In this document: positions 1 to 39,240 of the stretch, one piece after another | Layout: each line of letters starts with the position of its first letter | Numbering within the stretch: position 1 is the first letter of the stretch | From: Deltaproteobacteria bacterium | Lineage (GTDB): Bacteria; JAEEML01 | Direction of reading: 5' to 3' | DNA length: 39,240 nt | Assembly: GCA_016283195.1 (NCBI GenBank) | Contig: JAEEML010000077.1 | Span: 1 to 39,240 of the forward strand | The notes under the pieces: model-generated | What the model was told of the DNA's origin: nothing | Database searches by the model: none | Seen by the model: the letters and a program-made list of their open reading frames with translations, nothing else | Made by a program: the position numbers and the translations under genes

Positions 1-136
1 ACTGGAAATTATTGAAGTTCGCCCCTCTCCCAAGCGGCGAGGGGCTCCAATTCTTGGCTTTTTCCCCCTCTCCGCTTGGGAGAGGGGGATTATTCAATAA
101 TATCGCCTAATTATAGGGGGTGAGGTCTGAGTGGGC
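1..136. repeat. Dispersed palindromic intergenic repeat (two adjacent hairpin units)
   Basis: gcccctctcccaagcggcgaggggctcc (unit 1) and ccccctctcc-gcttg-ggagaggggg (64-88, perfect 10-bp stem) followed by gggggtgaggtc. Unit 1 in reverse complement matches 29982-30029 closely. Confidence 0.75.
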
Positions 137-167
137 GCAGTAGGCGTTCTGGTAATGGCGTCAGGGC

Positions 168-968
168 CTACAAATCCACCTGAGTCAGGCTGGTAAAGTG
201 CTCACCAAAAAAGTTTTTGGCAATTTGCGAAAAGCGCTCATTGGTATCTGTTGCAAAAAAGGTGAGCTTACCGGCGCTCTCTTTAGCTGAGAGCAGCTCT
301 TTTTCCTGCAAAATATCATGTAAATAGCTGGCCGCTGTGGCCGCGCTGTCAACCAAAATGACATTTTGCCCCACCACCTCCTGCACCGCTGTACGCAAAA
401 GCGGGTAATGGGTGCAACCGAGGACCAAAGTTTCAACTTTGGCGCTGATAAAAGGCGCCAGATAGGTCTCCAAAATGAGGCGGGTTGCCGGGTGGGCAGC
501 AAAATTTTCCTCTGCCAGCGGCACCAAAAGCGGGCAAGCGGCGGAAATTATCTGGGCATCGGGCACCAGGCGGCGGATAGCTGTTTCATAAGCGCGGCTT
601 TTGATGGTGGCATTGGTGCCGATGACGCCAATCACCTTTTTGCCGGTGGCGGCGGCGGCGAGAGCTCCCGGCTCAATCACCCCAATAACCGGAACTAAGG
701 CCATTTCTCTTAAAAAATCGAGGGCGGCGGCGGTGGCGGTATTACAGGCAATCACCAGCGCTTTTATCTGCTTTTTGAGCAAAAAAGAGGCCGCGTGCTC
801 GGCATAGCGGATGATTGTTTCTTTGGACTTACTGCCATAAGGGAGGCGCGCCGTATCACCAAGGTAAATAATATCTTCATTTGGCAAAAGGGCGGAAATA
901 GCCGCCGCCACGGTGAGGCCGCCCACGCCGGAATCAAAAATGCCGATAGCCTGCCCGCTTTCTGTCAT
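168..968 (-). CDS. murI: Glutamate racemase
   Basis: Translation has AIGIFDSGVGGLTVAAAI, YLGDTARLPYG, ACNTATAAAL and VLGCTHYPLL, all hallmarks of MurI. Start at MTESGQ (968) is preferred over the ORF-track start at 1022, which overlaps the upstream gene. Confidence 0.96.
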   Translation of the reverse strand: MTESGQAIGIFDSGVGGLTVAAAISALLPNEDIIYLGDTARLPYGSKSKETIIRYAEHAASFLLKKQIKALVIACNTATAAALDFLREMALVPVIGVIEPGALAAAATGKKVIGVIGTNATIKSRAYETAIRRLVPDAQIISAACPLLVPLAEENFAAHPATRLILETYLAPFISAKVETLVLGCTHYPLLRTAVQEVVGQNVILVDSAATAASYLHDILQEKELLSAKESAGKLTFFATDTNERFSQIAKNFFGEHFTSLTQVDL

Positions 969-969
969 C

Positions 970-2160
970 TTATTTCTCCATATACACTTTGAGCGAGCGG
1001 CTTTCCGGGTCAAAATAGGCAATCACCGGGCGGCCGTTTTTGTCTAAAAGCATATCGAGATACATACCGCTATCGCGGCCTTTATCTATCTCGTACCAAT
1101 GGAGCTCAGCCCCCTTTTTGCTTAAAAGGCGCATGAGACCGTAGCCTTTGCGGCCGGGCAAAAGATACTGATGAGCAATATAAAGAGTGCCGTCATTACC
1201 CATAGCGGCCGAGAGGGAACCGAGGCGCAAATATAAAATCTCATTTTGCCAGGTGCCGCTCTTCCCTTTAGTGCTAAGGTAAAGGCGCTCATGCAAGAGG
1301 CTACCATAAACCAAAAGTACATCTTTACCATTAAAAATTATTTGCGAATTCCAGCCCGGCGCCTCTTTATCGGCTACTACTTCCGGCCGCCAGCTACCGC
1401 CATCAAGGGTGGCATAATAAAAGCCGCTTTTAACGAGTTGCGAATCCACAAAAGAGGCATGGAGCTTATTATCCGGGCCAAAGGCGAGGTCAGAGCGCGC
1501 CGAAAAACCGCCGCCGTAATTGCCAATAACCATAGTTTCCCAGGCCGCTTCATCGTTCAGCTGATAAATTGGCTCAGTAGGCGTGCTCAGCGGGCCGGTA
1601 AGCGTTTTTTTGCGGTGCATATAAATCAGGCGGCCGTCTATGCCGTAGAAGATGACATGGGGCAAATTATCGCTATCTATAGCCATAGCAGCGCCCACGC
1701 CCAGCTCCTTGCCCCAGGAGAGCTTTTCCAAATGCCAGCCGGCGGCATCTTTATAGCCATAATTATAATAGTGGCTGTCCTGGTCGTAAAAAGTAACATG
1801 CACGCCGCCCGCGCCATCTACCGCAAGAGCCAGGTATTTGCCCACTTTGCCCTTAGATATGACAACGCTTTTCACCCAGCTCGCTCCATCGTAAAAGGCG
1901 TAGTCCAAGTCGGCATTTTCGGCATCACAGTAAGCCAGGTGAATATTCCCAGCACTATCTTTGGCAAGGCGCGGCCACCAGCCCACAGCGTGGCGCTCAT
2001 CAGCTGTGGCCGCGCCGGCGTTACTGGGGGCGGCCAGGACAAAAACGCTGCCGGGCGCCTTTTCGGCCGCCGGCAAAGAGGTGACTTCTTCGCAGCCGGA
2101 GCAGGAAGTTAAAGTTAAAAGACAAATTAATGAGCAAAAAGAGAAAACTTGGCGTGACAT
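970..2160 (-). CDS. Secreted lipoprotein with repeated beta-propeller-like (BNR/sialidase-like) blades
   Basis: Start MSRQVFSFCSLICLLTLTSCSGC gives a lipoprotein signal peptide. Repeats of the type LAxDxxGxxHxxYxD occur (KDSAGNIHLAYCD, VDGAGGVHVTFYD, IDSDNLPHVIFYG, FGPDNKLHASFVD, MGNDGTLYIAHQ). Confidence 0.7.
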   Translation of the reverse strand: MSRQVFSFCSLICLLTLTSCSGCEEVTSLPAAEKAPGSVFVLAAPSNAGAATADERHAVGWWPRLAKDSAGNIHLAYCDAENADLDYAFYDGASWVKSVVISKGKVGKYLALAVDGAGGVHVTFYDQDSHYYNYGYKDAAGWHLEKLSWGKELGVGAAMAIDSDNLPHVIFYGIDGRLIYMHRKKTLTGPLSTPTEPIYQLNDEAAWETMVIGNYGGGFSARSDLAFGPDNKLHASFVDSQLVKSGFYYATLDGGSWRPEVVADKEAPGWNSQIIFNGKDVLLVYGSLLHERLYLSTKGKSGTWQNEILYLRLGSLSAAMGNDGTLYIAHQYLLPGRKGYGLMRLLSKKGAELHWYEIDKGRDSGMYLDMLLDKNGRPVIAYFDPESRSLKVYMEK

Positions 2161-2185
2161 TTTATTAAAAACTCCCGGCACTTCT

Positions 2186-5008
2186 TTACATGCCGGCGGC
2201 TTCGTCCTTTTCCAGGCAGCAGTTTTTGTACTTTTTACCGGAGCCGCAATAGCAAGGATCGTTGCGCCCGATTTTGGGGTGCTGGCGGCGCACGGTAACT
2301 GGCCGCCCCTCATCCTGTGGCGGGCGGCGGCCGCCCTGGGCTGGAGCGGCAGCTCTCGGGGCATCAGCTGTTTGCGGCCTGGCCGGCCCCATGCGCAGCA
2401 TCCGGCGCTGGCGCTCGCGCGCCTCTTCTTCTTTACGGGCCATCTCTTCTTCGCTTTCCACTGTGAAGCGGATATGGAAGAATTTATTTAAAACATCGGT
2501 GGTTAGCCCCTCTATCATGCCGGTAAAGAGGTTGCGCCCTTCTTTAATATATTCCTGCTTGGGATCTTTTTGGGCATAGCCGCGCAGGCCGATACCGTCC
2601 TTTAATTGCTCCATATTGCCAAGGTGCTCTTTCCAGAAGGAATCAATGGCACTCAGGTATATCATGCGCTCCACATGGTGGAGAGCCTGCGCCGGCACCT
2701 CGCTCTCGCGCTTATTGTAATATTCTTCAACTTTATTAAAGATATATAGCTCAAGATCATCGCGCTTTTCGATATTATTCAGTTCTTCATCAGAGAGAGT
2801 AACATCAAAAAGATCTTTCACCATGCCTTTAAGCCCGGCAATATCCCATTCCTCGGAATGGCCGCCGTGGTTACCGGCTGCTCCGGCCACAATATTGATA
2901 ACAGCCTCTTCAATGAGGTCCAAAACCAATTCTTTGGTAGCTGCATCATCGGCGCGCAATACTTTGAGGCGCAGGCCGTAAATGGCGTGGCGCTGCTGAT
3001 TCATAACATCATCATAATCGAGCAAATGTTTACGCATATCAAAGTTGTAACCTTCGACATTGCGCTGAGCTCTTTCCACACTCTTGGAAACCATGCGATG
3101 CTCAATAATTTCGCCCTCTTTGAGGCCAAAGGTTTCCATGATGGTTTTCATCTTTTCGCCGCCAAAGACGCGCATCAGATTATCTTCCAAGGAGAGATAG
3201 AAGCGGCTGCACCCCGGGTCGCCCTGACGGCCGGCACGCCCGCGTAGCTGATTATCGATACGCCGGCTCTCGTGGCGCTCGGTGCCCAGGATATAGAGGC
3301 CACCGGCCGCCATCACCTCTTCGCGCTCTTTGGCACATTGCTCTTTGTATTTGGCCAAAGCTTTGGCGTAACCTTCCGGATCTTCATCGGGATTAACTTC
3401 GGCTCTGGCCATAAATTCCGGATTACCACCCAAAACAATATCGGTACCACGGCCAGCCATATTAGTGGAAATAGTCACGGCGCCCTTGCGCCCGGCCTGA
3501 GCTACAATAGCCGCTTCCTGCTTATGGTATTTGGCATTGAGCACGGTGTGCGGAATGCCCTGACGCGCCAGCATTCTGGCCAAAACTTCGCTCTTTTCCA
3601 CGCTGATGGTGCCCACCAAAACCGGCTGCCCCTTTTTATGAGCGGCAATAATCTCCTCAATGATGAGTTTGAATTTTTCGCGCTCGGTACCTAAAATAAT
3701 ATCATCGTAATCAATACGCTTTTGTGGGCGATTAGTAGGAATTTCAATAACTTCAAGGTCATAAATCTTGGCAAATTCTTCAGCTTCCGTCATAGCGGTA
3801 CCGGTCATGCCGCCCAGTTTAAGGTACATACGGAAGTAATTTTGATAAGTAACTGTAGCGAGAGTTTGATTTTCGTTTTGGATTTTTACCTCTTCTTTGG
3901 CTTCCACCGCCTGATGGAGGCCATCGCTCCAGCGCCGCCCGTCGAGCACGCGGCCGGTGTGTTCGTCAATAATCTTTACTTCGCCGTTTTCCACCAAATA
4001 ATCAACATCGCGCTTAAAGAGGGTGTGAGCCTTGAGCGCTTGATTCACATGGTGCAAAATCATAATATTATTAGGATCATAGAGGTTATTTACCCCTAAC
4101 CGTTTTTCCAAAGTAGCCACGCCGTTTTCGGTGAGAGAAACTGTTCTCGCCTTTTCGTCGATGGTGTAATCGAGCTCTTTTTTAAGGCCGGGCACTACAC
4201 CGTTTATGCGCACATAAAGATCGGTGCTCTCCTCGGCCGGGCCGCTGATAATAAGCGGAGTACGCGCTTCATCAATAAGGATGGAATCCACCTCATCGAC
4301 AATGGCAAAATGGTGGCCGCGCTGCACATAGTCGCTATAGCGGAACTTCATGTTATCTCTAAGATAATCAAAGCCAAATTCGCTATTGGTGCCATAAGTG
4401 ATATCGGCGCCGTAAGCGGCTTGGCGCTGCGAATCGGAGAGGCCGTTAATAATAATGCCCACATCCAGGCCCAAAAAGCGGTAAATCTGCCCCATCCATT
4501 CGGCATCGCGCTGGGCCAGATATTCATTGACGGTAACAAGGTGCACGCCGCGCCCAGCCAAAGCGTTAAGGTAAAGCGGCAAAGTAGCCACCAGAGTTTT
4601 ACCTTCACCGGTCTTCATCTCGGCAATGCGCCCTTCATGGAGACAAAGTCCGCCTATGAGCTGCACATCAAAATGGCGCATTTCCAAAACGCGGCGCCCG
4701 GCCTCGCGAGTGACGGCAAAAGCTTCAGGCAAAATAACATTAAGGGCTTTGTTTAAGATAAGAAGCTCTTTTTTGCGCTGATCTTTATCTCTAATTTCCG
4801 GCGTCACCTTCAGGCTGGGGTCACCGCCCAAGGCTTTGTAGGCGTTATCGAATTTTTCGCGCAGTTCTATGGTTTTATGTTGCAAATCCGCATCGGTAAG
4901 GGCCTTCATTTTGGGCTCAAGCTCGTTAATCTGGGCCACAATCGGGCGGTAGCGCTTAAGTTCGCGGTCGTTTTTAGTCGGTATAATTTTTCTTAGGAAA
5001 TTTCCCAT
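2186..5008 (-). CDS. secA: Protein translocase subunit SecA
   Basis: Contains [69 protein letters not shown] and a C-terminal SEC-C zinc motif [13 protein letters not shown]. Likely start [10 protein letters not shown] at 5008. Confidence 0.98.
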
Positions 5009-5230
5009 TAGTATTCCTTTCACCATGTCAGAAACAACAGGCGCGCTTAAACTAGTCACTTCTTAAGAAGGTTGCAAGGGGGGTTAACCATTTTGTGCGC
5101 TATTTGTACTCTTTAAATGAAAATTTCACATCTTATTCTTAGCCGATTGCCAAATCTGCGCGCTTATACTATTAGATCTTGCGGCCGGAAAACCCGGCCA
5201 GCGTACGCTCAATGTATAAGGAGTAACAAC

Positions 5231-6448
5231 ATGAGCAAATTAAATGGTCGCGCGGTAATCGCTCAAGGTGGCGGCCCCACCGCAGTTATCAACCAAAGTT
5301 TAGTCGGCGCCGTTTTAGAGGCCCGCAAATATGAATGCATCGAAAATATCTATGGCGCCTTGCACGGCGTGAGCGGCATTGTAGCCGAAGACTTTGTCGA
5401 TTTAAGCCAAGCTACCACCCGCAATTTGGAAGTAGTGGCCCAGACTCCCTCTTCTGCCCTGCTCTCCACCCGCGACAAACCGGATGCCGAATATTGCCAG
5501 CGCATTTTTAAGGTGTTGCAAGCCCACAATGTGCGCTATTTCTTCTACTGCGGCGGCAATGATTCCGCCGATACCTGCCGCATTGTCAACGAAAATGCCA
5601 ATGCCGCCGGTTATGAACTGCGCGTTATCCACATACCCAAAACCATCGACAACGACCTGCGCACCACCGACCACTGCCCCGGCTTTGGTTCCGCCGCCCG
5701 CTTTGTGGCAAATGCTTTTGCCGGTGCCAATTTAGACAATCGCAGCTTGCCCGGCGTCTATATCGGCGTAGTTATGGGGCGCAATGCCGGCTTTTTAACT
5801 GCCGCTTCCATTTTAGGCAAGCGCTTCTCCGACGATGGCCCGCATCTGATTTATCTGCCGGAAAAGCCCTTCTCCGAAGAGAAATTCATCGCCGATGTCG
5901 ATAGAGTTTACAAAGAACACGGCCGCTGCGTCATCGCCGTTTCCGAAGGCATTGTTGATAAAGACGGCACCCCCATCATCTCCAGCCTGATGAAAAACGG
6001 CGAAACCGATGCTCACGGCAACGTACAACTCTCCGGCACCGGCGCTCTTGGCGATTGCCTCAGCACTCTCATCAAAGACAAGCTGAAAATTAAACGGGTG
6101 AGAAGCGATACTTTCGGCTATTTACAAAGAAGTTTCTTAGGCTGCGTATCTCCGGTTGATGCGCTGGAAGCCCGCGAAGTAGGCGAAAAGGCTGTGCAAT
6201 TTGCCGTGTGGCAAAATGTTGATGGCAGCGTGGCAATGCGCCGCACCGGCGATTACTCGGTAGAATATTTCCTCACCGATTTAACCAACGTGGCCCGCTA
6301 CACCAAGTCGATGCCCGATGAGTTTATCGATGTGGAAAATTCCACTGTCACCGATGCCTTTATCCGCTATGCCCGCCCGCTCATTGGCGAGCTGCCGGAA
6401 TTCGGCCATATTTCCGCTCCGGTCGTGGCCAAAATTCTAAACAAATAA
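5231..6448 (+). CDS. 6-phosphofructokinase, probably pyrophosphate-dependent type
   Basis: Start MSKLNGRAVIAQGGGPTAVINQS preceded by aaggagtaacaac. Contains CGGNDSADT and IPKTIDNDL; the Asp in GGND and the Lys in PKTIDND are the PPi-PFK-type residues, versus GGDGS/PGTIDND in ATP-PFKs. Confidence 0.88.
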   Translation: MSKLNGRAVIAQGGGPTAVINQSLVGAVLEARKYECIENIYGALHGVSGIVAEDFVDLSQATTRNLEVVAQTPSSALLSTRDKPDAEYCQRIFKVLQAHNVRYFFYCGGNDSADTCRIVNENANAAGYELRVIHIPKTIDNDLRTTDHCPGFGSAARFVANAFAGANLDNRSLPGVYIGVVMGRNAGFLTAASILGKRFSDDGPHLIYLPEKPFSEEKFIADVDRVYKEHGRCVIAVSEGIVDKDGTPIISSLMKNGETDAHGNVQLSGTGALGDCLSTLIKDKLKIKRVRSDTFGYLQRSFLGCVSPVDALEAREVGEKAVQFAVWQNVDGSVAMRRTGDYSVEYFLTDLTNVARYTKSMPDEFIDVENSTVTDAFIRYARPLIGELPEFGHISAPVVAKILNK

Positions 6449-6465
6449 TACCGGGCCCCAAGTAT

Positions 6466-8067
6466 ATGCCCGCTCGTGGTCTTAAGCTTTATCTCTTTAT
6501 CCTCTTAATCATGGCGCTTAGCCTGCCGGCCGAGCTACTGGCCGCCCAGGAAGCGCCAAAAGAGGATAAAGAGAGCGCTGAGGCCACAGACGATGCCACT
6601 TATATCTCCGTTTACGATTGGTATTCCAAGCCTTTTACCCCACTCGCCGACAAACCGATGGCCTTTGATCTCAAAGGTGCCCTGGGTATAAAGGCGCGCT
6701 TTCATCATAATCTGGTGCCGGGGCTCCCGGAGGGAGTAAACAAAAATGCCTCCGATTATCTTGGCTTTTTGCGCCTCATGCCCTCATTCCACATGGCCGG
6801 CCCTTTTGTTATAAAAAGCCGCTTTGATATTATCGGCACCATTAGTTACGGCGCCAGACCTAACGACCACACTTTAGGTTGGTATAATCACGATAATTCA
6901 AAAATTTTAGTGCAAAGCCTTTGGATGGAGCTCGGCATTTTTCAGCAAAGAGCCGTCATTTCCATAGGGCGCATTCCCCGCCATTTGGGGCTCGGAATTT
7001 GGCAAAATAGCGGTTCAGGCCCCGAAGCCAGCCACGGCGCCGGTTTGGATCAAATTCAGCTAATCTTTAAACTGGGCTCTATTTTGCTCATACCGAGCCT
7101 CGATTTTATCTCCAGCGGACCGGAGCGCCGCTACTTTGCCAGCCGCCCTATTGATGCCGACAATCTCGATGATGCCATCGGTATCAACTTTCTCATCGCC
7201 ATCCTCGACAGCCATGAAGATTTGGCCGAATTATTACAACGCGGCGCCTCTATATGGAATTTTTCTCTGGATGTCTTTTACCGCCAGCAGGCGCGTCTTT
7301 GGCATATTGCCGCCACTGGCGATGAAGAATTATCCCGCACCGATGGCCGCATGGTGGGCAGCGATTTTTGGCTGAGTTTCTACAGGCGCTTTTTTCGCCT
7401 GGAATTTGAAGGCTTGTTTTATTGGCACCGCTTTAAAACTCTGGAGCGCCAGGAGGTCACCGGCGTTCCCTTTGGCTTGGCCATGGAAATAGCCTGGTGG
7501 CCGGAAAAAGCACGCCGCCATTTGGGCCTTTCATTTAAGAGCGGTATAGCCAGCGGCGATCGCACCATGGGCTTTGCCAAGAGCGATAATTATCTCTCCC
7601 AAATGACAAGCGATAAACGCATAGATAGTTTTGTCTTTCATCCCGATTACCATATTGATGAAATTCTCTTTAAGCGCGTCATTGGCTCAGTTAGCGGGGC
7701 CTTTTATTTAAGGCCGCAGATTTCCTGGCTCTTTCCCAAAAATCTTTTGGCAGAATTGGCTTTTATCTATAGCGGAGCCATCTATAAAGAATCCGCTCCA
7801 GGCGGCGCTTCGCCTCTGGGTGCCGAATTCAACCTGCGCCTCTCCTGGCACAGCCGCGGAATGCAAGGCATAAGCGGCCTGGCCGAGCATGAGCTTCTGC
7901 GGCACCGCGAGCGAGCCGCAAAACGCCTAAAAGCCAGCAAAAACTCTCTTTGGGGCGGGCTCGAAATTTCTTTAATTTATGCTGCCTTAGTGCCGCTTTC
8001 CGGCCTCGAAGGTTATTTAGATGGCAGCGCTCACCTTTTGGAAATGCGCTTTTTAATGGCTTTTTAA
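6466..8067 (+). CDS. Putative outer-membrane beta-barrel protein, unknown function
   Basis: N-terminal signal peptide (LYLFILLIMALSLPAELLAAQEA), 533 aa, alternating hydrophobic/aromatic strands, C-terminal aromatic residue (FLMAF). Confidence 0.55.
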   Translation: MPARGLKLYLFILLIMALSLPAELLAAQEAPKEDKESAEATDDATYISVYDWYSKPFTPLADKPMAFDLKGALGIKARFHHNLVPGLPEGVNKNASDYLGFLRLMPSFHMAGPFVIKSRFDIIGTISYGARPNDHTLGWYNHDNSKILVQSLWMELGIFQQRAVISIGRIPRHLGLGIWQNSGSGPEASHGAGLDQIQLIFKLGSILLIPSLDFISSGPERRYFASRPIDADNLDDAIGINFLIAILDSHEDLAELLQRGASIWNFSLDVFYRQQARLWHIAATGDEELSRTDGRMVGSDFWLSFYRRFFRLEFEGLFYWHRFKTLERQEVTGVPFGLAMEIAWWPEKARRHLGLSFKSGIASGDRTMGFAKSDNYLSQMTSDKRIDSFVFHPDYHIDEILFKRVIGSVSGAFYLRPQISWLFPKNLLAELAFIYSGAIYKESAPGGASPLGAEFNLRLSWHSRGMQGISGLAEHELLRHRERAAKRLKASKNSLWGGLEISLIYAALVPLSGLEGYLDGSAHLLEMRFLMAF

Positions 8068-8085
8068 AAAATATTGGGAAGCGCC

Positions 8086-9423
8086 TTATTTTCCGGCTAC
8101 TTTCATAGTCTTAAAGCGCAACGATGGGCACTTAATAGATGAGCATTTAAAGGGGTCATTACCCACTTCTTCCAAATCCAGGAGCATTTGCCCCAAATTA
8201 CAAGCCAGATTCATATTGGCAATGGGCTGTACCAGGCGGCCATTCTCATACAAAAAGCCGGTAATACCTTTAGAAAAGTCACCGGTGAGCGGATTAGAAT
8301 TACCGCCGTTAAAATCGGTGATATAAATGGCTTTTTCGGCTTTTTCGGCCATCTCTTTGCCGGAGCGGCTGCCCAGGTCAAAGATCCAGTTGGTGGGGCT
8401 ACCTGTTGTGGGTTCACAGCCCATTTTATTGGCCCAGTAAGTATTAAAATAGTAATTTTTCAAAACTCCCTTTTCAATAACCGGCATGGGGCGATTTATC
8501 ATGCCCTCCGCATCAAAAGGCTCGGAACCGGTACCCCGCTTGATAAAGGGGTCATCGCGGATAGTCAAAAAGTCCGGAGCAATTTTTTTCCCGATTTTAT
8601 CCTGCAAAAAGCTCAATTTGCGATAAATCTGGCCCCCGGCTAAAGGCCGCATAAGCATTTCGGACAAAAGCATGTGAGTATCACGGGCGTCCACAATAAT
8701 GGGATAATCGCCGGTGGCAATGGGCGCTGCCCCCACCATATCGAGCCCTCTTTGCGCCGCCGAGGCCCCAAGTTCGGTAAAATCGCGGATATCACTAAAG
8801 TGGGTCACAAAGTCATAATCAGCCCCCAGCTGTTTTTTACCGTTTTTGTCTTTAATATTTACCTTGGCTATCACCATCGCCACCGTATTTTCTTTAAAGC
8901 CGCAAAAGCCTTTGCTGTTAACGAGCTCCGTAGCATAATGGCCATCTTCAAAACTGGCCTCCACGGTTATAGCCTCGGGTGCCACTTTCCGGGCCCCGGC
9001 TTCAATTTGGCGGCAAATTTCCAGCGCTGCGTTCTTTTTGGAATTAACCAGCTCCCGGTCGATGAGATCCAAATCTATATCCGGCAAGGGGGAGAGGCGG
9101 TTATCCGGCGGCAAAGTGGCCGCCGGATCGGCATCGGTAAGCACCAGCATCTCTCGAGCTTTTATCAAAAAATTCTTCAGCTTATCCGGCCTAAAATCGC
9201 GGGTGACAAACGTGCCGTTGCGCCCATCTTTAAAAAGATTTAAATCGGCCGATTTGGAATTGGTCTCCTTTAAAAATTTGATAGCCCCGTCCTGGGTCTC
9301 CATCACAAATTTGCGCCCATGTTCCAAAGAAACGGTGGCCGCATCAAAACCAACCTCTTTAATGGTTTTTAAAATAAAAGCCGCTTCGTTATGCATGCTC
9401 TCTTTTACTATAATGGCCATCAC
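8086..9423 (-). CDS. TldE/PmbA-like subunit of a TldD/TldE metalloprotease, no signal peptide
   Basis: PmbA/TldE-like features: YPIIVDARDTHMLLSEMLMRPLAGGQIYRKLSFLQDKIGKKIAPDFLTIRDDP, GTGSEPFDAEGMINRPMPVIEKGVLKNYYFNTYWANKMG. Adjacent to a tldD-like gene. Confidence 0.85.
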   Translation of the reverse strand: MMAIIVKESMHNEAAFILKTIKEVGFDAATVSLEHGRKFVMETQDGAIKFLKETNSKSADLNLFKDGRNGTFVTRDFRPDKLKNFLIKAREMLVLTDADPAATLPPDNRLSPLPDIDLDLIDRELVNSKKNAALEICRQIEAGARKVAPEAITVEASFEDGHYATELVNSKGFCGFKENTVAMVIAKVNIKDKNGKKQLGADYDFVTHFSDIRDFTELGASAAQRGLDMVGAAPIATGDYPIIVDARDTHMLLSEMLMRPLAGGQIYRKLSFLQDKIGKKIAPDFLTIRDDPFIKRGTGSEPFDAEGMINRPMPVIEKGVLKNYYFNTYWANKMGCEPTTGSPTNWIFDLGSRSGKEMAEKAEKAIYITDFNGGNSNPLTGDFSKGITGFLYENGRLVQPIANMNLACNLGQMLLDLEEVGNDPFKCSSIKCPSLRFKTMKVAGK

Positions 9424-9428
9424 TCACC

Positions 9429-11000
9429 TCACGCTCTGCCGCCAACGGTTATCTTGGAAACTCTAACCGCCGGAAGGCCAAAATTAACACTTACCCGCTG
9501 GGAACCGCCGGCGCTGTGTTTGCCGCAATAACCAGATGCCGTCTCTGGCATGGCAAAATCATTGGCTACCCGATCTATTCGGCCAAGAATTTCCGGCCCG
9601 TTGCCCACCAGATTAACATCTTTAATGGGGCTGGTTAATTTGCCGTTTTCGATTAAATATCCGTAGTTTATGTAGAAAACAAAGTCACCTTGACCAATAT
9701 TGGCGCTGCCGTTGGTAAAACTTATGGCATAAATGCCGCGGGCTATGCCGGCAAAGAGTTCTTCTTTGTTATGCGGGCCATTTAAAAGCAGCGTATTGGT
9801 CATCCGCGGAATAGGTTGAAAGCGGAAGGATTGCCTCTTCCCGTTGCCGGTGGGTTCAACATGGTAATGACTAGCCGAAATGCGGTCGTGCATATAGCTT
9901 TTTAAAATGCCGTTTTCCACCAAAACGGTGCGGTGGCCGGGATTGCCTTCATCATCCACACTAACCGAACCGTCGGCATGCGGTATGGTGCCGTCATCGA
10001 CTATAGTACATAGTTCCGAAGCCACTTTTTGCCCCATTTTATCGGAAAAGAGCGAAACACCTTTGCGGTTAAAATCGGCCTCCAGGGCGTGGCCGATAGC
10101 CTCGTGCAAAAGGATACCGGATTCACCGGGTGCCAAAACCAGCGGCATCTCCCCAGCCGGCGGGGTAATAGCTTCCAGACATATTTCCGCCCGCCGCACC
10201 GCTTCTTTGGCCACCCGCTCCGGCGCGTCGCCGGCAAAAATTTCCTGATTGGTGCGCCCACCTAAAGAAAAGCTGTTGCGCTCCACCCGTTCACCGGAGC
10301 GCACACTCACTGTACAGCCCAAGCTAACGCGCGGGCGAGCATCGCTACATACCAGACCGTCGCTGCGCACAATGAGCACCTGGTCAAAAGTGCTTTGCAT
10401 ATAAGTAATAACAACTTCCACTTTGGCCGAAGCCGCCCGCGCTGCCTTGTCCACCCGGCGCAAGATGGCCATTTTATCGGCTATGGGCCATTCTGTGGGC
10501 AGGTAGGTAATAGGGAAGCGGTTTTCCACTTTAACCGGCTTTAATAGATCCGGCCCATTTACCGCCGACCCATGGGCAATAAGGGCCGCCGTTTTGGCCG
10601 TATTCAAGAGCGCTTCCAAAGTGAGCTCTTCGGTATAGGCATAACCCACCTGGTCACCCACCACCACGCGCACTCCGGCTCCCATATCGGTGGTGGCCCA
10701 GGCATCGTTGACGATACCCTCTTCCAAACTGAGCCCATCACTGGCCCGGTTCTGAAAATATATCTCCGCAAAATCGCCGCCCCGTTTTAAGGCTTCCTGC
10801 AACACTTTTTGGCAATCTTCGGCACTCACCCCAAATAGCGGGCCATATTCCCAGCTCCCGGGGGCCGGCGCTGGCCCAGCGGCCACTTTGGGCGCTTTAC
10901 CGCAGCCTGGCAACACCGCCGACATACAGAGCAGCGACCCAGCCGCCGCCGCGCCTTTCAAAAAATCCCTTCGCGTCATATCATACATGATAAACTCCAT
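9429..11000 (-). CDS. TldD-like metalloprotease with Tat signal and lipobox
   Basis: HEAIGHALEADF (HExxxH) plus TIVDDGTIPHADGSVSVDDEGNPGHRTVLVENGILKSYMHDR. N-terminus MTRRDFLKGAAAAGSLLCMSAVLPGC is a twin-arginine signal ending in an L-P-G-C lipobox. Confidence 0.88.
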   Translation of the reverse strand: MEFIMYDMTRRDFLKGAAAAGSLLCMSAVLPGCGKAPKVAAGPAPAPGSWEYGPLFGVSAEDCQKVLQEALKRGGDFAEIYFQNRASDGLSLEEGIVNDAWATTDMGAGVRVVVGDQVGYAYTEELTLEALLNTAKTAALIAHGSAVNGPDLLKPVKVENRFPITYLPTEWPIADKMAILRRVDKAARAASAKVEVVITYMQSTFDQVLIVRSDGLVCSDARPRVSLGCTVSVRSGERVERNSFSLGGRTNQEIFAGDAPERVAKEAVRRAEICLEAITPPAGEMPLVLAPGESGILLHEAIGHALEADFNRKGVSLFSDKMGQKVASELCTIVDDGTIPHADGSVSVDDEGNPGHRTVLVENGILKSYMHDRISASHYHVEPTGNGKRQSFRFQPIPRMTNTLLLNGPHNKEELFAGIARGIYAISFTNGSANIGQGDFVFYINYGYLIENGKLTSPIKDVNLVGNGPEILGRIDRVANDFAMPETASGYCGKHSAGGSQRVSVNFGLPAVRVSKITVGGRA

Positions 11001-11023
11001 GAATTATTATAGGATTTTATCTA

Positions 11024-11575
11024 TCACCCTATTTTTTCGATAATACTGCCCTCGCCCAGGCTTGTCAATAGCGCGGCGGCTATTTCGCCCACCTTCCTGG
11101 CAAAACCCGGCAAAATGAGCTCCGGCGCCAATTCGGCCAGCGGCACCATCACAAAGGGGCGGCCGCTCATGCGCGGATGTGGCAAAGTGAGGCTCTTACT
11201 ATTTATAATAATAGTATCAGTTACGAGCAAATCGAGATCAATAGTGCGCGGGCCGTTAAGCTCATGCTTTTGGGGCCGCCCCAGCGCAATTTCTATTTGC
11301 TGCATCTCTGTCAAAAGAGCCCGCGGGCTGTTAGTATGCTTTATTTCTATCACCGCGTTATAAAACGGCGGCTGCGCCACCCCGCCCCAGGGCAGAGAGC
11401 GGTATAAAGCCGACTTAGCCACTATTTCGTGGCCGAGAGCTTCCAACATCGCGGCGGCCTCTTTAAAAGTATTTGGCACATCGTCGATATTGCCGCCCAA
11501 AGCTATATAACTAATATGATTATTATTTTTATAGACAGGCGCCATTTTTGCAATCACCTGGACACTTTTCCTCAA
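11024..11575 (-). CDS. folK: 2-amino-4-hydroxy-6-hydroxymethyldihydropteridine pyrophosphokinase (HPPK)
   Basis: YIALGGNIDD, LYRSLPWGG, FYNAVIEI, GRPQKHELNGPRTIDLDLL, LPHPRMSGRPFVMVPLAEL. Confidence 0.95.
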   Translation of the reverse strand: MRKSVQVIAKMAPVYKNNNHISYIALGGNIDDVPNTFKEAAAMLEALGHEIVAKSALYRSLPWGGVAQPPFYNAVIEIKHTNSPRALLTEMQQIEIALGRPQKHELNGPRTIDLDLLVTDTIIINSKSLTLPHPRMSGRPFVMVPLAELAPELILPGFARKVGEIAAALLTSLGEGSIIEKIG

Positions 11576-12746
11576 AATTAAAGAAATAATAAGCTCCGTC
11601 CATGGCTTTTCGGCACTCTATTCCGTAGATAAATTTAAATTTATTATCACCGCTGCCACCGGTAGAACATTCGCTATAACCGGCTTCAGTATCATCAGGT
11701 GTACAGGGGCTCACACAATCTGAATAACCTTTATTAAGCTGGCGGCAGAGAGGCATTCCCATGCCTTCTTCGCCTTTACCGCACTCAATAGATACCCAAT
11801 CGTTCGTTTCTGTCGAGCAGTAATAGAGCGTATTTTGTGCACAAAGGTCATCACTGGTTTGATAATCGCAAGTGCCGCTGGGGAGGCTATCAACATCACA
11901 AATACCATTTTTGCAAAAGTTCTTACACTCGGTGGTCTCATGAAAATAGTGATATTTATTGTCATTGCCAAGACGGCATACATAATTATCAAGCGCCTTG
12001 CCGGAAGCCGCGCAACCGTAGGTATCATTTTTGTTACAATCCGTCACGCACTGGGGCATAAAGTCGCCATAAAGTTTTGAGCACTCTGTGCCGCCGCCGC
12101 AGGTATGCCTCGTAACCACCGCCCCTTCACAGGTATAATAGGAATTACCATAACAATCGGGCACAAATTCGCCTGGCTTGCAAGAGGCGCCTTCTTTGGG
12201 AGGCGGCGATTTCAAACACTTGCCATCCCGGCAACCATACTCACAGGGGTTATCGGTAAAAGAAAATTCATAATAGCTGTCAGAGCCTTGCACTTTCATG
12301 CAAAAATGGGTGGATATATATTTGCCTTCGCAGGTATGATATTCTTCAAATTCGTTGTAATCACAAGGCATTACACAATCAACAAAGTTATCTTCAAGGA
12401 GTTTTTGGCAAGTGAGCCCGCTAGCTAATTTATTGCAATCACGAACAGTTAAAAGCCCCTTGGCGCCACAAAAATGGGCTACATTATCTTCATCACAATA
12501 TTCTTGATACGTAGAATCACAGGGCTCGGTAAGCACCACATCAACGCCGTTATAAGGCTCATCATCATCATCGCTTTCCTGATCATCGGTTATGGTATCA
12601 GGCGGGGATTTATCACTCTGCCCATCCGCCGGTGCCACATGAAGCGGCCCCGTTTTATCGGTCTTAGGCTTAACATCATTTTTACAAGCTAAAACCAGGA
12701 AAGGAAGAGACAGGGAGAGAAGAAAAAGCTCTTTTGATTGGCGCAT
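11529..12746 (-). CDS. Cysteine-rich lipoprotein with three tandem 12-Cys modules
   Basis: MRQSKELFLLSLSLPFLVLAC lipoprotein signal; acidic low-complexity linker; three consecutive segments with 12 cysteines each, ending CRDGKCL, CKNGICD and CKNGACL. Confidence 0.8.
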   Translation of the reverse strand: MRQSKELFLLSLSLPFLVLACKNDVKPKTDKTGPLHVAPADGQSDKSPPDTITDDQESDDDDEPYNGVDVVLTEPCDSTYQEYCDEDNVAHFCGAKGLLTVRDCNKLASGLTCQKLLEDNFVDCVMPCDYNEFEEYHTCEGKYISTHFCMKVQGSDSYYEFSFTDNPCEYGCRDGKCLKSPPPKEGASCKPGEFVPDCYGNSYYTCEGAVVTRHTCGGGTECSKLYGDFMPQCVTDCNKNDTYGCAASGKALDNYVCRLGNDNKYHYFHETTECKNFCKNGICDVDSLPSGTCDYQTSDDLCAQNTLYYCSTETNDWVSIECGKGEEGMGMPLCRQLNKGYSDCVSPCTPDDTEAGYSECSTGGSGDNKFKFIYGIECRKAMDGAYYFFNFEEKCPGDCKNGACL

Positions 12747-12886
12747 CGCAGTTCCTCCGGCACAAAACAGCCGTTAATCATATAACAGTAAAAGCCAGTG
12801 CAAAACAATGGTACAAATTTATGATGGCCGCTTTTGTTAAGCTGTGCTAGTATGCGCCCGTTTCGTTGGGAAACCAAGGAGGAACT

Positions 12887-15805
12887 ATGTCTAAAAATAT
12901 AAAAAAACCGCGATTCGCCTTAATGCCATGGCTGGCCGGGCAGGTTACCAGCCGCGGTCCGGCGCTCTGCATAATAGCAGCTTTTATACTCATCACCCTC
13001 ATGTGCGCTTACCAAATGCGCCTTTTAAAAGATGAAAACGATATTCTGGCCTTTTTACCGGAAGGCAACCCGGAGGTAGATCTTTTTTACAATATTAACA
13101 ACGAGTTTGGCGGCCTTGATATGGCCCTCGTGGGCATTGAGTCTCCGGATATTTTCACGCCCGACTTTTTGCGCCGCCTCGATAAAACCTCAAAAGAACT
13201 GCGCGAGATTATCGGCCTCAATTCGGTAATGAGCCTCAGTAACGTCATCGACTACGAAGCCGACGAAGAACAAGGCGGCGTCACCATGGGCCCGCTTTTG
13301 AGCTCCATCCCCACTTCTCAGGAAGAGGCCTTGGCTTTTAAAGAAAAAGCTTTAAGCCGCGACCATTTAATCGGCAATCTGGTTTCCGAAGACGGCAACG
13401 CCATCGTCATTTACTGCTACCTGGCCTATAAGAGCGACCCTAATATTATCTCAGCCAAAATAAAGGATATTGTTAATAAAAACTTTCCGAACGAAGCCAA
13501 ATACTGGGGCGGTCAACCCTTTATTTCTTCTTATGTTTACCAGGTTACGCAAAACGATTTGCACAATCTAATTCCCTGGGCACTTTTAGCCATTGTCGCC
13601 ATTTTGATTATCTCTTTCCGCGATGCTTTCGGTTCACTATTGGTTCTGGGCACCACCGGCATGGGCGTCATCATCACCTTTGGCCTCATGGCCACTTTTA
13701 ACGCTCCTTACAATATTGTCATCAGCGCCATGCCCATCGTCCTCTTTGCCATCGGCAGCGCCTACAGCACTCACTTTATTTCGCGCTATTATAATTATGT
13801 TACCAAAATGGATAAAGATGCGGCCATTATTAAAGCCATGAAGACTGTCGGCCCCATCGTTATTGCTTCCGGCCTCACCACCATGGTGGGCCTCGGCAGC
13901 TTTATTTTTATGGATATCACCCCTTTAAGGAGCTTTGGTATTTACACCGCCCTGGGCATTTTTGCCAGCCTGGTGCTCTCGGTTACTTTTGTGCCGGCTG
14001 TGCTGCATTTGGGCAACTTCCGCCGCCACACCTCGAGCGATTCGCCTTTACAGCGCAAGCTCATGGTGGAACTTTGCGTCTTTGCCCGCCGCTTTAGAAA
14101 GCCGCTCATCGCCACTATGGCCGTAGTTACGGCTGTGGGCATTTTCTTTGCCGCCAAAGTGGATGTAAGTGCCGACCAAAGTTCATTTTTTGCCAAAGGC
14201 AGTTTGCCGGATTTAGCCGATGAGTTCATGCAAAAGAACTTTGGCGGCGCCGGCTTTGTTCAGCTGCTTGTTAATGGCCCCATGGATGACCCGACAGTTA
14301 TCCGCGAGATGCGCGCTCTTGGCGACAAAGTAATGGAAATTCCCGATGTTACCTCAGCTGTTTACATTGGTTCCGTGCTCTCGCAATCCAATGACGCCAT
14401 GTCGGGCTATAGCCGCGTGCCCGATAATCCGGCCCAGGCCAAATTGCTCTATGCCTTCTTCCAGGGCGACCCGACAGTCGGCCAGATGATCAACAGCAAA
14501 CACACCCGGGCCCTCATGCAAATAAGAGTGCAGTCTCTTAATTCCGAGCGCCAAAACGAAGTTTTAAAAGAGATAGAAAAGCTGACAGCTGGCATGAATG
14601 GCCAATATGCCGTCTATAAAAACGACACCGAGCGCAGCAAAAGCTATCTCTATGATATGACAGCAAAACACATAGCTGCCTTATCTCGTGAATATGGTGC
14701 TACCGCCAAACCTCTGGCCGATATTCGCGCTTCCATAGCCGCACCTTTTGCCCTGCCCACCGAAAAAGTGGTAGAGCGCCTGGCCGACTTTATGACTTCC
14801 GCCGAATGTGCTGTGCCGCTAGAAACCAGTGGCGAAGTAAATAATAAGAGCGTCGCCGCCGTCATCGGCACCCTCGGCGACACTTACACTCCGGAAGCTC
14901 TGGAAGCCAAAGTAAAAGAGGCTCTCGGCGAAGAGCGCTTTGCCGAAATGGGCGAAGATCTTTATCTTTCTATCGAAACACCCCTGGCCGAATACTGGCG
15001 CCTCGCCAAGGCCGAAGTAGTTACCGAGCGCCTTTTAAACGACAAAGTAATCGTCCTCGCCGCTAGTGCCAAAGGCCAGCGCCTGCCCAAGCAGCTCACC
15101 ATGACAGCCATGGATTTAACCACCGAAAGCGTGCTCATGCCCTACCATGAGGGCGATAACGTGGCCGCCGGCAGCCTCATTAATCTGGATGCCAGCGTCA
15201 GCGGTTTGCCGGTGATGTATCGCGGTCTCTCGCGCTCTGTAGCCGCCAATCAAGTAAAGAGTCTGGTTTTTGCCCTTTCCGGCGTCTTTTTGATTTTAAC
15301 CATTATTTTCGGCTCTTTTACCAGTGGCCTTTTAGCCACCTTCCCCACTCTGCTCACTTTGCTCTTCGTCTATGGAGCTATGGGCTTTTTGAATATCCGT
15401 TTGGATATCGGCACCTCCATGCTGGCCAGTATTATTCTCGGTATGGGCGTTGATTATGCTGTACACCTAACAGCCGCCTGGTATGCGCCGGAAAAAGAGC
15501 CGATTATCAAGTGCGCCGCCAATGCCGCCGACCAAGCCGGCCCCTCTATTTGGACTAATGCCATTATGATCTTTTGCGGTTTCTTTGTGCTCACTCTTGG
15601 CCAGGCAGTACCGCTTAAAAACGTTGGCGGACTGACGGCGGCAGCCATGCTGGTGGCCGCCCTGGTTACTTTCTTTGTTATCCCGATGCTTTCGCGGCGT
15701 CATGTCTATTATGAAGCCTCACACAGCGAGGATGAAGCTCTGCCCTCCGAGGCCGTAAATAACGTACTTTCAAAACTTGTGGAAAACCAAGCACATACGA
15801 GGTGA
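12887..15805 (+). CDS. RND superfamily / MMPL-type transporter
   Basis: Start MSKNIKKPRF after aaggaggaact. Two repeated halves with multi-TM blocks: first half IVLFAIGSAYSTHFISRYYN, second half SIILGMGVDYAVHLTAAWY (GxxxDY-type), plus large extracytoplasmic loops. Confidence 0.92.
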   Translation: MSKNIKKPRFALMPWLAGQVTSRGPALCIIAAFILITLMCAYQMRLLKDENDILAFLPEGNPEVDLFYNINNEFGGLDMALVGIESPDIFTPDFLRRLDKTSKELREIIGLNSVMSLSNVIDYEADEEQGGVTMGPLLSSIPTSQEEALAFKEKALSRDHLIGNLVSEDGNAIVIYCYLAYKSDPNIISAKIKDIVNKNFPNEAKYWGGQPFISSYVYQVTQNDLHNLIPWALLAIVAILIISFRDAFGSLLVLGTTGMGVIITFGLMATFNAPYNIVISAMPIVLFAIGSAYSTHFISRYYNYVTKMDKDAAIIKAMKTVGPIVIASGLTTMVGLGSFIFMDITPLRSFGIYTALGIFASLVLSVTFVPAVLHLGNFRRHTSSDSPLQRKLMVELCVFARRFRKPLIATMAVVTAVGIFFAAKVDVSADQSSFFAKGSLPDLADEFMQKNFGGAGFVQLLVNGPMDDPTVIREMRALGDKVMEIPDVTSAVYIGSVLSQSNDAMSGYSRVPDNPAQAKLLYAFFQGDPTVGQMINSKHTRALMQIRVQSLNSERQNEVLKEIEKLTAGMNGQYAVYKNDTERSKSYLYDMTAKHIAALSREYGATAKPLADIRASIAAPFALPTEKVVERLADFMTSAECAVPLETSGEVNNKSVAAVIGTLGDTYTPEALEAKVKEALGEERFAEMGEDLYLSIETPLAEYWRLAKAEVVTERLLNDKVIVLAASAKGQRLPKQLTMTAMDLTTESVLMPYHEGDNVAAGSLINLDASVSGLPVMYRGLSRSVAANQVKSLVFALSGVFLILTIIFGSFTSGLLATFPTLLTLLFVYGAMGFLNIRLDIGTSMLASIILGMGVDYAVHLTAAWYAPEKEPIIKCAANAADQAGPSIWTNAIMIFCGFFVLTLGQAVPLKNVGGLTAAAMLVAALVTFFVIPMLSRRHVYYEASHSEDEALPSEAVNNVLSKLVENQAHTR

Positions 15806-15808
15806 AAA

Positions 15809-16567
15809 ATGAAAATGCAAAACTTAATCCGTTCCCTACTCTGCTCTTCTCTGATGTTAACCGCTACCGTGCCGGCCCTGGCTGACGAACGTGGGGACAA
15901 AGCCCTGCAAGAACTCGACAAATCAATGACCGCCGCGCCAAAGCAGTATTTTATCTTTGATCTAATCACCAAAGATCCCGGCAAGGAGCCCAAAAAATTC
16001 ACTTACAAAGTTTATCTAAAAGGCAGCGACAGCCGGCGCATCGAGTTTTTGGAGCCCGGCGATCAAAGAGGCTTTAAAGTGCTCTTGACCGGCGACCTCA
16101 TGTACACTTATTTGCCCGCTTTTAACAAAGTGCGCCGCGTGGCCGGCCACGTGCGCGACCAGGGCTTCATGGGCACTGCCTACAGCTACGATGAGATTTC
16201 TATCGTTGTTTATTCCCCGGTTTTTGAGGGCAAATTCATCTCCGAAACCGATAAAACCATCACCGTCGAAGCAACCCGCCGCCCCGGCAAAGAAGGCGCA
16301 TTCCGCTTTCCTAAATTGGTGTTTGTCTTAGATAAAACTCACCACCAACCGCTGGAGATTGCCTACTACAATGAGCAGGGCGAAAAAGTAAAAACCGAAA
16401 CCCGCTCGCAGTATGAATGCAAAGGCGCTTTTTGTAACCCAAAATTAATGAAAATGGTTGACCACGGGCGCAACAATGTGGAAAGCTTAATGATCCGTAA
16501 AGAGTGGATTCCCAACCCTCAAATTGACGAAGACCTCTTTACAGTGCGCAGCTTACAAAAGCGCTAA
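15809..16567 (+). CDS. LolA-like outer-membrane lipoprotein-sorting protein
   Basis: Signal peptide LLCSSLMLTATVPALA. Motifs YLPAFNKVRRVAGHVRDQGFMGTAYSYDEI and LDKTHHQPLEIAYYNEQGEKVK typical of the LolA-like family found beside MMPL transporters. Confidence 0.85.
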   Translation: MKMQNLIRSLLCSSLMLTATVPALADERGDKALQELDKSMTAAPKQYFIFDLITKDPGKEPKKFTYKVYLKGSDSRRIEFLEPGDQRGFKVLLTGDLMYTYLPAFNKVRRVAGHVRDQGFMGTAYSYDEISIVVYSPVFEGKFISETDKTITVEATRRPGKEGAFRFPKLVFVLDKTHHQPLEIAYYNEQGEKVKTETRSQYECKGAFCNPKLMKMVDHGRNNVESLMIRKEWIPNPQIDEDLFTVRSLQKR

Positions 16568-16609
16568 TTTATATACTATAAGCATTAGCTGATTTTATTG
16601 AGGTTAAAC

Positions 16610-17485
16610 ATGAAACGTTCTCTATTTATTCTCTCTCTTATATTGGTTATCGGCTCCGTTACTGCCTGCCGCGACGATAAGAAGCCTACCGAGGAGCCAA
16701 AACCAGGCACCAAAGATACCTCTACCGATGCCACTGCCGAGTGGCGCGAAGCTTGTGCTAAAACCAGCGGTCACTATTTTGACTGCGCCACGGCTAAAAG
16801 CGGTGAATCGGTTATTTTAACCTGCGATAACAGCAAATTTGTCCAAGCGGCTTACTGTTATGAAAACAGCACTTGCTCTATGGACAAAGAGAAAAACGAA
16901 GCTGTCTGCGGTTGCAACACCGGCTATGATTTAACAGCCAATAATGGCGGTTATTATTGCAAACAGCGCGATGATTATCCGCAAGAAGTTTTTAAAAACT
17001 GCGCCGATAGTGCCAGCGACCACTCCGCTTGTGTAACCAGCGGCTCCGATGTCTGGGCTGTGGATTGCTTTGATGGCAAGCCTTACGCCAATGATGGTAC
17101 CGGTAACTGCACAAAATTAAACAAAAAATGCAGTGAAGTTATTTACCAAAACGGCATTTTCCACGAATGTGTCGATTGTCTTAATGATAACGATTGTACC
17201 GTGCCCAGCGACCTTGATTACGAGCATGCCGGCGCCGTCTGCAACAACGGCACCTGCCTCATAGGCTGCGAATTCGGCTGGAAATACAGCTTTGATGAAG
17301 ATCTGGAAGAGGCTTCATGCGAAAAGATTAAAGATCCATGCCATAAATCGAGCGACTGCACCAACACTATTCCCCATTCTGTAGGTATTTGTAATAATTT
17401 TGCCTGCGAATATGCCTGTGTAGAGGGCTGGAAAAATGTTTGGAACGAAGGCGTTTGGTCCTGCGAGGAAGAAATTAAAGAGTAA
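16610..17485 (+). CDS. Cysteine-rich lipoprotein (EGF-like/dickkopf-like Cys spacing)
   Basis: MKRSLFILSLILVIGSVTAC lipoprotein signal. Cys-rich body with CGCNTGYDLTANNGGYYC and two C-terminal repeats ending ...CEFGWKY...SCE and ...CVEGWKN...SCE. Confidence 0.75.
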   Translation: MKRSLFILSLILVIGSVTACRDDKKPTEEPKPGTKDTSTDATAEWREACAKTSGHYFDCATAKSGESVILTCDNSKFVQAAYCYENSTCSMDKEKNEAVCGCNTGYDLTANNGGYYCKQRDDYPQEVFKNCADSASDHSACVTSGSDVWAVDCFDGKPYANDGTGNCTKLNKKCSEVIYQNGIFHECVDCLNDNDCTVPSDLDYEHAGAVCNNGTCLIGCEFGWKYSFDEDLEEASCEKIKDPCHKSSDCTNTIPHSVGICNNFACEYACVEGWKNVWNEGVWSCEEEIKE

Positions 17486-17548
17486 GCGGCAAAATCTATT
17501 GCCAATCACTAAAAAATGTGATTTTTAGCCATTTTAGCCATTCTTGCG

Positions 17549-19336
17549 ATGGAGTCAGTTGTTATGGCAGCCGAAGCATCTACCGACAATCAGTTATTTC
17601 ATATTGATGAAAGTGCGCCTTGGCTAAAAGAATCAAGCGGCTGGCCGGTGCAAGTGCCGAAAAATTTTGATTTTCCCAAAATTTCGCTTTATGAGATGCT
17701 GGCAAAAACAGCTAAAGAGCATAGCAAGCGGCCGGCGATGTGGTTTTTAGACCGCTTCATGAATTATAAAGAGTTCATAAGCCGCGTCGATGCCCTCTCC
17801 AGTGCTTTTGTAAAGCTGGGCCTCAAAAAAGGTGATGTCATTGCCCTGCTATTGCCCAATAGCTTTCAGTATGTCATCTCTTATTACGCCATTGCCCGGC
17901 TTGGCGGCATAATCACCGCTTGCAATCCCACTTATAAGCCGCTGGAGCTCCTTTATCAGCTTAGGGTAACGGGAGCCAAAGCCCTTATTTGCCTCGATGC
18001 TCTCTATGAAGGCACTGTTAAGCCGATTGCCGCCGAAGCCCATCTAGAGCATATTATCGCCACCAATATTGCCGATTTTATGTGCCCCATAAAGCGCTTT
18101 TTCGGCCGCCTTTTCGGCAAAATTCCCCATGCCAAAATGCCGCCGGAGGTGCTCTCATACAAAAAGCTTTTGGCCACCGCCGAAATAGCGCCGCCAACAG
18201 CCATTAATCCAATGGAAGATGTAGCGGCTTATCTTATGACGGGCGGGAGCACCGGCGTACCCAAAGCAGCCCAGCTCACCCACTTTAACTTGGTAAGCAA
18301 TGCCTTCCAGGCTAGGCTCTGGCTTTGGAAATCTGGCACCGGCTTTGGCGATATCGGCGTTTTACCCCTCTTCCATGCTTTTGCCATGAGCACGGTGATG
18401 AATACCCCCATCACCTGCGGCGGCTGGATTCTGCTCTTTCCCAAACCGCCTAAAATGGATGTGCTATGCAAAACCATTTGCCGCTTGGCTCCCCATGCCC
18501 TCGGCGATTTTGTCTTTTGCGGTGTGGAAGTGCTCTTTAAAAGGCTCATTGATTTCAAAGAGCTGGATCACTACCCAATCTATGGCAAACTTAGCCTCTG
18601 TGTGAGTGGTGCCGGCCCCTTGAATCCGGCTATCCAGGCCACTTTTGAGCAAAAACTGGGCAGCCGCTTGGTAGTCGGCTACGGCCTCACCGAAGCCAGC
18701 CCGGTAGTAAGCTGCGGCCCATTCTATGGCGAGCGGCGCCCGGAAAGCATCGGCCTCCCCTTTATTGGCACCAAGTGGAAAATTGTCGATATGGAAAACG
18801 GCGAAGAGGAATTGCCACCGGGGCCGGAAAATATCGGTGAGCTCATTGTCGCCGGCCCACAAGTAATGAAGGGCTACTTAAAAGCAAGCGAATTAGATAA
18901 CGATATCCGCGAGATAAACGGCGAGCGCTGGCTCTTTACCGGTGATTTGGGTTATATGGATGAAGCCGGCCGCGTCTATATCCGCGACCGCAAAAAGCAG
19001 CTCATCAAATACAAAGGCTATAGTGTCTTTCCCCAGGAAATCGAGTCGCTTTTAGCCAAACATCCGGCTATAGACGAAGTGGCCGTTGCCGGCCTGCCCG
19101 ACAGAGTTTCCAACGAAGTAATAAAAGCCTGGGTGGTTTTAAAGCCTGATTACAAAGGCCAGGTTACCGAAGACGATATCATAAGCTGGGCCAAAGAAAA
19201 CATGGCTCATCATAAAATCCCGCGCCTCGTGGAATTTCGCGATGAACTGCCCAAAAGCATTGTGGGCAAAGTCATGCGCCGCGAGCTTCGGGAAAACGAC
19301 CCTCTCTTCATTCACGCTAGCCAAGCCGACAATTAA
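17549..19336 (+). CDS. AMP-dependent synthetase, long-chain fatty acid-CoA ligase-like
   Basis: YLMTGGSTGVPKAAQLTH (P-loop-like AMP-binding motif), GYGLTEASPVVS, TGDLGYMDEAGRVYIRDRKKQLIKYKGYSVFPQEIE. Confidence 0.92.
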   Translation: MESVVMAAEASTDNQLFHIDESAPWLKESSGWPVQVPKNFDFPKISLYEMLAKTAKEHSKRPAMWFLDRFMNYKEFISRVDALSSAFVKLGLKKGDVIALLLPNSFQYVISYYAIARLGGIITACNPTYKPLELLYQLRVTGAKALICLDALYEGTVKPIAAEAHLEHIIATNIADFMCPIKRFFGRLFGKIPHAKMPPEVLSYKKLLATAEIAPPTAINPMEDVAAYLMTGGSTGVPKAAQLTHFNLVSNAFQARLWLWKSGTGFGDIGVLPLFHAFAMSTVMNTPITCGGWILLFPKPPKMDVLCKTICRLAPHALGDFVFCGVEVLFKRLIDFKELDHYPIYGKLSLCVSGAGPLNPAIQATFEQKLGSRLVVGYGLTEASPVVSCGPFYGERRPESIGLPFIGTKWKIVDMENGEEELPPGPENIGELIVAGPQVMKGYLKASELDNDIREINGERWLFTGDLGYMDEAGRVYIRDRKKQLIKYKGYSVFPQEIESLLAKHPAIDEVAVAGLPDRVSNEVIKAWVVLKPDYKGQVTEDDIISWAKENMAHHKIPRLVEFRDELPKSIVGKVMRRELRENDPLFIHASQADN

Positions 19337-19428
19337 AAATTGCCTTTCCACACCTTGATAAAAGATTAAGTGTGCACTAAATATTTGAGCGGATACCTTT
19401 TTGGCTATCACTTTAGGCGGAGGAAAAC

Positions 19429-20436
19429 ATGACTACAGCCGATCGCGATGTAAAATACCCTATAGAGCCCTCTTTTAAAGCATCTTTACTCATAACCGCC
19501 ATGGTGGCACTGGCCCCCATGATGGCCGCTTTTTTTTGGGCCGGCGGGCAAAAGGATTTATCGCGATTTTCTACTATTATTTTCGGCAATTGGATTTCTC
19601 CTTTTATCTTTTGGCTTTTTGCCGCCACCATCTTTTACCTATGGCGCAAAAAACGCCTTTTCATTGTAGAAAAAAGAGCTACAGGAACTCTTATAGATAT
19701 CTATAGAGAAATAACCAATAATCAAAGCGGTGAAGCGGAGCCGCAACCAAGTGCGAACGATCTATCCTCTGCCCTCCTGGCTAAGGAGCCCGATGCCAGC
19801 CCCGATAACCTTTTAATAAGCCGCTTAAAATTTCGGGAACAATCAGGATTAACAGGCTCAACGCTGACGGATCTTCTGGCTGAAAGCGAAGCTAGCGCCA
19901 TGGAGGGCTCTTATGCTATGGCCCATTTTTCTGTCTGGGCTATTCCCATTTTAGGCTTTATCGGCACTGTCTGGGGCATCAGCGGCGCCGTCTCCGGTTT
20001 TTCTCAGGCTATGTCCGGCCAAAGCAGCGCAGCCGGTATTTCCGAAGCTTTAAAAGAGACTCTGCCACTTGTTACAGCCAACCTGGCTACAGCTTTTGAC
20101 ACCACCTTTTTGGCCCTCATTTTGAGTTTGCCGCTTATGTATATGATAACCACCCTGGAAAAAGCGGAAAACAGCTATTTAAAGCAGCTCGCTGAATGGT
20201 CGGCACAAACGTTTTCCGGCCATTCAACTGCTAAAAGTGCAGATTTTATTCAAAATTCTCCGGTACAAAGCGCTCCCACTCAGGCAGCACCTATGGCGCA
20301 GTCTCCCCAAGCTCCGGTAAACCAGGAATTAAGCGCTTTAACCATGCAAATAGATGCCCTAAGGCGCACCATGCAGGATTTAAGCCAATTATTATTTGCA
20401 CTTAAAGAACAGGAAATTGGGAGCCCCAAATTATGA
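19429..20436 (+). CDS. MotA/TolQ/ExbB-family proton channel protein
   Basis: IPILGFIGTVWGISGAVSGF (LGxxGTVxGI signature), LPLVTANLATAFDTTFLALILSLPLMYM (TolQ/ExbB C-terminal TM pair), two additional N-terminal TMs. RBS ggcggagg upstream. Confidence 0.85.
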   Translation: MTTADRDVKYPIEPSFKASLLITAMVALAPMMAAFFWAGGQKDLSRFSTIIFGNWISPFIFWLFAATIFYLWRKKRLFIVEKRATGTLIDIYREITNNQSGEAEPQPSANDLSSALLAKEPDASPDNLLISRLKFREQSGLTGSTLTDLLAESEASAMEGSYAMAHFSVWAIPILGFIGTVWGISGAVSGFSQAMSGQSSAAGISEALKETLPLVTANLATAFDTTFLALILSLPLMYMITTLEKAENSYLKQLAEWSAQTFSGHSTAKSADFIQNSPVQSAPTQAAPMAQSPQAPVNQELSALTMQIDALRRTMQDLSQLLFALKEQEIGSPKL

Positions 20437-21041
20437 AACGCCGCCGGCGCTTAAAAGTTCCTGCCCTGGATCTCTTCCCTTTTTTAAGCATTTTTTTGTG
20501 CATTATGGGCATATTAGCCTTTTTGGAAACACTGATGGCTACTGCTTCCGGCAAAGCCTCAAAAATAGAAATTAAGCCGGGAAAGTTTTTGCAGCAGGCT
20601 ACGCCGTACCAAATATTCTGCCTGCCTGACGGCCTGGTAATTCTGCCGCCGGTGAGCGAAATAAAAGCCCTGGCCGCTACTTTGAAAAGCCCCAAAGATC
20701 GCCAGAGAGTTACAGCCATTGCCGAGAAGCGCGATAAAGTTTTGGCGGGATATAATCCGCATGAGCGCCATAAGGGCCGCCTTTTAAGCGATGAAGAAAT
20801 ATCTGCTCTCTTGGAAGAGATGGTGGAAATAAACAATATCGCCAAAAATAATGACAGCTTATATGAAGAAACTCTGCTTTTTGGCATTTACCCGGCAGGC
20901 AGTGCGCATTTTCACAATTTTCGCCGCGTAATGTATGATACTCGCTTTGAAGGGCTAAAAAAAGGTTATGAAATACTCGATAGCGACTGGCAATTTGTCA
21001 TTCCTAGTGCCGCAGGCCAAACAGCGGAGGGTGCGCTATGA
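20433..21041 (+). CDS. ExbD/TolR-like single-pass protein 1 (divergent)
   Basis: Short basic N-terminus MKRRRRLKVPA, then TM with Asp at its start (LDLFPFLSIFLCIMGILAFL), then periplasmic domain. ATGA overlap with the ExbB-like gene. Confidence 0.65.
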   Translation: MKRRRRLKVPALDLFPFLSIFLCIMGILAFLETLMATASGKASKIEIKPGKFLQQATPYQIFCLPDGLVILPPVSEIKALAATLKSPKDRQRVTAIAEKRDKVLAGYNPHERHKGRLLSDEEISALLEEMVEINNIAKNNDSLYEETLLFGIYPAGSAHFHNFRRVMYDTRFEGLKKGYEILDSDWQFVIPSAAGQTAEGAL

Positions 21042-21652
21042 AAATCCGCATGAATTTGGATTCATTAACCGATTTAGTCTCCAATTCCATCGGCATGCTC
21101 ATTCTCTTTTCCCTCATTACTCTGACACAAAACGAGCAGCAAGTTTATAAAATAGAAGTTCCGGTGGAGCACATGACCAAACTGGCGCCAAAATTTTTCA
21201 TCTGCCGGCACAATAAGATTATCCCCCTGGAACTTGGCTGGCTTTTCCAGCGCAGCATGGCCCACATCGCCCAGATTCAGGACGAAAACTGGTTTGACCT
21301 CGGAATCGGTAATTTAAAGGGGCGTATTCCTCTGCGGAAAGGTCTGGTCATCGATTCACCTGATACCTCCTCATGGGAAGATGGGGAGCTGATTGAGCAT
21401 CCCCGCAGTCAAATTCATAAAGCACTCTCAGAAATTGACCCCAATATTAATTTTGCCTTTTTTTTCGTCTATGACGATCCGCAAAACGATAAATATGCCG
21501 GTAGCGGTTTTGAGGCTTACCGTAAAGCGCGCGCTTTTTTACAGGAGCACGGCGTAAAATCCGGTTGGGTACCGGTTTCCAAAAACAATCCGCCACATAT
21601 TTGTTTCTGGAGTGATGTTTTGGAGTGTCGCTTCCGTCCATCGCATCTGTGA
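21038..21652 (+). CDS. ExbD/TolR-like single-pass protein 2 (divergent)
   Basis: MKIRMNLDSLTDLVSNSIGMLILFSLITL: N-terminal TM with Asp. Periplasmic domain with ExbD-like segment FAFFFVYDDP...GFEAYRKARAFLQEHGVKSGWVPV. ATGA overlap with the preceding gene. Confidence 0.65.
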   Translation: MKIRMNLDSLTDLVSNSIGMLILFSLITLTQNEQQVYKIEVPVEHMTKLAPKFFICRHNKIIPLELGWLFQRSMAHIAQIQDENWFDLGIGNLKGRIPLRKGLVIDSPDTSSWEDGELIEHPRSQIHKALSEIDPNINFAFFFVYDDPQNDKYAGSGFEAYRKARAFLQEHGVKSGWVPVSKNNPPHICFWSDVLECRFRPSHL

Positions 21653-21659
21653 GGCCCAA

Positions 21660-23453
21660 ATGGAGCAAAATTTTACTTATTTAAAAAGCATTTTTAATCT
21701 CCCGGCCGATGCTCCGCTGGAAGATATTTTGGCCAAACTGAATGAAGTGCAAAAGGAGAATAAAGAACCGTGGTTCACTCTGCTGCGCGGCGAGGTTTTA
21801 GAAGAATTAAAAGAGCAAAGCGCAGCTAAAAATGCCTATAAAGAAACTAATAACCTGGTTAGCCAAAGAATAATTACCCGCCTTAAAGCAGTAAGTCAGG
21901 CTTTAAAAGAATTAAGTACTTCATTAAGGCGGCAGCTCATTTTTGCTTCAATCGCCACAGCTCTGGCCATTGCCATGCCGCTTATTTTGCTGTCGGCCAA
22001 TAAAGTGATGGAATCGGGATTATCCATAAAAGATAACCACTACACTCTGACAAGCACCAGCGCGGCAGATGAGCTTGATGGGCTCAATTTTGCCCGCTGG
22101 TTCTATGAACTTACGATCGCGGAAAATGGCCCGCAAAATGATAACGCTAAAGCCGGACACCTCTCTTTTGAGCTGGGCGGCGGTTCTCAAGGCGGCGGTT
22201 CTCAGGGCGGCGGTTCTCAAGGTAACACTACTCAAGGTCCAGCCGGAGGCAGCAATCAGGGCAGCGCTCAAAACGGCACTTCTCCGGCTACGGCCGGAGA
22301 CAGCTCAAAAGGCAGCTCTTCGGGCAACACTGCTCCGGATACGGTCGGCGGCGGCTTTAAAAGCGACAGTGCTCCTGGCAGCACTCCTCCGGCTACGGCC
22401 GGGAGTTCCGACAAAGCGGGAAAAGGTAAAACACGCGGCGATACACTGAAATTTACTGCCCGCCACACCATATCCCCTCCCTTTGTCTGCCCGGAGGTTG
22501 AACTCCTTTGCACCAAGGAAGAAGTGCCAGACTTAAATAAACCATGGCGAACACAACTCATGGATCTTTTTCACCTGGATAATATTTATTTTTCCTACAG
22601 CGAAAATTGTGCGGCCATGAGCCATAATATAGATGTTTTCACATCCGGCTATGGTTGGCACCTAGCAGAGCGCGAAGTTAAATGCGATGTCGAAGCCAGA
22701 GTTGCCAGCTGTTTTTACAAAGCTAATGAATATCAAAAAGCGGCCGAACACGCCAGAAGAGCCATCTGTTCCGGCCTAAACGAAGCCTTGGCGGCAATGA
22801 ATATTTTGGCCACTATAGCCAAAAAGAATAACGATAAAGAGTTGGTAAAACGCTATATAACCTGCATGGATCGCTTTAGCACTTATTACCAAAACACTAT
22901 GACGGTAAACGCTTACACCGCTTATAACCACCTGGCTGCTGGGGCTTACGCTTGGGAACTGAATAATGACCTTGTAGCCCTCGTCCGCCATACTGATTTG
23001 GCGGAGAAAATACTGCCCAAAGCGCCAAAAACTGTGTTTCTCGAAATGGTTGGCAGCATGATTAAATACCATAAAATGATGATTTCCGCCATTAAAGGTG
23101 AAAGCGACAACAAATTTTATCCCCTCATGCACAACTCTATGAATACTCCTTGGAATGACGAACGCGATCTATTGCATACACACATTTACAACTTCACCCG
23201 CCTAATGCTACGGCGCGATCATAAAGAAGCCCAAAAGAGCTTTGAACAGATACTGGCCCGCTATCGCGATATGGCCGAATACGACGAAAAAGAGCCCTTT
23301 ATGGGCCTAAACAGTCTAGTAAAAAACAGCAAGTCGCTCTCCAAAGAAGAAGCGCAGCAAATGGCTGCCTTTTTCCAAATACTAGACGGCAAAAAAGATG
23401 GTAGCAAAGTGCAAAAAATGGAAAAAATAGGCCAGTTTATTAAAAGCCTTTGA
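21660..23453 (+). CDS. Bitopic protein: N-terminal cytoplasmic helical region, one TM, Gly/Ser/Thr repeat linker, C-terminal helical (TPR-like) periplasmic domain
   Basis: TM RRQLIFASIATALAIAMPLILLSANKV; linker GGGSQGGGSQGGGSQG...; C-terminal helices such as VASCFYKANEYQKAAEHARRAICSGLNEALAAMNILATIAKKNND resemble TPR. Start codon 8 nt after the previous stop. Confidence 0.65.
   Translation: MEQNFTYLKSIFNLPADAPLEDILAKLNEVQKENKEPWFTLLRGEVLEELKEQSAAKNAYKETNNLVSQRIITRLKAVSQALKELSTSLRRQLIFASIATALAIAMPLILLSANKVMESGLSIKDNHYTLTSTSAADELDGLNFARWFYELTIAENGPQNDNAKAGHLSFELGGGSQGGGSQGGGSQGNTTQGPAGGSNQGSAQNGTSPATAGDSSKGSSSGNTAPDTVGGGFKSDSAPGSTPPATAGSSDKAGKGKTRGDTLKFTARHTISPPFVCPEVELLCTKEEVPDLNKPWRTQLMDLFHLDNIYFSYSENCAAMSHNIDVFTSGYGWHLAEREVKCDVEARVASCFYKANEYQKAAEHARRAICSGLNEALAAMNILATIAKKNNDKELVKRYITCMDRFSTYYQNTMTVNAYTAYNHLAAGAYAWELNNDLVALVRHTDLAEKILPKAPKTVFLEMVGSMIKYHKMMISAIKGESDNKFYPLMHNSMNTPWNDERDLLHTHIYNFTRLMLRRDHKEAQKSFEQILARYRDMAEYDEKEPFMGLNSLVKNSKSLSKEEAQQMAAFFQILDGKKDGSKVQKMEKIGQFIKSL
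22176..22220 (+). repeat. 15-bp in-frame tandem repeat (3 copies) encoding GGGSQ
   Basis: ggcggcggttctca(a/g) repeated exactly three times; followed by looser repeats of about 51 bp encoding (N/G)(G/N/S)T(S/A/P)P(A/D)T(A/V)G... Confidence 0.9.
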
Positions 23454-23503
23454 GGTTTTGCAAGAGCTAAATTCCCACCTCTGAAACTTTTGGTGTTTCG
23501 GCG

Positions 23504-24160
23504 CTAGCAGCCCCTGATACTATTAATGGCCGCCGCCATGTCCGAAGCTTTAAAAACTGCCGTCCCGGCCACCAGCATAGTAGCGCCCGCTTCACGCACC
23601 AGAGGCGCTGTCTCCGGAGTAATGCCTCCATCCACCTCGATTTGGGTATTAAGGCCGTTTTTCTCTATATAATCCCTAAGCGAGGCAATTTTAGGCAGCA
23701 TTTCTTTGATAAAAGCCTGGCCCCCAAAACCGGGATTCACGGTCATAATTAGCACATGGTGCAGCATTGGAATAATGGGCTCGATAGACTGCCAGGGAGT
23801 GTGGGGGTTAAGAGCCACGGCCGCTTTGACTCCGGCAGCTTCTATCTGCTTAATAAGACGATGTAAATGAATAACAACCTCAGCATGAACAGAAATCATA
23901 TTAGCACCGGCTTTTATATATTCTTCCACCATTTGCTGCGGCTCGTTAATCATGAGATGCACATCGATGGGCACAGTGCTTACCTTTTTCATGGCCTTTA
24001 AAATTGGCGGGCCAAAGGTCAAATTGGGAGTAAAATGGCCGTCCATAACATCATAGTGCAAAATATCGGCGCCGGCGGCGATAACGGCACTTATTTCTTC
24101 CCCAAAACGCAGGGGGTCGGCCGAAAGAAGCGAGGGGGCAACTATTACTTTGCGCTGCAT
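23504..24160 (-). CDS. rpe: Ribulose-phosphate 3-epimerase
   Basis: VAPSLLSADPLRFGEEI, HYDVMDGHFTPNLTFGPPI, IDVHLMINEP, MTVNPGFGGQAFI, QIEVDGGI. Confidence 0.96.
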   Translation of the reverse strand: MQRKVIVAPSLLSADPLRFGEEISAVIAAGADILHYDVMDGHFTPNLTFGPPILKAMKKVSTVPIDVHLMINEPQQMVEEYIKAGANMISVHAEVVIHLHRLIKQIEAAGVKAAVALNPHTPWQSIEPIIPMLHHVLIMTVNPGFGGQAFIKEMLPKIASLRDYIEKNGLNTQIEVDGGITPETAPLVREAGATMLVAGTAVFKASDMAAAINSIRGC

Positions 24161-24204
24161 AATTAACCTCTTGCGCCCTAGCCGTCTAGGCCGGGCTTTA
24201 AAAT

Positions 24205-26883
24205 TCAAAGCATTTCTTTTAATTTATACAAAAATTCCAGAGCCTTGCGCGGGCTCAAATCATCAACATCCACCTTTTTAAGGGCCTTTTCCACTGCGCT
24301 CGGCACTTCTTCGGCAAAAAATGATAACTGGCGGCTTGGCTCCTTTACAGGCTGTGGAACCGCCTCCGCTTTTCCTGCCAAATTACTAATAATTTCATGC
24401 TGTTTAGTGCTATTAACCGCTTCCAAATGGGCGAGTAGCTCATTACTGCGGGCAATAAGATCCGGCGGCAGGCCGGCTAATCTAGCCACCTGAATACCGT
24501 AAGACCTACTGGCAGCCCCGGCTTCCAGGCGGCGCAAGAAGATGATCTCATCATTCATTTCGCGCACTAATACATTAAAATTCTTGGCTTTTTTTTGCTC
24601 TTTGGTGATAGCGGTGAGCTCATGATAATGGGTGGCAAAGAGGGTTAAAGCGCCGCACCTATCCAAAAGGTATTCGGCAATGGCCCTGGCGATGGAGAGG
24701 CCGTCATAAGTGCTGGTGCCCCGCCCTATTTCGTCCAGAATAATGAGCGAGCGCGGAGTGGCTTCGCGCAAAATAGTGGCTGTTTCACACATTTCCACCA
24801 TAAAGGTGGATTGCCCCTTGTGCAAAATATCGCTGGCGCCCACGCGGGTAAAGATGCGATCGCGGATGCCGATTTCCGCAGCTTCTGCGGGCACAAAAGA
24901 GCCCATGTGGGCCATGAGGGTGATAAGAGCCACCTGGCGCATAATGGTGGATTTACCGGCCATATTGGGGCCGGTGATGATGAGTAGCTGGTTATTCTCG
25001 CCGTCTAGGTGGCAATCGTTGGCAATAAAGCGCTCGCCCAGTTGGCGCGAAAGGCGCTCGATAACCGGATGGCGGCCGGCCGTGATGGAAATAGTGTTTT
25101 CCTCGGTGAGCCTCGGACGGCAATAATTCCACTCGGCCGCCACTTCGGCGAGCGAAAGATAGCCGTCGAGCTCGCCCAGCAGCGTGGCAGTGACTCTGAT
25201 GCGCCCGGTGAGCGGCAAAAGCTCAGCCAAAAGATTCTGATAAAGCTCCTGCTCCAAAGCAGAAAGGCGCTCCTCAGCCGAAAGCACTTTATCTTCCAAA
25301 ACTTTGAGCTCTTCGGTGATATAGCGCTCACCATTGACCGTGGTCTGGCGGCGCATATAAGATTTTGGCACCTCGGCAGCCCTGGCCCGTGGCACCTCAA
25401 TATAATAGCCAAAAACTTTGTTATAGCGGATGCGCAGCGTATTTATGCCCGTTTTTTGCCGCTCTTTATCGGCCATGCCCAGGATTATCTCGCGGCCGTT
25501 TTGTTGCAGGCGGCGGCACTCATCAAGCTCTTTATTATAGCCTTCGTTAAAGATTTCGCCGCCGCCGATGAGGCCCATGGGCTCAGGCCGGATGGCCCGC
25601 CGCAATATGGCCAGAATATCCTCTAATTTATCAATGCGGCGGGCCAGGCGCTGCAATGGTGCCGGGGCGGCATCTTGGAGCAAATAATCCACCAGCGGGC
25701 CGATAACGGCCAGTGAGGCACTGAGAGCCGCCAAATCGCGCGGCGTGGCCATTTTAGCCGCCAATTTGCCGTTAAGCCGCTCCAGGTCGGCAATTTGGCT
25801 AAAAAATTCCGCCGCTTTGTGGCGCACATCGCCGTTATCAAAAAAAGCTTCCACCAAATCGGCCCGCTCATTTATGGCCGCTATGGAAGTTAAGGGATAC
25901 AAAAGCCACTGCTTAATAGCCCGGCTGCCCATGGGCGTCTTGGCATGGTCAAGATGCCAAAAGAGCGAGCCGTTATGGGCATTATCGTAGCTTGTGCGTA
26001 TGAGTTCCAAGTTGCGCCGGCAGGTTTCGTCTATTTGCATAAAGGCCGTAATTTCATATACTTCCGGCAACTCGATATGCATGGGCAAGCTGCCCAAAGT
26101 CTCGGCCAAATAAGCCAAAACGCCGGTAGTCACCATAGCTAGAAGCGGCTCACTCTCTTGCCAGGAAGCCAACTTTTCTTCCCAAATCTGGGGCAACTTT
26201 TCCGCCCCGCCGTAGCTATTAAAATAGCTCTCAGCGCGCACTGTAATAGCCGCATTTAAGCCATAAACTTCTTTATAATGCTCTGCCTCAGCCTTTTGGC
26301 CGCTGGGGACTATCAGCTCGCGCGGCATAACACGGCCAAGCTCGTCAAAAATGGTGGTTATAAGCGCACTTTTGGTCACTTTGAAGTGGCCGGTCAGCAT
26401 ATCGAGAAGCGCCAGGCCAAAGCCTTCCCCCAGAGCGGCAATAACAGCCAAATAACTCACCTCTTTGGCATTCATGCTCTGGGCATCGGTGGCCGTAGCC
26501 GGAGTAATAACCCGGGTAACCTCGCGTTTTACAATGCCTTTAGCAAAACGCGGGTCTTCCATTTGGTCGCACATGGCCACTTTAAAGCCGGCAGCCAAAA
26601 GGCGGCTCACATAGCTATCTATAGCATGGTGCGGCACCCCGGCCATGGGCAGGGAATCTTCCGATTTATCTCTCTCTCTGGTGGTTAAGGTTAAATCAAG
26701 TACCTTGGAAGCCACCCGGGCATCATCACCGAAAAGCTCGTAAAAATCGCCCATTCTAAAGAGCAATAATGCTTCTGGATGCTCGGCTTTAGCTTGAAAA
26801 TACTGACGCATAGCCGGGGTGAGCTGCTTTTTCCCTTCCCCGGCAAGTTCGTTATCTGGTTCTGCTTGTTGCGCTTTCGACAT
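24205..26883 (-). CDS. mutS: DNA mismatch repair protein MutS
   Basis: TPAMRQYFQAKAEHPEALLLFRMGDFYELF, ITGPNMAGKSTIMRQVALI, STFMVEMCETATILREATPRSLIILDEIGRGTSTYDGLSIA, LFATHYHELT. Likely start MSKAQQ at 26883. Confidence 0.98.
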   Translation of the reverse strand: MSKAQQAEPDNELAGEGKKQLTPAMRQYFQAKAEHPEALLLFRMGDFYELFGDDARVASKVLDLTLTTRERDKSEDSLPMAGVPHHAIDSYVSRLLAAGFKVAMCDQMEDPRFAKGIVKREVTRVITPATATDAQSMNAKEVSYLAVIAALGEGFGLALLDMLTGHFKVTKSALITTIFDELGRVMPRELIVPSGQKAEAEHYKEVYGLNAAITVRAESYFNSYGGAEKLPQIWEEKLASWQESEPLLAMVTTGVLAYLAETLGSLPMHIELPEVYEITAFMQIDETCRRNLELIRTSYDNAHNGSLFWHLDHAKTPMGSRAIKQWLLYPLTSIAAINERADLVEAFFDNGDVRHKAAEFFSQIADLERLNGKLAAKMATPRDLAALSASLAVIGPLVDYLLQDAAPAPLQRLARRIDKLEDILAILRRAIRPEPMGLIGGGEIFNEGYNKELDECRRLQQNGREIILGMADKERQKTGINTLRIRYNKVFGYYIEVPRARAAEVPKSYMRRQTTVNGERYITEELKVLEDKVLSAEERLSALEQELYQNLLAELLPLTGRIRVTATLLGELDGYLSLAEVAAEWNYCRPRLTEENTISITAGRHPVIERLSRQLGERFIANDCHLDGENNQLLIITGPNMAGKSTIMRQVALITLMAHMGSFVPAEAAEIGIRDRIFTRVGASDILHKGQSTFMVEMCETATILREATPRSLIILDEIGRGTSTYDGLSIARAIAEYLLDRCGALTLFATHYHELTAITKEQKKAKNFNVLVREMNDEIIFLRRLEAGAASRSYGIQVARLAGLPPDLIARSNELLAHLEAVNSTKQHEIISNLAGKAEAVPQPVKEPSRQLSFFAEEVPSAVEKALKKVDVDDLSPRKALEFLYKLKEML

Positions 26884-27000
26884 CTTTCTGCCAACACCTC
26901 CGCCAAGAGCCTTAGCACATTTTTTGGCTTTTCGCCCTAGTTTTTCGGCGCTTTTTAAATATCCTGGCCCTGGAGCCCGCCTCAGAAGCAAAACCAAGCA

Positions 27001-27087
27001 AAATACTCTGCGCACTGCCCAAGATTTTAGAAAAAAATACTTTGCGCACTGCCCAAGATTTTGCTAAAAAATACTTTGCGCACTGCC
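27001..27087. repeat. 34-bp direct tandem repeat, about 2.6 copies
   Basis: aaatac(t/c)(t/c)tgcgcactgcccaagatttt... begins at 27001, 27035 and 27069 with an exact 34-bp period; lies just upstream of the AAA ATPase gene. Confidence 0.92.
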
Positions 27088-27100
27088 TCCGGAGGGAGTT

Positions 27101-28465
27101 ATGGAAATCGCCAGAAAAGCCTATAGTAAACTGCAAGAATGGAAAAACTCTTCACAGGGGAAAAGTGCCATCATGCTTGAAGGTGCCCGGCGCATCGGCA
27201 AATCCACTCTGGCCATGCGCTTCGGCAAAAACGAATACAAGTCACATATTCTTGTTGATTTCAACAATGTTTCCCGCCAAATCAGCGAAAATTTTGCTAA
27301 TAACCTAAACAATCTTGATCTCTTTTTTCAAATTCTTTCGCTGGAATACAATACGCCTTTATATAAAAGAAATTCCCTGATTATCTTTGACGAAATTCAA
27401 AAATTTCCGCGGGCACGCGAGGCCATAAAGTACCTGGTGGCCGATGGGCGCTACGATTTTATCGAAACAGGCTCCCTGATTTCCATCAAAGAAAATGTCA
27501 GCACAATAACCATCCCTTCCGAAGAAGAAAAGCTGAAAATGTACCCATGCGACTTTGAAGAATTTGCTGGAGCACTGGGTGAGGAGCTTTTGCTGCAATA
27601 CATCGCTAAATGTTTTAAGGATCGAGTTCCTTTGGAGGACCATTTTCATAAGCGGGCTTTATGGCTTTTTAAAGAATATATGTTGGTGGGCGGTATGCCG
27701 CAAAGTATAGTAGCCTACCTGGAAAACGGCCGCGATTTTGCCAAAAGCGATAAGGAAAAGCGCAAAATTTTGGACCTTTATCGCGATGACATCAAAAAGG
27801 CTTCCAAGCGCTATAGTTCCAAAGTTGCCGCTATATTCGACAACATTCCCGGCTACCTTTCCACTCATGAAAAGAAAGTGGTTTTAAAGGAGATCGATGC
27901 CTCAAAAGCTGCGAGCTTTTCCAAATACGATGAGCCGCTCTTTTGGCTTGGCGATTCCATGATTTGCAACCTCTGTTACAAGTGTAACGACCCCAATATC
28001 GGCTTTGCGCTTAATCAAAACGATGCAGCCCTTAAATGCTATATGGGCGATACCGGCCTGCTTATGAGCCTCGCCTTCAGCGAAAACGAAATCGCTTCAA
28101 ATAATCTTTATAAGGCTATTATGAGCGGCAAACTCTCGCTTAATGCCGGCATGCTTTATGAAAACGCCATTGCCCAAATGCTCAGAGCCGGGGGGCGAAA
28201 ATTATACTTTTATACAGAATACGACGCAGAAAAGCACCGTAATTCCATGGAAATAGATTTTTTACTCTCCAATGAAAGCCCGACAAATTTCAAAATCTAC
28301 CCGGTGGAAGTAAAAGCGGCCAAAAATTACACCACCACATCGCTAGGCAAATTTAAAGCCAAGTTTAAAAAACGGGTCGGCGCGTCCATCATCATCCACC
28401 CCAAAGCCTTGCAAGTTGCCGATGATATTCTGAAAATCCCGCCTTATATGACCTGGTGCCTGTGA
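27101..28465 (+). CDS. AAA ATPase of the AAA_14/DUF4143 type
   Basis: Walker A GARRIGKST, Walker B NSLIIFDEIQKFPRAREAIKYL, FIETGSLISIKE, MYPCDFEEF, C-terminal LLSNESPTNFKIYPVEVKAAKNYTTTSL (DUF4143-like). ggagggagtt RBS upstream. Confidence 0.9.
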   Translation: MEIARKAYSKLQEWKNSSQGKSAIMLEGARRIGKSTLAMRFGKNEYKSHILVDFNNVSRQISENFANNLNNLDLFFQILSLEYNTPLYKRNSLIIFDEIQKFPRAREAIKYLVADGRYDFIETGSLISIKENVSTITIPSEEEKLKMYPCDFEEFAGALGEELLLQYIAKCFKDRVPLEDHFHKRALWLFKEYMLVGGMPQSIVAYLENGRDFAKSDKEKRKILDLYRDDIKKASKRYSSKVAAIFDNIPGYLSTHEKKVVLKEIDASKAASFSKYDEPLFWLGDSMICNLCYKCNDPNIGFALNQNDAALKCYMGDTGLLMSLAFSENEIASNNLYKAIMSGKLSLNAGMLYENAIAQMLRAGGRKLYFYTEYDAEKHRNSMEIDFLLSNESPTNFKIYPVEVKAAKNYTTTSLGKFKAKFKKRVGASIIIHPKALQVADDILKIPPYMTWCL

Positions 28466-28478
28466 TGGTGGCGGCGCG

Positions 28479-28859
28479 TTACCATACAACTGGTACTTCA
28501 TATTGCGGAATCATCATATCTTTGGTAATTATAGCCAGTTTTTCTGTCAATGCCTGGCAAATAATCAAACGATCAAAAGGATCATTATGTATTTTAGGCA
28601 AGTCTTTTAGAGCGTCTAAATGCTGTGATTTTATAGGTAAAATTAAAATGTCTTTTTTAACACAAAGCTGCTCTATCTGAGTAATTGAAAAATCTATATC
28701 CAATTTTCCGATACTATGCTTAATCGCAATTTCCCAAAGTGAGGCAACACTGGTAAATATACGCTCTTCATTATTAATGATTTCGCGTGCTTTTGCGGAA
28801 AGCTCAACTGCATCACGTAAATACCACAAAAGGGCATGAGTATCTATAATATACATCAC
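28479..28859 (-). CDS. PIN-domain toxin, VapC-like
   Basis: YIIDTHALLWYLRD, SVASLWEIAIKHSIGKL, IHNDPFDRLIICQAL, ITKDMMI: the conserved acidic PIN residues are present. Confidence 0.92.
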   Translation of the reverse strand: MMYIIDTHALLWYLRDAVELSAKAREIINNEERIFTSVASLWEIAIKHSIGKLDIDFSITQIEQLCVKKDILILPIKSQHLDALKDLPKIHNDPFDRLIICQALTEKLAIITKDMMIPQYEVPVVW

Positions 28860-29071
28860 ATATATTCCTTAAAGCAGTCAGGCGTCTCATCAAAATCCTC
28901 CGCCATATAAAATTTGCCAGTAAGCCCTCCCGGCTGGCGACGGTTCTTTTTTTGAGCTGTAGCCAGGGGTGCAGAAATATTCATTATATTGGCAATATAA
29001 GCCAGAAGATGTAGCTGCTCTTCAAAAGAGAACATTTTAACTTGATTTTCAACTTGCGCCATTGTTAGCAT
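28856..29071 (-). CDS. Cognate antitoxin, DUF2281-like/prevent-host-death-like small protein
   Basis: 71-aa ORF directly upstream of, and overlapping by 4 nt (ATGA), the PIN toxin; VENQVKMFSFEEQLHLLAYI and GKFYMAEDFDETPD tail. Confidence 0.72.
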   Translation of the reverse strand: MLTMAQVENQVKMFSFEEQLHLLAYIANIMNISAPLATAQKKNRRQPGGLTGKFYMAEDFDETPDCFKEYM

Positions 29072-29324
29072 CCCTTTATCCTCCCTTTATATTTTTTACC
29101 ATGCACATTGCATATTTGCCAGAGCTTTTATTCTGGCTTAGCCCCACTTGTGCTACTCACTCTCCCAGCTTTTTTAAGCTTTTAGGAGCAACATACATCA
29201 TGTTCAGTTCAGTTTAGTCGTGATAATTAATTATAACATATACTCCAAATTTATTCAATCCACAAATTGTGATTTTTGCAATAATTTTGCACCAATAGCG
29301 GTGTATTACCTGTTATGCTAATAC

Positions 29325-29704
29325 CGATCCCAAAATGGCGATACTGATTTTGTTGAAAAATATGGCTGCATTATACTTGGGAAGATGCCATGAAAGTGTG
29401 CCCGGCCGGGTGGCATTTACCATCCCAAAAAGGACTAAATAGCTTGGCAAATTTGGGTGCCAAAGCTCTCTGGGATTCCAGCTTTGCCGGTGGCGATGAT
29501 CCTTATGGCTTCGCGGCCTTGCCCGTCGGCGCCTACTACATCTACACCAAAAGCTACTACCATTTCGGGAAGAGCGCCTACTTCTGGTCGAAAACGAGCG
29601 CCGATGATTACAACGCATACTACATGAACATTAGCACCAATGTGCTCATATCCAGCTCAGGTACGACGTACTACACCTACTCGGTTCGCTGCGTCAAGAA
29701 CTAG
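29325..29704 (+). pseudogene. FISUMP-domain protein relic (5' truncated, one frameshift)
   Basis: Downstream frame MKVCPAGWHLPSQKGL...YFWSKTSADDYNAYYM...YSVRCVKN* is a FISUMP C-terminal half. Upstream frame reads (Y)RSQNGDTDFVEKYGCI and resumes as YTWEDAMKVCPAGWHLP only after a 1-nt shift near 29370-29374. An in-frame stop lies just before YRSQ. Confidence 0.75.
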
Positions 29705-29820
29705 AACTGAGTAGCCGCCTTTGGGAAAAACCTCCGCTAGCGGTGTGGCCTTTCTTTTCTTAACTGCAATGCCCGTTTTTATGATTCTTTTCCTTGATTT
29801 TATTCTTTTTTTCTTTGTAG

Positions 29821-29869
29821 GGAAGAGAACCGCCGCTCACGGCTTCGCCTGGCGCTCTGTTTCTCTTCC
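29821..29869. other. Nested inverted repeat / hairpin
   Basis: ggaagagaa (29821-29829) pairs with ttctcttcc (29861-29869); inner cgcc/ggcg and ggc-ttc-gcc. Confidence 0.6.
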
Positions 29870-29898
29870 ACACTCCCCTTCTTTCCTCCAGCCGCAGA

Positions 29899-29922
29899 CT
29901 TAAGGGAATGCGTTCCCTTAAG
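29899..29922. other. Perfect 10-bp inverted repeat hairpin
   Basis: cttaagggaa-tgcg-ttcccttaag; no T-run follows directly. Confidence 0.75.
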
Positions 29923-29981
29923 AATCCTCGCAAGGTGCCAGTTTTCCATGTTTTTGGTAAAATACCTGTTTGCCTTTAAAC

Positions 29982-30049
29982 GGAGCCCCTCGCCGCCTGG
30001 GAGAGGGGCGATTTTCAATGATTTTCACTACTTGAGGAGGTGAGGTCCG
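29982..30049. repeat. Second copy of the dispersed palindromic intergenic repeat
   Basis: ggagcccctcgccgcctgggagaggggcgattttcaatgattttcac...gaggaggtgaggtc; stem gcccctc (29985-29991)/gaggggc (30003-30009). Confidence 0.75.
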
Positions 30050-30050
30050 C

Positions 30051-30827
30051 TTAGCCGGGGCTGCCGGCGGAGAGGTCTGAAAAGTGCTCCCGTCCCAGCA
30101 TTTTAAGCACTTCTCTTGTATATTGCCCGGGCTTTTCAAAAATCAAGAGCGGCGGCTCAACAGTTAGCGTATCGCGGCCATCGCCGCGCAAAAGTTGCAA
30201 AATAACCCTGCCGGCTTCCTCATGGGCAAAAGAGTGCACAAAACGCATTTTGCGCACCTTTAAGCCGGCTTCCCTGGCTGCTTTACACAATTTAATGAGC
30301 GCCTCGGCGGGAAATATCATATAAGCCCGCCCTCTGGTGGCAAGCATCCGGGAGATAGCTTTAAACCAGTCAGCCGGTGTCTCCCCAGCTCCGTGGCGGG
30401 CCAGGCGCCGCTGCTCATTGGGGGAAGTTGGCCCTTTTTGAAAAAAAAAGGGCGGATTGGAGACAATAAGATCAAAAGAGCGCTCTTTTAACGGCAGGGA
30501 GCGCACATCGGCGGTGAGCACATTATATTTTTCCGGGCCAAAGTGGTTCAGTTCAGCCGATTTTTGGCAGCACTCCACCATCTCCGGCAAAATATCAATA
30601 GCTGTCACCTTTTGGGCTTTTTCAAAAAGGAGCAGCATCTGGCCGACAATGCCGCAGCCGGCTCCCAAATCGAGAGCATTAGCGCTGCCTTCGGTTACTG
30701 AGCGGGCCAAAATCACCGAATCGAGATTAAAGCGGTAGCCCTTTTCGGGCTGCATAAATAAAAGACGGCCCTCAATCATCGCATCAGTGGTGAATGAGGG
30801 CCGCTTAGTATCCAGAGCTTGTGTCAA
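30051..30827 (-). CDS. tRNA1(Val) A37 N6-methyltransferase-like (TrmN6/YfiC family)
   Basis: GYRFNLDSVILARSV, ALDLGAGCGIVGQMLL, FDLIVSNPPFF; directly downstream of rplT on the same strand. Confidence 0.85.
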   Translation of the reverse strand: MTQALDTKRPSFTTDAMIEGRLLFMQPEKGYRFNLDSVILARSVTEGSANALDLGAGCGIVGQMLLLFEKAQKVTAIDILPEMVECCQKSAELNHFGPEKYNVLTADVRSLPLKERSFDLIVSNPPFFFQKGPTSPNEQRRLARHGAGETPADWFKAISRMLATRGRAYMIFPAEALIKLCKAAREAGLKVRKMRFVHSFAHEEAGRVILQLLRGDGRDTLTVEPPLLIFEKPGQYTREVLKMLGREHFSDLSAGSPG

Positions 30828-30836
30828 TGGTAGAAC

Positions 30837-31193
30837 TTACGCTAATTTGCTCTTAGCCATGCTAACGATGGAAGCAAATCCGTTCGGATCGTTCAGAGCG
30901 ATGTTAGCCAAAACACGACGATCAATAGTAATATTGGCTTTCTTAAGACCGCCGATAAAGCGGCTGTAAGAAATCTCGTTGGCTTTGGCTGCAGCGTTAA
31001 TTCTGGCAATCCAGAGAGCGCGATAATTCCGTTTCTTCAGTTTGCGTCCGGCGAAACCATAGGCCAATGCATGGCGGAGGTTATCGCGAGCAACTGAATA
31101 GATATGATTGCGAGCACCGCGGAAACCGCGGGCCTTATCCAGCAATTTTTTGTGACGACGATGGGTGGCAATACCACCTGTTGTCCTTGGCAT
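30837..31193 (-). CDS. rplT: 50S ribosomal protein L20
   Basis: RRHKKLLDKARGFRGARNHIYSVARDNLRHALAYGFAGRKLKKRNYRALWIARINAAAKANEISYSRFI. Confidence 0.98.
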   Translation of the reverse strand: MPRTTGGIATHRRHKKLLDKARGFRGARNHIYSVARDNLRHALAYGFAGRKLKKRNYRALWIARINAAAKANEISYSRFIGGLKKANITIDRRVLANIALNDPNGFASIVSMAKSKLA

Positions 31194-31236
31194 AACTTGT
31201 ACTCCTTATCAACCTATCAGTTGTTAGTGCCCTTAA

Positions 31237-31434
31237 TTAGGCATATGGTAACAATTTACGAGCGTTGGCGCTGTCGGTAGCATTTAAGATCAACGCGGAC
31301 CGTTTGTGCCTTTTGAGCTTGCGGTTTTTGGTGGTCAAAATGTGACGGCGACCAGCATGAGATACTTTTACTTTACCACTTCTGGTTACATGGTAGCGCT
31401 TAGCAGCAGCGCGTTTTGTTTTGAGCTTTGGCAT
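31237..31434 (-). CDS. rpmI: 50S ribosomal protein L35
   Basis: MPKLKTKRAAAKRYHVTRSGKVKVSHAGRRHILTTKNRKLKRHKR. Confidence 0.97.
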   Translation of the reverse strand: MPKLKTKRAAAKRYHVTRSGKVKVSHAGRRHILTTKNRKLKRHKRSALILNATDSANARKLLPYA

Positions 31435-31458
31435 AGAAGCCCTCCTTCTTAATATGCT

Positions 31459-32064
31459 CTAGATATCTTTATCTTTGGGTGCCGTTTGTTTGGCACTTAC
31501 TTCCTTCTTGGTAGCCGCACTCTTGGAAAGCGGGCCCAAAACCATAGTCATATTACGACCTTCCAGTTTAGGTGCCTGTTCCACGGTAGCGGCGTCTTTT
31601 AAAGCGGTCATCACCTGTTCCAAAAGCTCTTTACCTATTTCGGTGTGCGAGAGCTCACGTCCGCGAAACATCATGGTGATCTTAGCTTTATTGCCATCTT
31701 CCAAAAACTTTTTAATATTGCGGACTTTCGTCTCAAAATCGTGTTCTTCGATTTTGGGACGAAACTTTATTTCTTTAACTTCTATTGAAGTTTGGTTTTT
31801 CTTGGCATCAACAGCTCTTTTTTTCTGCTGATATTTAAATTTGCCATAGTCCATAATGCGGCAAACCGGCGGATTGGCCAGTGGCGCCACTTCCACCAAA
31901 TCAAGACCGGCCATAGCCGCTCTCTCTAAAGCCTCATCTATGCGCAAAACACCAAGCTGGCCGCCTTCGGCATCAACCACGCGCACCTCTCTGGCTCTAA
32001 TTTGCCTATTAACTCTCTGTTTGTTTTCTTTGTCCTTTTCATCTCTTGGACTAACGGCAGCCAT
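31459..32064 (-). CDS. infC: Translation initiation factor IF-3
   Basis: VNRQIRAREVRVVDAEGGQLGVLRIDEAL, DLVEVAPLANPPVCRIMDYGKFKYQ, EIKFRPKIEEHDFETKVRNIKKFLEDGNKAKITMMFRGRELSH. Confidence 0.98.
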   Translation of the reverse strand: MAAVSPRDEKDKENKQRVNRQIRAREVRVVDAEGGQLGVLRIDEALERAAMAGLDLVEVAPLANPPVCRIMDYGKFKYQQKKRAVDAKKNQTSIEVKEIKFRPKIEEHDFETKVRNIKKFLEDGNKAKITMMFRGRELSHTEIGKELLEQVMTALKDAATVEQAPKLEGRNMTMVLGPLSKSAATKKEVSAKQTAPKDKDI

Positions 32065-32168
32065 GAACCTCCCTTAAAATAGCTATTAAGCTCTAAATTG
32101 CCAAATAACGGCAGTGATGAGTCAGTCCTCAAACACGCGCGAACTTGTAACAGATTTTGTCATATAGG

Positions 32169-33725
32169 TCAAGGGTTCTCTTGCAATAATTCTGCTTTTT
32201 CTTCATCTTTTAATTCGGCAAAGGTTACTTTTCTAAGTCGCTCGGCTTCTTCATGCGCTGCGGCATTCAAATAGGTATCGATCTTTTCTTGCACTTTTCC
32301 GCTAAGCGGCAGAGTTCTTCTGGCTCCGTTATCGCGCACTGCCTGTTGCACGGTATTTAAAGTAACATTTTCCGGGCTGGCGAGGAGGAATATTTCGCTG
32401 TCCTTACCGGGATTATCACGCCCTTCGATGCGAATAAGCTTTGCCTCTTCCAAGGCATCGAGCGCCCGTTCAATAATACGCAGTGGCACTTTTAATTCAA
32501 TAACCACATCCTGAATTTGATATGGTTTGCCGGCAAGCGGGCCTTGGCTACGCGCCACCAGCATAGAAAAAACACGGCAGGCAACTCGCTCCAATTCCTT
32601 CATGGCATATTGGCCGTTTTCTACTACCGGGTCGTAATTCGGCGCATATTGAATGGCATAACAAACCTTGGTACCGTAAAGCAGCAAAAGCCAGGAAACG
32701 TAAAGCCAGAGAAAGAAGAAAGGTACCACTGCCAAACTGCCGTAAATTTTAGAAGTTGTTCCCGGAAAAATTACATAGAGGACAAAAACGACATCCCAGA
32801 GGAACCAGAGGAAGCCGGTCATAAAGCCGGAAATAAGCGCCGAGGAGACATTAACCTTGGTATAGGGTATGGCCTTATATATTAAAGAAAGGGTTATACC
32901 AACCATCAAAATAAACATAAGCAGCAATAAGACATTGGCCGGAGTCATGAGCATATCTTTGGTGGTGGCAGTGAAAGTATCCCAAACTTTCAGCACATCG
33001 GCCTGAGAAGAAACGCCATTTTGCATACTTTCGGCGAGCTGGGCCAGCGAGTTCTCCAAAGCCGGCTTAAAACGCCCCCAAAGATGGCTCAAATAGCCGC
33101 CAAAAGGCAGGAGGATAAGGGGAATAAGCACCACGGGAATAACAATAAGGAGCCCCAGCCAAATAACAAAACGCTTAATCCATGGGCGCTTGCGTTTTAA
33201 ACCGTAAACATCATTAATGCTGTCATCTACATTCATAAAAAGAAAAATAACCGACACAAAAAGAATGAGGATGGAAAAGATACTGATAGTGGGGAGCTGG
33301 GTATCGAGATCGCCGACAAGCTTAGTAATCTCATTTTTCAGCATAACATTAATGTTAAAAATCTGCTCTTCCTGAGCCAGGCGGGGAATCTCCAGGTTAC
33401 CTGTAAATTTATGTAAAAAATTCCATATCTTACTTTGAGACAAGTAAAGTATAACCGTCACCGACGGCACCACAGCCAGAGCCGCCATATAGGTAAGTGC
33501 CTGAGCGTTTTTACTTATTTTATTAAAGCCATCGATGCTCACCACCATACGCAAAATACGCAAAAGGCGAAAAAGCCAGCGCGTACTGCGGCGGCTTAGG
33601 CTACGAATATCGGTGAGCCACAAATCATTGGTAAAAAACTTTACTAGGCGTTGATAGGCCCGCACCAATAAATCTTTAAGCTGCCCTAGCTTACCGGGCG
33701 TCTTATTTTCTAACTGCGAAGACAT
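32169..33725 (-). CDS. YihY/BrkB-family inner membrane protein with C-terminal winged-helix-like extension
   Basis: ALTYMAALAVVPSVTVILYL, multiple TMs, IYGSLAVVPFFFLWLYVSWLLLLYGTKVCYA; C-terminal region with YQIQDVVIELKVPLRIIERALDALEEAKLIRIEG. Confidence 0.9.
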   Translation of the reverse strand: MSSQLENKTPGKLGQLKDLLVRAYQRLVKFFTNDLWLTDIRSLSRRSTRWLFRLLRILRMVVSIDGFNKISKNAQALTYMAALAVVPSVTVILYLSQSKIWNFLHKFTGNLEIPRLAQEEQIFNINVMLKNEITKLVGDLDTQLPTISIFSILILFVSVIFLFMNVDDSINDVYGLKRKRPWIKRFVIWLGLLIVIPVVLIPLILLPFGGYLSHLWGRFKPALENSLAQLAESMQNGVSSQADVLKVWDTFTATTKDMLMTPANVLLLLMFILMVGITLSLIYKAIPYTKVNVSSALISGFMTGFLWFLWDVVFVLYVIFPGTTSKIYGSLAVVPFFFLWLYVSWLLLLYGTKVCYAIQYAPNYDPVVENGQYAMKELERVACRVFSMLVARSQGPLAGKPYQIQDVVIELKVPLRIIERALDALEEAKLIRIEGRDNPGKDSEIFLLASPENVTLNTVQQAVRDNGARRTLPLSGKVQEKIDTYLNAAAHEEAERLRKVTFAELKDEEKAELLQENP

Positions 33726-33773
33726 GATTTTACTCTGAAAAGCGCCTTTTAACTCAAGGCGCCGGGGAGCGGC

Positions 33774-34115
33774 TCAAACAATAGAGCCAAAATATTTTAA
33801 AATATAGTTATTGATAGCCGCGCTATCTTCTTTGCTGAGCGAAGTAAAACGCACAGCCATCCCTGGTTTGCGGCCGTTATTCTCGTTTTTCTCGCTGCGT
33901 AAAATAATAGCCGAAGTGGTTATCTTTCTATGTGTAAGCGGCAGTTCAAAAGCCAGGGAGAGCTTTTCTCCCACATCAAAGAGAATTTCCGAATATATAA
34001 AAGCGCCGCCTTCGCTGATGTCTTTAACATCAAAGGCAATATCACCCTCACTATCGATCATGGAAATTGTATTCAAAATATGTGCCCGCAAATGGCAACG
34101 CCGTTGCTTTTCCAT
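33774..34115 (-). CDS. PilZ-domain protein (putative c-di-GMP binding)
   Basis: KQRRCHLRA followed by VKDISEGGAFIYSE (D/NxSxxG) and LAFELPL...GMAVRF. Confidence 0.8.
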   Translation of the reverse strand: MEKQRRCHLRAHILNTISMIDSEGDIAFDVKDISEGGAFIYSEILFDVGEKLSLAFELPLTHRKITTSAIILRSEKNENNGRKPGMAVRFTSLSKEDSAAINNYILKYFGSIV

Positions 34116-34205
34116 TCATACCTCCCCCAAACAAAAGGGCCCTAAAGTGTTACCTTATTTGCAGCAAAAGGTAAAGAGTACCTTTAAAAAACTATTGCAA
34201 TTAGC

Positions 34206-35381
34206 TCATTTGGCGGCAGGCGTATATGGAGAAATTTCCCTGAGGCGCCCGATTATTTGCGGCATAACCTCAATAACTTTATCTATCTCTTCTTCGGTAG
34301 TAAAGCGGCTTAAGCTAAAGCGAATCGAACCGTGGGCATGGGTAAAGGGCACTCCCATAGCTCTTAAAACGCTGGAAGGCTCCAAAGAACCGGAACTACA
34401 AGCCGAGCCGGAAGAAGCGCAAATGCCATATTGATTAAGCATGAGCAAAATAGCCTCGCCCTCTACATAACCAAAGCTGATATTGGTAGTGCCGGAGAGG
34501 CGGTTTTCAATATCGCCATTAACCAGAGTATTGTCGATATTATGCAAAATGCTCTGCTCCAATTTATCGCGCAAGCGCCCCACCTGGGCCTCTTCCAGAG
34601 GCAAAAACTCTTTGGCTCTTTTAGCGGCCACGCCCAGAGCTATCAAGCTGGGCACATTCTCGGTACCGGCCCGCCGTCCGCGCTCTTGATGGCCACCGGT
34701 AATAAAAGGTTTAAAACGCACGCCGCGCTTCACATAAAGAGCGCCTATTCCCTTGGGAGCATGCAGTTTGTGGCCGGAAAGGGAAAGCATAGAGATAGCG
34801 CTATCTTTTAGCGACATGGGCACTTTACCGACAGCCTGCACGGCATCGGTGTGGAACAAAACGCCGCGCTCAGCGCAAATCTTGGCCGCCTCTTCCACCG
34901 GGAAAACTGTGCCCGTTTCATTATTGGCCCACATCAAAGAGACTAAAAAAGTGTCATCTGTAAGCGCCGCTTTGAGATCATCCAAATTAAGGCGGCCCGC
35001 GCGGTCAACCGGCAGATAAGTCACTCTATAGCCGCGACTTTCCAGCACTTTGGCGGTATTGATAATGGCCGGGTGCTCCACCTGACTGGTGATAAAATGG
35101 CGGCGCTCCGGGTAAGTGCGCAAAGCCGAATAAATGGCTGTATTGTCACTCTCGCTGCCACAGCTGGTAATAATGAGCTCGCTCTCGTTTTCGGCGCCCA
35201 AAAGGTCGGCCAGATTTTGCCGCGCTTCGTGAATGGCTTTATTCAAATTATTGCCGAAATCATGCATGGAAGAGGCATTGCCATAGAGCTCGCTAAAATA
35301 GGGCATCATGGCTTTTACCGCTTCAGGGTCCACCATAGTGGTGGCGTTATTATCTAAATATATTACTTTTTTTTCGTCCAT
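34206..35381 (-). CDS. nifS: Cysteine desulfurase, NifS-like
   Basis: YLDNNATTMVDPEAVKAM, NNETGTVFPVEE, FHTDAVQAVGK, SLSGHKLHAPKGIGALYV, CASSGSACSSG. Confidence 0.93.
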   Translation of the reverse strand: MDEKKVIYLDNNATTMVDPEAVKAMMPYFSELYGNASSMHDFGNNLNKAIHEARQNLADLLGAENESELIITSCGSESDNTAIYSALRTYPERRHFITSQVEHPAIINTAKVLESRGYRVTYLPVDRAGRLNLDDLKAALTDDTFLVSLMWANNETGTVFPVEEAAKICAERGVLFHTDAVQAVGKVPMSLKDSAISMLSLSGHKLHAPKGIGALYVKRGVRFKPFITGGHQERGRRAGTENVPSLIALGVAAKRAKEFLPLEEAQVGRLRDKLEQSILHNIDNTLVNGDIENRLSGTTNISFGYVEGEAILLMLNQYGICASSGSACSSGSLEPSSVLRAMGVPFTHAHGSIRFSLSRFTTEEEIDKVIEVMPQIIGRLREISPYTPAAK

Positions 35382-35399
35382 AACTGTTTTTCCTTAGGC

Positions 35400-36311
35400 T
35401 TAGGCCGGCACTATTTCCAAGGTTATATCTTCGCCAACAGCCTTAGAAAGGCGTTTTTCAATACCGGTACCTGTTAGGCGCACGGCCTGACATTCGGCAC
35501 AAGCGCCAATAAGGCTCACCGACACTTTGGTGCCATCGATATCATTTAGAATAATATCACCGCCATCATGCACAAGCGCGGGGCGAATCTCTTCGTTTAT
35601 CACCTTTTGGATGATATTCATGCGCTCCAAATTGGTGAGTTTTTTCTTTGGAGCAGCCGGTGCCGCCTGAGCAGCTTTAACTTCCGCTTTTTTCGCCGGC
35701 GCAGTCTCGGCCGGGGCTTTTCCCTGCTCTTTATCCATCTCGGCGCGCACACGCTCGATAATCTCTTCAATCTTTCCCAAACAGCTGGTGCAACCACCGC
35801 CGGCTTTGGTGTAATTGGTGACATCTTCCACTGTTTTTAGATTGTTTTCCCTAATAGCCCGCTCGATTTTTTTATCTGTTACGCTAAAGCAATAACAGAC
35901 CATCGTGCCCTCTTCTTCTTCCTCTTTTTTCCAATTTTCGCCGCGATAATCAGCTATAGCGGCCTCCAGTGCCTCGCGTCCCATAACCGAGCAGTGCATT
36001 TTTTGCTGCGGCAAACCGCCAAGATAATCGGCTATTTGCTCATTGGTAATAGAAAGAGCCTCGTCAATAGTCTTGCCTTTTACCATCTCGGTGAGGGCCG
36101 AAGAAGAAGCAATGGCACTACCGCAGCCAAAGGTTTTAAACTTGGCATCCTCAATAATATCATGCTCTTTATCAACTTTTATTGTGAGCGAAAGCGCATC
36201 ACCGCAAACAATAGAGCCCACTTCACCGCGGCCATCCGGGTTTTCTATCTCGCCGACATTGCGCGGGTGTAAAAAGTGATCTTTTACATCATCGGTATAA
36301 TCCCAGCCCAT
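35400..36311 (-). CDS. nifU: NifU-type three-domain Fe-S scaffold (IscU-like + BFD-like [2Fe-2S] + NifU C-terminal)
   Basis: VKDHFLHPRNVGEIENPDGRGEVGSIVCGDALSLTIKV, FKTFGCGSAIASSSALTEMVKGKTIDEAL, MHCSVMGREALEAAI; MVCYCFSVTDKKIERAI...GGGCTSCLGKIEEII; C-terminal GACAECQ. Confidence 0.94.
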   Translation of the reverse strand: MGWDYTDDVKDHFLHPRNVGEIENPDGRGEVGSIVCGDALSLTIKVDKEHDIIEDAKFKTFGCGSAIASSSALTEMVKGKTIDEALSITNEQIADYLGGLPQQKMHCSVMGREALEAAIADYRGENWKKEEEEEGTMVCYCFSVTDKKIERAIRENNLKTVEDVTNYTKAGGGCTSCLGKIEEIIERVRAEMDKEQGKAPAETAPAKKAEVKAAQAAPAAPKKKLTNLERMNIIQKVINEEIRPALVHDGGDIILNDIDGTKVSVSLIGACAECQAVRLTGTGIEKRLSKAVGEDITLEIVPA

Positions 36312-36353
36312 AGTATCTATCTCCTTCAGCGGTAGAACCGCCTAATTTATTTA

Positions 36354-36378
36354 AACGGCCATAATTTTTATGGCCGTT
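36354..36378 (-). terminator. Candidate intergenic hairpin/terminator downstream of the HEAT gene
   Basis: aacggccat-aattttt-atggccgtt perfect 9-bp stem between the HEAT gene 3' end and nifU; AT-rich flanks but no clean U-tract. Confidence 0.45.
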
Positions 36379-36396
36379 ATTAAAATAATCACTTTT

Positions 36397-37173
36397 TTAT
36401 GAATTGCCAGAGGAAGTTACGATTTTTTTTGCTTTATCCGGCAAATTGTGACTTTGGCCGAGAATCTTCAAGCTATTAAGGGCATCTTCCCGCAAAATAA
36501 GCGGCAGTTCAGCATATAAATCAGCCAAAAATTCTATAGCCCGCACATCGCCCAAAACACCTAAGGTTCTAATGGCTGTATCGCGCAGCCTATGAGCGGG
36601 GTCTCTGGCAATATCACTAAGTATTTCAAATGCTTTTGGATGGTGACTCTCGCCGATAAAATGGCAGGCGGCGGCTTTTTCTCCATAGCGCAGAGCCCTA
36701 AGGCGACGCTCCAGATAAGCCGCGCCCTCGCCCTCCCCCATAGCGCAAAGAGCGGCGGCGGCTTGCATTTTCTCGGCCCAGGTGGGCAAAAATTTATATA
36801 AAATAGCCGTCAAAAGCGGCACAGCCTCTTTATCTTTTAAAATTCCCAAAGCATGGATGGCATCCAGGCGAAAACGCCGCCGCGCGGTTAATTCGCGCAA
36901 AATGGGCGCCGCCGCCATATCACCAAGAATAGCCAGAGTAATAGCCGCCTCCAGGCGCACTTTGGGCTCAATATCCCTTAATAGCTCGCGGAGCGCCGAT
37001 ATCGTTTCCGCCGGCAGATCCTTATGATCCATATCGCGCAGCATATCGCCGATTACACAGGCGGCATCGGCTCTAAGCCGATAATCGCTCGCTTTCAAAT
37101 AGCCGGTAAGCTCCGGCAGTGGACGGCCGATTAAGTCACCTATATTTTTGGGAATATTTTCAAATTCGCTCAT
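36397..37173 (-). CDS. HEAT-repeat (PBS lyase HEAT-like) protein
   Basis: Repeated helical units: VRLEAAITLAILGDMAAAPILRELT, FRLDAIHALGILKDKEAVPLLTAIL, LRDTAIRTLGVLGDVRAIEFLADLY. Confidence 0.85.
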   Translation of the reverse strand: MSEFENIPKNIGDLIGRPLPELTGYLKASDYRLRADAACVIGDMLRDMDHKDLPAETISALRELLRDIEPKVRLEAAITLAILGDMAAAPILRELTARRRFRLDAIHALGILKDKEAVPLLTAILYKFLPTWAEKMQAAAALCAMGEGEGAAYLERRLRALRYGEKAAACHFIGESHHPKAFEILSDIARDPAHRLRDTAIRTLGVLGDVRAIEFLADLYAELPLILREDALNSLKILGQSHNLPDKAKKIVTSSGNS

Positions 37174-38410
37174 AGTGTTTCCTATTTTTTAAAGCCACAG
37201 GCAAAGCGGCCAAAAGCGCCGTTAAAAGCGCCGCCGCCCAAAAGGTCAAAAGAGAAATAAAGGGCAAATTAAGGCCGGTAGCCGGCCAAAAGCCTTTACC
37301 CCAAAGAGGCAAAATGAGATTGCCTATTCCGATAAGCAAGCGGGAGATGAATATCCCGATAAAGCCGCCCGCAAGACCGATAAAAAGTGCCTCGCCCAGT
37401 AATATGGCTCTAAGTTGCCGGGGCGTGGCGCCAAGCGCGGCCATTACGCCAAAAGCCTCACGCCGACTCACGGCTATATGGTTTACCGCCTCAAAAATGG
37501 CCAGCAAACTAAGCAGCAACAGGCTGGCGCCAAAAATAGTTAAAATCATTATAATTATATAAAAAAGTTCGGCTGCCCTCTGGCTATCACGGTCAAAAAA
37601 GAGGCCCATTTCTTCAACCTCTTTTTGCAAAGCGCGTTTGGAATAACCGGGAGCCAGTTTTAAATATACGCCGCTGTAAACAATTTTTTCCTGTGGGGCA
37701 TAACTTTTCATCCAACCGTAAGCTACATCAAGCGGCACCGAAAATCCGAGTGTTGTTGCCAGCTTACTGGCTCCGGCAATAGTGCAACGCTCTCTGCCGA
37801 CTTGGCCGCTCCCGCGCAGCATATAAGAGCGCCCTAAGGTAAGTTCAAAAGAAATGCCTTTAAGAGCGGTTATCGAAAGCGGCGGCGCGTTTAAGGCCGG
37901 GGCCACAGTCTGATTATAAAGATTAAGTAAATCCGGGGAGATAACTACCGGCACCAAACCATCTTGCGGCTTTAACTTTTCTCTTTCTTCCGCACTTTCG
38001 GCCAAGAGTTCCGGCGGCAAACCGGAGGCAAAAAGCTCAGTAGAAAGTTCTGAGCCAAATATACCGCCGCCCCCGCTCGCCATCATGGGCACTTTTATAT
38101 CAAGGCGCGGGTAGGCCTTTAAAACGCCCGGCAGGGAGCTCAGCTTTTTTAGCCGCCCCTCGCTGATACCGCCGCGGCTTTTGCCCTGACTAAATACATG
38201 TAACAAAAGAGATTCATTATGTTTTGGTTCCACCAAAACCATATCTTCCGGCAGTTCGGTAAAAAGCCTGGAGCTTATCTCTCTATAGCCGGTAAAAACC
38301 ACGGCTGCCACTAGTGAAAGCAGCGTAGTAGCAAGAGCCAGCGAAAATATGGCTATGGCGGTGGAAAAACGGTTAGCACGCAATTCTTTGGCAATAATGG
38401 GCAGCAGCAT
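37160..38410 (-). CDS. ABC transporter permease, FtsX/LolC/MacB-like
   Basis: N-terminal TM plus periplasmic domain plus three C-terminal TMs; VSRREAFGVMAALGATPRQLRAILLGEALFIGLAGGFIGIFISRLL. Confidence 0.9.
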   Translation of the reverse strand: MLLPIIAKELRANRFSTAIAIFSLALATTLLSLVAAVVFTGYREISSRLFTELPEDMVLVEPKHNESLLLHVFSQGKSRGGISEGRLKKLSSLPGVLKAYPRLDIKVPMMASGGGGIFGSELSTELFASGLPPELLAESAEEREKLKPQDGLVPVVISPDLLNLYNQTVAPALNAPPLSITALKGISFELTLGRSYMLRGSGQVGRERCTIAGASKLATTLGFSVPLDVAYGWMKSYAPQEKIVYSGVYLKLAPGYSKRALQKEVEEMGLFFDRDSQRAAELFYIIIMILTIFGASLLLLSLLAIFEAVNHIAVSRREAFGVMAALGATPRQLRAILLGEALFIGLAGGFIGIFISRLLIGIGNLILPLWGKGFWPATGLNLPFISLLTFWAAALLTALLAALPVALKNRKHYERI

Positions 38411-38412
38411 TT

Positions 38413-39057
38413 CTACTTCCGTGGCAGAGTAAACAAAACAGGGAAAAACGGTTCCAAGCGGCGGTCATGGGTAGCAATAAGCAGCGTTCTATCCGGCGCC
38501 AAGCACTCTTTTAAGGCCTTTATCACCAGTTCCGCCGAGGCATCATCCAAACTCCCTGTCGGCTCATCGGCCAAAATGAGACGTTTTTGGCCATAAAGCG
38601 CCCGGGCAATGGCCACGCGCTGCTTTTCGCCGCCGGAGAGCGTCGCGGCTTTAACCGGCGCTTTTTCAGCAAGGCCAACCTGGGCCAAAAGAGCCTGTGC
38701 CCGCGCCTTATCCGGCTTTTGGGCGCTGAAAAAAGCCGGCAGGATGATATTATCCAATACGGAATAATCGGGAATAAGATTATAATTCTGGTAAATTACC
38801 GCCAGCGTTTTCTGCCTGTAGCGGGCCCGTTCCGGCGCTGAAGCCAAGGCAATATCCATGCCGGCAACCGTAACTGCCCCGCTATCCGCTGCCAGCTCGC
38901 CGCTTAAAAGATAAAAAAGCGAACTTTTACCGCTCCCAGAAGGGCCAACAATAAGGCCGCTCTCACCAAAATTCAGCTGCCAGGAGGCTTCCCGAAAAAC
39001 GGTATTATTACCCCTTTTCAGAGTTACCTTTGCTAATTTTATGGCCTCATTTGGCAT
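38413..39057 (-). CDS. ABC transporter ATP-binding protein, LolD/MacB-like
   Basis: GPSGSGKSSLFYLLSGEL (Walker A), LSGGEKQRVAIARAL (signature), LILADEPTGSLDD (Walker B). Confidence 0.95.
   Translation of the reverse strand: MPNEAIKLAKVTLKRGNNTVFREASWQLNFGESGLIVGPSGSGKSSLFYLLSGELAADSGAVTVAGMDIALASAPERARYRQKTLAVIYQNYNLIPDYSVLDNIILPAFFSAQKPDKARAQALLAQVGLAEKAPVKAATLSGGEKQRVAIARALYGQKRLILADEPTGSLDDASAELVIKALKECLAPDRTLLIATHDRRLEPFFPVLFTLPRK
38506..38546. repeat. 41-bp exact direct repeat, copy 1 (inside the lolD-like gene)
   Basis: ctcttttaaggcctttatcaccagttccgccgaggcatcat, identical to 39200-39240. Confidence 0.95.
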
Positions 39058-39240
39058 TTTTTTGTTTAAAGCTCAGGTGAAAATCCAAGCTATCAGGATA
39101 AGAAGAGACAGTGGCAGAGGCAGATAAGTCATCTAAATCACTAAGCAATTCGGCTATTTTAGCTGGCAGTGACTTATTGCCGCTCGCCGGTTTTAAAAGC
39201 TCTTTTAAGGCCTTTATCACCAGTTCCGCCGAGGCATCAT
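39047..39240 (-). CDS. C-terminal fragment of an upstream gene, 5' end outside the window; unknown function
   Basis: Minus-strand reading from the window edge: DASAELVIKALKELLKPASGNKSLPAKIAELLSDLDDLSASATVSSYPDSLDFHLSFKQKNAK*; the stop overlaps the lolD-like start (ATGCCAAATGA). Confidence 0.55.
   Translation of the reverse strand, partial: DASAELVIKALKELLKPASGNKSLPAKIAELLSDLDDLSASATVSSYPDSLDFHLSFKQKNAK
39200..39240. repeat. 41-bp exact direct repeat, copy 2 (at the window edge)
   Basis: Identical to 38506-38546; identity stops at 39199 (g versus a) and runs to the last base of the window. Confidence 0.95.

Follow-up and report, generated by a model that had tools for sequence, protein, structure and literature searches.

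How many ion-carrying sites does an ion-driven envelope motor need? In ExbD, TolR and MotB, an Asp in the transmembrane (TM) segment carries the ion, and current 5:2 motor models have two identical axle chains with the ion-carrying Asp on each. We analyzed a window of 39,240 nucleotides from a Deltaproteobacteria bacterium, the whole of the DNA stretch studied, and found a channel gene followed by two stator-like genes, one of which encodes this Asp and one of which does not. The gene family provides a natural test case for the number of ion-carrying sites, one or two, that these motors require. No published description of the function of the gene set was found. The preliminary description of this DNA had proposed a coupled operon of four genes, the last starting close to the end of the third. 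Four + strand open reading frames were indeed found, with G1-G2 and G2-G3 overlapping by ATGA and the G4 ATG 7 nt past the G3 stop. An Rfam scan of the window gave no matches. The features discussed below are as follows.

19418..19428, + strand: putative ribosome-binding stretch, purine-rich, 5' of G1 (from the sequence)
19429..20436, + strand: G1, MotA/TolQ/ExbB-type channel subunit, 335 aa, with four hydrophobic segments and a PF01618 match
19966..19968, + strand: G1 T180, invariant Thr in the GFIGTV motif (81/81 in the family alignment; T in the TolQ of the same genome)
20098..20100, + strand: G1 D224, acidic, two residues before the invariant TM Thr T226 (family alignment)
20433..21041, + strand: G2, bitopic stator-like subunit without the ion-carrying Asp, 202 aa, G3 paralogue (model pLDDT 85)
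20487..20489, + strand: G2 S19, aligned to the ExbD/TolR ion-carrying Asp (profile alignment)
21038..21652, + strand: G3, bitopic stator-like subunit with the Asp kept, 204 aa (model pLDDT 83)
21071..21073, + strand: G3 D12, aligned to the ExbD/TolR ion-carrying Asp (register from profile alignment)
21660..23453, + strand: G4, bitopic protein, 597 aa counted from ATG, with a cytoplasmic TPR-like part, a TM segment and a periplasmic Cys-rich domain
21936..21992, + strand: G4 TM segment, residues 93-111 (hydropathy peak 2.51)
22170..22430, + strand: G4 Gly/Ser/Thr-rich linker (from alignment; not conserved in relatives)

G1 is a member of the MotA/TolQ/ExbB channel family. It matched MotA_ExbB (PF01618, Pfam) at 34.8 bits against a curated cut-off of 22.9, and its ion-path residues T180 and T226, both aligned with TolQ Thr, were kept in 81/81 sequences of the family alignment. 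The channel assignment made earlier was thus borne out; in addition to the ExbB/TolQ TM pair described with it, G1 shows further hydrophobic stretches, four in all, and so more than a TolQ-like set. At position 224, 74 of the 81 sequences carry D, two E and five N, and the TolQ of the same genome has L.

The predicted models of G2 and G3 each show a single hydrophobic helix at the N-terminal end, spanning residues 15-38 in G2 and 7-32 in G3. Profile comparison of the two wider families returned a probability of 99.4% when whole proteins were compared and of 95.7% when the comparison was confined to the periplasmic parts; the loose C-terminal likeness pointed out previously is therefore real and, judged by these profiles, G2 and G3 are distant paralogues. 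Both had also been credited with an Asp near the start of the TM helix. For G3 this is right, D12 being in register, whereas in G2 it is S19 that aligns with the ion-carrying Asp; the TM-start Asp of G2, D13, is not a conserved residue and lies six positions away from the site of the ExbD Asp. The ion-site Asp was found in all G3s examined, with D12 invariant in alignment A2. The corresponding G2 residue was Ser in 65, Ala in 5 and Asp in 7 of 77 relatives, and within one order the pattern was uniform (G2 Ser 25/25, G3 Asp 25/25). Because every G3 examined has Asp and G2 has Ser or Ala in 70/77, the stator pair is asymmetric, unlike AglQ/AglS.

AglRQS, the gliding and sporulation motor of Myxococcus xanthus and a known case of proton-driven envelope work, is the system to which the locus had been likened. 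It likewise comprises one TolQ/ExbB-type channel gene and then two stator-type genes, and AglQ and AglS both match PF02472 (PMC3169522). Both are described with Asp, and whether they form hetero- or homodimers is stated as unknown (PMC9389320). The resemblance holds for one channel plus two stator genes and fails for Asp in both stators, since G2 has S19. An ordinary symmetric motor like AglRQS, in which both stators conduct, would fit the composition and order of the genes as well as the seven relatives with Asp in both subunits. However, with Ser or Ala in G2 of the window and of most relatives, and with G2 and G3 outside the PF02472 family to which AglQ and AglS belong, we consider this explanation very improbable.

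We examined whether G2 and G3 could be assigned to the ExbD/TolR family. Their topology, their operon position and the Asp register agree with the label "ExbD-like" given to them in the preliminary description, whereas PF02472, Foldseek and the periplasmic profiles do not. Neither protein matched PF02472 at E values up to 1, and searches of G2-G4 against Pfam, NCBIfam and PADLOC returned nothing meaningful. With Foldseek, no solved structure in the PDB matched either confident model; the best 50 PDB matches included no ExbD, TolR or MotB, and none of them reached E <= 0.001. Moreover, the profile similarity of the G2/G3 periplasmic parts to 18 ExbD/TolR proteins fell within that of 60 column shuffles in all four sets. 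Given the lack of a solved-structure match and a profile score within the shuffles, ExbD membership of G2 and G3 is not established. The strand/helix order of the models, bb-a-(insert)-b-a-b, is compatible with the ExbD/TolR periplasmic fold. A resolvase-like or phosphatase-like fold, suggested by weak and insignificant Foldseek matches, was rejected, as were the hits of the G2 and G3 sequence profiles to PDB chains, which were essentially coiled-coil matches.

In relation to ExbBD/TolQR, G1 falls in the same channel family and the G3 Asp in the same register, but there are two stator-like genes here and one there, the periplasmic domains are unmatched and the operon is without TonB/TolA. A separate tolQ-tolR-tolA set is present in the window's genome (contig C8), and the operon neighbours tested contained no domain of TonB, TolA, TolB or Pal, which agrees with the earlier view that the locus does not resemble Tol-Pal or Ton.

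We analyzed the conservation of the gene order across those loci in which 2.5 kb or more of sequence was available downstream of G1. G2 follows G1 in 62/62 of these loci and G3 follows as well in 56/62, so the order is kept among relatives; G1-G2 without an adjacent G3 occurred in four Gimesia-type loci and two others. The operon was found in Planctomycetota, Verrucomicrobiota, Myxococcota, SAR324 and Thiotrichaceae, and some genomes contain G2-like pairs without an adjacent G1. The 80 loci were picked by a G1-derived peptide pattern, and the sample is biased accordingly. Two more triplets, from unrelated genomes, were recovered by profile without the peptide pattern, one with Ser/Asp (L168) and one with Asp/Asp (L167) at the G2/G3 ion sites. 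A search of viral contigs for G3 found none. A UvrD-like gene downstream was discarded as a member of the system, being seen only in Myxococcota-type loci.

Unlike pairs of stators also occur elsewhere. According to a recent study, PVC clusters combine tolQ with a heterologous tolR pair, a TPR gene and a vWA gene (Mol Biol Evol 2025, PMC12204202). These clusters share with our loci a tolQ-like gene, two unlike tolR-like genes, a TPR gene and some of the phyla; in the section of that study consulted, Asp loss from one partner is not mentioned. The vWA gene also sets them apart: our motif scan placed a vWA-type motif near only 1/81 G1-G3 loci, a true-looking case upstream of the genes (L098). 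Tandem ExbD pairs, such as that on contig C131 of the window's own genome, likewise consist of ExbB and two ExbD-like genes. These are PF02472 members, a stator family other than that of G2/G3, and at the ion site the first has Asn and the second Asp (L134, L142, L148 and L149); by these residues, they represent a second case of stator asymmetry.

ZorA and ZorB are an ExbB-type channel and a stator, and this likeness would be in keeping with a Zorya-like anti-phage system. PADLOC, including its ZorA/ZorB profiles, matched none of the four proteins, however, and many of the neighbours in Thiotrichaceae and Leucothrix resemble housekeeping genes, so that we regard a Zorya-like role as extremely improbable.

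On our best reading, G1-G3 constitute a previously undescribed variant of the 5:2 kind of motor. We consider it somewhat probable that G1-G3 form a pentamer-plus-axle motor driven by ion-motive force, with G2-G3 as a heterodimeric axle bearing one ion site and with G4 and G5, a further gene described below, completing the system. Five G1 subunits would surround one G2-G3 heterodimer. The heterodimer would be obligate and the axle would have a single ion site, so that in each turn a given G1 would encounter a loadable site at half the frequency expected of a symmetric motor. The Asp-less G2 may be specialized for anchoring or coupling. As one stator is without the Asp and the genes stay together, the chain with the Asp has two options, to pair with the Asp-less chain or to work without it. 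In the latter case, G3 alone would form a homodimeric two-Asp axle, and G2 would be an accessory bound laterally to the G1 ring, like TonB or TolA. The absence of Asp from G2 in 70/77 relatives is compatible with such a role, and TonB and TolA attach at the motor edge via one TM helix, as reported in PMC12204202. On the other hand, the paralogues G2 and G3 share one layout and their periplasmic domains are related, G2 accompanies G1 more constantly than G3 does (62/62 vs. 56/62), and some lineages have Asp in both chains, which fits two axle chains; we therefore find an accessory G2 unlikely.

The heterodimeric axle has a stronger form, namely an obligate 5:1:1 motor with a single-Asp axle that has persisted through very deep divergence and has a parallel in the Asn/Asp pairs of another tandem-ExbD family. 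We propose this form tentatively, with a little less than even confidence; if it is true, two-site alternation is not a requirement for the motor class. The loss of Asp from one stator over wide divergence, with the genes still together, makes two questions directly testable, namely whether each axle chain needs an ion-carrying Asp and whether the chains pair as hetero- or homodimers.

In G4, a 92-residue cytoplasmic part is followed by a TM segment (93-111) and then by a Gly/Ser/Thr linker, and the C-terminal domain contains seven Cys, in agreement with the single TM and several Cys described earlier. Six of the seven Cys are invariant across 11 sequences, and the periplasmic Cys-rich domain is probably disulfide-bonded. 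Two other attributes given to G4 stood in part. The Gly/Ser linker is present here but is peculiar to this genome, the linkers of relatives being short, and the TPR match (Pfam TPR_19, 2.4e-6) supports a TPR-like character for the N-terminal, cytoplasmic part of relatives and not for the periplasmic domain. With sizeable domains on either side of the membrane, G4 could link cytoplasmic and periplasmic states if the complex did not rotate but served as an ion channel or as a sensor across the envelope, with G2 and G3 gating the passage of ions via G1. The operon has no adjacent TonB/TolA-like transducer and the G2/G3 periplasmic domains are not recognizably ExbD, both of which suit such a device; nevertheless, the channel signature, the conserved Thr and the G3 Asp match force-generating relatives, and we judge a channel or sensor improbable.

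Returning to the motor, orthologues of G4 are present in Thiotrichaceae and Leucothrix, and in Thiotrichaceae the operon extends into a fifth gene, G5, which belongs with the G1-G4 set. G5 encodes a membrane-anchored protein, predicted to be zincin-like, with HExxH in 9/9 sequences; in the window's genome it lies on another contig. Both G4 and G5 occur in this genome and in 0/392 other, broadly drawn genomes, and no Agl/Glt counterpart of either was identified. In the Leucothrix order, 61 genomes were compared: G5 and G2 occur together in 24 and are both missing from 36, and the remaining one has G2 without G5, the genes often being unlinked (Fisher 4e-16 for G5/G2 co-occurrence, a value not corrected for relatedness). 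The set adds two envelope proteins outside assigned families, which would complete the system in bacteria of the Thiotrichaceae type and in the lineage that the window comes from. In the weakest part of the proposal, the motor would do its work on the envelope or on peptidoglycan; G4 would couple or regulate it, and G5 would be a protease or would take part in remodelling. The link to peptidoglycan comes from the neighbours in one genus, Leucothrix, where G1-G3 lie directly 3' of a Peptidase_S13 (PBP4-type) gene.

The preliminary description had read four open reading frames joined by ATGA overlaps at 19429-23453 (forward strand), with short spacing before the fourth gene; re-reading the sequence bore out the frames, the overlaps and the spacing, a gap of 7 nt. 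For the fourth gene (G4, encoding a 597-aa bitopic protein), the start codon that agrees with G4 of relatives is the ATG at 21660, not the GTG at 21612. A search of curated families identified the channel gene (G1, 335 aa) as MotA_ExbB and gave no match for G4 or for the two bitopic proteins G2 and G3 (202 and 204 aa).

A two-sequence G1 alignment, run against 85,488 species genomes, yielded 532 relatives, the best 80 of which were retained for analysis. Among these best 80 of 532, the top 15 came from Thiotrichaceae, Leucothrix and Thiomargarita-type bacteria (36-40% identity, nearly full length); the others, from Planctomycetota, Verrucomicrobiota, Kiritimatiellae, Myxococcota, SAR324 and further groups, aligned mainly over the channel core. 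G1 Thr180 and Thr226 were present in 81/81 sequences. Position 224, two residues from T226, was acidic in 76/81 and Asn in 5, and is Leu in TolQ of the same genome; D224 may not point into the pore. At 62 loci with at least 2.5 kb downstream of G1, the window included, G2 always followed directly (62/62), as did G3 in 56/62, the six loci without a following G3 being L056, L058 and four of Gimesia type. G2 was detected at E <= 1e-10 in 8 of 393 broadly drawn genomes (~2%, the window's genome included), a sample with none close to the window's own, and two of the eight (L167, L168) carried complete G1-G2-G3 sets detected independently of the G1 pattern. Myxococcota-type loci (L039, L041, L081, L082 and similar) have a gene for a 695-aa UvrD-like helicase 3' of G1-G3 and a conserved, divergent 410-470-aa gene upstream.

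Profile comparison of wide families matched G2 to G3 with 99.4% probability (95.7% for the periplasmic parts), the narrow set giving a weaker result; judged by sequence, the two are mutual paralogues. Their AlphaFold2 models (pLDDT 85 and pTM 0.69 for G2; 83 and 0.72 for G3) share the order strand-strand-helix-(insert)-strand-helix-strand, which we take to be compatible with ExbD/TolR. However, Foldseek searches of the PDB with the two models returned no significant match, with ExbD, TolR and MotB absent from the top 50, and profile similarity of the periplasmic parts to ExbD/TolR fell inside the shuffled range. We therefore term G2 and G3 stator-like and keep them out of PF02472.

Profile alignment placed G3 'NLDSLTDLV' opposite ExbD 'NVTPLVDVM' and G2 'LFPFLSI' opposite 'VTPLVDV', so that the ion-carrying Asp near the helix start corresponds to D12 in G3 and S19 in G2; given the weak scores, this register relies on the helix start and motif that the sequences have in common, not on significance. 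Among relatives, G2 had Ser at this position in 65, Ala in 5 and Asp in 7 (the five Ala taken from printed sequences, one unrelated reverse-frame match left out), and every G3 had Asp (52 by automatic pattern, the other 12 by eye in printed sequences), D12 being invariant in the G3 family alignment. A further set had Asp in 25/25 G3 and Ser in 25/25 G2. At the sequence level, these counts show that G2 and G3 are asymmetric at the ion site. The G2 tree contains at least four changes between Asp and non-Asp states and clusters the window with the 15 Thiotrichaceae-type sequences.

A separate tandem-ExbD family (L134, L142, L148, L149) has Asn in the first stator and Asp in the second, and other tandem-ExbD pairs have Asp in both. 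It includes another ExbB-ExbD-ExbD set in the window's genome (contig C131, L134:3999-7407; Asn then Asp), downstream of which come a gene for a 466-aa protein that matches TonB_C weakly and one that is kinase-like. G2-like pairs without an adjacent channel gene occur at L162, L164 and L163 (genomes G328, G190 and G033), adjoining a HEAT-like lipoprotein gene; where both sites are visible, the first is Ser or Ala and the second Asp.

AglQ and AglS each carry a conserved aspartate, and whether they form hetero- or homodimers is stated as not known (PMC9389320); here, in contrast, Asp is found in G3, and G2 has mostly Ser or Ala. The PVC clusters described in PMC12204202 contain TPR and vWA genes besides a tolQ-like gene and a pair of unlike tolR-like genes, whereas a vWA motif lies close to just 1/81 loci here. 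No account of an Asp-less partner or of G4/G5 was found in the open-access literature. The set is real and conserved, undescribed in the literature searched, and a variant of a known motor kind.

Thiotrichaceae operons run on through G4 into a fifth gene, G5, encoding a membrane-anchored HExxH protein. In the window's genome G5 is on contig C8, immediately downstream of tolQ-tolR-tolA (L133:7757-11529), and in Leucothrix G4 and G5 share one locus and G1-G3 occupy another. In the Leucothrix order, 24 of 61 genomes had both G5 and G2, one had G2 only and 36 had neither (Fisher 4e-16, inflated by shared descent). That this co-occurrence persists despite repeated unlinking is the strongest argument for counting G4 and G5 as part of the set. 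None of 392 broadly drawn genomes yielded a G4 or a G5. G4 has a 92-residue cytoplasmic part followed by a TM helix (93-111), and 6/7 periplasmic Cys are invariant in 11 sequences; its proposed architecture held for the single TM, Gly/Ser linker and Cys, but the long linker is peculiar to the window. G5, for which there was no Pfam match, has one TM region, and its invariant HExxH with E-x-x-A-Y-L downstream (9/9) suggests a putative zinc metalloprotease. At L155, L156 and L157 (Leucothrix-type), the G4-G5 pair adjoins apparent pilT/pilU-type ATPase and priA-like genes, named from sequence inspection rather than by profile.

Channels of the MotA/TolQ/ExbB type, when combined with a single-TM partner that bears Asp, turn ion flow into force, and by family analogy G1-G3 would do likewise. 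If G2 and G3 pair, they would form one axle with one ion site; we infer such a heterodimer, its rotation and a cargo. Hints to the powered process come from a Peptidase_S13 gene immediately upstream of G1 in Leucothrix and from G4 and G5, both of which are predicted to lie in the envelope. Since the Thiotrichaceae relatives include gliders, gliding is a possible candidate.

Elsewhere in the window, 12866-16567 carries an MMPL (RND) transporter gene and then a LolA-like lipoprotein-sorting gene, with an AMP-binding (acyl-CoA-synthetase-like) gene and the operon downstream of them, and a short protein with a Fibrobacter succinogenes major domain (PF09603) is encoded at 29390-29704.
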